Positions 1 through 41,318 are shown, numbered from the stretch's first letter. The stretch is 41,318 nucleotides of DNA from Aliarcobacter sp. (GCA_017995775.1 JAGOIF010000008.1:1-41318), one strand, 5' to 3'. A program made the numbers and translations. Notes: a model not told the origin generated them from the sequence alone.

Positions 1-1331
1 GCAAGGGATTTGATTATTTTTTCATCAAAATTATCAAAACTTATAATCTCTTCATTTTTCTTTTTATTTATTAGTTGTAAAACTCCAATTACTTCATCTT
101 CGTGGTTTATTAAAGGAATTACAAGCATTGATTTTGAACGATAAGAAGTTTTCTTATCGAACTCTTTTGTTCCATCAAATTTGTATTTTGTTGTTTCATA
201 AACATCTGGAATATTAATAATTCTTTTTTCATTTGCACATACAACGGCTACCATTTTGTTATTTAAAGAACCATCTTCTAAATATATTTGCAGATTAGAC
301 CAAGTTATTTCTTCTTGTGTTCCACCAATTTTTATATTTAAAGTATCATTTTGAACAACTTTAAATTTTAAGCTATTTCCATCTTCTGTTTTTAGATATA
401 AAGTTCCAGCGTCCGCATTTGTAAGTTTTCTTGTAAGGCTTAGAATATTTTCAATAAGTTTGAATTTATCATGTTCAGAGCTAAGAGCAAGATTTATTTT
501 CATAATTTCTTCGAGCTTATCTTCTGTTAAAATTACATTTTCAAAGCTTCCTGTATCTATATGAATGGTGTCACCTTCATTTAGAATCTTTCCTTTGTAT
601 TCAAGGATTTTATGTTTTGTGATATCTTCTAGAAGCTCATTTTTATAATTTGGTTTTAAATGATATAAAAATACTGATATATCTTTTCTATTAACTTTAC
701 TTAATAATTCAGCAACTAAATTAGGAGTTAGATGCTTTGTAAGTTTTGCAAGTTCAGCTAGTTTATCTGGAAAAGAACACTCTATTAGTAAAGATTTAAT
801 TTTTTCATTATTGTTTAATTCTTCAATAATCTTAGGATTTGTATATGTATCTCCACTTATTAAAAAAGCTTGATCATTTTTAGTAATCACATATCCACAA
901 GATCCAGGAATATGATTTGCTTCAATTGCTTTTATAGTGTAATCATTTATTTTTAATATTTCATCTGCTTTAATTACTTTTAAAACTAAAGAAAATTCAT
1001 CACAATGAAGTAGTTTTATTTTTGTAAAATCAGGCCAAATCACATCATTAAAAGAGTGTTTTTTTAGAACATTGATTGTTTCTTCAAGGGCATAAATAGT
1101 AAGAGGAGTTTTTCTTTTTTCAAAAAATGTTTCAATAATAAAGGGTAAATCAGTTATATGATCAGCATGGGAATGAGTTAGAAAAATATGATTTACATGT
1201 AAAGCATCATCACCTAAAGAATTTAGGATATTTCCCGCATCAACAACGATATCTTTGAATATTTGAAAAGAAGTAGTATTTAGATTCTTAGCTTTACTTC
1301 CGCTAGCGCCTAAAATTTTAATATAGTTCAT
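1..1331 (-). CDS. Class II cAMP phosphodiesterase-like MBL-fold protein with GAF domain (partial, cut by window edge)
   Basis: The frame is open from its ATG at 1331 to the left edge; about 443 residues are visible and the C-terminus is missing. Residues 1 to about 240 form a metallo-beta-lactamase fold: an early G-A-S-G-S-K turn, the metal motif HSHADH at about 53-58, a later H-I-P-G-S-C-G-Y block, an SGDT motif, and a final histidine in F-L-Y-H-L-K-P. This order matches class II cyclic-nucleotide phosphodiesterases (PDEase_II/CpdP type). From about 275 on, the sequence (T-N-A-D-A-G-T-L-Y-L, V-I-P-L-I-N, G-V-L-Q-L-I-N-K) reads as a GAF sensor domain. The likely role is hydrolysis of a cyclic nucleotide or related phosphodiester, controlled by a ligand bound to GAF. 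Other MBL hydrolase activities are possible. It lies downstream of the cation transporter on the same strand, with a perfect inverted repeat between them. Confidence 0.75.
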   Translation of the reverse strand, partial: MNYIKILGASGSKAKNLNTTSFQIFKDIVVDAGNILNSLGDDALHVNHIFLTHSHADHITDLPFIIETFFEKRKTPLTIYALEETINVLKKHSFNDVIWPDFTKIKLLHCDEFSLVLKVIKADEILKINDYTIKAIEANHIPGSCGYVITKNDQAFLISGDTYTNPKIIEELNNNEKIKSLLIECSFPDKLAELAKLTKHLTPNLVAELLSKVNRKDISVFLYHLKPNYKNELLEDITKHKILEYKGKILNEGDTIHIDTGSFENVILTEDKLEEIMKINLALSSEHDKFKLIENILSLTRKLTNADAGTLYLKTEDGNSLKFKVVQNDTLNIKIGGTQEEITWSNLQIYLEDGSLNNKMVAVVCANEKRIINIPDVYETTKYKFDGTKEFDKKTSYRSKSMLVIPLINHEDEVIGVLQLINKKKNEEIISFDNFDEKIIKSL

Positions 1332-1340
1332 AAAAAAACC

Positions 1341-1371
1341 TTTTGTTATAATTACTAAGATTATAACAAAA
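1341..1371. promoter_or_regulatory. Perfect 12-bp inverted repeat containing -10-like sequences
   Basis: Arms TTTTGTTATAAT (1341-1352) and ATTATAACAAAA (1360-1371) are exact complements separated by 7 bases. On the minus strand the repeat ends directly before GG and a T7 run leading to the ATG of the phosphodiesterase gene, so the AAAAGG ribosome-binding site overlaps the right arm. Each arm contains TTATAAT, a good -10 sequence. It may be an operator over the promoter, or an mRNA hairpin that hides the ribosome-binding site. Confidence 0.5.
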
Positions 1372-1388
1372 ATAGTTGATTTTATGTG

Positions 1389-2276
1389 TTAATGATTAGT
1401 ATCATTCATCTTGAAATCATCATATGGATCCATATGAATATTAATAATCCAATTTCTTTTAGTATCTAGTTTTTCAATTTTATCTTCAATCCAATCGCTT
1501 GCTCTATGAGCATCCATTAAAGTGATAATACAATCAAAAACAAGATGAACTTCAACAAATGTTTGATGTCCTGCTTCTCTTGTTTTTAGTAAATGATAAG
1601 CATTTACTTTATCATTTTCTTTTATTATTTCTTCTATTTTACAAACTAATTCTTCATCAACAGCACGATCTAGTAAGACTAAAATACCATCATGAATTAA
1701 TTCATAAGAAGAATAAATAATATATAAAGCAATTCCCCCACCCACGAATACGTCGATTAATTCATAACCTGTAAAAGTTACAAGAACAAGTGAAACTAAA
1801 ACAGCGACATTACTAAAAACGTCTGTTTTATAGTGAAGTGCATCTGCTTTAATAACCATTGAATTTGTTTTTTTAGCAACATAATTTAAATAAGTAACTA
1901 AAGAAATAGTAATTATTAAAGAAGCTATCATTACATAAATTGATATATCTAAATATTGTGAAATATGACCATTTATAGCTTTATCAACAGCTTGATAAAG
2001 TAAATAAAGCCCAGAAATTGTAATAATAGTACCTTCAATAACAGAAGCTAAAGCTTCAATTTTTCCTCTACCATAATTAAAAGTTTTATCAGCTGGTTTT
2101 TCAGAATTTGAAATAGCAAAATAGTTAAAAATAGATACAAACATATCCAAAACAGAATCAACAGCAGATGCTAAAACTGCAACGGAACCGCTAGCGATTC
2201 CGATTACAAGTTTCATAAGTGTAAGTATCGCCGCAACACAAGACGATATTAGGGTAGCTTTTTTTTGAGGTGTCAT
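1389..2276 (-). CDS. Cation diffusion facilitator (FieF/CDF family) metal efflux transporter
   Basis: The 295-residue product is the usual size for CDF proteins, which exchange Zn2+, Fe2+ or similar ions for protons across the inner membrane. The N-terminal half is a chain of hydrophobic helices. The metal-site helix shows S-A-V-D-S-V-L-D (residues about 38-45), and a second site H-Y-K-T-D-V-F-S-N lies near 148, together matching the D-x3-D / H-x3-D pattern of FieF-type transporters. The C-terminal cytoplasmic domain has H-L-L-K-T-R-E-A-G-H and V-E-V-H-L-V-F-D, the typical metal-binding ferredoxin-like fold. Its ATG shares one base with the stop codon of the upstream aminotransferase gene (TAATG), so the two are probably co-transcribed and translationally coupled. 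The exact metal cannot be read from sequence. Confidence 0.9.
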   Translation of the reverse strand: MTPQKKATLISSCVAAILTLMKLVIGIASGSVAVLASAVDSVLDMFVSIFNYFAISNSEKPADKTFNYGRGKIEALASVIEGTIITISGLYLLYQAVDKAINGHISQYLDISIYVMIASLIITISLVTYLNYVAKKTNSMVIKADALHYKTDVFSNVAVLVSLVLVTFTGYELIDVFVGGGIALYIIYSSYELIHDGILVLLDRAVDEELVCKIEEIIKENDKVNAYHLLKTREAGHQTFVEVHLVFDCIITLMDAHRASDWIEDKIEKLDTKRNWIINIHMDPYDDFKMNDTNH

Positions 2277-3445
2277 TATTTATTTTCTACAAACTCTTTG
2301 ATTCTTTTTATTCCTTCTTGAATACTTGCTAAATCTGTAGCAAAAGAGAATCTAACATAACCTTCTGAACCAAATGCAATACCTGGAACTAAAGCTACGC
2401 CAGTTTGTTCTAATAATTCAGAACAAAATTTAATAGAATCATTTGATACTTTTTTGATATTTACAAAAAGATAAAAAGCTCCATCTGGATCAATTGTAGA
2501 TAAACCTTTTATCTCATTAAAAGATTTTACAGCAATATGTTTTCTTTTTTCAAATTCAACTCTCATCATTTCAATATCTTTATCTGCATCACCTTCAAGT
2601 GCTGGAATTGCAGCATATTGAGTCATAGAGTTAACATTTGATGTTACTTGTCCTTGAAGTTTTGTTAAAGCTTTTGCAAGTTTAAGATCAGGAGTTGCTA
2701 GATATCCAAATCTCCATCCTGTCATTGCTACGGCTTTACTTAAACCATTTATTGTAACAGTTCTGTTGTACATATCAGCAGATACTTCAGCTGTTGCTAC
2801 AAACTTTTTACCATCATAGATTATTTTTTCATACATTTCATCAGAGAAAATAATAATATCAGTACCTTTTAAAACTTCACCAATAGCTAGTAATTCTTCT
2901 TTTGAATAAACAGAACCTGTTGGATTTGAAGGACTATTTAAAAGTAAAATTTTTGTTTTTGGTGTAATTGCAGCTTTTAGTTGCTCTGCTGTAATTTTAA
3001 AATCATTTGAATCATCAGTTTCAATAAATACAGGAACACCATCAGAGAATTTTACTTGCTCAGGATAAGTAACCCAATAAGGAGCTGGAATAATAACTTC
3101 ATCTCCAGCTTCAATTAAAACTTGACAAAGATTAAATAATGAGTGTTTTGCACCATTACTTATTACAATACCTTCTAATTTATAATCTAATCCATGATCT
3201 TTTTTTAGTTTGTTAATAATTGCTTGCTTGGTAGCTGTAATACCTTCAACAGCTGTGTACTTAGTTTGACCATCATTAATTGCTTTAATAGCAGCATCTT
3301 TAACGATTTGTGGTGTATCAAAGTCAGGTTCTCCTGCACTAAAACTTAATATATCTTTACCCTGCGCTTTTAGCTCTCTAGCTAAAGCTGTGATTGCCAA
3401 AGTAAGCGATGGAGATAGATTTTCCATTCTGTTTGCAATTTTCAT
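2276..3445 (-). CDS. aspB: Aspartate aminotransferase (class I, PLP-dependent)
   Basis: This is a full-length fold-type I aminotransferase that moves the amino group between aspartate and 2-oxoglutarate in the cytoplasm. Visible signatures are S-A-G-E-P-D-F-D-T-P near residue 40, the N-S-P-S-N-P-T-G block that contacts PLP, S-D-E-M-Y-E, the PLP-lysine segment S-K-A-V-A-M-T-G-W-R-F-G-Y, and the C-terminal R-F-S-F-A. Two in-frame ATGs exist, at 3451 and 3445. I prefer 3445 because AGAGGAAG ends directly before the first and gives a normal 6-base spacing to the second; this yields 389 residues. Close relatives can also accept prephenate or other amino donors, so substrate range is inferred. A divergent promoter pair lies directly upstream. 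Confidence 0.92.
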   Translation of the reverse strand: MKIANRMENLSPSLTLAITALARELKAQGKDILSFSAGEPDFDTPQIVKDAAIKAINDGQTKYTAVEGITATKQAIINKLKKDHGLDYKLEGIVISNGAKHSLFNLCQVLIEAGDEVIIPAPYWVTYPEQVKFSDGVPVFIETDDSNDFKITAEQLKAAITPKTKILLLNSPSNPTGSVYSKEELLAIGEVLKGTDIIIFSDEMYEKIIYDGKKFVATAEVSADMYNRTVTINGLSKAVAMTGWRFGYLATPDLKLAKALTKLQGQVTSNVNSMTQYAAIPALEGDADKDIEMMRVEFEKRKHIAVKSFNEIKGLSTIDPDGAFYLFVNIKKVSNDSIKFCSELLEQTGVALVPGIAFGSEGYVRFSFATDLASIQEGIKRIKEFVENK

Positions 3446-3470
3446 TAACATCTTCCTCTATAAAATTATC

Positions 3471-3489
3471 ATTATATTTTTGATATAAT
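3471..3489. promoter_or_regulatory. Back-to-back divergent -10 elements for aspB and the YgjP-like gene
   Basis: ATTATA at 3471-3476 is TATAAT read on the minus strand, placed for transcription of aspB. TATAAT at 3484-3489 on the plus strand, in extended form (TGaTATAAT), is placed for the gene at 3529. Only seven bases separate the two hexamers, so RNA polymerase could hardly occupy both promoters at once. Confidence 0.5.
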
Positions 3490-3528
3490 AGTTGAGCGAT
3501 TTTAACAAAAAGTTACTTAAGGAATAGT

Positions 3529-4122
3529 TTGAGTTTTCAAATAGAAATAAATAAAAAATTAATAACAGTAAAGTTAGAAAATAAGAAAAATATAAAGCAT
3601 TGTTATTTAAGAATATTAAAAAATGATTTAATACAAATAAGAGCAAATATTTACTTTACAATTTATGATGCAAAAGATTTAATAAGTAGAAAAAAAGAGT
3701 GGATTGAAAGTTCAATTTTAAAGATGCAAGATAAATCTATAAATGAAGATGAGTTTTTACTTTTAGGTGAAATAAAAAAAATAGATGAATATAAAATAAA
3801 AAATATTGATACTTTTTATAGAAAAGAGATAGAAAAAATTTTACCCCAAAAAGTACAAGAACATTCAATAAGAATGAATTTATTCCCAACATCGATTTCT
3901 TATAGAAAAAATAAAAGAACTTGGGGTTCATGCAACTATAAAAATGGATTGAATTTTAATATTTTATTGATGAAATTTCCGCTTGAAGTTATGGAATATG
4001 TGATTGTTCATGAGTTAGCACATATAAAACATAAAAATCATTCAAAGGATTTTTGGAATTTAGTGGCTATTTTTTGTCCAAATTATAAAGAAATAGAAAA
4101 ACAATTTAAGAAGTTTTTATAA
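3529..4122 (+). CDS. YgjP-like M48-type zinc metallopeptidase domain protein (DUF45)
   Basis: The 197-residue product carries the zinc-protease motif in V-I-V-H-E-L-A-H-I-K-H-K-N-H-S (HExxH with a following His), preceded by R-K-N-K-R-T-W-G-S-C, the arrangement of the YgjP/DUF45 (SprT-like) family. The role and substrate of this family are poorly known; the catalytic residues appear intact. The start is TTG at 3529, supported by AAGGA at 3519-3523 at normal spacing and by the absence of an in-frame ATG nearby. Its 3' end overlaps the 3' end of the convergent gene at 4106-4522 by 17 bases, and no terminator separates them. Confidence 0.8.
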   Translation: MSFQIEINKKLITVKLENKKNIKHCYLRILKNDLIQIRANIYFTIYDAKDLISRKKEWIESSILKMQDKSINEDEFLLLGEIKKIDEYKIKNIDTFYRKEIEKILPQKVQEHSIRMNLFPTSISYRKNKRTWGSCNYKNGLNFNILLMKFPLEVMEYVIVHELAHIKHKNHSKDFWNLVAIFCPNYKEIEKQFKKFL

Positions 4123-4522
4123 TTTCTCTGATTTTTTCAAATTTTTTAAAAAGTTTTTCATCTTTTACTTTATTCTCAAAAATCCCATAAGAACGCTCTA
4201 TATATAAAGGATTAGACTCTTCAATAGTCTGTTTTTTTTCAATAACATTAGTGACAAAAAAACCTATGTCTTCAACATCATCAATCTTGAAATTTTTTAA
4301 TAATGATTTTATATCTGCTTTGTTATACTCGAATTCCATTTTATACACAGGATGGGTTAGTACAAAGTATAAAGTTTGATTTTTTATATACCCAAATTTT
4401 ATACCTTTTCTAAATTTTAATGGAAGGACATTTATGAACTTCATTATTAAAAAAGATGTGTTAATCTTTCTGAATTCAGGATTATTTTTAAGATGACTAA
4501 GTATTTCATTAATTTTTTTCAT
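4106..4522 (-). CDS. Hypothetical protein, possibly DUF721/DciA-like
   Basis: The 138-residue basic protein has no membrane segment or signal peptide. Its layout (short N-terminal helix, then I-K-N-Q-T-L-Y-F-V-L-T-H-P and E-Y-N-K-A-D-I-K-S-L-L) resembles DUF721 (DciA-like) proteins of Campylobacterota, but the match is by eye and weak. No ribosome-binding site precedes the ATG. A TACAAT -10-like element (4529-4534 read on the minus strand) ends six bases before it, so the mRNA may be leaderless. It converges on and overlaps the YgjP-like gene, and its start lies against the divergent lipoprotein gene. Confidence 0.6.
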   Translation of the reverse strand: MKKINEILSHLKNNPEFRKINTSFLIMKFINVLPLKFRKGIKFGYIKNQTLYFVLTHPVYKMEFEYNKADIKSLLKNFKIDDVEDIGFFVTNVIEKKQTIEESNPLYIERSYGIFENKVKDEKLFKKFEKIREIIKTS

Positions 4523-4639
4523 ATGCTAATTGTAGCAGGTTTTATATTATCATTTAGTGGTTGTGGTTACAAAGCTGACCCAATTTATTTACCAACTGAT
4601 TCTTCTGTTGATCAAAATACTCAAGAAGTTGCAAAATAA
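4493..4639 (+). CDS. Small LptM/YifL-like lipoprotein
   Basis: From ATG 4493 the frame encodes 48 residues: a short hydrophobic signal, a lipobox-like F-S-G-C, then G-Y-K-A-D-P-I-Y-L-P and a short hydrophilic tail. Cys-G-x-K-x-x-x-Y-x-P directly after the lipidation cysteine is the hallmark of LptM (YifL), the small lipoprotein that in E. coli assists maturation of the LPS translocon LptD. I prefer 4493 to the ATG at 4523 because it adds a lysine-containing n-region to the signal, although no clear ribosome-binding site is visible for either. With 4493 the gene overlaps the 5' end of the divergent hypothetical gene by 30 bases. Its stop shares a base with the nadB start (TAATG), so it heads the nadB-nhaD operon. 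Confidence 0.65.
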   Translation: MTKYFINFFHMLIVAGFILSFSGCGYKADPIYLPTDSSVDQNTQEVAK

Positions 4640-6090
4640 TGGTTTATGATTATGTAATAATAGGAACAGGAGTTGCTGGTCTAAACGCAGCAAGATTAAT
4701 ACCTAAAGATAAAAGAGTTTTAATTCTTTGTAAAATGTCAACTTGGAATTGTAATACTTTTTGGGCCCAAGGCGGAATTGCTACAGCAGTTGATGAAACT
4801 GATATTCCCTTACATATAAAAGATACTTTAACAGCAGGCGTTGAGTTTAATGACAAAAATGCTGTAGAGCTTCTAAGCAAAAAATCAATCCTAGCTGTTA
4901 AAAATCTAATATCTGCTGGAATGAAATTTGATACAGATGAGAAGGGTAATTTAGCTTTTACAAAAGAAGCAGCCCATTCAAGAAATAGAATACTTCACGC
5001 AGATGGTGATGCAACAGGAAGAGTAATGCATTTATTCTTGCTAGAACAATGTAAACATGAAATTATTACACAAGCTGTTGTTTGTGATTTATTAATCAAA
5101 GATGATATTTGTTATGGTGTACAATATTTCGTAAGTGAAACAGAGCAAAAAGTAGCATATGCACATAATACTATCATTGCAAGTGGAGGAGTTGGTTCAA
5201 TTTATAGATACCATACAAACTCAACTGCAAATGCAGGTGAAGTTCAAGGAATTATTGCTGAAAAAAAACTTCCATTAAAAGATATGGAAATGATGCAGTT
5301 TCATCCAACTGTTGTAAAAGGTACATCATTTGCAAGAAAACCACTTTTAAGTGAAGCTTTAAGAGGTGAGGGTGCTCATATTGTAGATGAAAATGGATAT
5401 AGGTTTTTATTTGAATATCATGAAGATGCAGAACTAGCTCCAAGAGATGTTGTTAGTAGATCTATTTTTGATTACAATAAAAGAACTGGATTAGGAATAT
5501 ATCTATCATTTGAAAACTTTGAAAAAGTTGCTTTTAAAAAAAGATTTCCAAATATTTATGCAAATTTAAAAGAATTAGGTTATGAACTACCTTTTGAAAG
5601 AGTTCCTATTTCACCTGCTTTTCATTATTCAATGGGAGGAATACAGACTTCGTTAGATGCTAAAGTTAAAGGAATGAAAAACCTTTATGCAATTGGAGAA
5701 GTAGCTTGTACAGGAGTTCATGGAGCAAATAGATTAGCTTCAAATTCTTTACTTGAAGGTTTAGTTTTTTCTCAAATAGCTGTTGAAGATTCATTGAAAA
5801 ATGATTTTAAAATAAATCAAGAAAATTATGATAAACCTATCATAAATTATGTAAGAAATAAACAAATTGATAAAAATATAAAAGATAGCCTAAGAGATAT
5901 TATGTGGACCCATGCATCTATTGTACGTGACCCAAGTGATTTGAAAGCATCATTAGAAACTATAGAAGAGTATTTAAGGATGGACCTTGGAAGATTATTA
6001 ATTTTAAGGCTACTTACGGCAAAATCTATTCTAAAATCAGCACTAGGACGTAAAGAGTCTTTAGGTGCACACTATATTAAGGAGAGTTGA
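4639..6090 (+). CDS. nadB: L-aspartate oxidase
   Basis: NadB oxidises L-aspartate to iminoaspartate with FAD, the first step of de novo NAD synthesis; NadA then makes quinolinate. The 483-residue protein begins with the FAD-binding Rossmann motif G-T-G-V-A-G-L-N-A-A and continues with F-W-A-Q-G-G-I-A-T-A, H-A-D-G-D-A-T-G, M-Q-F-H-P-T, S-E-A-L-R-G-E-G-A, the active-site segment A-P-R-D-V-V-S-R-S, and G-V-H-G-A-N-R-L-A-S-N-S-L-L-E near the end of the FAD domain. These separate it from succinate dehydrogenase subunits, which share the fold. It is somewhat shorter than the E. coli enzyme at the C-terminus. It is coupled to the lipoprotein gene upstream and overlaps nhaD at TGATG downstream. nadA and nadC are not in this window. 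Confidence 0.95.
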   Translation: MVYDYVIIGTGVAGLNAARLIPKDKRVLILCKMSTWNCNTFWAQGGIATAVDETDIPLHIKDTLTAGVEFNDKNAVELLSKKSILAVKNLISAGMKFDTDEKGNLAFTKEAAHSRNRILHADGDATGRVMHLFLLEQCKHEIITQAVVCDLLIKDDICYGVQYFVSETEQKVAYAHNTIIASGGVGSIYRYHTNSTANAGEVQGIIAEKKLPLKDMEMMQFHPTVVKGTSFARKPLLSEALRGEGAHIVDENGYRFLFEYHEDAELAPRDVVSRSIFDYNKRTGLGIYLSFENFEKVAFKKRFPNIYANLKELGYELPFERVPISPAFHYSMGGIQTSLDAKVKGMKNLYAIGEVACTGVHGANRLASNSLLEGLVFSQIAVEDSLKNDFKINQENYDKPIINYVRNKQIDKNIKDSLRDIMWTHASIVRDPSDLKASLETIEEYLRMDLGRLLILRLLTAKSILKSALGRKESLGAHYIKES

Positions 6091-7469
6091 TGTTAAAAGT
6101 TATTATGACTTTACTAATAGGGACATTGTCTTTATTCGCAAGTTCTGATAGTACTGTAGAAATACCTAATCTAACAATGACATGGGTTGGTTTTGCAACT
6201 TTAATCATATTTATTATTGGTTATTATTTTGTAGCTGCTGAGGAAAAATATGCTATTGATAAGGCAAAACCTGCTTTATTTATAGGTACATTTATGTTTA
6301 TGTTAATTGCTTTATATTACACATTAAACAATTTAGATATGAATTTAGTTCATACACAAGCTCAACATTTGATTCTAGAAATTGCTGAAATTTTCTTCTT
6401 CTTATTTGTTGCAATGACATATATTGAATCATTATTGCACATGGGTGTATTTGATGCATTAAAATATAATCTAGTTTCAAAAGGTTATACATATAGAAAA
6501 CTATTCTGGGTAACTGGATTCTTAGCGTTCTTTATCTCTCCTGTTGCAGATAACTTAACAACAGCACTTATTTTATCAACTGTTTTAATTACAATTGAAA
6601 AAACAAGAAAAGATTTCTTAGTACCAGGTGCTATTAATATTGTTGTTGCTGCAAACGCAGGTGGTGCTTGGTCTCCATTTGGTGATATTACTACGCTTAT
6701 GGCATGGACAGCAGGTAAAGGTGTATTTACAGACTTCTTATATTTATTCCCATCTGCAATTTCAGGATTTTTATTAACATCATTTTTATTATCAAGATTT
6801 GTTCCAAATATAGTTCCTGCATTTGATGTAACAAATGAACCAAAACCAAAAATGACTGAAGGTGCAAAAGTTGTAATGTTCCTTGGAGTATTCACAATTT
6901 TCTGTGCGGTTATGTCACACCAAGTTTTACATTTACCAGCGATGTGGGGAATGATGTTTGGATTATCATTACTTAAAGTTTATGCTTATGGTTTAAGTAA
7001 AAAATATGGTAAAAACCATTTTAATATTTTCCATTCAATGGCAAAAATTGAGAACAATACTTTAATGTTCTTCTTTGGTATTTTAGCAGCAGTTGGTGCA
7101 TTATACTTTGTTGGTTGGTTAGGATTAGCTGCTATTGTTTATGATCCAAATGTATTAGGTCCTACATGGTCAAATATTGGAGTTGGATTTGTATCAGCAA
7201 TCGTTGATAACGTTCCTGTAATGTCGGCAATCTTAAAAGCAAATCCTACTATGGGACTTGATCAATGGATGTTAGTTACTTTAACAGCTGGGGTTGGTGG
7301 TTCATTAATCTCTTTTGGAAGTGCAGCTGGTGTTGGAGTTATGGGTAAATTACATGGTATTTATACTTTTGGTTCTCATATGAAATATGCTTGGACAATT
7401 CTTTTAGGATATATTCTATCTTGTAGTGTTTGGTATTTCCAATATCATATTTTAGGTATTAGTCACTAA
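6090..7469 (+). CDS. nhaD: Na+/H+ antiporter NhaD
   Basis: This inner-membrane antiporter exports Na+ (or Li+) in exchange for H+ and is common in marine and halotolerant bacteria. From ATG 6090 it is 459 residues, nearly all of it hydrophobic helices. Conserved blocks include S-P-V-A-D-N-L-T-T-A, A-N-A-G-G-A-W-S-P-F-G-D-I-T-T, A-I-V-D-N-V-P-V-M-S-A and G-G-S-L-I-S-F-G-S-A-A-G-V, as expected for NhaD of the ion-transporter superfamily. An in-frame TTG sits one codon earlier, but ATG 6090 is preferred: it overlaps the nadB stop as TGATG and follows AAGGAGAG. The N-terminus (residues 1-20) could be a cleaved signal or a first helix. A strong terminator follows at 7489-7527. Confidence 0.92.
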   Translation: MLKVIMTLLIGTLSLFASSDSTVEIPNLTMTWVGFATLIIFIIGYYFVAAEEKYAIDKAKPALFIGTFMFMLIALYYTLNNLDMNLVHTQAQHLILEIAEIFFFLFVAMTYIESLLHMGVFDALKYNLVSKGYTYRKLFWVTGFLAFFISPVADNLTTALILSTVLITIEKTRKDFLVPGAINIVVAANAGGAWSPFGDITTLMAWTAGKGVFTDFLYLFPSAISGFLLTSFLLSRFVPNIVPAFDVTNEPKPKMTEGAKVVMFLGVFTIFCAVMSHQVLHLPAMWGMMFGLSLLKVYAYGLSKKYGKNHFNIFHSMAKIENNTLMFFFGILAAVGALYFVGWLGLAAIVYDPNVLGPTWSNIGVGFVSAIVDNVPVMSAILKANPTMGLDQWMLVTLTAGVGGSLISFGSAAGVGVMGKLHGIYTFGSHMKYAWTILLGYILSCSVWYFQYHILGISH

Positions 7470-7488
7470 AAAAATTATATTTATAATA

Positions 7489-7527
7489 AAAAAAGCTACT
7501 AGAATTATTCTAGTAGCTTTTTTTTTG
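7489..7527 (+). terminator. Rho-independent terminator of the lipoprotein-nadB-nhaD operon
   Basis: AAAAGCTACTAGAAT (7491-7505) pairs with ATTCTAGTAGCTTTT (7507-7521), and the stem is followed by a T run to 7526. It lies 20 bases after the nhaD stop codon. Confidence 0.9.
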
Positions 7528-7631
7528 CTTATTTTTTTATTTAACCAGTTTTTTACTACTTTTTAGATAAAATATATGATTAAATTTGTAATATTCTAAA
7601 CACATTAGTGTAAATAAGAAGGAACCAATAT

Positions 7632-9167
7632 ATGAAACACGTACCAATCGTAGTATTAGATTTCGGTAGTCAATATACTCAAATCATTGCAAGAAAACTT
7701 AGAGAATCAGGTGTTTATTCTGAAATAGTACCTTACAGTGAAAGTATAGAAGACATAATGGCTAGAACTCCAAAAGGAATTATTCTTTCAGGTGGTCCAG
7801 CGTCTGTTTATGCGGTTGATGCTTATCATCCAGATGCTACTATCTTTGAACTTGGTCTTCCAATTTTAGGTATTTGTTATGGAATGCAGTTAATTTCACA
7901 ACATTTTGGTGGTTCTGTAATCCCAGCAATTAACCATGAATATGGAAAAGCAAGATTAAAATTTGAAGTAGAAAATCCAATTTTTAAAGACACAACAGAT
8001 GGTCAAATAGTATGGATGTCTCATGGAGATAAAGTAGAAAATATTCCTTCAGGATTTCAAAAAATTGCAACAAGTGAAAACTCACCATTTGCAGCTATTG
8101 CAAATACAGATAGAGGAATTTATGCATTTCAATTTCACCCTGAAGTTTATCATTCAGCTGAGGGTTCAAAATTACTTAAAAACTTTGCAAAACATATTTG
8201 TGGTTGTGAAAGTACTTGGAATATGGGTTCATTTGCAAAAGAGCAAATTAGAAGAATTCAAAAACAAGTTGGAAAGAAAAAAGTATTATGTGGAGTTTCA
8301 GGAGGAGTTGATAGCTCTGTTGTAGCAACACTTTTAGCAGAAGCAATAGGTGATCAAGTTATCCCTGTATTTGTTGATAATGGATTATTAAGAGCAAATG
8401 AGAGAGAACAAGTTGAAGCTATGTTTAAAGCACGTGGTGTAAAACTAATCACTGTTGATGCAAGCGAACAATTTTTAACAAAACTTGTAGGTGTTACGGA
8501 TCCTGAAAGAAAAAGAAAAATCATTGGAGAAACATTTATCGAAGTATTTGATAAAGAAGCAAAAAAACACGATGGTATTGAATTTTTAGCACAAGGTACA
8601 CTTTACACAGATGTTATTGAATCAGTTTCTGTAAAAGGACCTTCAAAAACAATTAAATCACATCACAATGTTGGTGGACTACCTGATTGGATGAAATTTG
8701 AATTAATTGAGCCACTAAGAGAAATCTTCAAAGATGAGGTTAGAGCTTTAGGATTAGAATTAGGACTTCCTCAATCAATGATTGGAAGACATCCTTTTCC
8801 TGGACCAGGACTTGCTATTAGAATCATGGGAGATGTAAATAAACCTGATTTAGAGATTTTAAGAAAAGCTGATACAGTTATGTTAGATGTTTTACATGCA
8901 ACTGGATATTATGATAAAACATGGCAAGCATTTACGGTATTATTAAACGTAAAATCAGTTGGTGTTATGGGTGATAATAGAACTTATGACAACACAATTT
9001 GTGTAAGAATAGTAGAAGCAACAGATGGAATGACAGCAACATTTGCTCATATTCCACATGAAATATTAGAAACAATTTCAAGAAGAATCATTAATGAAGT
9101 TAATGGAATCAACAGAGTTGTATATGATATAAGTTCAAAACCACCAGCAACAATTGAGTGGGAATAA
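7632..9167 (+). CDS. guaA: GMP synthase (glutamine-hydrolysing)
   Basis: GuaA converts XMP to GMP using ATP and glutamine. The 511-residue protein has the class I glutamine amidotransferase domain first: G-G-P-A-S-V-Y, the nucleophile cysteine in G-I-C-Y-G-M-Q, and the H-P-E of F-Q-F-H-P-E-V-Y. The ATP-pyrophosphatase P-loop S-G-G-V-D-S-S follows at about 219-225. The C-terminal dimerisation domain contains [10 protein letters not shown] and ends in the typical K-P-P-A-T-I-E-W-E. The start has an AGAAGGA site at 7617-7623. The gene is bounded by terminators on both sides, so it is probably transcribed alone. Confidence 0.97.
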
Positions 9168-9217
9168 TTTCTAACATTTTTTAAAGCAATATCTTTCAAA
9201 TTGATACTGCGTCAAAT

Positions 9218-9264
9218 AAGAAAATCAACTCAATCACATGTTTGATAGTTGATTTTCTTTTTTT
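9218..9264 (+). terminator. Rho-independent terminator of guaA
   Basis: AAGAAAATCAACT (9218-9230) pairs exactly with AGTTGATTTTCTT (9247-9259), followed by a T run to 9263. A second weaker hairpin (AAAGCT 9273-9278 with AGCTTT 9288-9293) lies just after it. Confidence 0.85.
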
Positions 9265-9384
9265 CCTTGTCTAAAGCTAAAATTTACAGCTTTATTTATA
9301 AAACTTTTTAGAAATTTAACTGACAAGTTTTATACTTCTTTTTCAAAGTTATCATTACCCCAGAAAGCATAGGTACATACAATC

Positions 9385-9693
9385 ATGGATTTTCTTACAT
9401 TTAAAACTTTTATCAGCATTGATGCATTGATAATATTTTATTATATTGGTGCAATTATTTTGCCTATTTTTTCATGGATATTTCTTACAAGGCTTGTTCA
9501 AAAATATAAACTATTAAATAATTCATACAAAAATACAAAAGAACTATTATGGAAACAACTAAGTGAAAAGCAAAAAATACAATTTGTAGCTTTTTTTATT
9601 ATTACATTTTTTTTTGCGGAATTATTTTTAAGGATGTTATTTGAGTTTTTAATAGCATATATGCAAATAAGAGATGCACTATTTCACGTTTAA
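9385..9693 (+). CDS. Small membrane protein, DUF4282-like
   Basis: The 102-residue protein has one hydrophobic helix at about residues 14-36 and a second at about 68-92, joined by a charged loop. The start F-K-T-F-I-S-I-D-A-L-I-I-F-Y-Y-I-G and the end R-M-L-F-E-F-L-I-A-Y-M-Q-I-R-D-A-L match the pattern of DUF4282 proteins, whose function is unknown. The family call is by eye. The ribosome-binding site is weak (AGG about 13 bases before the ATG). It is followed after 35 bases by the rhodanese gene. Confidence 0.6.
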   Translation: MDFLTFKTFISIDALIIFYYIGAIILPIFSWIFLTRLVQKYKLLNNSYKNTKELLWKQLSEKQKIQFVAFFIITFFFAELFLRMLFEFLIAYMQIRDALFHV

Positions 9694-9728
9694 ATAAAAT
9701 AAAATTACACCCAAAAGAAGGATAGCTT

Positions 9729-10076
9729 ATTAACGACAATATAATTTATGCATTAATTGCACTCACAATTTTTATAGCCTATAAAAAATATACCCAATAT
9801 AAGGTATTAAAGATTATTCCAACTTTGATTAAGCAAGGTGGACAAATTGTTGATGTTAGAAGTATGGAAGAATTTGTTTACGCTCACAAAAACGGAAGTA
9901 TTAATATCCCATTAGATTCACTTAACAATAGAATGAATGAACTAGATAACACAAAACCTATAATTGTTTGTTGTGCCAGTGGAGGTAGAAGCGCAGCTGC
10001 AAAGCGTGCTTTTATTGCAAAAGGATTTAAAAATGTTCATAATGCTGGGACATGGAGATCTCTTGAAAAGTTTTGA
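9729..10076 (+). CDS. Membrane-anchored rhodanese-like protein with apparent ATT start
   Basis: The rhodanese domain (Q-I-V-D-V-R-S, then V-C-C-A-S-G-G-R-S-A-A with the catalytic Cys in the C-x4-R loop) probably transfers sulfane sulfur. The first conventional start codon in frame is TTG at 9825, which would drop the N-terminal part. Upstream of it the frame stays open to a TAG at 9723-9725 and encodes a plausible membrane helix (I-I-Y-A-L-I-A-L-T-I-F-I-A-Y) and a basic linker. AAGGA (9718-9722) lies exactly six bases before ATT at 9729, giving a 115-residue anchored protein. I therefore call ATT as the start; TTG 9825 has no good ribosome-binding site. The substrate and acceptor are unknown. 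Confidence 0.7.
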   Translation: MNDNIIYALIALTIFIAYKKYTQYKVLKIIPTLIKQGGQIVDVRSMEEFVYAHKNGSINIPLDSLNNRMNELDNTKPIIVCCASGGRSAAAKRAFIAKGFKNVHNAGTWRSLEKF

Positions 10077-10101
10077 TAAATGTATTATACGAAGGATTTA
10101 A

Positions 10102-10662
10102 ATGAATAAAGAATTTGAGCGGTTTAAACAATGGCTTAGTCTTAATTATAGTGATGGTTTAATAGATTTAAATCCTCCTGCAACAGATTATGAAATAGAA
10201 GAACTTACAAAAATTCTTGGTGTTGAATTACCAAATGATTTTCTTGATGTATTAAGAATACATAATGGTCAAAAAGGTGAATCTGCTTGGCTTTTTGATT
10301 CTCAGGAGTTTTTATCAACACACCGTATTATTGAAGAGTTTAATACTTGGAAAAATTTATTAAATACACAACTTCAAGGCAAAAGTTCAACTCCTGATGA
10401 GGGAGTTAAAAATGATTGGTGGAATACAAACTGGATTCCTTTTACTTCGGACGGCTGTGGAGATCATTATTGTCTTGATTTAAGCCCAACTAATACAGGA
10501 ACAAAAGGTCAAATCATTACTTTGTGGTATGAATCAAGTGAGCGAGAAATAGTAGCTCCTAGCTTCTCTTTATGGTTTGAAGAATATGTTGAGCAGCTAT
10601 ATTCAGGTGAACTTATTTATAGTGAAGAATATAATTCAATAGTGTATAAAGATGAATTATAA
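10102..10662 (+). CDS. SMI1/KNR4 (SUKH) family protein
   Basis: The 186-residue protein shows the family's opening (P-P-A-T-D-Y-E-I-E-E-L, then G-V-E-L-P-N-D-F-L-D-V-L-R-I-H-N-G-Q), followed by W-I-P-F-T-S-D-G-C-G-D-H-Y-C-L-D-L. SUKH proteins include many immunity proteins of contact-dependent toxins, but also housekeeping members. No toxin gene lies beside it here, so an immunity role cannot be claimed. It is soluble and acidic. A GAAGGATTTAA ribosome-binding region precedes the ATG. It follows the rhodanese gene by 25 bases and precedes the ABM gene by 20, and may share their transcript. Confidence 0.85.
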   Translation: MNKEFERFKQWLSLNYSDGLIDLNPPATDYEIEELTKILGVELPNDFLDVLRIHNGQKGESAWLFDSQEFLSTHRIIEEFNTWKNLLNTQLQGKSSTPDEGVKNDWWNTNWIPFTSDGCGDHYCLDLSPTNTGTKGQIITLWYESSEREIVAPSFSLWFEEYVEQLYSGELIYSEEYNSIVYKDEL

Positions 10663-10682
10663 TAAGCGAAAAAGGTAATAAT

Positions 10683-10967
10683 ATGGCAATAACAAGACAA
10701 ATAATATTTATAGCAAAAAGAGATTGTATTGAAGAATTAAAGGCCCTTCTTTCAGCAACTATTAAAGATAGTAAAAAAGAGGATGGTTGTTTGATGTATC
10801 AAGTTTTTCAAACAAAAAATAATCCTGTAGAGTTTATTGCAATTGATTCGTGGGAAAATGAAGAAGCCTTGAATAAACATTATGAAAGCGAGCATTACTT
10901 ACATTTTCTAAATAATTTCAAACAATACAATGCACATATTGAGCCCTTTGAATTGGAAATTTTATAA
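10683..10967 (+). CDS. Antibiotic biosynthesis monooxygenase (ABM) domain protein, YgiN-like
   Basis: The 94-residue product is one ABM ferredoxin-like domain: A-K-R-D-C-I-E-E-L-K-A-L-L, D-G-C-L-M-Y-Q-V-F-Q, F-I-A-I-D-S-W-E-N-E-E-A-L-N-K-H, and S-E-H-Y-L-H-F near the end. Family members act as dimers on quinols or small aromatic or reactive compounds; YgiN is a quinol monooxygenase. The specific substrate is unknown. It ends the small co-directional run that starts with the DUF4282-like gene, and no terminator follows. Confidence 0.85.
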   Translation: MAITRQIIFIAKRDCIEELKALLSATIKDSKKEDGCLMYQVFQTKNNPVEFIAIDSWENEEALNKHYESEHYLHFLNNFKQYNAHIEPFELEIL

Positions 10968-10978
10968 TCTCAATAGAT

Positions 10979-11011
10979 AGGCATTAAAAAGATACTAATA
11001 ATATAGATGAA
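10979..11011 (+). repeat. Imperfect direct repeat, copy A (remnant of the small basic-protein gene)
   Basis: AGGCATTAAA, then AAGA, then TACTAATAATATAG and ATGAA matches positions 11154-11183 apart from the four-base AAGA insertion and one substitution. Copy B lies inside the 48-residue gene at 11069. Copy A is not in a usable reading frame, so it looks like a leftover of a duplicated gene end. Confidence 0.45.
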
Positions 11012-11068
11012 AGAATATGATAAACTAGATTCTTTAACTTTATAAAATACAAAATAACAGGATAACAA

Positions 11069-11215
11069 ATGGCTAAAATAAATTATAATTATGAAAAACG
11101 AGCTAGAGAGCTAGAAAAAAATAAAAAGAAAGAAGAAAAACGTAAGAAAAAAGAGGCATTAAATACTAATAATATAGTTGAAGAAATCCCTTCAGAAATT
11201 GATGAAAAAATCTAA
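11069..11215 (+). CDS. Small basic coiled-coil-like protein (48 residues)
   Basis: The frame encodes M-A-K-I-N-Y-N-Y-E-K-R followed by a lysine/glutamate-rich stretch to about residue 28 and an acidic tail ending in E-I-D-E-K-I. AGGA at 11059-11062 lies six bases before the ATG. Short proteins starting M-A-K-I-N-Y-x-Y-E-K-R and rich in K/E occur in many Proteobacteria, function unknown. The composition suggests a single charged helix. A partial duplicate of its 3' end lies upstream at 10979. Confidence 0.7.
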   Translation: MAKINYNYEKRARELEKNKKKEEKRKKKEALNTNNIVEEIPSEIDEKI

Positions 11216-11365
11216 AAAAATGTACTAATATCCAATTATATAGGTTATTAGTAACAATTTTGATTTAAAGGATGAACATGTATAGAAACTATGAAATATG
11301 TAGAAAACCTTGTGGCTTATTAAAAGTTATTGTGAGTAAGATTCTATGTTAATGAGGAAAATTAA

Positions 11366-12157
11366 ATTAAAAATATTGAAATAATATCTAACGAACGACG
11401 ATTAAACTTGATACGTAAGTTTGAAGGTGATGAAGTAGTAGAAAAATTAAATAAAGCTGTAAGTGAAGTTTTTTTAAATGAATCAAAATCCCTTAATCTT
11501 TTAATAGATTTTTTTTCTTTATTAGATTTACCTAAAGAAGATTCTATAAATATCTATCCTTTTTATTCCTTAGAAAATAGAAAAATACATGTAATTAAAA
11601 ATACAAAAGATTTAGTAACAGCAATAAAATCATTAAAATTAGTAAAACTAGTCGGTTTTGATAGTGAACAAAGACCAACATTCAAAAAAAATGAATCTCC
11701 TCATGGAATTGCTACTATTCAAATAGCTAGTCTAAAAGAGTGTTATATTTTTCAAGTTAAAAAAATCGATAATTTAAGTCCTCTTTTTGAATTACTTGAA
11801 AATGAAGATATTGTAAAAGTTGGAATAAATTTAACAGCAGATAATCAAGCTTTATATAGTGAATTTGGTATTAAAATGAAAGCTACTATTGAAATTGATA
11901 ATGTACTTTCAAAACTTAGCTCAAAAGAGAGCATTGGTGCAAAAAAAGCGGCAAAAATATTTCTTAATAAAAATCTAGAGAAATCAAAAAAACAAAGTAC
12001 CTCAAATTGGGAAAATGAAATATTAACAGATAAGCAAATCAAATATGCAGCAGAAGATGCAGCGGTTGTACTTGATATAACTATACATTTATTAAATAAA
12101 TACCCATTCGTGGTTCAAACTTTACCTTCATGGTTTAATGTTAATAAATTAATATAA
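11366..12157 (+). CDS. DEDDy-type 3'-5' exonuclease domain protein (RNase D-like) with apparent ATT start
   Basis: The three exonuclease motifs are visible: G-F-D-S-E-Q-R-P (Exo I, D-x-E), V-G-I-N-L-T-A-D-N-Q-A-L (Exo II Asp) and Y-A-A-E-D-A-A-V-V-L-D (Exo III, Y-x3-D). The core is therefore a DEDDy 3'-5' exonuclease acting on RNA or DNA ends; it lacks an HRDC domain. The first conventional start is TTG at 11408, with no ribosome-binding site. Upstream the frame stays open to TAA at 11363, and GAGGA (11354-11358) lies seven bases before ATT at 11366. The added residues (K-N-I-E-I-I-S-N-E-R-R-L-N-L) read as normal coding sequence, giving 263 residues. The ATT start is inferred from this. The substrate is unknown. 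Confidence 0.75.
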   Translation: MKNIEIISNERRLNLIRKFEGDEVVEKLNKAVSEVFLNESKSLNLLIDFFSLLDLPKEDSINIYPFYSLENRKIHVIKNTKDLVTAIKSLKLVKLVGFDSEQRPTFKKNESPHGIATIQIASLKECYIFQVKKIDNLSPLFELLENEDIVKVGINLTADNQALYSEFGIKMKATIEIDNVLSKLSSKESIGAKKAAKIFLNKNLEKSKKQSTSNWENEILTDKQIKYAAEDAAVVLDITIHLLNKYPFVVQTLPSWFNVNKLI

Positions 12158-12166
12158 TATTCACAA

Positions 12167-12340
12167 CTAATTAATAAATCGTAATTTAGTTTTATAATAA
12201 CCAGTAAATCTATTTTTTTCTATCATCTTTTTAATCTCAGCAGGTGTTTTTAACTCCACTTTTTTTTCTTCTGTAAGAGTTTTTTCTATTTTTTTGTCAG
12301 CATTTTTGATTTTGAAGCCTTTAATTTTATATATTTGTGA
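12167..12340 (-). pseudogene. Short open frame without a recognisable start, possible gene remnant
   Basis: Between the stop TAA (12341-12343) and TAG (12167-12169) on the minus strand, about 57 codons encode a lysine-rich sequence including T-P-A-E-I-K-K-M-I-E-K-N-R-F-T-G-Y-Y-K. There is no ATG, GTG or TTG near its beginning and no ribosome-binding site. It may be a decayed gene end or a chance frame. It accounts for most of the otherwise gene-free stretch 12158-12461, in which the promoter of the rubredoxin gene must also lie. Confidence 0.3.
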
Positions 12341-12461
12341 TTATATCAAAAAACTTAAAAATTATATACCCAAGCTTTGATTTTCAGGCAAACATACTAA
12401 ATTATTTTGCTACTATTATGAAGATAATTAATACTCTATACTCACAAAAATAGGAATGATA

Positions 12462-12626
12462 ATGAAAGATTATGTATGTACAGTTCGTGGTTATATTTAT
12501 GAGCCAAAAAAAGGCGATCCTGATGCAGGAATTATGCCAGGAACTTCATTTAAAGATATACCTGATGATTGGGAATGTCCTGATTGTGGCTCAGCTAAAG
12601 AAGATTTTGAAGAATTAGTGGATTGA
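12462..12626 (+). CDS. Rubredoxin lacking one iron-ligating cysteine (Cys9 to Arg)
   Basis: The 54-residue protein is of rubredoxin length and has the family's G-D-P-D-A-G-I-x-P-G-T-x-F core and the second knuckle E-C-P-D-C-G (Cys39, Cys42). The first knuckle reads Y-V-C-T-V-R-G-Y instead of Y-V-C-x-x-C-G-Y: codon CGT (12486-12488) gives Arg9 where TGT for Cys is expected, one base away. Rubredoxins hold a single Fe(S-Cys)4 centre used for low-potential electron transfer, for example in peroxide or superoxide reduction. With three cysteines the site would be altered or lost. A sequencing error or a decaying gene is possible, but the frame is otherwise perfect. AGGAATGATA precedes the ATG. Confidence 0.85.
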
Positions 12627-12676
12627 GTTATTTTCAATCAATAGGAAATAAAATACTCAAATAGTTCAAAAAAATA

Positions 12677-12928
12677 TTAGTTAACTTTTTTTATTAGCTG
12701 AAGTTTTTTTAATCTTGTAAATTGCTTGATTTCATACTCACGTTTTGAAGCGGTACTTCTATTTTCTGAACTTTCTTCATATAACAATTTTACAGGGCGT
12801 CTTGTTTTTGTATATTTTGCACCTTTATCATTTGAATTATGCTCATCTAAACGTTTATTGATATCTTTTGTTATACCTGTGTATAAACTTCCATCCTTGC
12901 ATTCAAGAATATAAACAAAATATGACAT
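12677..12928 (-). CDS. GIY-YIG nuclease superfamily protein (UPF0213/YhbQ-like)
   Basis: The 83-residue protein is a lone GIY-YIG domain: Y-F-V-Y-I-L-E-C at the start, [13 protein letters not shown] (the Y-x-G-x-T and Arg positions), [16 protein letters not shown], and the Glu of L-L-Y-E-E-S. Single-domain members of the UPF0213 group are widespread; some have DNA-cleaving activity in vitro, but their cellular role is not settled. It is transcribed opposite to the rubredoxin gene, with 50 bases between the stop codons. No terminator is obvious between them. Confidence 0.88.
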
Positions 12929-13017
12929 TAAAATATCCTTGTAGATTTTATAAATTACAGTAATATGTATTAAAGTGAAATTTAAAGAAAGTGTTATTTG
13001 AAAAGAATATTTGAAGA

Positions 13018-13043
13018 ATTATAAGCGGTAAAACCGCTTATAA
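13018..13043 (-). terminator. Hairpin terminator of the cold-shock gene
   Basis: ATAAGCGGT (13021-13029) pairs exactly with ACCGCTTAT (13033-13041) around an AAA loop, eight bases past the csp stop codon on the minus strand. The T run after it on that strand is poor (AATTCTTC), so termination strength is uncertain. Confidence 0.65.
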
Positions 13044-13050
13044 AGAAAGA

Positions 13051-13269
13051 CTATAGAGCAGTAACGTTCTCTGCTTGTAAACCTTTTTCACCGTTAGTAA
13101 CTACGAAAGAAACTTTTTGACCTTCTTCTAATGAAACTCTACCGTAACCAGTGCTGTTGATGTTTCTGTAATGTACGAATACATCTTTTCCACCATTTTC
13201 TTGCTCGATAAATCCAAAACCTTTTTCGCTGTTAAACCATTTAACTGATCCATTTACTAATTCTGCCAT
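13051..13269 (-). CDS. Cold-shock domain protein (CspA family)
   Basis: The 72-residue product is a single cold-shock domain that binds single-stranded RNA and DNA as a chaperone. RNP1 is K-G-F-G-F-I-E and RNP2 is V-F-V-H-Y; the start [12 protein letters not shown] is typical. An in-frame ATG at 13356 would add 29 residues that do not belong to the family. I chose 13269 because AAAAGGAATTAAA lies directly before it on the minus strand. The 5' region is long and may carry a structured leader, as is usual for cold-shock mRNAs. Confidence 0.92.
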
Positions 13270-13608
13270 TTTAATTCCTTTTGTTGATACACAATATAAT
13301 TGTGCGTGTATAAAATCTAATTGTGAAACTATCTTGTGGTGCGATTTTACTGTCAACTTAAGTTATCAATATAAAACATTCCATAGATGAAGTTCGAAAT
13401 CATCTTTCAATCAGAGTATTCTATCTAAAATTGAGTTAACAAGGAAGAATATTTGATAAATTTATGAATATTTTTACAAAATAATCAAATATATTACAAT
13501 TTGAATCATAATTATGTGAAAAATAGGGTTTTTAATATATTTTATAATATTTTTATTTTTATACAATTTATTTTAAATATGTTAGAATAACATAAAAAAA
13601 GAGGTAAA
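13270..13608. promoter_or_regulatory. Gene-free interval: csp leader and promoter, and promoter of the pentapeptide gene
   Basis: No convincing gene lies here. On the minus strand a TAGAAT -10-like element (13418-13423) would start the csp mRNA near 13411, giving a leader of about 140 bases. Its first part contains AGATGA / TCATCT arms (13385-13390 and 13400-13405) around a TTCGAA core, which could form a 5' hairpin. On the plus strand a perfect inverted repeat lies just before the pentapeptide gene (listed separately). The rest is very A+T-rich sequence without visible structure. Confidence 0.45.
13578..13594. promoter_or_regulatory. Inverted repeat over the -10 region of the pentapeptide gene
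   Basis: TATGTTA (13578-13584) and TAACATA (13588-13594) are exact complements separated by GAA. The overlapping TAGAAT (13583-13588) is a plausible -10, and AGAGG plus the ATG at 13609 follow at once. The position fits a repressor operator. Confidence 0.4.
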
Positions 13609-14175
13609 ATGTTCAAAATAAAGGATTATTGGGAAGAAGAATTTATAGAATATAGTGATAAAAAACTAGAATCTATCTGTTATGATGATTGTACTTTTAT
13701 AAAGTGTGATTTTTCTAAAGCTATTTTTTCTAATTGTAAGTTTAATGAATGTACATTTATAGATTGTAATTTATCCCTTGCAATATTAAAATCTTGTGTT
13801 TTTAATGATGTTACTTTTGAGAAATCAAGACTTATTGGAATTTCATGGAGTAATTGTCAAGAGCCTTTTGATGTTAGTTTTAATTCTTGTAATCTTTCAC
13901 AAAATTCTTTTCATCGTATGGATTTACGAAAAATGAAATTTATTAGTTCTCTTATAAAAGATACAGGTTTTGAAGAGTGTAATCTTGAAAATGCACTTTT
14001 TGATAATTGTGATTTAGAATTAAGTTCTTTTTTAAATAATAATCTAAAAAAATCAAATTTTGAAACATCAAAAAATTATTTAATAAATCCAAAACAAAAT
14101 AATCTTGAAAATGCACAATTTTCTCTTCCTGAAGCATTGAGTTTTTTAACTCTACTTCCTATTAAAATAAAATAA
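13609..14175 (+). CDS. Pentapeptide-repeat protein
   Basis: The 188-residue protein contains successive five-residue units with a central Phe or Leu, for example C-T-F-I-K, C-D-F-S-K, A-I-F-S-N, C-K-F-N-E, C-T-F-I-D, C-N-L-S-L, and again near C-N-L-E-N, A-L-F-D-N, C-D-L-E-L. These build a right-handed quadrilateral beta-helix. Some family members (Qnr, MfpA) protect DNA gyrase by mimicking DNA; its length is somewhat below the roughly 215-220 residues of Qnr, but resistance cannot be claimed from this. It is rich in cysteine in the first repeats. AGAGG precedes the ATG. Confidence 0.88.
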   Translation: MFKIKDYWEEEFIEYSDKKLESICYDDCTFIKCDFSKAIFSNCKFNECTFIDCNLSLAILKSCVFNDVTFEKSRLIGISWSNCQEPFDVSFNSCNLSQNSFHRMDLRKMKFISSLIKDTGFEECNLENALFDNCDLELSSFLNNNLKKSNFETSKNYLINPKQNNLENAQFSLPEALSFLTLLPIKIK

Positions 14176-14328
14176 AGTTATGAAGATAAAACATAGAGTG
14201 ATAATAGTATAAATTTTAAACACGCTCTAAAATAGCATATGTTATTATACAAATACTATTTTTACAAATAATATTTTACTTTTTTGAAAGATATGTTGTA
14301 AATCTTTATTTAAACAACTAGGAATATA

Positions 14329-15621
14329 ATGCGATTTTTACTACTTTTTATTCCTCTTATTATTAATGCTGCAAACTTAAATTTTGAATTATATAAAAAA
14401 GAAAGTAACAAAGAGGGAAATACTCTTTTAATAATAGGCGGAATTCATGGAGATGAGCCAGGTGGATATTTTGCTCCTGCATTTTTAGAAAAATATTACA
14501 AAATTAAATCAGGTAATGTTTGGATTGTACCAAATATTAATGGACATAGCATCATGGCAAATACAAGAGGTATTTATGATGATATGAATAGAAAATTTAG
14601 TACTATTGATAAAAAAGATCCAGATTATAATGTAATCACAAAGATTAAAAAAATAATTCTTGATAAAAAAGTTGATTTAGTTTTAAATTTACATGATGGA
14701 TATGGATTTTATAGAAATAAGTATGAAAATGCAATATTTAATCCAAATGCTTGGGGGCAAGCTACCATAATTGATCAAGAAAAAATAAAAGGTTTATCAA
14801 AATTTGGAAATTTAGATGAAATTGCAGGTCAAGTAAACAATACTTTAAATTCAGATAAATTATTTCAAGATTTTCACTCTTTTGGTGTAAAAAATACAGA
14901 AACAAAATTTAAAGATGAACAAATGAAATTATCTTTAACTTTTTTTGCAGTAACAAATAACAAGCCAGCTTTTGCAATAGAAACAAGCAAAAATATCACT
15001 GATTTAACACACAAAGTAATATATCAATTAAAATCAATTGAAGAGTTTATGAATATTATGCATATTGAATTTGAAAGACAATTTGATATAAATAATGAGG
15101 AAGATGTAAAAAACAAAATTTTTGATTTTGGGAAAGTTAAAATAAATAATAACATAGCTTTTGACTTAAGTGATATTAAAAAAACGACAAGATTTATTCC
15201 TTTAAAAAAAGATAATAATGATTTTAAATTTGAGCATAGTTTAGGTGCTGTTAAATTTAAAGATAATATTTATGAAATATATATTGGAAATATTAAAGTA
15301 GCAGATTTTTATCCACAAGTTTTTGAATTAGCTAAAGCAAAAAATAGTATTAAAATAGAAGTTGACGGAAAAGTAATAGAGACAGCATTTGCAAATGAAA
15401 TTGATATAAAAAATGAATTTAAAATACTTAAAAGTGATTTTAGAGTTAATATAATCGGTTATAGTAAAACAGGTGTTGATAGTGAAGATGATATTTTAAT
15501 CAATGAAAAAGAGATTTTAGATGCTTATTCTATTGATACTAAGAAAAGAAAATACAGAGCAGAATTTTACAAAGATGGTAAATTTTATGGAATGATTGTT
15601 TTGAATTTTTTGAAAGATTAA
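14329..15621 (+). CDS. Peptidoglycan carboxypeptidase of the M14/M99 family (Csd4/Pgp1-like)
   Basis: In Helicobacter and Campylobacter, Csd4/Pgp1 trims muropeptide tripeptides to dipeptides in the periplasm and sets helical cell shape. This 430-residue protein has a cleavable signal (L-L-L-F-I-P-L-I-I-N-A-A), then G-G-I-H-G-D-E-P-G-G (metal ligands His40 and Glu43), N-G-H-S-I-M-A-N-T-R-G, D-D-M-N-R, N-L-H-D-G-Y-G-F (third ligand His122) and F-A-I-E-T-S as the probable catalytic Glu. Its length and C-terminal beta-rich part match Csd4. From memory, H. pylori Csd4 has Gln at the first zinc ligand, while this protein has the classical His. AGGAATATA precedes the ATG. It stands alone and ends at a shared bidirectional terminator. 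Confidence 0.88.
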   Translation: MRFLLLFIPLIINAANLNFELYKKESNKEGNTLLIIGGIHGDEPGGYFAPAFLEKYYKIKSGNVWIVPNINGHSIMANTRGIYDDMNRKFSTIDKKDPDYNVITKIKKIILDKKVDLVLNLHDGYGFYRNKYENAIFNPNAWGQATIIDQEKIKGLSKFGNLDEIAGQVNNTLNSDKLFQDFHSFGVKNTETKFKDEQMKLSLTFFAVTNNKPAFAIETSKNITDLTHKVIYQLKSIEEFMNIMHIEFERQFDINNEEDVKNKIFDFGKVKINNNIAFDLSDIKKTTRFIPLKKDNNDFKFEHSLGAVKFKDNIYEIYIGNIKVADFYPQVFELAKAKNSIKIEVDGKVIETAFANEIDIKNEFKILKSDFRVNIIGYSKTGVDSEDDILINEKEILDAYSIDTKKRKYRAEFYKDGKFYGMIVLNFLKD

Positions 15622-15652
15622 ATAAATAATAAATAATAAATATAAAAAAGTT

Positions 15653-15678
15653 AAAAAAGAGGAGAAATCCTCTTTTTT
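15653..15678. terminator. Bidirectional terminator between the carboxypeptidase and DUF2892 genes
   Basis: AAAAAAGAGGA (15653-15663) pairs with TCCTCTTTTTT (15668-15678) around a GAAA loop. The A run on one side and T run on the other let it work for both converging genes. Confidence 0.9.
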
Positions 15679-15690
15679 AGTATAAAAAAC

Positions 15691-15882
15691 TTACTTTGTT
15701 TTTGGAGTACACTTTTTTGTAATTATACATAAAGGACAAAAATCAGCAATTCCAGCAATTAATGGAATTACCCCTAAATAAAACCAAGGGTTATCTAAGA
15801 AAAATCCAACTGCTATTAAAACTAAACCTATTACAATTCTAAATGGTCTACAAAAATTTCTAAATTTATCAAAATTATTCAT
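15691..15882 (-). CDS. Small inner-membrane protein, DUF2892 (YgaP-like transmembrane domain)
   Basis: The 63-residue protein has R-P-F-R-I-V-I-G-L-V-L-I-A-V-G-F followed by W-F-Y-L-G-V-I-P-L-I-A-G-I and ends with C-P-L-C-I-I-T-K-K-C. This is the two-helix DUF2892 unit, known as the membrane domain attached to the rhodanese YgaP; here it stands alone. The cysteine pair at the C-terminal end is typical. Function is unproven, possibly linked to sulfur or thiol chemistry. AAAAAAGGAATTAT precedes the ATG. Confidence 0.85.
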   Translation of the reverse strand: MNNFDKFRNFCRPFRIVIGLVLIAVGFFLDNPWFYLGVIPLIAGIADFCPLCIITKKCTPKTK

Positions 15883-15944
15883 ATAATTCCTTTTTTCTTG
15901 AATTATGGTATAAGTAAACTTAATACTATATAAATAAGAAATAC

Positions 15945-16625
15945 TTATATATTAAATAGTTTTCTGTAATTCTCTTCTAATGGAGTTTTGTCTTTATAAT
16001 CAATAATCTCACCAATTTCAATCTCTATTTCTAGACCTTTTGTTCGATTATTTATTGCATCTTTTAAAACTTCATTAGCATTTGTTCTTATAAATACAGG
16101 TAATATTGGAAGCCTATTTTTTAATGCAACTAATCTTGCACCATCTTTAAAACTACTCAATGGTGTATTTTCTTTATTTCTTGTTCCTTCTGGAAAAATA
16201 AATATAGAATTACCAGAGGCTACAACTTCTTTTGTATCTTTAAAAAATGAGGACATATTAGCAGCTTCTCTATCAAGTAATATAGAGTTTGCATTTCTTG
16301 TAAATGTACCAAAAAATAGTGAGTTATAAAGCTCTTTTTTTGATACCCAAAAACCATATATCGATGAGTCTTTTAAAGCTAATTCAATAATAAGTGGATC
16401 TATTATACTTCTATGATTTGATACTAATAAATATTTCCCCTCTGTAGGGATATTTTCTTTATTTATAACTTTTACACTAATATTTAATTTTGAAAGTAAT
16501 ACTTGAGAATACTCTCTTCTTAAGTCGATTTTTTCTTTAGTCGTTTTTACTTTTTTTAATTTAAATCCATATTTATTTGTTAAGTATGTTGCATAAATGG
16601 CTATGCTTATTTGTTTTAGATTCAA
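15945..16625 (-). CDS. plsC: 1-acyl-sn-glycerol-3-phosphate acyltransferase (PlsC-type)
   Basis: PlsC adds the second acyl chain to lysophosphatidate at the inner membrane. The 226-residue protein has the catalytic H-x4-D in S-N-H-R-S-I-I-D-P and the substrate-binding F-P-E-G-T-R-N-K, the two key motifs of the family, plus V-A-L-K-N-R-L-P-I-L-P-V. The start is TTG at 16625, with AGGAG eight bases upstream. It lies 40 bases after sfsA on the same strand. A second, divergent PlsC-like domain occurs in the fusion protein at 18244-20370, so this copy is the better candidate for normal phospholipid synthesis. Confidence 0.88.
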   Translation of the reverse strand: MNLKQISIAIYATYLTNKYGFKLKKVKTTKEKIDLRREYSQVLLSKLNISVKVINKENIPTEGKYLLVSNHRSIIDPLIIELALKDSSIYGFWVSKKELYNSLFFGTFTRNANSILLDREAANMSSFFKDTKEVVASGNSIFIFPEGTRNKENTPLSSFKDGARLVALKNRLPILPVFIRTNANEVLKDAINNRTKGLEIEIEIGEIIDYKDKTPLEENYRKLFNI

Positions 16626-16665
16626 ATAAATGACTCCTGAATTTTTTTGCTAATTATATCTTGTT

Positions 16666-17397
16666 TTAAAAAATAATTGAGGAATATAAATCACTAACTT
16701 TGTAATTTAAAGATTTATTTATATAAATTTGCTCAGAATCTATGCTCGATTGATAAACCAAAACTTCAACTCCTTTTGATGTAACTTCTTCAAAAGTTTT
16801 GCAATATTTTTTATCTATTTGACAAGCTAGTCTAAAAGGCAAAGTATCTGTTCTTTGAATAACATATAACATTACGGCTCTATGACCTTGTTTTACCATC
16901 TCATAAAGCTCATTTAGATGTTTTTCACCTCTACTTGTAACGCTATCAGGAAAAGCTAAATAATCTTCTATTTTTAAACTCACACTTTTTACTTCAACGT
17001 AGCATTTTTTATTGATTGTTTCATTTGTATTTTCAAGTAAAATATCGATTCTACTATTTACTCCATACTTTTGTTCAGGTTTTAATGAGCTATATCCTTG
17101 AAGCTCTTTTATAAAACCATTTTGTATAGCCTCAATTGCTATTTTATTTGCAACACCTGTATTTGTACAGATTAAAATATCATCCATTTTTGTAAGTTCT
17201 AAAGTATATTTTAGTTTACGTTTAATATTATCATGAAAACTCACCCAAACATCACAGTTTTCTTTTATGCACGAAGTCATTGCACCACTATTTGGAACAT
17301 GGGCTGTAATTTGCTCACCATTTTCTAAAATAACATCTGCTAAAAATCTTTTGTATCTTTTTACTAAATTACCTTTTATAAGTTTTTCAAACTTCAT
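16666..17397 (-). CDS. sfsA: SfsA family protein (sugar fermentation stimulation protein / nuclease)
   Basis: The 243-residue length is typical. Family blocks are K-G-N-L-V-K-R-Y-K-R-F-L-A-D-V, H-V-P-N-S-G-A-M, V-N-S-R-I-D-I-L-L, Y-V-E-V-K-S-V-S (the nuclease-like E-x-K), F-P-D-S-V-T-S-R-G-x-K-H-L and A-V-M-L-Y-V-I-Q-R. SfsA proteins have an OB-fold plus a restriction-endonuclease-like domain; they were first linked to maltose gene expression in E. coli and are now listed as DNA/RNA nucleases, with no settled role. The start lies 20 bases after the M48 lipoprotein gene, in a likely operon. Confidence 0.92.
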   Translation of the reverse strand: MKFEKLIKGNLVKRYKRFLADVILENGEQITAHVPNSGAMTSCIKENCDVWVSFHDNIKRKLKYTLELTKMDDILICTNTGVANKIAIEAIQNGFIKELQGYSSLKPEQKYGVNSRIDILLENTNETINKKCYVEVKSVSLKIEDYLAFPDSVTSRGEKHLNELYEMVKQGHRAVMLYVIQRTDTLPFRLACQIDKKYCKTFEEVTSKGVEVLVYQSSIDSEQIYINKSLNYKVSDLYSSIIF

Positions 17398-17417
17398 TTA
17401 TTTATTTCTTCTAATTT

Positions 17418-18179
17418 TTAAGGTTGTTGATTTATTTTAGCAATTACTTTTTGGATATCTTGAATTCTTGTTGTAGAACTAGGGTGAGTTGAGAAGAAGT
17501 CACTTCCTTGAGTTTTACCAGCACTCATATTTTGCCAAAAATTAATAGCTTCATTTATATTGTAACCAGCTTTATGCATTAGATGAATTCCGATTTCATC
17601 GGCTTCACTTTCTTGCATTCTTCCATATGGAAGCATAACACCAACTTGAGTTCCAACACCATAAGTTTGGTTAAATAAATTTTGATATTGTGGTGCTGTT
17701 ACTCCTAATGCAACATTTCCTAAAACTTGTAAACCCTGTTGTACCATTGATGCGCTCATTCTTTCAGCTCCATGACGTGCAAGTGCATGAGAGATTTCGT
17801 GAGAAATTACTGTTGCTAATTGATCATCATTTTTTGCAATTTTTAAAATTCCTGTATAAACTACAACTTTTCCACCTGGTAGACAAAAAGCATTTACATC
17901 ATCACTTTGAACAAGGTTGAATTCCCAATTGAAATCACTTCTATTAGCTACTTTTGCGATTCTTGCACCAATGTTTTTAACTCTATTTGCATCATTTGTT
18001 CCTGTTATAACTTTTGATTCAGATAATGTTTCTTTATAAGATTTTTCGCCCAATGCAAGCTCTTCTTTTGGTGACATAAAAATCATCTGAGATCGATTTG
18101 TGTAGGGAGTTTTGTGAGTACATCCAGCTATTATAATTAAACTTAGTGTTACTAAACTTATGTTTTTTACAAGTTTCAT
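17418..18179 (-). CDS. M48-family metalloprotease lipoprotein (LoiP/BepA-like)
   Basis: The protein is a 253-residue zinc protease anchored by a lipid. The N-terminus has a lysine-bearing signal and the lipobox I-I-A-G-C. The catalytic motif is V-I-S-H-E-I-S-H-A-L-A-R-H-G-A (HExxH), and the third ligand is in E-S-E-A-D-E-I-G. G-G-K-V-V-V-Y-T-G-I and F-S-T-H-P-S-S-T-T-R are family blocks. LoiP/YggG-like proteases of this size act in periplasmic or outer-membrane quality control; the substrate is unknown here. AAGGATGCAAAT precedes the ATG. An unusually long A+T-rich inverted repeat lies just upstream. Confidence 0.9.
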   Translation of the reverse strand: MKLVKNISLVTLSLIIIAGCTHKTPYTNRSQMIFMSPKEELALGEKSYKETLSESKVITGTNDANRVKNIGARIAKVANRSDFNWEFNLVQSDDVNAFCLPGGKVVVYTGILKIAKNDDQLATVISHEISHALARHGAERMSASMVQQGLQVLGNVALGVTAPQYQNLFNQTYGVGTQVGVMLPYGRMQESEADEIGIHLMHKAGYNINEAINFWQNMSAGKTQGSDFFSTHPSSTTRIQDIQKVIAKINQQP

Positions 18180-18207
18180 ATTTGCATCCTTGATAATAAA
18201 TTTCTGT

Positions 18208-18246
18208 TAATCTATTCTATAATAAATATTATTATAAAATAGATTA
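18208..18246. repeat. 39-base A+T-rich inverted repeat
   Basis: Arms of 18 bases (18208-18225 and 18229-18246) are complementary with one mismatch around a three-base centre. The right arm includes the stop codon of the fusion gene. The repeat separates the beta-oxidation cluster from the M48 gene on the same strand. It has no T run, so a classical terminator is unlikely; TATAAT-like sequences occur on both strands, so an operator-promoter or an mRNA-end hairpin is possible. Confidence 0.5.
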
Positions 18247-20370
18247 TAGCTTTCCTTCATTGATAAAACTCAAGATATAATCGTATAAACCATCTGTATT
18301 TTCATTTACAATTACGTGTTTTGACGAATTTATCATTTTTAGTTTTTTAAATCTTGATTCTATTTTTTCATAAATTTCATGGGCAGAACTTGGATTTACA
18401 ACAGGGTCATCTTTTCCTTGAATTATTAAAATGGGTTTTTTTATTTTGTGCAGATTTTTTTTAATTTTATCCATTAGTAAACTTAATTGTTCGATTGAAC
18501 TTACATAATGTTTATTATAGTTTATTTGTGGATTTTCAGGAAAATTATCTATATATTCTTTTGCATATTTATTTTCATTAAAAACTTTTACAATATCATT
18601 CCAAAATGAAATAGCAGGAAGTAAAGTTTTAATTCTCAAATCATTTAAATGTAAGGCTGCATTTATACAAACTAAACTAACAAACTCTTTGTACTGTTTT
18701 TTGGTGCTTAATAAAGCTAACAATCCACCCGTTGAAAATCCTACAATATAAACTTTTTTATATTGCAATGATGCAATTGTAATAGACCTTGAAACAGATT
18801 TATACCAATCTTGCCAAGTTTTTGTTTTTAAATCCTCAGGCACAGTTCCATGACCTGATAATCGTGGAGTTATTACATTGAAATTATTTTCATTTAAAAA
18901 AAGAGCTAGATTTTGCATCTCTTTTGGAGCTGAAGAAAAACCATGAACTACAATAACACAACTATTTGAATTTATATTTTCAAAATAATTAGTAGTTCCT
19001 ATATCTTTTGCTTTGATGTCTTTATTATTTTCGAATTTTTCATAAGAGTTCTCAAACTCTTCTTTTTCTTCACATTTTAGAATTTCTGCTAGTTCAATAT
19101 TATTTTCGAACTCTTTTTTTAAAAGAAGATCTTTTACCATATTTACAATATCATCTTGGGCTAAAATTTCATTTAAAATTACCCTTAAAATATTTTTCAA
19201 TCTTATTGTATGGTGGGTGAAAGAATTTGCCAAAACCTCTTTGTTTATAAGATATCTATCGCAATGTATTTCATGTATTTGTAGTATATTATTTTTGATT
19301 GCAACTTTTAAAATATCATCAAAAGCTTCGAATTTTTCATATGAAATTAAATAGATTAAATCTTTATTTATTGATTCATCATAAGGTAGATTTTTTTCTT
19401 TTATTTTGGAAAAAACAATATAAATTAATCTTTTAAAATATTCAAGTTCAATCTCTTCTTTTGGAAATAAAAAAAGAATTAAAGTAAAAATATGATCAAA
19501 ACTTATAGTTAAAGATTCATAAATTTTATTCATAAAATCGTGAGTTACGTCATATCTTAAACTATTTAATATCTCTTCTTGTAATAAACCTTTAGAATAA
19601 AGAGGTTCAAGAAGTTTTTTTGTAGAAATAGGTTCTAAAATCCTTATGATAATTTTTGAATTTAAAATTAAATTACCTTCTATTTCAATCTCTTCTTTAA
19701 AGTTATCTCCAATATCATCTAAAAGTTTTTCAGCCATATCAACTAGAAAATTTCTTCCATTTCTAAGTTTTGAATAACTTATATTAATAGGTACAATCAT
19801 CGTTTCATTGGGAGTTATTTCACTACAATCGTTTATAAAATATTTTTCACTAAACTCATCATAATTTTCAAGTTTTCTTTCAAAATATTTTTCTCTAAAA
19901 AATTCAGAGCTCAAGGCAAAAACAGCCGCTCCTGTATAAACTCTTTGGCAAGTTTCATCAATTTTTACACAAAAAATATTATCGATTTTTGTAATATCTT
20001 TTGCTTTTACCATTATTCCTTCTGGAAAAATCATCCAATTTTTACAAGAAGTTATTAAATCGCCAATAATATGTTCATTTCTATTTATTTCACTTTTTTT
20101 CATAGCTCCTAAATTTTTTAAGAAATTTCCAAAATATGATTTAAATAATGAATCATCGGCGATTACTCCTACTTTTTTATTTGTAAGATTATATAAAGTA
20201 TAAGGAACAAGCATCGCTTCTATTCTTGTAAAATGATTTGCAACAAACATTATTGGGTTATTTTTGGGAATGTTTTCTATTCCTTTTACTTCAATATTTG
20301 CATTAAGAATTTTTTCTAATAAACTTAAAACATAACCATTTGTGTTTATTAGCAAATCATTTTGAATCAT
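18244..20370 (-). CDS. PlsC-like acyltransferase / alpha-beta hydrolase fusion protein
   Basis: This 708-residue protein joins two domains. The N-terminal part (to about residue 230) is an acyltransferase fold with F-V-A-N-H-F-T-R-I-E-A-M and F-P-E-G-I-M-V-K. Its first motif is H-x4-E, not the usual H-x4-D. A helical, charged middle of about 230 residues shows no motif I know. From about 470 an alpha/beta hydrolase follows: V-V-H-G-F-S-S-A-P oxyanion block, nucleophile serine in G-F-S-T-G-G, Asp in G-K-D-D-P-V-V and His in S-S-K-H-V-I. It resembles monoacylglycerol lipase/carboxylesterase types. It ends the beta-oxidation operon (4-base overlap with fadE), so it may release fatty acids from, or move them to, glycerolipids. 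The exact reaction is unknown. Confidence 0.85.
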   Translation of the reverse strand: MIQNDLLINTNGYVLSLLEKILNANIEVKGIENIPKNNPIMFVANHFTRIEAMLVPYTLYNLTNKKVGVIADDSLFKSYFGNFLKNLGAMKKSEINRNEHIIGDLITSCKNWMIFPEGIMVKAKDITKIDNIFCVKIDETCQRVYTGAAVFALSSEFFREKYFERKLENYDEFSEKYFINDCSEITPNETMIVPINISYSKLRNGRNFLVDMAEKLLDDIGDNFKEEIEIEGNLILNSKIIIRILEPISTKKLLEPLYSKGLLQEEILNSLRYDVTHDFMNKIYESLTISFDHIFTLILFLFPKEEIELEYFKRLIYIVFSKIKEKNLPYDESINKDLIYLISYEKFEAFDDILKVAIKNNILQIHEIHCDRYLINKEVLANSFTHHTIRLKNILRVILNEILAQDDIVNMVKDLLLKKEFENNIELAEILKCEEKEEFENSYEKFENNKDIKAKDIGTTNYFENINSNSCVIVVHGFSSAPKEMQNLALFLNENNFNVITPRLSGHGTVPEDLKTKTWQDWYKSVSRSITIASLQYKKVYIVGFSTGGLLALLSTKKQYKEFVSLVCINAALHLNDLRIKTLLPAISFWNDIVKVFNENKYAKEYIDNFPENPQINYNKHYVSSIEQLSLLMDKIKKNLHKIKKPILIIQGKDDPVVNPSSAHEIYEKIESRFKKLKMINSSKHVIVNENTDGLYDYILSFINEGKL

Positions 20371-22727
20371 CGTAAATTCCTATATTCATTAGCTTCAAAA
20401 GAATCTACACTTATTACTTCTTGTTTTAAAGCATGAGCTTCAAGCATTTTTTCTATTTCTTCTTTTGATAAAAGATTTTTTTCTAAAAGTTCATTTATCA
20501 TATTTTCTGAACTATCTTTTTTAATAGTTTCATTTTTAATTGCTTCTTTTAATATTTTAAAGCTGTTTTGTGACTCTTTATTTTGTTTAACTGCTTCTTG
20601 AATTTTTGCTAATCTATCATTTTTATTTTTTGAGATAAATAAAGCAGAAGTCATATTTTGTAAATAATCTTGATTATTTAATGTTTTTACAATTTTTTCA
20701 TTTAATGAATCTTTTGCTTTTATAGAAAAAGGATTGATTTTTGCTAATGGAAGTAAATATCCTAAATAACCAATATTTGTAATAATTTCTTCCCTTGCTA
20801 TTTGAATTTCATTAAAACAATAATTACAAACATAATCAACTAATAGTTCATCTTTTGGATTTGGATTATTTTCAAACTCTCTTAAAGTTGCTGTTATTAA
20901 ATAACAGTTTGATAAAATATCTCCAAATCTAGCACTTATATTTTCTCTTTTTTTCAAACTTGGACCTAAAATTCCTAAAGCAACATTTGTTAAAAGTGTA
21001 AATTCAGCACTAACCCAAGTTAGTTTTTGTTTGTATCTTTTGAAATGTCCTTTTTGACAACTTATTTGTCCCCTTGAGAAATAATAAACTAAAGATTTGC
21101 AAAAAGAGTTAAAAACTAAACCAATATGTGAGAAAAATGCGTCATCAAAATTTTCTACATTATTGTTTTTTAATGCTGTTATTTGTTTATAAATATATGG
21201 ATGAGATTTTATTAATCCTTGTCCAAATTGCATTAAATTTCTTGTTAAAATATTTGCACCTTCAACTGTAATTGAAATAGGAAGAGCAAAATATGCATGG
21301 GCTAAAAGGTTGTTTTCACCTCTAATTATTGCACTTCCTCCTAAAACATCCATTGCATCATTTATTACAGTTCTGAATTTTTCAGTTGCATGATATTTCA
21401 TAATAGAGTTTATAACACCTGGTTTTACTCCATCATCAATGGCATCTAAAGTATAGTTTCTTGAAGCATTTAGCATATAAGTAAATGCTGCAATTTTCGC
21501 AATTTTTTCTTCAACACCTTCAAAATGATTTATACTTAAACCAAATTGTTCTCTTAATTGACAATATGAAGCCACTACATTAAGTGCTAATTTACTTCCA
21601 CCTAAACTAACACTAGGAAGTGAAATTCCACGTCCGATTGATAAAGATTCAACAAGCATTTGCCAACCTTTTCCAATACCTTGTGTTTCGCCTATTATAT
21701 TTTCTAAATCAATAATTACATTTTTCCCGTAAAGTGGAGAGTTTATAAAAGGAATTCCAAGAGGATCGTGTCTTTTTGAATTATCAACACCTTTTGTTTT
21801 AGCATCAATAACAGCAAAAGTGATTCCTAAATCTTCAACATCACCTAATAAATGATCAGGATCTTTTAAAACAAAAGCAAGACCAATAAGTGTTGCAATA
21901 TTTCCTAAAGTAATATATCTTTTTTCAAAATTTAATTTAATTTTGATAGTTCCATTTTCATGTTTAAATAAAATACCATTTGATGAAATAGAAGTAGCAT
22001 CACTTCCTGCGTTTGGTTCTGTTAATCCAAAACATGGCACTTGAATCCCATGTGCTAAATCACTTAAATATCTCTCTTTTTGTTTTGTTGTTCCATGTTT
22101 TAAAATTAACTCAGCAGGACCAAGTGAATTTGGAACCATAATAGTAATTGCTAAAACTTGTGATCTTGAAACTAATTTTTCAATAACCCTTGAGTGCATT
22201 GTTGCACTAAATCCAAGTCCACCAAACTCTTTTGGAATAATCATCCCAAAGAATTTTTTATCTTTGATAAATTGCCAAACATCAGGTCTTAAATCTCTTG
22301 CTTGAAAGATTTCCCAATCTGTTGTCATTTCACAAAGTTGTTCAACTTCATTATCTAAAAAATCTTGTTCTTCTTGTGTTAAAGTTATGATTTTTTGAGC
22401 ATTTATTTGTTTGAAATCTACTTTTGCATTAAAAAAATCAGCTTCAACCCAGTTTGTTCCAGCTTGAAGTGCTGCCTCTTCTGTTTGGGATATTTTTGGT
22501 AATAAACCATTTTTATTTATAAAACTTACAAGCTTAGAAGTTATTATTTTTATTCTAAAACTAGGTATTACAAAAATTGCACCTAAAATAATAAATATAC
22601 TCCAAAATATTGTGCCAACATCAAAGAATATTCCACTATAAATTCCAACTAAAGCAAAATAGCTATATAAAGGAAATGAATAAAATCCAAAAACCAATAT
22701 GATTAATAATAAAATTAATGCTTCCAT
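20367..22727 (-). CDS. fadE: Acyl-CoA dehydrogenase, FadE type
   Basis: FadE oxidises acyl-CoA to trans-2-enoyl-CoA with FAD, the first oxidation of the beta-oxidation cycle. The 786-residue protein is of the long FadE type (E. coli FadE has 814): two to three N-terminal membrane helices (residues about 3-55), then the dehydrogenase core with F-G-L-T-E-P-N-A-G-S-D, G-R-G-I-S-L-P-S, R-E-Q-F-G, V-L-G-G-S-A-I-I-R-G and V-E-G-A-N-I-L-T-R-N-L. The C-terminal 250 residues are the FadE-specific DUF1974-like extension. AGGAGTTGATTT precedes the ATG. It overlaps the multifunctional gene by 13 bases and the fusion gene by 4, so all are one transcript. Confidence 0.93.
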   Translation of the reverse strand: MEALILLLIILVFGFYSFPLYSYFALVGIYSGIFFDVGTIFWSIFIILGAIFVIPSFRIKIITSKLVSFINKNGLLPKISQTEEAALQAGTNWVEADFFNAKVDFKQINAQKIITLTQEEQDFLDNEVEQLCEMTTDWEIFQARDLRPDVWQFIKDKKFFGMIIPKEFGGLGFSATMHSRVIEKLVSRSQVLAITIMVPNSLGPAELILKHGTTKQKERYLSDLAHGIQVPCFGLTEPNAGSDATSISSNGILFKHENGTIKIKLNFEKRYITLGNIATLIGLAFVLKDPDHLLGDVEDLGITFAVIDAKTKGVDNSKRHDPLGIPFINSPLYGKNVIIDLENIIGETQGIGKGWQMLVESLSIGRGISLPSVSLGGSKLALNVVASYCQLREQFGLSINHFEGVEEKIAKIAAFTYMLNASRNYTLDAIDDGVKPGVINSIMKYHATEKFRTVINDAMDVLGGSAIIRGENNLLAHAYFALPISITVEGANILTRNLMQFGQGLIKSHPYIYKQITALKNNNVENFDDAFFSHIGLVFNSFCKSLVYYFSRGQISCQKGHFKRYKQKLTWVSAEFTLLTNVALGILGPSLKKRENISARFGDILSNCYLITATLREFENNPNPKDELLVDYVCNYCFNEIQIAREEIITNIGYLGYLLPLAKINPFSIKAKDSLNEKIVKTLNNQDYLQNMTSALFISKNKNDRLAKIQEAVKQNKESQNSFKILKEAIKNETIKKDSSENMINELLEKNLLSKEEIEKMLEAHALKQEVISVDSFEANEYRNLR

Positions 22728-24820
22728 AAATCAACTCCTGTTTCAAAATCTTCATATTCTTCAACTAATTTAATTAATAAATTAGATGGAGTAAATCTGC
22801 TTCCATACTCTTTTTCAAAAGTTCTTAGGGATTCTAAGATGTTTTTTAATCCAATGTCATTTGCATAAGATAATAATCCACCTTTGTAAGCTGGGAATCC
22901 AGTTCCTGTAATCATTGCAAAATCGATAATAGAAGCATCGCTTACAATGTTTTCTTCCAAGCATCTTGAAGCTTCATTTATCATAATATAAATACATCTT
23001 TGAACGATTTGCTCATCTTCAAAAATCTTAGTATTATTTTGTATCATTGAAGTTACATGGGTATTTACGTATTTATCTTTTCCATCATATTCATAAAAAC
23101 CAGCTTTTGTTTTAAGACCTAAAAATTTCGCATCATTCATTTTTTCAATAATTGAAGCAATTGGCATTCTGCTTCCATAGGCTTCATTTAAAATTTTTGC
23201 AACTTTATATCCTATATCAATTCCAACTGTATCAGCAAGGGTAAATGGACCCATAGGCATACCGAAATCTTTTATTAAAGAGTCAATTTTTTCTATTTTT
23301 GAACCTTCTTCTAATATAAATGCAGCTTCATTTAAATATGGAAGAAGTATTCTATTTACTATAAAACCAGCACAATCACCTACTAAAATAGGTGTTTTTC
23401 CAGCTGTTATTAATAACTCAAATACTTTATTTATAGTCTCTTTTGAAGTATTTGAAGTGGGAATTACTTCAACAAGTGGCATTAAATTTACAGGATTAAA
23501 AAAGTGAACTCCAAGGAAGTTTTCTTTATTTTTTATTTCACTTGCTAATTTTTCTATTGAAATTGAAGAGGTATTTGTTGCAATTATTGCATTTTCATTT
23601 ACAATATTTTCAATTTGTTTATATGTATCTTTTTTTGTTTCTTCATCTTCAATAATTGCTTCAATAATAAAATCAAAATTTTTAAAACCATTAAATTTAT
23701 CTGTATATGAAATTTTATTTAGTTTAAAATCAACTTCATTTTTTGTCATTTTTCTTGATTTAATTAAATAATCATAAATTTTTGATACATCTTTTATAAT
23801 TTCATTTGCATGGGAAATATCTCTTATTTTTATTCTTACATCATTTAAATATTTTGAAAACAACCAAATTATTCCTTTTCCCATAACTCCATTTCCAAGA
23901 ACAACGGCATTTGATATTGGGTTTTGTGTTTTTTCAAAGTTCTTATTTAATTTTTCAAAAAGAAAAAATAGTTTTATCATATTTTTTGATTCTTTTGTAA
24001 TTGCAAGTTTTGCAAACTCTCTTGCTTCTACTTTTATTGAATCTTCAAACTCTTTATTTATAGTAGCTCTTATTACTTCTAAAGCTACAAAAGGAGCTTG
24101 GAAATCCTTATTTACTTTATTGAGTAAACCTTTTAAAGTTTTATTAAAAACAATTTCATTTAAAGGAGCATAGTTTAAAAGATTGAAATCAATTCTTTTT
24201 TCTATTGTTCCATAAATAGCCTTTTTTATAAAATCATCCAACATAAACTCTTTTTGGGCATCATCAAAAATAATATCAGCTAAATTTAATTTGTAAGCTT
24301 TTTTTGCATCTATTGTTTTTCCAGTTAAAATTAAATCTAAAGCAGCAACAAGTCCTATTATTTTAGGAGCTCTAATTGTTCCTGCAAATCCTGGAAATAT
24401 TCCTAGTTTTATCTCTGGAAATGCTAGTTTTGTTTTAGGATTTGTAGTAATTACTCTATATTTACAAGCAAGGGCAAGTTCAAGCCCACCACCCATACAA
24501 GCGCCATTTATATAAGCAATTGTTGGAATTGTTAGGTTTTCAAGTTTGTTAAATATTTGATGAACTTCCATTAAAGAGTCATAAACTTCTTTTTCATCTT
24601 TTAATTTTTCAATCTCTTTAATATCAGCACCTGCAATAAAAATATCTTTTTTTGCACTATCTATTACTAAAGCTTTTATTGAAGAATCATCTTTTATAAT
24701 GTTAAGTTTTTCATCAAACTCTTTTAAAATCTCAAATGATAATTTATTTACTTTTTCATTTTCTAAATCGAAAATAATTCTTGCAACATTTTGATTAATT
24801 TCTAAAACTATATTACTCAT
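22715..24820 (-). CDS. fadJ: Multifunctional fatty-acid oxidation protein (enoyl-CoA hydratase / 3-hydroxyacyl-CoA dehydrogenase), FadJ/FadB-like
   Basis: The 701-residue protein hydrates enoyl-CoA and oxidises the 3-hydroxyacyl-CoA with NAD+. The crotonase half has F-I-A-G-A-D-I-K-E, N-G-A-C-M-G-G-G-L-E-L-A-L-A and L-G-I-F-P-G-F-A-G-T. The dehydrogenase half begins at about 305 with V-V-L-G-N-G-V-M-G-K-G-I, then T-N-T-S-S-I-S, the catalytic region L-G-V-H-F-F-N-P, V-G-D-C-A-G-F-I-V-N-R and G-M-P-M-G-P-F-T-L-A-D. Four bases separate it from the thiolase gene. FadJ and FadB are not separable by eye; the adjacent FadI-like thiolase favours the FadIJ naming. GGAGGTATAAAAT precedes the ATG. Confidence 0.92.
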   Translation of the reverse strand: MSNIVLEINQNVARIIFDLENEKVNKLSFEILKEFDEKLNIIKDDSSIKALVIDSAKKDIFIAGADIKEIEKLKDEKEVYDSLMEVHQIFNKLENLTIPTIAYINGACMGGGLELALACKYRVITTNPKTKLAFPEIKLGIFPGFAGTIRAPKIIGLVAALDLILTGKTIDAKKAYKLNLADIIFDDAQKEFMLDDFIKKAIYGTIEKRIDFNLLNYAPLNEIVFNKTLKGLLNKVNKDFQAPFVALEVIRATINKEFEDSIKVEAREFAKLAITKESKNMIKLFFLFEKLNKNFEKTQNPISNAVVLGNGVMGKGIIWLFSKYLNDVRIKIRDISHANEIIKDVSKIYDYLIKSRKMTKNEVDFKLNKISYTDKFNGFKNFDFIIEAIIEDEETKKDTYKQIENIVNENAIIATNTSSISIEKLASEIKNKENFLGVHFFNPVNLMPLVEVIPTSNTSKETINKVFELLITAGKTPILVGDCAGFIVNRILLPYLNEAAFILEEGSKIEKIDSLIKDFGMPMGPFTLADTVGIDIGYKVAKILNEAYGSRMPIASIIEKMNDAKFLGLKTKAGFYEYDGKDKYVNTHVTSMIQNNTKIFEDEQIVQRCIYIMINEASRCLEENIVSDASIIDFAMITGTGFPAYKGGLLSYANDIGLKNILESLRTFEKEYGSRFTPSNLLIKLVEEYEDFETGVDLWKH

Positions 24821-24823
24821 ATT

Positions 24824-26098
24824 TTATACCTCCAATAAGAAAGATGCACCTTGTCCGCCACCAACACAAAGTGTAGCAAGACCTAGTTTGTCATTTCTTC
24901 TTTTTAACTCTTTTAAAGCTGTTAAAACAATTCTAGCTCCACTCATACCAACTGGATGACCAAGTGCTATTGCTCCACCATTTACATTTAAAATAGACTC
25001 ATCAATTTCACCCAAAGCTTTTGAATTAAAAGTCTTTTTACAAAAACTATCTGATTTAAAAGCTTTTAAATTTGCAATAACTTGAGCAGCAAAAGCTTCA
25101 TTTAACTCAATTAAATCAATATCATTTAAACTAACACCTGATTTATCAAATAGTTTTTTAGTTGCATAAATAGGTCCAAGTCCCATTCTATGTGCATCAA
25201 CTCCTGCATAAGCATAATCTTTGATAAATCCTAAGGGTTCAAGATTTAGCTCTTTTGCTTTTGATTCAGTACAAACTATTAAACTACAAGCACCATCTGA
25301 AACTTGCGATGAGTTTCCAGCAGTTACAGTTCCACTAAGACGGTCAAAAATAGGATTTAGTTTAGAAAGAGCTTCAATTGTTTGATTAAATCTTACACCA
25401 TCATCTTGTAGAAGTGAAGCATTTTTTGTCATAATTGGATGAATCTCATCTTTAAATTTTCCAAGTTCTATTGCTTTTTGAGTTTTTAAATGTGAATTTA
25501 ATGCATATTCATCTTGAGCTAATCGGCTTATTTTAAACTCATTTGCTAGGTTTTCAGCAGTTATTCCCATGATTTTTCCAGAAATAGGGTCGCTTAAACC
25601 TGCTATTAAACCAATAGTAGGTTTTAAAAATCCAAATCTAAAAGAACTAAGTAGTTTTATTTTTTGAGTTAATGATTTTGCATAAGTAAATTTAGTTATT
25701 AAATTTCTTAATTCATCGCTATAAAGTAAAGGAATATTACTCATAGATTCAACTCCACCAACTAAATACAAATCACCCTGATTTGAGTTGATTTTTTCAA
25801 TTGCACTTGAAATTGATTGCATTCCAGATGCACAGTTTCTATGAACCGTATATGCAGGAGTTGATTGAGGAAAACCAGCTTTTATAGCCATGATTCTTGC
25901 AATATTTGCACTATTTGCAGGTTGTGCCACATTTCCTATGATTACTTCATCAAATTGTTCATATCTTAAATTGTTTTTTAAAACTAATTCTTTTATGATA
26001 ATTGCACCTAAAGTATCTGCACTTACATCATTTAATTTACCATTTGCTTTGGCTATTGGGCTTCTTAATCCATCAACTATGGCTATTCGTTCTTTCAT
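24824..26098 (-). CDS. fadI: Acetyl-CoA C-acyltransferase (3-ketoacyl-CoA thiolase), FadI-like
   Basis: This thiolase splits 3-ketoacyl-CoA with CoA into acetyl-CoA and an acyl-CoA two carbons shorter. In its 424 residues the acylated cysteine lies in V-H-R-N-C-A-S-G-M-Q-S, followed by G-G-V-E-S-M-S, E-L-N-E-A-F-A-A, the histidine block G-G-A-I-A-L-G-H-P-V-G-M-S-G-A-R, and the second active cysteine in L-C-V-G-G-G-Q-G. The length is in the FadI range (about 436) rather than that of FadA (about 387). AGGAGCTAAA precedes the ATG. It lies between the acyl-CoA synthetase and fadJ-like genes with gaps of eight and three bases. Confidence 0.93.
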   Translation of the reverse strand: MKERIAIVDGLRSPIAKANGKLNDVSADTLGAIIIKELVLKNNLRYEQFDEVIIGNVAQPANSANIARIMAIKAGFPQSTPAYTVHRNCASGMQSISSAIEKINSNQGDLYLVGGVESMSNIPLLYSDELRNLITKFTYAKSLTQKIKLLSSFRFGFLKPTIGLIAGLSDPISGKIMGITAENLANEFKISRLAQDEYALNSHLKTQKAIELGKFKDEIHPIMTKNASLLQDDGVRFNQTIEALSKLNPIFDRLSGTVTAGNSSQVSDGACSLIVCTESKAKELNLEPLGFIKDYAYAGVDAHRMGLGPIYATKKLFDKSGVSLNDIDLIELNEAFAAQVIANLKAFKSDSFCKKTFNSKALGEIDESILNVNGGAIALGHPVGMSGARIVLTALKELKRRNDKLGLATLCVGGGQGASFLLEV

Positions 26099-26106
26099 TT
26101 TAGCTC

Positions 26107-27840
26107 CTAATACATACTATTTATAATATCTTCATACTTTTGTTCAATTTTATTTCTAGCGATTTTCATTGAAGGAGTTAACTCTCCTGTTTCAATAGAA
26201 ATATCATTTGTTATGATTTTGAAATTTACTATTTTTTCCCACTGATTTAAATCTTTGTTAACATTTTGTATATAAGTAGAAATATTGTTAACAATATCAC
26301 TTTTACTATAATATTCATCTATTGTTAAGTCATTATTAAATCTTTTTGCTACTTCATATTTCTCTTTATCTACAAAAAGTAACACTGTTGTATATTTTCT
26401 ATTTTGTGAAATAACAACTGCAAATTCAATGTATTTATTTTTAGATAATTTTTGCTCAATGGCAACTGCATTTACATACTCTCCCGTTGAAGTTTTAAAT
26501 ATCTCTTTTACTCTACTTGTAATATATAAATAACCATCTTCATCTAAATAAGCAACATCTCCTGTATGAAACCAGCCATCTTTATCTATGCTTTTTGCTG
26601 TAAGTTCTTCTTGATTTAAATAAGCTTTCATTAAAGAAGGACCTTTTACAAATAACTCATTATCTTCATTGATTTTTATTTGTGCACTTGGAATTACTTT
26701 TCCGCAAGAACCAACTTTATTTGCAAAGGGATAGTTTGTAGAAATCACTGGAGAAAACTCTGTTAATCCATATCCTTGATAAACTGGAACTCCAATGTTT
26801 ACAAAAAAAACAGCGATTTCCTTTGATAAAGGCGCACCTCCACTTATTAGTTTTTCTAGCCTTGATCCAAATATTTCTCTAAATTTTGAATATATTATTT
26901 TGTCATAGATCTTAAATAAAAGAGAATTTTTGTTCAAGTTTTCATTTAACGCATATTTAAAAGCAAAAGATGCAAGGGCTCTACTTATAAATGGTTTTTG
27001 AGAAATTTGTGATTTAATTTTATTAAATATTTTTTCAAGAAGTCTTGGAACGGCTGTAATAATAGTAGGTTTTACAACTTTTAATAAATTTGATATATTT
27101 GTTATGTCATCAATAAAATAAATACTAAGACCACGACTTAAATAATAACTCATAACAGTTCTTTCAAATATATGTGCAAGGGGAAGAACAGATAAAGCTA
27201 TTTCTTTTGAATCAAGATTTATTAAAGAATTTATATCGTGAAGTTGTGAGATTATGTTTTTGTGACTTAACATTACGCCTTTTGGTGTTCCTGTATTTCC
27301 ACTTGTGTAAACAATAGAAAAAATATCATCTTCATTTGCAATATAATTTGAAAATCCTTTTGAATCACAAATTTGTTGTCCGATTACTAAAATCTCATCA
27401 AAGTTATAAAAGTTTGATTCTTTTATACAAAAGTTATGAGTAATAAAAATTAAATCAGAATTTTTTTCTTCAATATCTTTTAGTCTTTCTTCTGAATCAA
27501 TAAACATATATTTCATGTTCGAATCTTTTATTTCAAAGTTAAGATTTTCACTTGAGATATTTGCAAAAATAGGAACACTAATGGCTCCAACTTCATGAAT
27601 AGCAAAATCAAAAATCAACCAAAATGCGCTTGATTTTGCAAAAATACCAACTGTATCACCTTTTTTTATACCTAAATCTTTTAGGGCAAGGCTTAGACAA
27701 ATAACTTTATTTCTAAAATCACTGTTTGAAATATTTTTATATTTTCCATTTGATAAATAGTTTAAAAAATATTTATTATCGTAAGTATTTGATATATAAG
27801 AAAAAAGTTCATTGTATGTTTTAAAGTCATAAGTATTCAT
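26107..27840 (-). CDS. fadD: Long-chain fatty-acid CoA ligase (AMP-binding enzyme)
   Basis: The enzyme activates free fatty acids to acyl-CoA through an acyl-adenylate, and so feeds the cluster. The 577-residue protein has the AMP-binding P-loop I-V-Y-T-S-G-N-T-G-T-P-K-G-V-M-L-S, S-G-G-A-P-L-S-K-E, G-Y-G-L-T-E-F-S-P and the hinge region G-W-F-H-T-G-D-V-A-Y-L-D-E-D-G-Y-L-Y-I-T-S-R-V-K-E. H-I-F-E-R-T is typical of the long-chain (FAA1-like) subgroup. The ATG follows AAAGGAGAACAT. A TATACT -10-like element (27881-27886 read on the minus strand) upstream suggests that it has its own promoter besides read-through from the thioesterase gene. Confidence 0.9.
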   Translation of the reverse strand: MNTYDFKTYNELFSYISNTYDNKYFLNYLSNGKYKNISNSDFRNKVICLSLALKDLGIKKGDTVGIFAKSSAFWLIFDFAIHEVGAISVPIFANISSENLNFEIKDSNMKYMFIDSEERLKDIEEKNSDLIFITHNFCIKESNFYNFDEILVIGQQICDSKGFSNYIANEDDIFSIVYTSGNTGTPKGVMLSHKNIISQLHDINSLINLDSKEIALSVLPLAHIFERTVMSYYLSRGLSIYFIDDITNISNLLKVVKPTIITAVPRLLEKIFNKIKSQISQKPFISRALASFAFKYALNENLNKNSLLFKIYDKIIYSKFREIFGSRLEKLISGGAPLSKEIAVFFVNIGVPVYQGYGLTEFSPVISTNYPFANKVGSCGKVIPSAQIKINEDNELFVKGPSLMKAYLNQEELTAKSIDKDGWFHTGDVAYLDEDGYLYITSRVKEIFKTSTGEYVNAVAIEQKLSKNKYIEFAVVISQNRKYTTVLLFVDKEKYEVAKRFNNDLTIDEYYSKSDIVNNISTYIQNVNKDLNQWEKIVNFKIITNDISIETGELTPSMKIARNKIEQKYEDIINSMY

Positions 27841-27880
27841 ATGTTCTCCTTTGCAATAAACTTTAAATTTGATAAATTCA

Positions 27881-27886
27881 AGTATA
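27881..27886 (-). promoter_or_regulatory. Putative -10 element of the fadD promoter
   Basis: AGTATA read on the minus strand is TATACT, preceded by T-rich sequence as in Campylobacterota promoters. It lies about 40 bases before the fadD ATG, within the 127-base gap after the thioesterase gene. The assignment rests on sequence resemblance only. Confidence 0.4.
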
Positions 27887-27967
27887 ACAAATAAAATAAG
27901 TTAATAATTTTTTTATCAAAAAAGTGTAGGGAATTTACTATTTTTATTTTTTAGTAGCTAATTTTAC

Positions 27968-28408
27968 TCATATTTTAATCACATAATATCCTTCAAACTC
28001 TACACAAACTTTATTATCTTCAATTATTTTTGAATAAATTTTAATTGATGCACTTTTTTTTGTTTGTAATTTTTCTTTTAAAATCTCAATTTGTTCTTTT
28101 GAAGGTTTTTTTGTGTAACAAATAATATCTTTTGTTACAGGATTTTTATATGAGTGCTCATTTTTTATAATTACAATATTATTAGAATCAAATCCTAACT
28201 CTTTTGAAATCAACCAAGATAAACTCCAGCCAGAAATAATGCAAATTGTTGCTAAACTTCCACCAAAAGCTGTACCCTTATCATTTATATTTACATCAAG
28301 AGGAGCTGTTGTTACTAATTCATTTTCATCATAATTACTTACTTTTAATTGCATAAAATTGGTTAAAGGAATCTCTTTATGTAATTTTTTTTCTAGTTCT
28401 TTTATCAT
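27968..28408 (-). CDS. Hot-dog fold thioesterase (YiiD C-terminal domain type)
   Basis: The 146-residue protein matches the YiiD_C thioesterase-like pattern: I-P-L-T-N-F-M-Q-L-K-V, T-T-A-P-L-D-V-N-I-N-D-K-G-T-A-F-G-G-S-L and I-S-G-W-S-L-S-W-L. The N-x-N...T-A-F-G-G-S block corresponds to the catalytic region of hot-dog acyl-CoA or acyl-ACP thioesterases. It is the first gene of the beta-oxidation cluster, so it may hydrolyse acyl-CoA that accumulates or stalls in the cycle. Substrate chain length is unknown. The ribosome-binding site is modest (AAGAG, seven bases before the ATG). Confidence 0.82.
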   Translation of the reverse strand: MIKELEKKLHKEIPLTNFMQLKVSNYDENELVTTAPLDVNINDKGTAFGGSLATICIISGWSLSWLISKELGFDSNNIVIIKNEHSYKNPVTKDIICYTKKPSKEQIEILKEKLQTKKSASIKIYSKIIEDNKVCVEFEGYYVIKI

Positions 28409-28445
28409 TATTTACTCTTATTTTTTTATTAAATTAGTTCAATAA

Positions 28446-28451
28446 ATATAC
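28446..28451 (-). promoter_or_regulatory. Putative -10 element of the thioesterase / beta-oxidation cluster
   Basis: AATATA read on the minus strand is TATATT, about 37 bases before the thioesterase ATG. The nearest TTGTACA boxes (28483-28501) lie upstream of where its -35 region would be. Confidence 0.35.
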
Positions 28452-28482
28452 TCAAAAAATATTGAACAAATAATAAAGAGAT

Positions 28483-28623
28483 TGTACAAAAATTGTACAT
28501 ATGCAAAATAATTTTATATTTATTGTTTATATATAACTTTATCTTATCGATAGTAATTAGATTAATTGTAACTTTCATTCCCAGATTTTAAAACTTGTAC
28601 AATTCTTTACAAAAATTGTACAT
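28483..28623. promoter_or_regulatory. Array of TTGTACA boxes between the beta-oxidation cluster and acnB
   Basis: TTGTACA occurs at 28483, 28494, 28595 and 28616, and the related TTTACAA at 28606. Box starts are 11 bases apart in the first group and 11 then 10 apart in the second, about one helical turn. TTGTACAA is itself a perfect palindrome. A 16-base stretch, ACAAAAATTGTACATA, is repeated exactly at 28487-28502 and 28609-28624. The last box overlaps the expected -35 of the acnB promoter. The regulator is unknown. Confidence 0.6.
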
Positions 28624-28640
28624 ACTAATTTTTTTCTTTG

Positions 28641-28649
28641 TGATATAAT
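28641..28649 (+). promoter_or_regulatory. Extended -10 promoter element of acnB
   Basis: TGATATAAT matches the extended -10 form (TGnTATAAT). It lies about 35 bases before the acnB ATG, with AGAGGAG as ribosome-binding site between them. Confidence 0.65.
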
Positions 28650-28684
28650 AACTCAACTTTCTAAAAATAAAGAGGAGATATTAT

Positions 28685-31261
28685 ATGAGTTTATTAGCAA
28701 ATTATAAAGCGCATTCGCAAGAGAGAATTAATGAGGGTGGATTACCTGCATTACCTTTAACTGCTGAACAAACTGCACAATTAGTAGAGTTATTAAAAGC
28801 TAATCCTGTTGTAGAAGCTGAATACTGTTTAGATTTATTTACAAACAAAATTAACCCAGGTGTTGATGATGCGGCATATGTTAAAGCTGCATTTTTAAAT
28901 GACATTGTTCAAGGTAAAGTTTCATGTTCTGTAATTTCAAAAGTAAAAGCTATTGAAATTTTAGGAACAATGATGGGTGGATTTAACGTATCTCCATTAG
29001 TTGAAGCGTTAAAAATTCCTGAAGTTGCAGATGCTGCTGCTAAAGAATTAAAAAATACTATTTTAGTTTATAACTCATTTAATGATGTTAAAGAATTAAT
29101 GGATGCTGGAAATGCAAAAGCTAAAGAGATTATTGAATCTTGGGCAAATGCTGAATGGTTTACAAATAAGCCAGCTTTAGAAGAAGAAATGACTTTAACT
29201 GTATATAAAATTCCTGGTGAAACAAATACAGATGATTTATCTCCTGCAACTGTTGCATTCACAAGATCAGATATTCCTTTACATGCAACTGCAATGTTAC
29301 AATCAAGAATGGAAAAGCCATTAGAAATGATGGAAAAACTTAAAGAAAAAGGTCATCCTTTAGCATACGTAGGTGATGTTGTTGGAACTGGAAGCTCAAG
29401 AAAATCAGGAATCAACTCAGTTCAATGGTACATGGGAAGAGATATTCCAGGTGTTCCAAATAAAAGAACAGGTGGAGTTGTAATTGGTTCTATCATTGCT
29501 CCAATTTTCTTTAATACTGCAGAAGATTCAGGTTGTTTACCAATTCAAGCTTCAGTTGATGCTTTAGAAACAGGTGATGTAATCGTATTAAAACCATACG
29601 CTGGTGTTATAGAAAAAGACGGAAAAGTAGTTTCTGAATTTAAATTAGCTCCAAATACATTAACAGACGAAATGAGAGCAGGTGGAAGAATCCCATTAAT
29701 TATTGGAAAAGGTTTAACTGCAAAAGCTAGAGAAGCATTAAAATTAGGTGCATCTGATGCATTTATCGCAGCAGAACAACCAGCTAATAATGGTAAAGGT
29801 TATACTCAAGCTCAAAAAATGGTAGGACGTGCTTGTGGTGTTGAAGGTATCAAGCCAGGTATGTATGTTGAGCCAATCGCTACAACTGTAGGATCTCAAG
29901 ATACAACAGGACCAATGACTAGAGATGAGATTAAAGAATTAGCTGCACTATCTTTTGGTGCTGATATGGTTATGCAATCATTTTGTCATACTGCTGCTTA
30001 TCCAAAGCCAGCTGATATTAAATTAAGACATACATTACCAGATTTCATCAATTCAAGAGGTGGAGTTACTCTTAAGCCAGGTGACGGTGTTATTCACTCA
30101 TGGTTAAATAGATTATGTTTACCAGATACTGTAGGAACTGGTGGAGATTCACATACAAGATTCCCAATTGGTATTTCTTTCCCTGCTGGATCTGGACTTA
30201 TTGCATTCGCAGGAGTTACAGGAATGATGCCTTTAACTATGCCTGAGTCTGTTTTAGTTAAATTTACAGGAACAATGCAACCAGGAATTACTTTAAGAGA
30301 TTTAGTAAATGCTATTCCACACCAAGCAATTAAAGATGGTTTATTAACTGTTGAGAAAAAAGGTAAGAAAAACATTTTTGCTGGAACAATTATTGAAATT
30401 CAAGGTTTACCAGACTTAAAAGTTGAGCAAGCGTTTGAATTATCAGATGCATCTGCAGAAAGATCAGCAGCTGCTTGTTCTGTTCAATTAAACAAAGAAC
30501 CAATTATTGAGTATTTATCTTCAAATATCGCATTAATTGAAAAAATGGTTGAAGAAGGTTATGCAGACGCTAAAACTTTACAAAGAAGAGCTGATAAAAT
30601 GAAAGAGTGGATTAAAAACCCTCAATTATTACAACCAGATGCTGATGCTGAGTATTTAGCTACAATCGAAATCAATCTTGATAATATTAAAGAACCAATT
30701 TTAGCTTGTCCAAATGATCCAGATGATGTTGCTACATTAGGTGAAATTTTAGCTGATGATAAAAGACCAAAAAATATTGATGAAGTATTCGTAGGTTCTT
30801 GTATGACAAATATTGGATTATTTAGAGCACTTGGTGAAGTTTTAAAAGGTGAAGGTGCTGCTAAAGCAAAATTATGGATTGCACCTCCAACTAAAATGGA
30901 CGAAGCTCAATTAACTCAAGAGGGATACTATGCATTATTTGCAGCAGCAGGAGCTAGAATAGAGATTCCTGGTTGTTCATTATGTATGGGTAACCAAGCG
31001 CAAGTAAGTGAAGGAGCATCTGTATTCTCAACTTCTACAAGAAACTTTGATAATAGACTAGGAAAAGGTTCTCAAGTTTATTTAGGTTCTGCTGAAGTTG
31101 CTGCTGTTACTGCACTTTTAGGAAGATTACCATCTGTTGCAGAATATATGGAAATTGTTTCTAGAAAAATTAACGCTAGCAATAAAGATGGAGTTTATAA
31201 ATACTTAAACTTCCACCAAGTTACAAAAGAAGATTTAAAAACTCTTGTAACTTCAAGATAA
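28685..31261 (+). CDS. acnB: Aconitate hydratase B
   Basis: AcnB interconverts citrate and isocitrate in the TCA cycle with a [4Fe-4S] cluster; in some bacteria the apo-protein also binds mRNA. The 858-residue protein has the AcnB order: N-terminal HEAT-like helical domain, swivel domain ([19 protein letters not shown]), then the catalytic domains with [20 protein letters not shown] and the cluster cysteines in G-S-C-M-T-N-I-G and [10 protein letters not shown]. It is expressed alone between its own promoter and a terminator. Sharing an operator region with the beta-oxidation cluster would fit oxidation of the acetyl-CoA produced. Confidence 0.96.
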
Positions 31262-31278
31262 TATTATTATCTGTTATA

Positions 31279-31314
31279 AGAAAGGGGAGAGGCTTTGCCT
31301 TTCCCCTTTTTTTG
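31279..31314 (+). terminator. Rho-independent terminator of acnB
   Basis: AAAGGGGAGAGGC (31281-31293) pairs with GCCTTTCCCCTTT (31297-31309) with one mismatch, followed by a T run. Confidence 0.9.
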
Positions 31315-31341
31315 TTTAAATATAAAAATAAAAGAGATTAT

Positions 31342-31914
31342 ATGGCACAAAAAGATGAAATAAAATGGAATAAAAAATATAAAGAAATACCTTCTTTATT
31401 GCAAACAAGAGAAGTTAGTAAAAAGCTAATGCAAATAGTTCAAAAAGCAAAAGGTAAAAAAGCCTTGGATATCGCTTCTGGAGCTGGTAGAAACTCTATA
31501 TATCTTGCATCAAAAGGTTTTGATGTTGAGGCATTAGATATCTCAAGTGTTGCTCTTGATGCTCTTAAAAGTAAAGGTATTAAAAATATAACTTGTAATC
31601 TTGTAGATTTAGATGTATATGAAATACCTAATAATTCTTATGATTTAATTGTTATGACAAATTTTTTAGATAGAAAACTTATTCCTAAATTAAAAATGGC
31701 TCTTAAACAAGATGGAATTCTTTTTATAGAAACATATATGGATGATGAAGTAAATGAAAAAGCACCTTCAAATAGTGATTTTTTACTAAAAAAAGATGAA
31801 TTATTAAGCTTTTTTGATGATAATTTTGAAGTTTTAGATTATGATGAATTTTTAAATGAAGCAGAGGAATTATATAAAATGAAAAAACAATCAATTTCTG
31901 TTAGAAAAATATGA
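31342..31914 (+). CDS. Class I SAM-dependent methyltransferase (TehB-like)
   Basis: The 190-residue protein has the SAM-binding motif A-L-D-I-A-S-G-A-G-R-N-S-I-Y-L-A, motif II acidic residue in V-E-A-L-D-I-S, and L-I-V-M-T-N-F-L-D, like the TehB/tellurite-resistance type and other small-molecule methyltransferases. The substrate is unknown. A TTG at 31312 would extend it into the acnB terminator; ATG 31342 with AAAGAGA upstream is the better start. It overlaps the next gene by four bases (ATGA), so the two are co-translated. Confidence 0.85.
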   Translation: MAQKDEIKWNKKYKEIPSLLQTREVSKKLMQIVQKAKGKKALDIASGAGRNSIYLASKGFDVEALDISSVALDALKSKGIKNITCNLVDLDVYEIPNNSYDLIVMTNFLDRKLIPKLKMALKQDGILFIETYMDDEVNEKAPSNSDFLLKKDELLSFFDDNFEVLDYDEFLNEAEELYKMKKQSISVRKI

Positions 31915-32306
31915 TTTTAAAACATAGTGCTCTTTTTAGCTTAAGTTTTATTGCTATTATTGCTGTTTATTTAACTATCTTAGGAGAAAATAAAACTATT
32001 GAGATAATTAAAGGTGAATATTTGAGTATTTTGTCTTTGATTCCAATTACAGCTGTTTTTTTCTATTTTCGATTTAAATTAAAGAATTATGAGCTTACTG
32101 ATTTTAATAAAAATAGTGGTTTTTCATTACAAACAACAATTATTTTTTTTCTTATATTTCAAGTAGTGGATTATTTTATGGAAGATGGATTTATTGGTAT
32201 GATTTCCCAATGGTTTTTATATTGGATTATGGGAATAGTAGCATTACTTTTAATGCAGATTCTAAACTATTATAGAAATTATAAATTAATAAAAGAGAAG
32301 TTTTAA
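31911..32306 (+). CDS. Hypothetical membrane protein with about four helices
   Basis: The 131-residue protein has hydrophobic segments at about residues 6-24, 38-52, 72-88 and 96-117 and a basic C-terminus. I recognise no family. It is coupled to the methyltransferase gene by an ATGA overlap and lies 50 bases before the TetR gene. Confidence 0.7.
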   Translation: MILKHSALFSLSFIAIIAVYLTILGENKTIEIIKGEYLSILSLIPITAVFFYFRFKLKNYELTDFNKNSGFSLQTTIIFFLIFQVVDYFMEDGFIGMISQWFLYWIMGIVALLLMQILNYYRNYKLIKEKF

Positions 32307-32331
32307 TCTTAAGTATATTACTATTCACAAA

Positions 32332-32347
32332 AATAATGATTATTAAA
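32332..32347. promoter_or_regulatory. Possible TetR autoregulatory site
   Basis: AATGATTATT (32335-32344) is identical to the centre of the palindrome at 35266-35281 read on the other strand. It lies directly before the ribosome-binding site of the TetR gene. The flanks match less well (12 of 16 positions). Confidence 0.35.
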
Positions 32348-32356
32348 GGATAAGTT

Positions 32357-32950
32357 ATTTCTAATTTAAAAGAAACAAAAAAAAATACTATTATAGAAAA
32401 TGCTTTAAAACTTTTTTCACAAAAAGGTTTTTATAATACAACAATTCCTGATATTGCAAAAGCTATGAAAATGAGTGTTGGAAATATGTACAACTATTTT
32501 TCTTCAAAAGAAGAATTAGCAAAATTTGCTATTAAATACTCTACAAATATTTTAGCTATTGAATTACGAGAAGTTAATAATATGGAAATTACTTCAAAAG
32601 AAAAGATATATGTTTTTGTAAAAAAATATTTAGAAAATGTTCAAAAATCACCTGAAATTATTGAATATTTTTTAAGAGTTTATTTATCAAATAGAGAGGT
32701 ATTTAAACAAGGTTGTGAAGGTTTTTTATGTGTTGGAGAGTTTGTAACTGAAGTTATGATTTTACTTGATGAAGGTGCACAAAAAAAAGAGTTTAGAGAA
32801 CAAGATTTTTTCCCAGCTTTTGGAATGTTAATGGGATGTTTAGGTGGATTTGCTTTTTTAAGTGGTGAAAACGTTTTGCCTAAGGATTTATTATCATACA
32901 GTGATGCTGTTGCTGATAATATATATCGAGCATTAAAGTATGACGAGTAA
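32357..32950 (+). CDS. TetR/AcrR family transcriptional regulator with apparent ATT start
   Basis: The N-terminal helix-turn-helix is typical: T-I-I-E-N-A-L-K-L-F-S-Q-K-G-F-Y-N-T-T, I-P-D-I-A-K-A-M-K-M-S-V-G-N-M-Y-N-Y-F-S-S-K in two parts, with the recognition helix at about 39-48. The first ATG in frame (32465) would remove the first half of this domain, so translation must begin upstream. A TAA closes the frame at 32351, and AAAGGA (32345-32350) lies six bases before ATT at 32357, giving 197 residues. The C-terminal part is a ligand-binding helical domain of unknown ligand. It overlaps the HupU-like gene by 11 bases, so the regulator and the hydrogenase-like subunits form one operon. Confidence 0.85.
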   Translation: MSNLKETKKNTIIENALKLFSQKGFYNTTIPDIAKAMKMSVGNMYNYFSSKEELAKFAIKYSTNILAIELREVNNMEITSKEKIYVFVKKYLENVQKSPEIIEYFLRVYLSNREVFKQGCEGFLCVGEFVTEVMILLDEGAQKKEFREQDFFPAFGMLMGCLGGFAFLSGENVLPKDLLSYSDAVADNIYRALKYDE

Positions 32951-33833
32951 AAAAAAACCAACTATTGTTTGGTTTGCAGCAATTACGTGTAATGGAAATA
33001 CCCATTCATTATTAAGTGCAAATGCTTCAAGATTGGAGCTACTTTTTGATAGCTTTGATCTTATTTATCATCCAAGCCTAACAATAGATAAAAGTTTGAA
33101 TGATGTTTTACTTCAAAATGAAAAAATAGATTTTTTACTTATTGAAGGAGCAATTTCAGCAAATGAAAACTTTTTCTCAATCTCAAATGATTCTACTTTT
33201 AATATTTTAAATAAATTAGCATTAAAATCAAAACATATAATAGCAGTTGGTTCTTGCGCTTCAAATGGAGGAATTCACGCAAAATTCACACAAAATAGTG
33301 ATATTTGTGGGATTAATAACTCTATAAATGAAGAAGCATTAATAAACCTAGAACACAATATTATAAATCTAACAGGTTGTCCTGTTCATCCTGAATGGAT
33401 ACTTCAAACTTTATTTACTTTGAAAAATTATGGGAAAATGCAACTTGATGAGCAAAAAAGACCAAAAGAACTATATAGCACATTAGCTCATCATGGATGT
33501 ACAAGAAATGAGTATTTTGAGTGGAAAGTTGAAGGTTCTTTTGGAGAAAAAGAGGGATGTTTATTTTATGAACAAGGTTGTCGTGGTCCTATGACACATA
33601 GTTCTTGTAATAAAATTTTATGGAATGATATAAGTTCAAAAACAAGAGTAGGAATGCCTTGTATTGGATGTACTGAAAGTGATTTTCCAAGAGAAAATAT
33701 GTTAGAAACTAAAAAAAATATTGGAATACCTTTAGATGTTCCCCTTGGTATTTCAAAACGAGCTTATTTGTCAATTACTGGAATTGCAAAAACTTTTAAA
33801 ATAGATAGATTAAACAAAAAACTTATGGATTAA
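32940..33833 (+). CDS. hupU: [NiFe] hydrogenase small subunit, HupU/sensor type (no Tat signal)
   Basis: The 297-residue protein starts directly with the flavodoxin-like domain and has no twin-arginine signal or membrane anchor, so it is cytoplasmic, as in the H2-sensing (HupU/HoxB) or group 2 hydrogenases. Cluster motifs are G-S-C-A-S-N-G-G (Cys106), T-G-C-P-V-H-P (Cys147), H-H-G-C (Cys187), E-G-C-L-F-Y-E-Q-G-C-R-G-P, S-S-C-N and C-I-G-C-T-E. The first motif, normally C-x-x-C for the proximal cluster, is I-T-C-N-G-N, with Asn20 in place of the second Cys. It pairs with HupV directly downstream. Electron transfer or H2 sensing is inferred from family and context. Confidence 0.85.
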   Translation: MTSKKKPTIVWFAAITCNGNTHSLLSANASRLELLFDSFDLIYHPSLTIDKSLNDVLLQNEKIDFLLIEGAISANENFFSISNDSTFNILNKLALKSKHIIAVGSCASNGGIHAKFTQNSDICGINNSINEEALINLEHNIINLTGCPVHPEWILQTLFTLKNYGKMQLDEQKRPKELYSTLAHHGCTRNEYFEWKVEGSFGEKEGCLFYEQGCRGPMTHSSCNKILWNDISSKTRVGMPCIGCTESDFPRENMLETKKNIGIPLDVPLGISKRAYLSITGIAKTFKIDRLNKKLMD

Positions 33834-33835
33834 AT

Positions 33836-35188
33836 ATGAAAACAGTTGAAATAATTGAACGAATTGAAGGTGAAGCAAAATTGTCTTGTAGCTGGGAAAA
33901 TAATCTTGTAAGTGATGTAAAAATTGATTTTTTAAATTTCAGAGGTTTTGAATATATCTTAGAAGGAAAATCTCCACTTGATGCGCTTATTTATACTCCA
34001 AGAATTTGTGGAATTTGTGGACAAGCTCATCTAAAAGCTACGGTTGAGGCTTTAGAAAATATGTATGAAAATATAAATGAACCTTTACATGTGAGTAATA
34101 AAGCAAAATTATTACGAGAAATTGGTTTGAATATTGAAATAATTGATTCTCATATAAAATGGTTTTATATGTTTATTCTTCCTGATATTATTAAACTAGA
34201 TACAAATGACTTAGGAATTTATGCTCCTTTAAAAGGAACTAGATGGTTAGAATCTTGTAAGACAGCCAGTGAAACTATAAAAGCCTTAGCAATAATTGGA
34301 GGTCAATGGCCTCATACTTCATATATGATGCCAGGGGGAGTTGTATGTGATCCTACTTTACTTGAATTAACTTCCATGCAAAACTATATGGATAGTGCAA
34401 TTAGATTTTTTGAAAAATCATTAAGTGGAGTTGATTTTGATAAATATTTATCTTTTAATAGTGAAAAAGATTTACAAGAATTAAGAGCAGATTTAGGATA
34501 CTTTAGAGATTTATCTTTTAAATATTCCCTAGAAATTTATGGAAAATCCCATGATAGATTTATAACTTTAGGAACATCATCTTTATTTGAAACAGGAAAA
34601 ATAAGACAAAGATTAATAAATAAACTAGATTTATCAAAGATAAAAGAGAGCAGTGAACATATTTTTTTATTGGAAAATGAAAATAGTAATAAAAAAAATA
34701 ATTGGTGCAAAACTGTATCCTATGATAATGATTTCTTTGAAACAGGACCATTAGCTAGAGCCATAATATCAAATAGAAAATTTATAAAAGATATTCATAA
34801 AACATATAATGATTCTTCTTTTACAAGAATATTAGCAAGAATGGATGAGTTAGCCCATTTATTGCAAAATACAAAAGAATTAATAAAAAAAGTTGATATA
34901 AGTGAAGAATCTTTTATCAAACCTAAATTTGATTTAAGAGATATAGAACAAGCAAATGGAATTTCCGTAATAGAAGCGGCAAGAGGTTCTTTGTATCATA
35001 ATATAAGCATTGAAAAAGGAAAAATATCAAAATATGATGTTATTACTCCTACTGTTTGGAATTTAGGACCTGCTAGTAAAAAAGAAAAAGGAGTAGCCCA
35101 AAAAGCAATAATTGGGACACCATCTATTGAACTTGCTAAGATTGTTCTTAGAAGTTTTGACGTTTGTTCTGTTTGTACTACCCACTAA
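33836..35188 (+). CDS. hupV: [NiFe] hydrogenase large subunit, HupV/sensor type
   Basis: The 450-residue protein holds the NiFe site. The N-terminal ligand motif is R-I-C-G-I-C-G-Q-A-H (56-65). The C-terminal motif is D-V-C-S-V-C-T-T-H, and that His is the last residue. Lack of the cleaved C-terminal peptide is typical of regulatory (H2-sensing) hydrogenases, which mature without a protease step. Val replaces the usual Pro of D-P-C-x-x-C. The protein is smaller than HydB in the same window (580). It follows the small subunit by two bases. Known partners of HupUV are the HupT/HupR kinase-regulator pair; none is present here, and a TetR gene heads the operon instead. Confidence 0.87.
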   Translation: MKTVEIIERIEGEAKLSCSWENNLVSDVKIDFLNFRGFEYILEGKSPLDALIYTPRICGICGQAHLKATVEALENMYENINEPLHVSNKAKLLREIGLNIEIIDSHIKWFYMFILPDIIKLDTNDLGIYAPLKGTRWLESCKTASETIKALAIIGGQWPHTSYMMPGGVVCDPTLLELTSMQNYMDSAIRFFEKSLSGVDFDKYLSFNSEKDLQELRADLGYFRDLSFKYSLEIYGKSHDRFITLGTSSLFETGKIRQRLINKLDLSKIKESSEHIFLLENENSNKKNNWCKTVSYDNDFFETGPLARAIISNRKFIKDIHKTYNDSSFTRILARMDELAHLLQNTKELIKKVDISEESFIKPKFDLRDIEQANGISVIEAARGSLYHNISIEKGKISKYDVITPTVWNLGPASKKEKGVAQKAIIGTPSIELAKIVLRSFDVCSVCTTH

Positions 35189-35265
35189 ATTGTTTATATT
35201 TGTAACAATTTAAAAAATTCTTTAAAAATATTTTTAAATAAAATTTTTTATTATAAAATACAAAT

Positions 35266-35281
35266 ATGAATAATCATTCAT
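35266..35281. promoter_or_regulatory. Palindromic operator-like site 1 upstream of hydA
   Basis: ATGAATAATCATTCAT is a 16-base palindrome with one mismatched pair (halves ATGAATA and CATTCAT, two-base centre), extended by AT on both sides. Size and form are typical of TetR-family operators. Confidence 0.5.
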
Positions 35282-35400
35282 ATAAAATCCCATATATACT
35301 ATTATCATCATTTTGTTGAAATAAAAAAGCTATTTTAATGCTATTTTGGGGCTTTTCTCATTAAGTAAATAATAAGTTTTATATTGTTAATTTACAATAA

Positions 35401-35416
35401 GTAAATGAGCATTCAT
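35401..35416. promoter_or_regulatory. Operator-like site 2 upstream of hydA
   Basis: GTAAATGAGCATTCAT shares the right half CATTCAT and spacing with site 1; the left half matches at five of seven positions. AAATGA and TCATTT within 35403-35418 are also exact complements. It touches the hydA ribosome-binding site, a position suited to repression. Confidence 0.4.
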
Positions 35417-35433
35417 TTTAAGGAGTGAAAAAT

Positions 35434-36669
35434 ATGATTGATTCAACAGAGATGGTAAAAAAAGTTTTTACACAAAAATCAGGAAGAATTGAAACAAATA
35501 AGGGTGACAAATATTACAACTCATTATTTGAAAAAGCAAAACAAAGGTTATCAGATTTAAGAGCACAACCAGCACTTAAAGAAGTTGATATGATGGATAT
35601 TATAGAGAGTGAAGGCGTAAATAGAAGAGATTTTATGAAGTGGGTTAGTGCTACAACTGCTACACTTATGCTTCCTCCTATGTTTGCTCCACTTGTAGCA
35701 GAAGCTACTGAACTTATGAATAGAGTTCCTGTTATTTGGATTGAGTTACAAGATTGTGCTGGAAACTCAGAAGCACTTTTAAGAAGTTCAGCTCCAACAG
35801 TTGATGATTTACTTTTTGATGTATTAAGTTTAGAGTATCACGAAACTTTACAGGCATGTGCTGGACATGATGCAGATAAGCAACTAGAAGAAGCTGTTCA
35901 TCTTTATAAAGATAAATATCTACTTTTTGTAGAAGGTGCAATTCCTATGGCTATGAATGGTCAATATGGAACAATTGGAGCTATGGGTGAAACATTCCAT
36001 GATCACTTAATAAGAATGGCAAAAGATGCAGCAGCTGTTGTGGCTGTGGGAACTTGTGCAACATTTGGAGGAGTTCCAGCAGCTGCACCAAATCCAACAG
36101 GTGCTGTTGGGGTTATGGATTTAGTAAAAGGTAAGCCAATTGTAAATATTCCAGCTTGTCCAGCTAATCCTGCAAATATGGTTGGTGTTATTTTACATTA
36201 TGTATTAACAGGGCAAATTCCAGAACTTGATTCACTTTTAAGACCAAAATTTGCATTTGGTTATAGAATTCATGATAACTGCGAAAGAAGAGCACATTTT
36301 GATGCTGGTGAATTCGTAGAAGAGTGGGGAGATGAGGGAGCTAAAAACAACTTCTGTTTATACAAAGTTGGATGTAAAGGTCCAATGACTTTTAATAACT
36401 GTTCAATCATTAGATATAACGAAGGTACAAACTGGCCAATTGGTGTAGGTCGAGGTTGTATTGGATGTTCTGAGCCAGATTTTTGGGATAAATATGCCTA
36501 TGAAAGACCAATGGCAGATGCAAAAATCAAAGCACCAACTGGTGGAGTTGAGAAAACTGTTGATGAGTTTGGTTTAGGATTATTAACAGCAACTGCTGTT
36601 GGTATTGGAGTTCACGCAGTAGCATCAGCCATTGCTGGTAAAAAATCAAATGTAGAGGAAGAAAAATAA
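35434..36669 (+). CDS. hydA: Membrane-bound uptake [NiFe] hydrogenase small subunit
   Basis: HydA carries electrons from the NiFe site through three Fe-S clusters to cytochrome b HydC. From ATG 34 bases into the 35400 block (AAGGAG eight bases upstream; a GTG three codons earlier overlaps that site) it has 411 residues. An unusually long N-terminal leader precedes the Tat motif N-R-R-D-F-M-K-W (Arg64-Arg65), so the folded complex is exported. The C-terminal hydrophobic anchor lies at about 380-402. Cluster ligands include Cys208, Cys242, I-H-D-N-C, F-C-L-Y-K-V-G-C-K-G-P, N-N-C-S and C-I-G-C-S-E. The proximal motif is D-C-A-G-N-S-E: Cys108, then Asn111 where Cys is usual. An extra Cys142 follows E-Y-H-E-T-L-Q-A. 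Confidence 0.93.
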   Translation: MIDSTEMVKKVFTQKSGRIETNKGDKYYNSLFEKAKQRLSDLRAQPALKEVDMMDIIESEGVNRRDFMKWVSATTATLMLPPMFAPLVAEATELMNRVPVIWIELQDCAGNSEALLRSSAPTVDDLLFDVLSLEYHETLQACAGHDADKQLEEAVHLYKDKYLLFVEGAIPMAMNGQYGTIGAMGETFHDHLIRMAKDAAAVVAVGTCATFGGVPAAAPNPTGAVGVMDLVKGKPIVNIPACPANPANMVGVILHYVLTGQIPELDSLLRPKFAFGYRIHDNCERRAHFDAGEFVEEWGDEGAKNNFCLYKVGCKGPMTFNNCSIIRYNEGTNWPIGVGRGCIGCSEPDFWDKYAYERPMADAKIKAPTGGVEKTVDEFGLGLLTATAVGIGVHAVASAIAGKKSNVEEEK

Positions 36670-38411
36670 TGGCAAACAAACACTTAGTAATAGATCCAAT
36701 TACAAGAATTGAAGGACATCTTAGAATCGAAGCAATCATCGATGAAAATAATGTTGTAGTTGATGCCTTTTCTTCTTCAACTATGTTTAGAGGAATAGAA
36801 GAGATTCTAAAAGGAAGAGACCCAAGAGATTGTGGTTTATTAGCAATGAGAATTTGTGGAGTTTGTACAGGAACTCACTATCAAAGAAGTATTGAAGCTG
36901 TTGAGCATGCTTTTAATATTACGATTCCTAAAAATGCAAGACTAGTTAGAAACTTAATTCAAGGTGCTTTATATTTACATGATCATATTGTTCATTTTTA
37001 TCATTTACATGCACTTGACTGGGTTGATATTACAAAAGCTTTAGAAGCAGATCCTAAAAAAACTGTAATAGAAGCACAAAAGTGGGCAGCACTTTCAGGA
37101 CAAAAACCATGGAATGCAAATGAAGATGTTTATTCAGAAGTTCAAAGTAGAGTTACAAGATATGTAAAACAAGGAAGACTAGGAATCTTTGGAAATGCTT
37201 ATTGGGGATCAAAAGGATTTAAATTAACTCCTGAGCAAAATTTAATTGGACTTTCTCACTATTTAGATGCTTTAGAATTACAAAGAGAATTAGCAAAAAT
37301 GATGGCTATTTTTGGTGGTAAAAATCCACATCCACAATCTTTTGTTGTAGGTGGAGTAACTTGTGTTCAAGATATTAAAAATCCTGCAAGAATTGCTGAA
37401 TTTAAACAAATTCTAAAAAAAGCTCAAAAGTTTACAAAACAATCATATTTACCAGATGTTTATATGGCTGGAACTATGTATGCTGATGAAGCACTAGAAG
37501 GAATTGGTGGTGGAATTGGAAACTATATGTGTTATGGAGGGTTTAATCAAGATGATTTACCTTTTTATGAATCTTCTAAATTATTTCCATCAGGAATTGT
37601 TAAAAATAGAGATTTAACAAAAGTTTTTGATATTGACCAAACAAAAATTACAGAAGATGTAACCCATGCTTGGTATGAAGGAACTACAAACTTACACCCT
37701 TATGATGGAGTTACAAAACCCGCATATACTGGATTTGCTAGAAAAGAAGACAACATTGCTTATTTAGATACAAAAAATAAGTATTCTTGGATTAAATCAC
37801 CACTTTATGATGATGAAAGAATGGAAGTAGGCCCACTTGCAAGGATGATAGTTGGAGTTGCACGAGGTGATGAAAGAATTTCAAAATATGTAACAACTTT
37901 TCTAAAAAATGGAAATTTGCCTATAAAAGTTTTATTTTCAACAGTAGGTAGAACAGCTGCCAGAGCTATTGAGACTGAACTTATGGTTGATATTATGATG
38001 ACGTGGATTGATGAATTAGCTTCAAATGTTGCCCATGGTGATTTATCAACTTGGACAGAATTTAATTTTGACAATGTTTCTAAAGATGCTCAAGGTTTTG
38101 GTATGGAAGAAGCTCCAAGGGGTGGATTAGGACATTGGATTAAAATTAAAGATGGAAAAGTAGCAAACTATCAAGCTGTTGTTCCATCAACTTGGAATGC
38201 AGCTCCTAGAGATTATAAAGGAAGATTAGGTGCTTATGAGTCATCATTAATTGGTACAAAAGTAGCAAATCCAGATCAACCACTTGAAATTTTAAGAACA
38301 ATTCATAGTTTTGATCCATGTATTGCTTGTGCTGTGCATATTATTGATACAAATGGTAAAGAATTAGGTGTTTATAAAGTAGATCCAATTGGAGGAACAA
38401 GCCGTGCCTAA
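36669..38411 (+). CDS. hydB: Membrane-bound uptake [NiFe] hydrogenase large subunit
   Basis: HydB holds the NiFe(CN)2CO site and splits H2. The 580-residue protein has R-I-C-G-V-C-T-G-T-H at 61-70 and D-P-C-I-A-C-A-V-H at 549-557. The 23 residues after His557 form the C-terminal extension that a maturation protease removes after nickel insertion. That is the likely job of HydD encoded downstream. It has no signal of its own and would cross the membrane with HydA. Its ATG shares a base with the hydA stop (TAATG), so subunit synthesis is coupled. It is closely similar in plan to the Wolinella and Helicobacter enzymes that feed menaquinone. Confidence 0.95.
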   Translation: MANKHLVIDPITRIEGHLRIEAIIDENNVVVDAFSSSTMFRGIEEILKGRDPRDCGLLAMRICGVCTGTHYQRSIEAVEHAFNITIPKNARLVRNLIQGALYLHDHIVHFYHLHALDWVDITKALEADPKKTVIEAQKWAALSGQKPWNANEDVYSEVQSRVTRYVKQGRLGIFGNAYWGSKGFKLTPEQNLIGLSHYLDALELQRELAKMMAIFGGKNPHPQSFVVGGVTCVQDIKNPARIAEFKQILKKAQKFTKQSYLPDVYMAGTMYADEALEGIGGGIGNYMCYGGFNQDDLPFYESSKLFPSGIVKNRDLTKVFDIDQTKITEDVTHAWYEGTTNLHPYDGVTKPAYTGFARKEDNIAYLDTKNKYSWIKSPLYDDERMEVGPLARMIVGVARGDERISKYVTTFLKNGNLPIKVLFSTVGRTAARAIETELMVDIMMTWIDELASNVAHGDLSTWTEFNFDNVSKDAQGFGMEEAPRGGLGHWIKIKDGKVANYQAVVPSTWNAAPRDYKGRLGAYESSLIGTKVANPDQPLEILRTIHSFDPCIACAVHIIDTNGKELGVYKVDPIGGTSRA

Positions 38412-39105
38412 GATTAAAGAGGTTAAAAGAATGACAGGAACTATGAGAATCGTACATTGGCTAAATGTTATTTGTATGGTAGTTGCTGTCATAACCGGTT
38501 TATATATAGGTCACCCTTATTATCAAACTTTTATTGCTGATCCTGCTGTGGATAAGTATGTAATGGCTTGGAATAGATGGGGGCATTTTATTGTTGCAAT
38601 TATCTTTGATGTAACAGCTATTTTAATAGCTTATTTATATTTCTTTTCAAGATTTGAAAAACCATATAAAAAGCTAATTCCAACTTGGACAAATATAAAA
38701 GAGTTTTTTGAAGTTTTTTTAAATTTAATTACTTTTAATAGAAGAAAAAACTTTGATTCATCTCACAGTGATTCTTATAACATTGTATTTTTTACAATCT
38801 TTCACTTATTACTTGTATTTATGCTATTAAGCGGACTTCAACTTTATGTTCATGGTTTAGCCTCAGGAATAAGTTCAATAGGTGCTTGGTGGCCTGCAAT
38901 GTTACATCTTGCAACTGATTGGACACTTGAAGTTTTTGGTGGAAATATGGGAGTTAGAATTGCTCATCATACCTCAATGTATTTAATTTTAGTTTGGGTT
39001 ATGTGTCATATTTATTATCAAGTTTGGAGAACAATTTTCTGGAGAGAAGGTGATATTTCCATTGTTGTTGGTGGTAGCAAATTTGTAAGAGAAGAAGAAA
39101 AATAA
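38404..39105 (+). CDS. hydC: Hydrogenase cytochrome b subunit
   Basis: HydC anchors HydAB on the periplasmic face and passes electrons to menaquinone through two b haems. The product has about four transmembrane helices. Candidate haem ligands are His in I-V-H-W-L-N (first helix), H-F-I-V-A, and H-H-T-S and C-H-I-Y-Y-Q-V in the last helix, as in the Ni/Fe-hydrogenase cytochrome b family. I chose GTG 38404 as start (233 residues) because GGAGG (38391-38395) lies eight bases before it; a TTG at 38389 overlaps that site. It overlaps the end of hydB by eight bases. A G+C-rich hairpin follows the stop. Confidence 0.92.
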   Translation: MPKIKEVKRMTGTMRIVHWLNVICMVVAVITGLYIGHPYYQTFIADPAVDKYVMAWNRWGHFIVAIIFDVTAILIAYLYFFSRFEKPYKKLIPTWTNIKEFFEVFLNLITFNRRKNFDSSHSDSYNIVFFTIFHLLLVFMLLSGLQLYVHGLASGISSIGAWWPAMLHLATDWTLEVFGGNMGVRIAHHTSMYLILVWVMCHIYYQVWRTIFWREGDISIVVGGSKFVREEEK

Positions 39106-39111
39106 GAAGAT

Positions 39112-39134
39112 AAAAGGGGTTAAATGCCCCTTTT
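39112..39134 (+). terminator. Hairpin between hydC and hydD, possible attenuator or mRNA-end stabiliser
   Basis: AAAAGGGG (39112-39119) pairs with CCCCTTTT (39127-39134). Only four Ts follow within the stem itself, so termination is likely partial. It would let hydABC be made in greater amounts than hydDE. Confidence 0.55.
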
Positions 39135-39151
39135 AATTTGAAGGTGTAATT

Positions 39152-39745
39152 ATGAAAAAGAAAAATATTGTAATTGGTGTGGGAAATATGCTTTTTAAGG
39201 ATGAAGGTATTGGTATTTATGCTGCTGAGTATATTAGTCAAAATTATAAGTTTGATGATAAAGATTTAGAAATCATTGATGGTGGAACATTAGGATTTAA
39301 ACTAATGACATATTTTCAAGAATATGACAATGTTATTATTTTAGATACTGTGTCTATTGAAGATGAGGTGGGAAGTATTTATAGACTTCCATCTGATGTA
39401 CTTTTAGGACTGGGAACTTATAGAAAAACAGCCCATGAAGTTGAAATTGTAGAAATGTTAGAAATTGTTTCTGTTTTAGATTCCTATGCAAATGTAACAA
39501 TTATAGGAATAATTCCAAAAGATATAATAAGTGTAGGAATAGGGCTAACTGCTACAATGGAAGATAAATTTGAAGAGTTTATTTTAAATGGTATAAAAGA
39601 GATAGAAAGCTTAGGTATAAAAGCTACAAAAGTAAAAAATATATTGATTCCTGACATTGTAAAAAGTATGATAGGTAGTTACAATGGCGAACATTTAACA
39701 AGAATTCCAAACGAAGAAGATTTCACCCATGCAATTAATTTATAA
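39152..39745 (+). CDS. hydD: Hydrogenase maturation protease (HyaD/HupD family)
   Basis: This protease removes the C-terminal extension of HydB once nickel is in place. The 197-residue protein has the family start V-I-G-V-G-N-M-L-F-K-D-E-G-I-G and the nickel-sensing residues Glu18, Asp65 (in I-I-L-D-T-V) and His95 (in K-T-A-H-E-V-E), corresponding to Glu16, Asp62 and His93 of E. coli HybD. AAGGTG precedes the ATG. It has only one obvious substrate in this window, HydB, since HupV ends at its last ligand. Its 3' end overlaps the HydE-like gene by 17 bases. Confidence 0.92.
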   Translation: MKKKNIVIGVGNMLFKDEGIGIYAAEYISQNYKFDDKDLEIIDGGTLGFKLMTYFQEYDNVIILDTVSIEDEVGSIYRLPSDVLLGLGTYRKTAHEVEIVEMLEIVSVLDSYANVTIIGIIPKDIISVGIGLTATMEDKFEEFILNGIKEIESLGIKATKVKNILIPDIVKSMIGSYNGEHLTRIPNEEDFTHAINL

Positions 39746-41261
39746 AATAGAGTTTAATACAACAAATTTATATTTCAAATATATAATAGAAGATTTAATA
39801 AAAGAGGCAAAAGTAAATGCCTTGTGTAAACAATATAAAGGTTTTATATTAATAATTCTTGAAGAAGAAGCAGATGCAATAGAGAGTTTTTTTGCCCTAT
39901 TAGGAAAAAAACTTCCTGTTTCAATTTTTATTGGAAAATCATATGTTATTGAAGAATATGATGAAAGTTTAGAAGAGATAAAAGATTTTGAGATAAAACA
40001 GAACTTATCACTTCTTACAAATGATGCAATAAAAAATATTATTGAAGAAAATCATATTGATTTTTTAAATGATATTATAAAAATCACAAAAGGCGGAGTT
40101 TCAAAGTTTGAAACACATAATGGTTCTAAAGATTACTTTTTACCAAATAAAACAATAAGAGAAGAGTTTGAAAATAGGGGTTTTGAAGTTAAACTACTAA
40201 TTACAGATATGAGTAAAGTAGAAGAAATTTTTGATATAAATGTTAAAGATTTTCAACTTCTTTGCTCAATTGAACGACCTTTAGTAAAAATAAAATTTAA
40301 AATGCTGAAAAATGCTAATAAAGAATTCTCTTCTACAAGTTATATTTATGCAAAAATTCCTGATGATAAAGAGACAGTATTATTTGCAAAAGCTTTAAAA
40401 GAAAATGGAATTAATTTTGTTTTATATGTAAATGATGAGGTTTATCAAGATGGATTAAAAATCACATATATAAAAGATGAAAACTTAATAATCAGTGGAG
40501 ATAAAGGGCTTTTTCCTAAGTATGATTTTGTAGCAAATAAGAAATATAACTCTTCAAAAGAGTATTTTGATGATAATGGTGGAGTTTATAAAGCCATTTT
40601 AGCACAAACTTCAAAAAGAATAATTTCAACTATTGGAGTTTATTTTTCACAAAATAGCTCTAATAGCTCAATTTCTATAAATATTCCAACAAAGGGATTA
40701 AAACAGATTATTACAATTGCAAATATTCACAATAACATAAAAAATTGCTTTGAAGAAATTGCGGATATTGATGAACATTGTGCTAGATTAATTAGTAATT
40801 ATAGTAAAAAATTCCCATTTGTATTAGAAGGAGAAGTTCCCCAAAATACAAATGGTTTTGAGTCAATCATAAATATGTGCGCAAAGGTTTTAGGAATAAA
40901 TAGTTCAAAAGAGTTTGAAGATATGGCATTAAATACAAGTATGACAAGTGGGATTCAAATCGATATGAAGCTTGTAAATATTGATGGGGTAAACTACTTA
41001 GACTATAGAAGAATAGTTCAATCTATTATGGCATACAAGATGGCTGATGTTGATAATATAACTTTGGTTTATTCATTTTATGAAAGCATAAGTGAATTTA
41101 TTTGTAATTATGTAAATGAAATTGCAAAAGAGACAAAAGCAAAAGATATTGTTTTGTGCGGAAATATGTTTGCAAATTCAATAATATTCTCAAAAACAAA
41201 TAAAACACTTAGTAAAAGCTACAATATTATTTTACCAAAAGAGTATGCTTTAGATTATTAA
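39729..41261 (+). CDS. hydE: HydE-like protein, degenerate HypF relative needed for hydrogenase maturation
   Basis: The 510-residue protein sits where hydE lies in Helicobacter and Wolinella hydrogenase operons. I see faint HypF-like organisation: residues 1-75 resemble an acylphosphatase-like fold (ending in L-L-G-K-K-L-P-V-S-I), and the C-terminal part resembles the Kae1-like domain, with I-V-L-C-G-N-M-F-A-N-S-I-I-F corresponding to the L-S-G-G-V-F-Q-N segment of HypF. The HypF zinc fingers and the H-H-x-A-H metal site are absent (I-A-N-I-H-N-N instead). So it is unlikely to make the cyanide ligand itself; a scaffold or accessory role is inferred. H. pylori HydE is known to be required for hydrogenase activity. 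It is translationally coupled to hydD. Confidence 0.75.
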   Translation: MQLIYKIEFNTTNLYFKYIIEDLIKEAKVNALCKQYKGFILIILEEEADAIESFFALLGKKLPVSIFIGKSYVIEEYDESLEEIKDFEIKQNLSLLTNDAIKNIIEENHIDFLNDIIKITKGGVSKFETHNGSKDYFLPNKTIREEFENRGFEVKLLITDMSKVEEIFDINVKDFQLLCSIERPLVKIKFKMLKNANKEFSSTSYIYAKIPDDKETVLFAKALKENGINFVLYVNDEVYQDGLKITYIKDENLIISGDKGLFPKYDFVANKKYNSSKEYFDDNGGVYKAILAQTSKRIISTIGVYFSQNSSNSSISINIPTKGLKQIITIANIHNNIKNCFEEIADIDEHCARLISNYSKKFPFVLEGEVPQNTNGFESIINMCAKVLGINSSKEFEDMALNTSMTSGIQIDMKLVNIDGVNYLDYRRIVQSIMAYKMADVDNITLVYSFYESISEFICNYVNEIAKETKAKDIVLCGNMFANSIIFSKTNKTLSKSYNIILPKEYALDY

Positions 41262-41287
41262 AAGGTAATCAAAAAATAATCTTTAAG

Positions 41288-41307
41288 TTGTTACAATTAA
41301 TAATTGT
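41288..41307. promoter_or_regulatory. Overlapping inverted repeats after the HydE-like gene
   Basis: ACAATTA (41293-41299) and TAATTGT (41301-41307) are exact complements around one base, and TTGTTACAA (41288-41296) overlaps them. TTGTTACAA is the reverse complement of the TTGTAACAA at 35200-35208 in the hydA control region. It may be a regulatory site for the next gene beyond the window. Confidence 0.3.
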
Positions 41308-41318
41308 TAAGCTCCAAT

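Follow-up and report, generated by a model that had tools for sequence, protein, structure and literature searches.

A conserved tetR-hupU-hupV unit in Campylobacteria as a candidate one-component hydrogen-sensing circuit directed at the hydABC uptake hydrogenase genes

The genes tetR, hupU and hupV form a fixed unit throughout the Campylobacteria, a conservation far wider than an earlier, sequence-only reading of this locus had stated. We consider it probable that they constitute a one-component unit in which the hydrogenase-like protein HupUV is a sensor acting on TetR, and TetR represses the uptake hydrogenase operon hydABCD. Coordinates given below refer to the window, i.e. the whole stretch of 41 318 nucleotides that was analysed.

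Results

Gene order and conservation of the unit

In the window, tetR (32357–32950, + strand) encodes a TetR-family repressor of 197 aa (PF00440, 2.4e-15) and has an AUU start codon. It is followed in the same direction by hupU (33833 being the last base; 32940–33833, + strand) and hupV (33836–35188, + strand). The overlap of 11 bases between tetR and hupU (32940–32950) described earlier was confirmed in the sequence, and the gap between hupU and hupV is two bases. HupU is a sensor-type [NiFe] hydrogenase small subunit (PF01058, PF14720) with the cluster-ligand columns and no signal peptide, and HupV is a hydrogenase-like large subunit (PF00374). An ATTGTT...AACAAT inverted repeat is located directly 3' of hupV (35189–35209), and similar elements occur in relatives.

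Downstream, on the same strand (+), are the genes for the small subunit (hydA, 35434–36669; TIGR00391, 5.5e-134) and the large subunit (hydB, 36669–38411; PF00374, 2.4e-216; pendant arginine present) of an uptake [NiFe] hydrogenase, a cytochrome b subunit (hydC, 38389–39105; PF01292, TIGR02125) and a hydrogenase maturation protease (hydD, 39152–39745; PF01750, TIGR00072). Pfam and NCBIfam searches revealed a HypF-like protein encoded after hydD. For hydA, the ATG at 35434 was favoured as start over the GTG at 35425, with a Shine-Dalgarno sequence at 35420–35425.

TetR homologues were found in 67 of 104 Arcobacteraceae genomes, and 60 Arcobacteraceae loci were compared, relatives of every degree included. 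The sequence-only reading had proposed to check the synteny of tetR-hupUV-hydABC in this family; we ran this check and found the order kept. tetR was followed by hupU in all 60 loci and hupV came next wherever the stretch was long enough, with hydABC nearly always after it. We then sought HupV in 397 genomes of the class and obtained 106 positives; outside the Arcobacteraceae, TetR was encoded directly 5' of HupU in 20 of 20 genera. A scan of GTDB contigs was evaluated for the best 80 relatives among the matches listed (the named loci). Essentially all of these 80 are labelled Campylobacterota, two records being titled only 'bacterium'. TetR adjoins hupUV in 70 of the 71 named loci where the contig was long enough for a decision; in the remaining one it is ~450 bases away. 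Two annotated plasmids, of Sulfurovum mangrovi and Sulfurimonas paralvinellae (L166, L167), carry the tetR-hupUV-hyd unit, which may therefore move between hosts.

Several Arcobacteraceae (L054, L062, L074) have an opposite-strand gene between hupU and hupV, with the tetR-hupU link intact. At one further Arcobacteraceae locus (L080), a membrane sensor histidine kinase gene lies between hupV (ending at 7706) and hydA (starting at 9826).

Start codon of tetR

An in-frame stop codon is present two codons upstream of the tetR start, and the first ATG, GTG or TTG occurs only at codon 37, within the DNA-binding domain, so that translation must begin at the ATT at 32357. The Shine-Dalgarno sequence AAGGA (32346–32350, + strand) lies 6 nt 5' of this codon. 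In 24 genomes, the Arcobacteraceae tetR has no ATG, GTG or TTG start; 23 of them have ATT or ATA there (one was unclear), and the spacing from AAGGA to the start is identical in 22 of the 24. The tetR genes of sister genera start with ATG, GTG or TTG. Automated gene calling would truncate the DNA-binding domain of a tetR that starts at AUU. Another gene with an AUU start is infC, and by analogy this codon may restrict the amount of the repressor.

Predicted TetR operators at hydA

Two palindromic sites had been claimed in the hydA control region. Both are present and are the top two sites of the 41-kb window. The distal predicted operator, ATGAATAATCATTCAT (35266–35281, neither strand assigned), is a 16-base palindrome and had the best score (20.2). 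The proximal one, GTAAATGAGCATTCATTT (35401–35418, likewise), came second (13.8); it includes the 16-base variant GTAAATGAGCATTCAT (35401–35416) noticed earlier, adjoins the hydA Shine-Dalgarno sequence and keeps its position before hydA in relatives. The third-best score in the window was 8.7. The matrix used for scoring was trained on 53 sites, all from outside the Arcobacteraceae, to limit circularity.

Conservation of the hydA palindrome in Arcobacteraceae, a check suggested by the sequence-only reading, was then examined. All 55 promoters tested scored high, each score being reached by at most 1 in 100 shuffles. In this family the motif is TGAAT-N4-ATTCA or AAATGAAYRTTCATTT, directly 5' of the hydA Shine-Dalgarno sequence. 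The same motif precedes hydA in other genera and was present in 64 of the 77 named loci with hydA (of the best 80); with the strict pattern, no site was found near hydA in the other 13 of these 77. At some loci of the class (e.g. L146 and L147), the operator is located ~70–80 nt 5' of hydA and not at its start. Both the missing and the displaced sites count against the proposed circuit.

The exact palindrome pattern had two copies in the genome of 2.5 Mb, a number not above that of the reversed control. At such a frequency a single copy proves nothing, and it is conservation that carries weight. The second exact copy, on contig C45, is flanked by two genes of no apparent relation to the system and is probably due to chance. 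When two mismatches were allowed, a 14-base pattern had no value in the AT-rich genome (151 matches versus 107 in the control), and conservation and the out-of-family matrix were therefore used instead.

Half-site spacing differs between the distal and the proximal site, so that two TetR dimers might bind in different registers. A possible −10 element, TACAAT (35393–35398, + strand), was read by eye and is not among the consensus promoter matches; scanning the hydA region for consensus promoters gave no better result than scanning shuffles. If TACAAT is the −10 element, the proximal operator would overlap the transcription start. The direct repeat GCTATTTT, with copies 11 bases apart (GCTATTTTAATGCTATTTT, 35329–35347), recurs in many relatives' hydA promoters and looks like a putative activator site. 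A TAAGT..TAAGTTT repeat is present near the hydA promoter at 35363–35379, with similar elements in relatives.

Natural controls

The predicted site was found in none of ten Arcobacteraceae hydA orthologues (70–90 percent identity) from genomes without a TetR match, one of these genomes (G017) being only about half complete. In two genomes (G078 and G064) the orthologous hydABC genes are missing, and a different downstream hydrogenase (~50 percent identity) carries the predicted site. Its loss without the unit and its presence at a replacement hydrogenase indicate that the site tracks the regulator, not the hydrogenase gene. At a locus with no hydA beside the unit (L154), a strong operator at 9820 (reverse complement) precedes a putative psrABC-type reductase operon, which suggests a wider regulon.

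Region upstream of tetR

The sequence-only reading had also proposed that TetR represses its own gene through a ten-base copy of the palindrome at 32335–32344. This copy exists (on the − strand) but scored −8.7 and is not conserved in relatives. We regard it as a chance AT-rich match and not as an operator, and autoregulation through it is not supported. In many other Arcobacteraceae a good predicted site is located ~66–75 nt 5' of tetR, the genus of the window being mostly without it, and 24 of 61 tetR upstream regions had site scores reached by at most 1 in 100 shuffles. These sites make autoregulation likely in the relatives and suggest that the genus of the window has for the most part lost it.

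Absence of the classical kinase-activator pathway

No HoxJ/HupT kinase gene adjoins hupV within the window. Searching its own assembly for the sigma54-activator domain gave only weak AAA+ matches (best: 35 bits) and no NtrC-type activator. Such activators are also absent from ten complete genomes that bear the unit (G002, G003, G006, G035, G055, G078, G080, G083, G091 and G094). Other unit-bearing complete genomes contain a strong match, which in G011 is a NifA-type GAF-AAA-HTH protein without receiver domain; of the matches in G102, the second is a homologue of GAF type, again without receiver domain. The earlier statement that no NtrC-type partner is present was thus borne out in the own assembly and in these ten complete genomes.

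Properties of TetR

The TetR_N domain was recognized at 56.5 bits (PF00440, cut-off 24). An AF2 model (pLDDT 89.5) has an ordinary TetR fold with an all-helical C-terminal domain and matches TetR structures with Z scores of up to 20.2. The TetR-family protein FadR of Bacillus is among the closest solved folds (Z ~19.7, 2.3–2.5 Å over 184–187 residues). The identity is ~20 percent, however, and a Cys-X4-Cys loop and a hydrogenase partner are features of the present TetR family.

The two cysteines of this loop (Cys120 and Cys125) are invariant in 81 of 81 sequences, down to ~50 percent identity, and a Cys-X4-Cys also occurs in all 74 TetRs of the named loci (of the best 80). The stretch 99–126 is the most conserved region of the protein, slightly above the DNA-binding domain (0.87 versus 0.81), and in the model forms a less certain loop (~70) between helices 6 and 7. 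In TetR proteins, the helix 6–7 region commonly connects the DNA-binding domain with the effector domain. The conserved stretch could be explained by a redox switch, by a site for a metal or FeS cluster, or by a surface on which HupUV docks; of these, we favour a redox or contact link. Among the matches listed in the fold search, no TetR was described as FeS- or thiol-switched, which is not evidence of absence.

Properties of HupU and HupV

As claimed earlier, HupV is without the cleaved C-terminus; it ends in DVCSVCTTH, with nothing after the motif of the last nickel-binding cysteine. Termination at CxxCxx[HQK] without extension was found in all 76 aligned HupV sequences and at 79 of the 80 named loci. 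No variation was seen in the four nickel cysteines (76/76) or in the catalytic glutamate, the DPC motif is changed to D[VIE]C in 76 of 76, and the pendant arginine is missing in 73 (Arg in 3/76), the HupV of the window having Ala. This arginine is kept in HydB, in the 2b and 2c sequences and in two of three 2a sequences read. It has been described as strictly conserved (R509 in Escherichia coli Hyd-1), and an Arg-to-Lys change in E. coli enzymes leaves ~1–10 percent of the H2 oxidation activity (PMC10430524). Since the residue is important for fast H2 activation and is lost in HupV, the signal could differ from H2. A change of the canopy Asp in HupV was dropped as a sign of inactivity because group 2a sequences have Ser there too, and only the Arg change is used as an argument.

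In a maximum-likelihood tree, campylobacterial HupV formed one clade with full support, separate from the other groups sampled (2a, 2b and 2c). The label 'HupUV-type' given earlier is therefore loose: it suits the extension-free large subunit but not the separate position from HoxBC/HupUV. Like these group 2b proteins, HupU and HupV are a soluble small/large pair without signal peptide, in which the large subunit stops right after the last Ni-binding Cys motif. A regulator gene lies directly 5' of the small-subunit gene in both (in Cupriavidus the order is sigma-54 regulator, small, large subunit), and both are linked to hydrogen oxidation genes. Unlike in group 2b, the regulator here is a TetR instead of an NtrC-type activator, which the genome lacks, and HupV is ~24 percent identical to HoxC, falls into its own clade and has the pendant Arg and the DPC motif changed. 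Compared with HoxB, HupU ends earlier, and Lys occupies the position of an additional HoxB Cys. HydA (CAGN motif) and HupU (N20) both have Asn at the second Cys of HoxB's proximal cluster CxxC motif. The best HupV matches outside Campylobacterota are group 2a-like (~30 percent identity); the Huc-type group 2a and 2c enzymes, unlike HupV, retain the C-terminal extension and are encoded next to a maturation protease gene.

Discussion

From the operator predictions we strongly infer that TetR represses hydABC directly through the hydA palindromes: bound 5' of hydA, it would block transcription of hydABCD. Control of TetR by HupUV, H2 as the signal and the Cys-X4-Cys loop as the link between the two proteins are further inferred parts of this model. 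The soluble HupUV would be the sensor, activated most likely by reaction with H2, and would act on TetR via the alpha6–alpha7 loop by electron transfer or contact. TetR would then leave the operator and hydABCD would be made. In this way TetR would replace the HoxJ/HoxA kinase-activator pair of the classical H2-sensing system, and in many other Arcobacteraceae it appears to control its own operon too. Of the circuit sketched in the sequence-only reading, the part aimed at hydABC fits the comparison, as unit and hydA sites occur class-wide and vanish together and NtrC-type activators are absent, while the autoregulatory part at 32335–32344 falls away.

The same kind of gene pair is known as the cytoplasmic group 2 hydrogenase 'HupSL' of Sulfurospirillum, Sulfurimonas, Nautilia and Arcobacter. 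The papers examined treat it as an uptake or possibly sensing enzyme and draw no connection between the TetR and an operator at hydABC. Its function has been called speculative, with sensing, low-potential (ferredoxin-linked) uptake and H2 production proposed (PMC4584964, PMC7952632, PMC2628731). In Sulfurospirillum multivorans, a TetR gene upstream of hupSL was noted as a possible hupSL repressor; hydB was transcribed in nearly every condition, irrespective of H2, and hupL barely (PMC5357620). For that organism, these expression data are the chief argument against a simple induction by H2. We found no paper linking the hupUV-adjacent TetR to hydABC in the open-access literature, subscription papers lying mostly outside the search. 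The TetR neighbour is already published; the proposed TetR/HupUV-hydABC circuit does not appear in the published work searched.

TetR might instead repress hydABC in answer to a small metabolite, with HupUV being a catalytic cytoplasmic uptake hydrogenase that shares operon and regulon and feeds low-potential electrons, a role that has been proposed for the Aquifex-like group 2 enzyme. Catalysis would agree with what has been suggested in print for Sulfurimonas, Nautilia and Sulfurospirillum. Small ligands are usual for TetR proteins, FadR, which the model resembles, responds to acyl-CoA, and the site 5' of tetR-hupUV in many Arcobacteraceae is also compatible. However, the lost pendant Arg (73/76), the altered DPC motif (76/76) and the missing maturation extension argue against a catalytic HupUV. 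In S. denitrificans, transcripts were recovered but no soluble H2-uptake activity was detected (PMC4584964), which fits a non-catalytic role. The nearly exclusive pairing of TetR with HupUV also speaks against this explanation, which we consider unlikely.

HupUV could also be a pseudo-hydrogenase reporting a cue other than H2 to TetR, such as redox state, the state of cofactor maturation or a different diatomic gas. The retained Ni cysteines of HupV without the pendant Arg would fit, as would the very tight binding of a diatomic ligand by the arginine-to-lysine variant of E. coli Hyd-2 (PMC10430524). The target is an H2-uptake operon, however, and the residual turnover of the E. coli Arg-to-Lys variants (~1–10 percent) could suffice for a sensor; we regard such a cue as rather improbable. 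That the hydA palindromes belong to another regulator or arose by chance in AT-rich DNA, TetR regulating its own operon only, has very little probability. The genome-wide frequency of the 16-base pattern, no higher than in the reversed control, would fit; against it stand independent training, conservation in 55 of 55 promoters, loss with the unit and presence at the replacement hydrogenase.

What the cytoplasmic group 2 hydrogenase of Campylobacterota does is a matter of open dispute in the literature. A sensor role is favoured by the near-exclusive TetR partner and by predicted hydA operators that co-vary with the unit, and since an output protein and predicted DNA sites are now named, the disputed role becomes directly testable. 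More tentatively, and with a little less than even confidence, we propose a class-wide one-component gas-sensing circuit in which an Arg-less hydrogenase-derived protein passes electrons or a shape change to the Cys-X4-Cys of TetR, giving phosphorylation-free H2 control of respiration. If true, an H2 sensor would be wired to a repressor rather than to a phosphorelay in the Campylobacterota, which are important at hydrothermal vents and in sediments.
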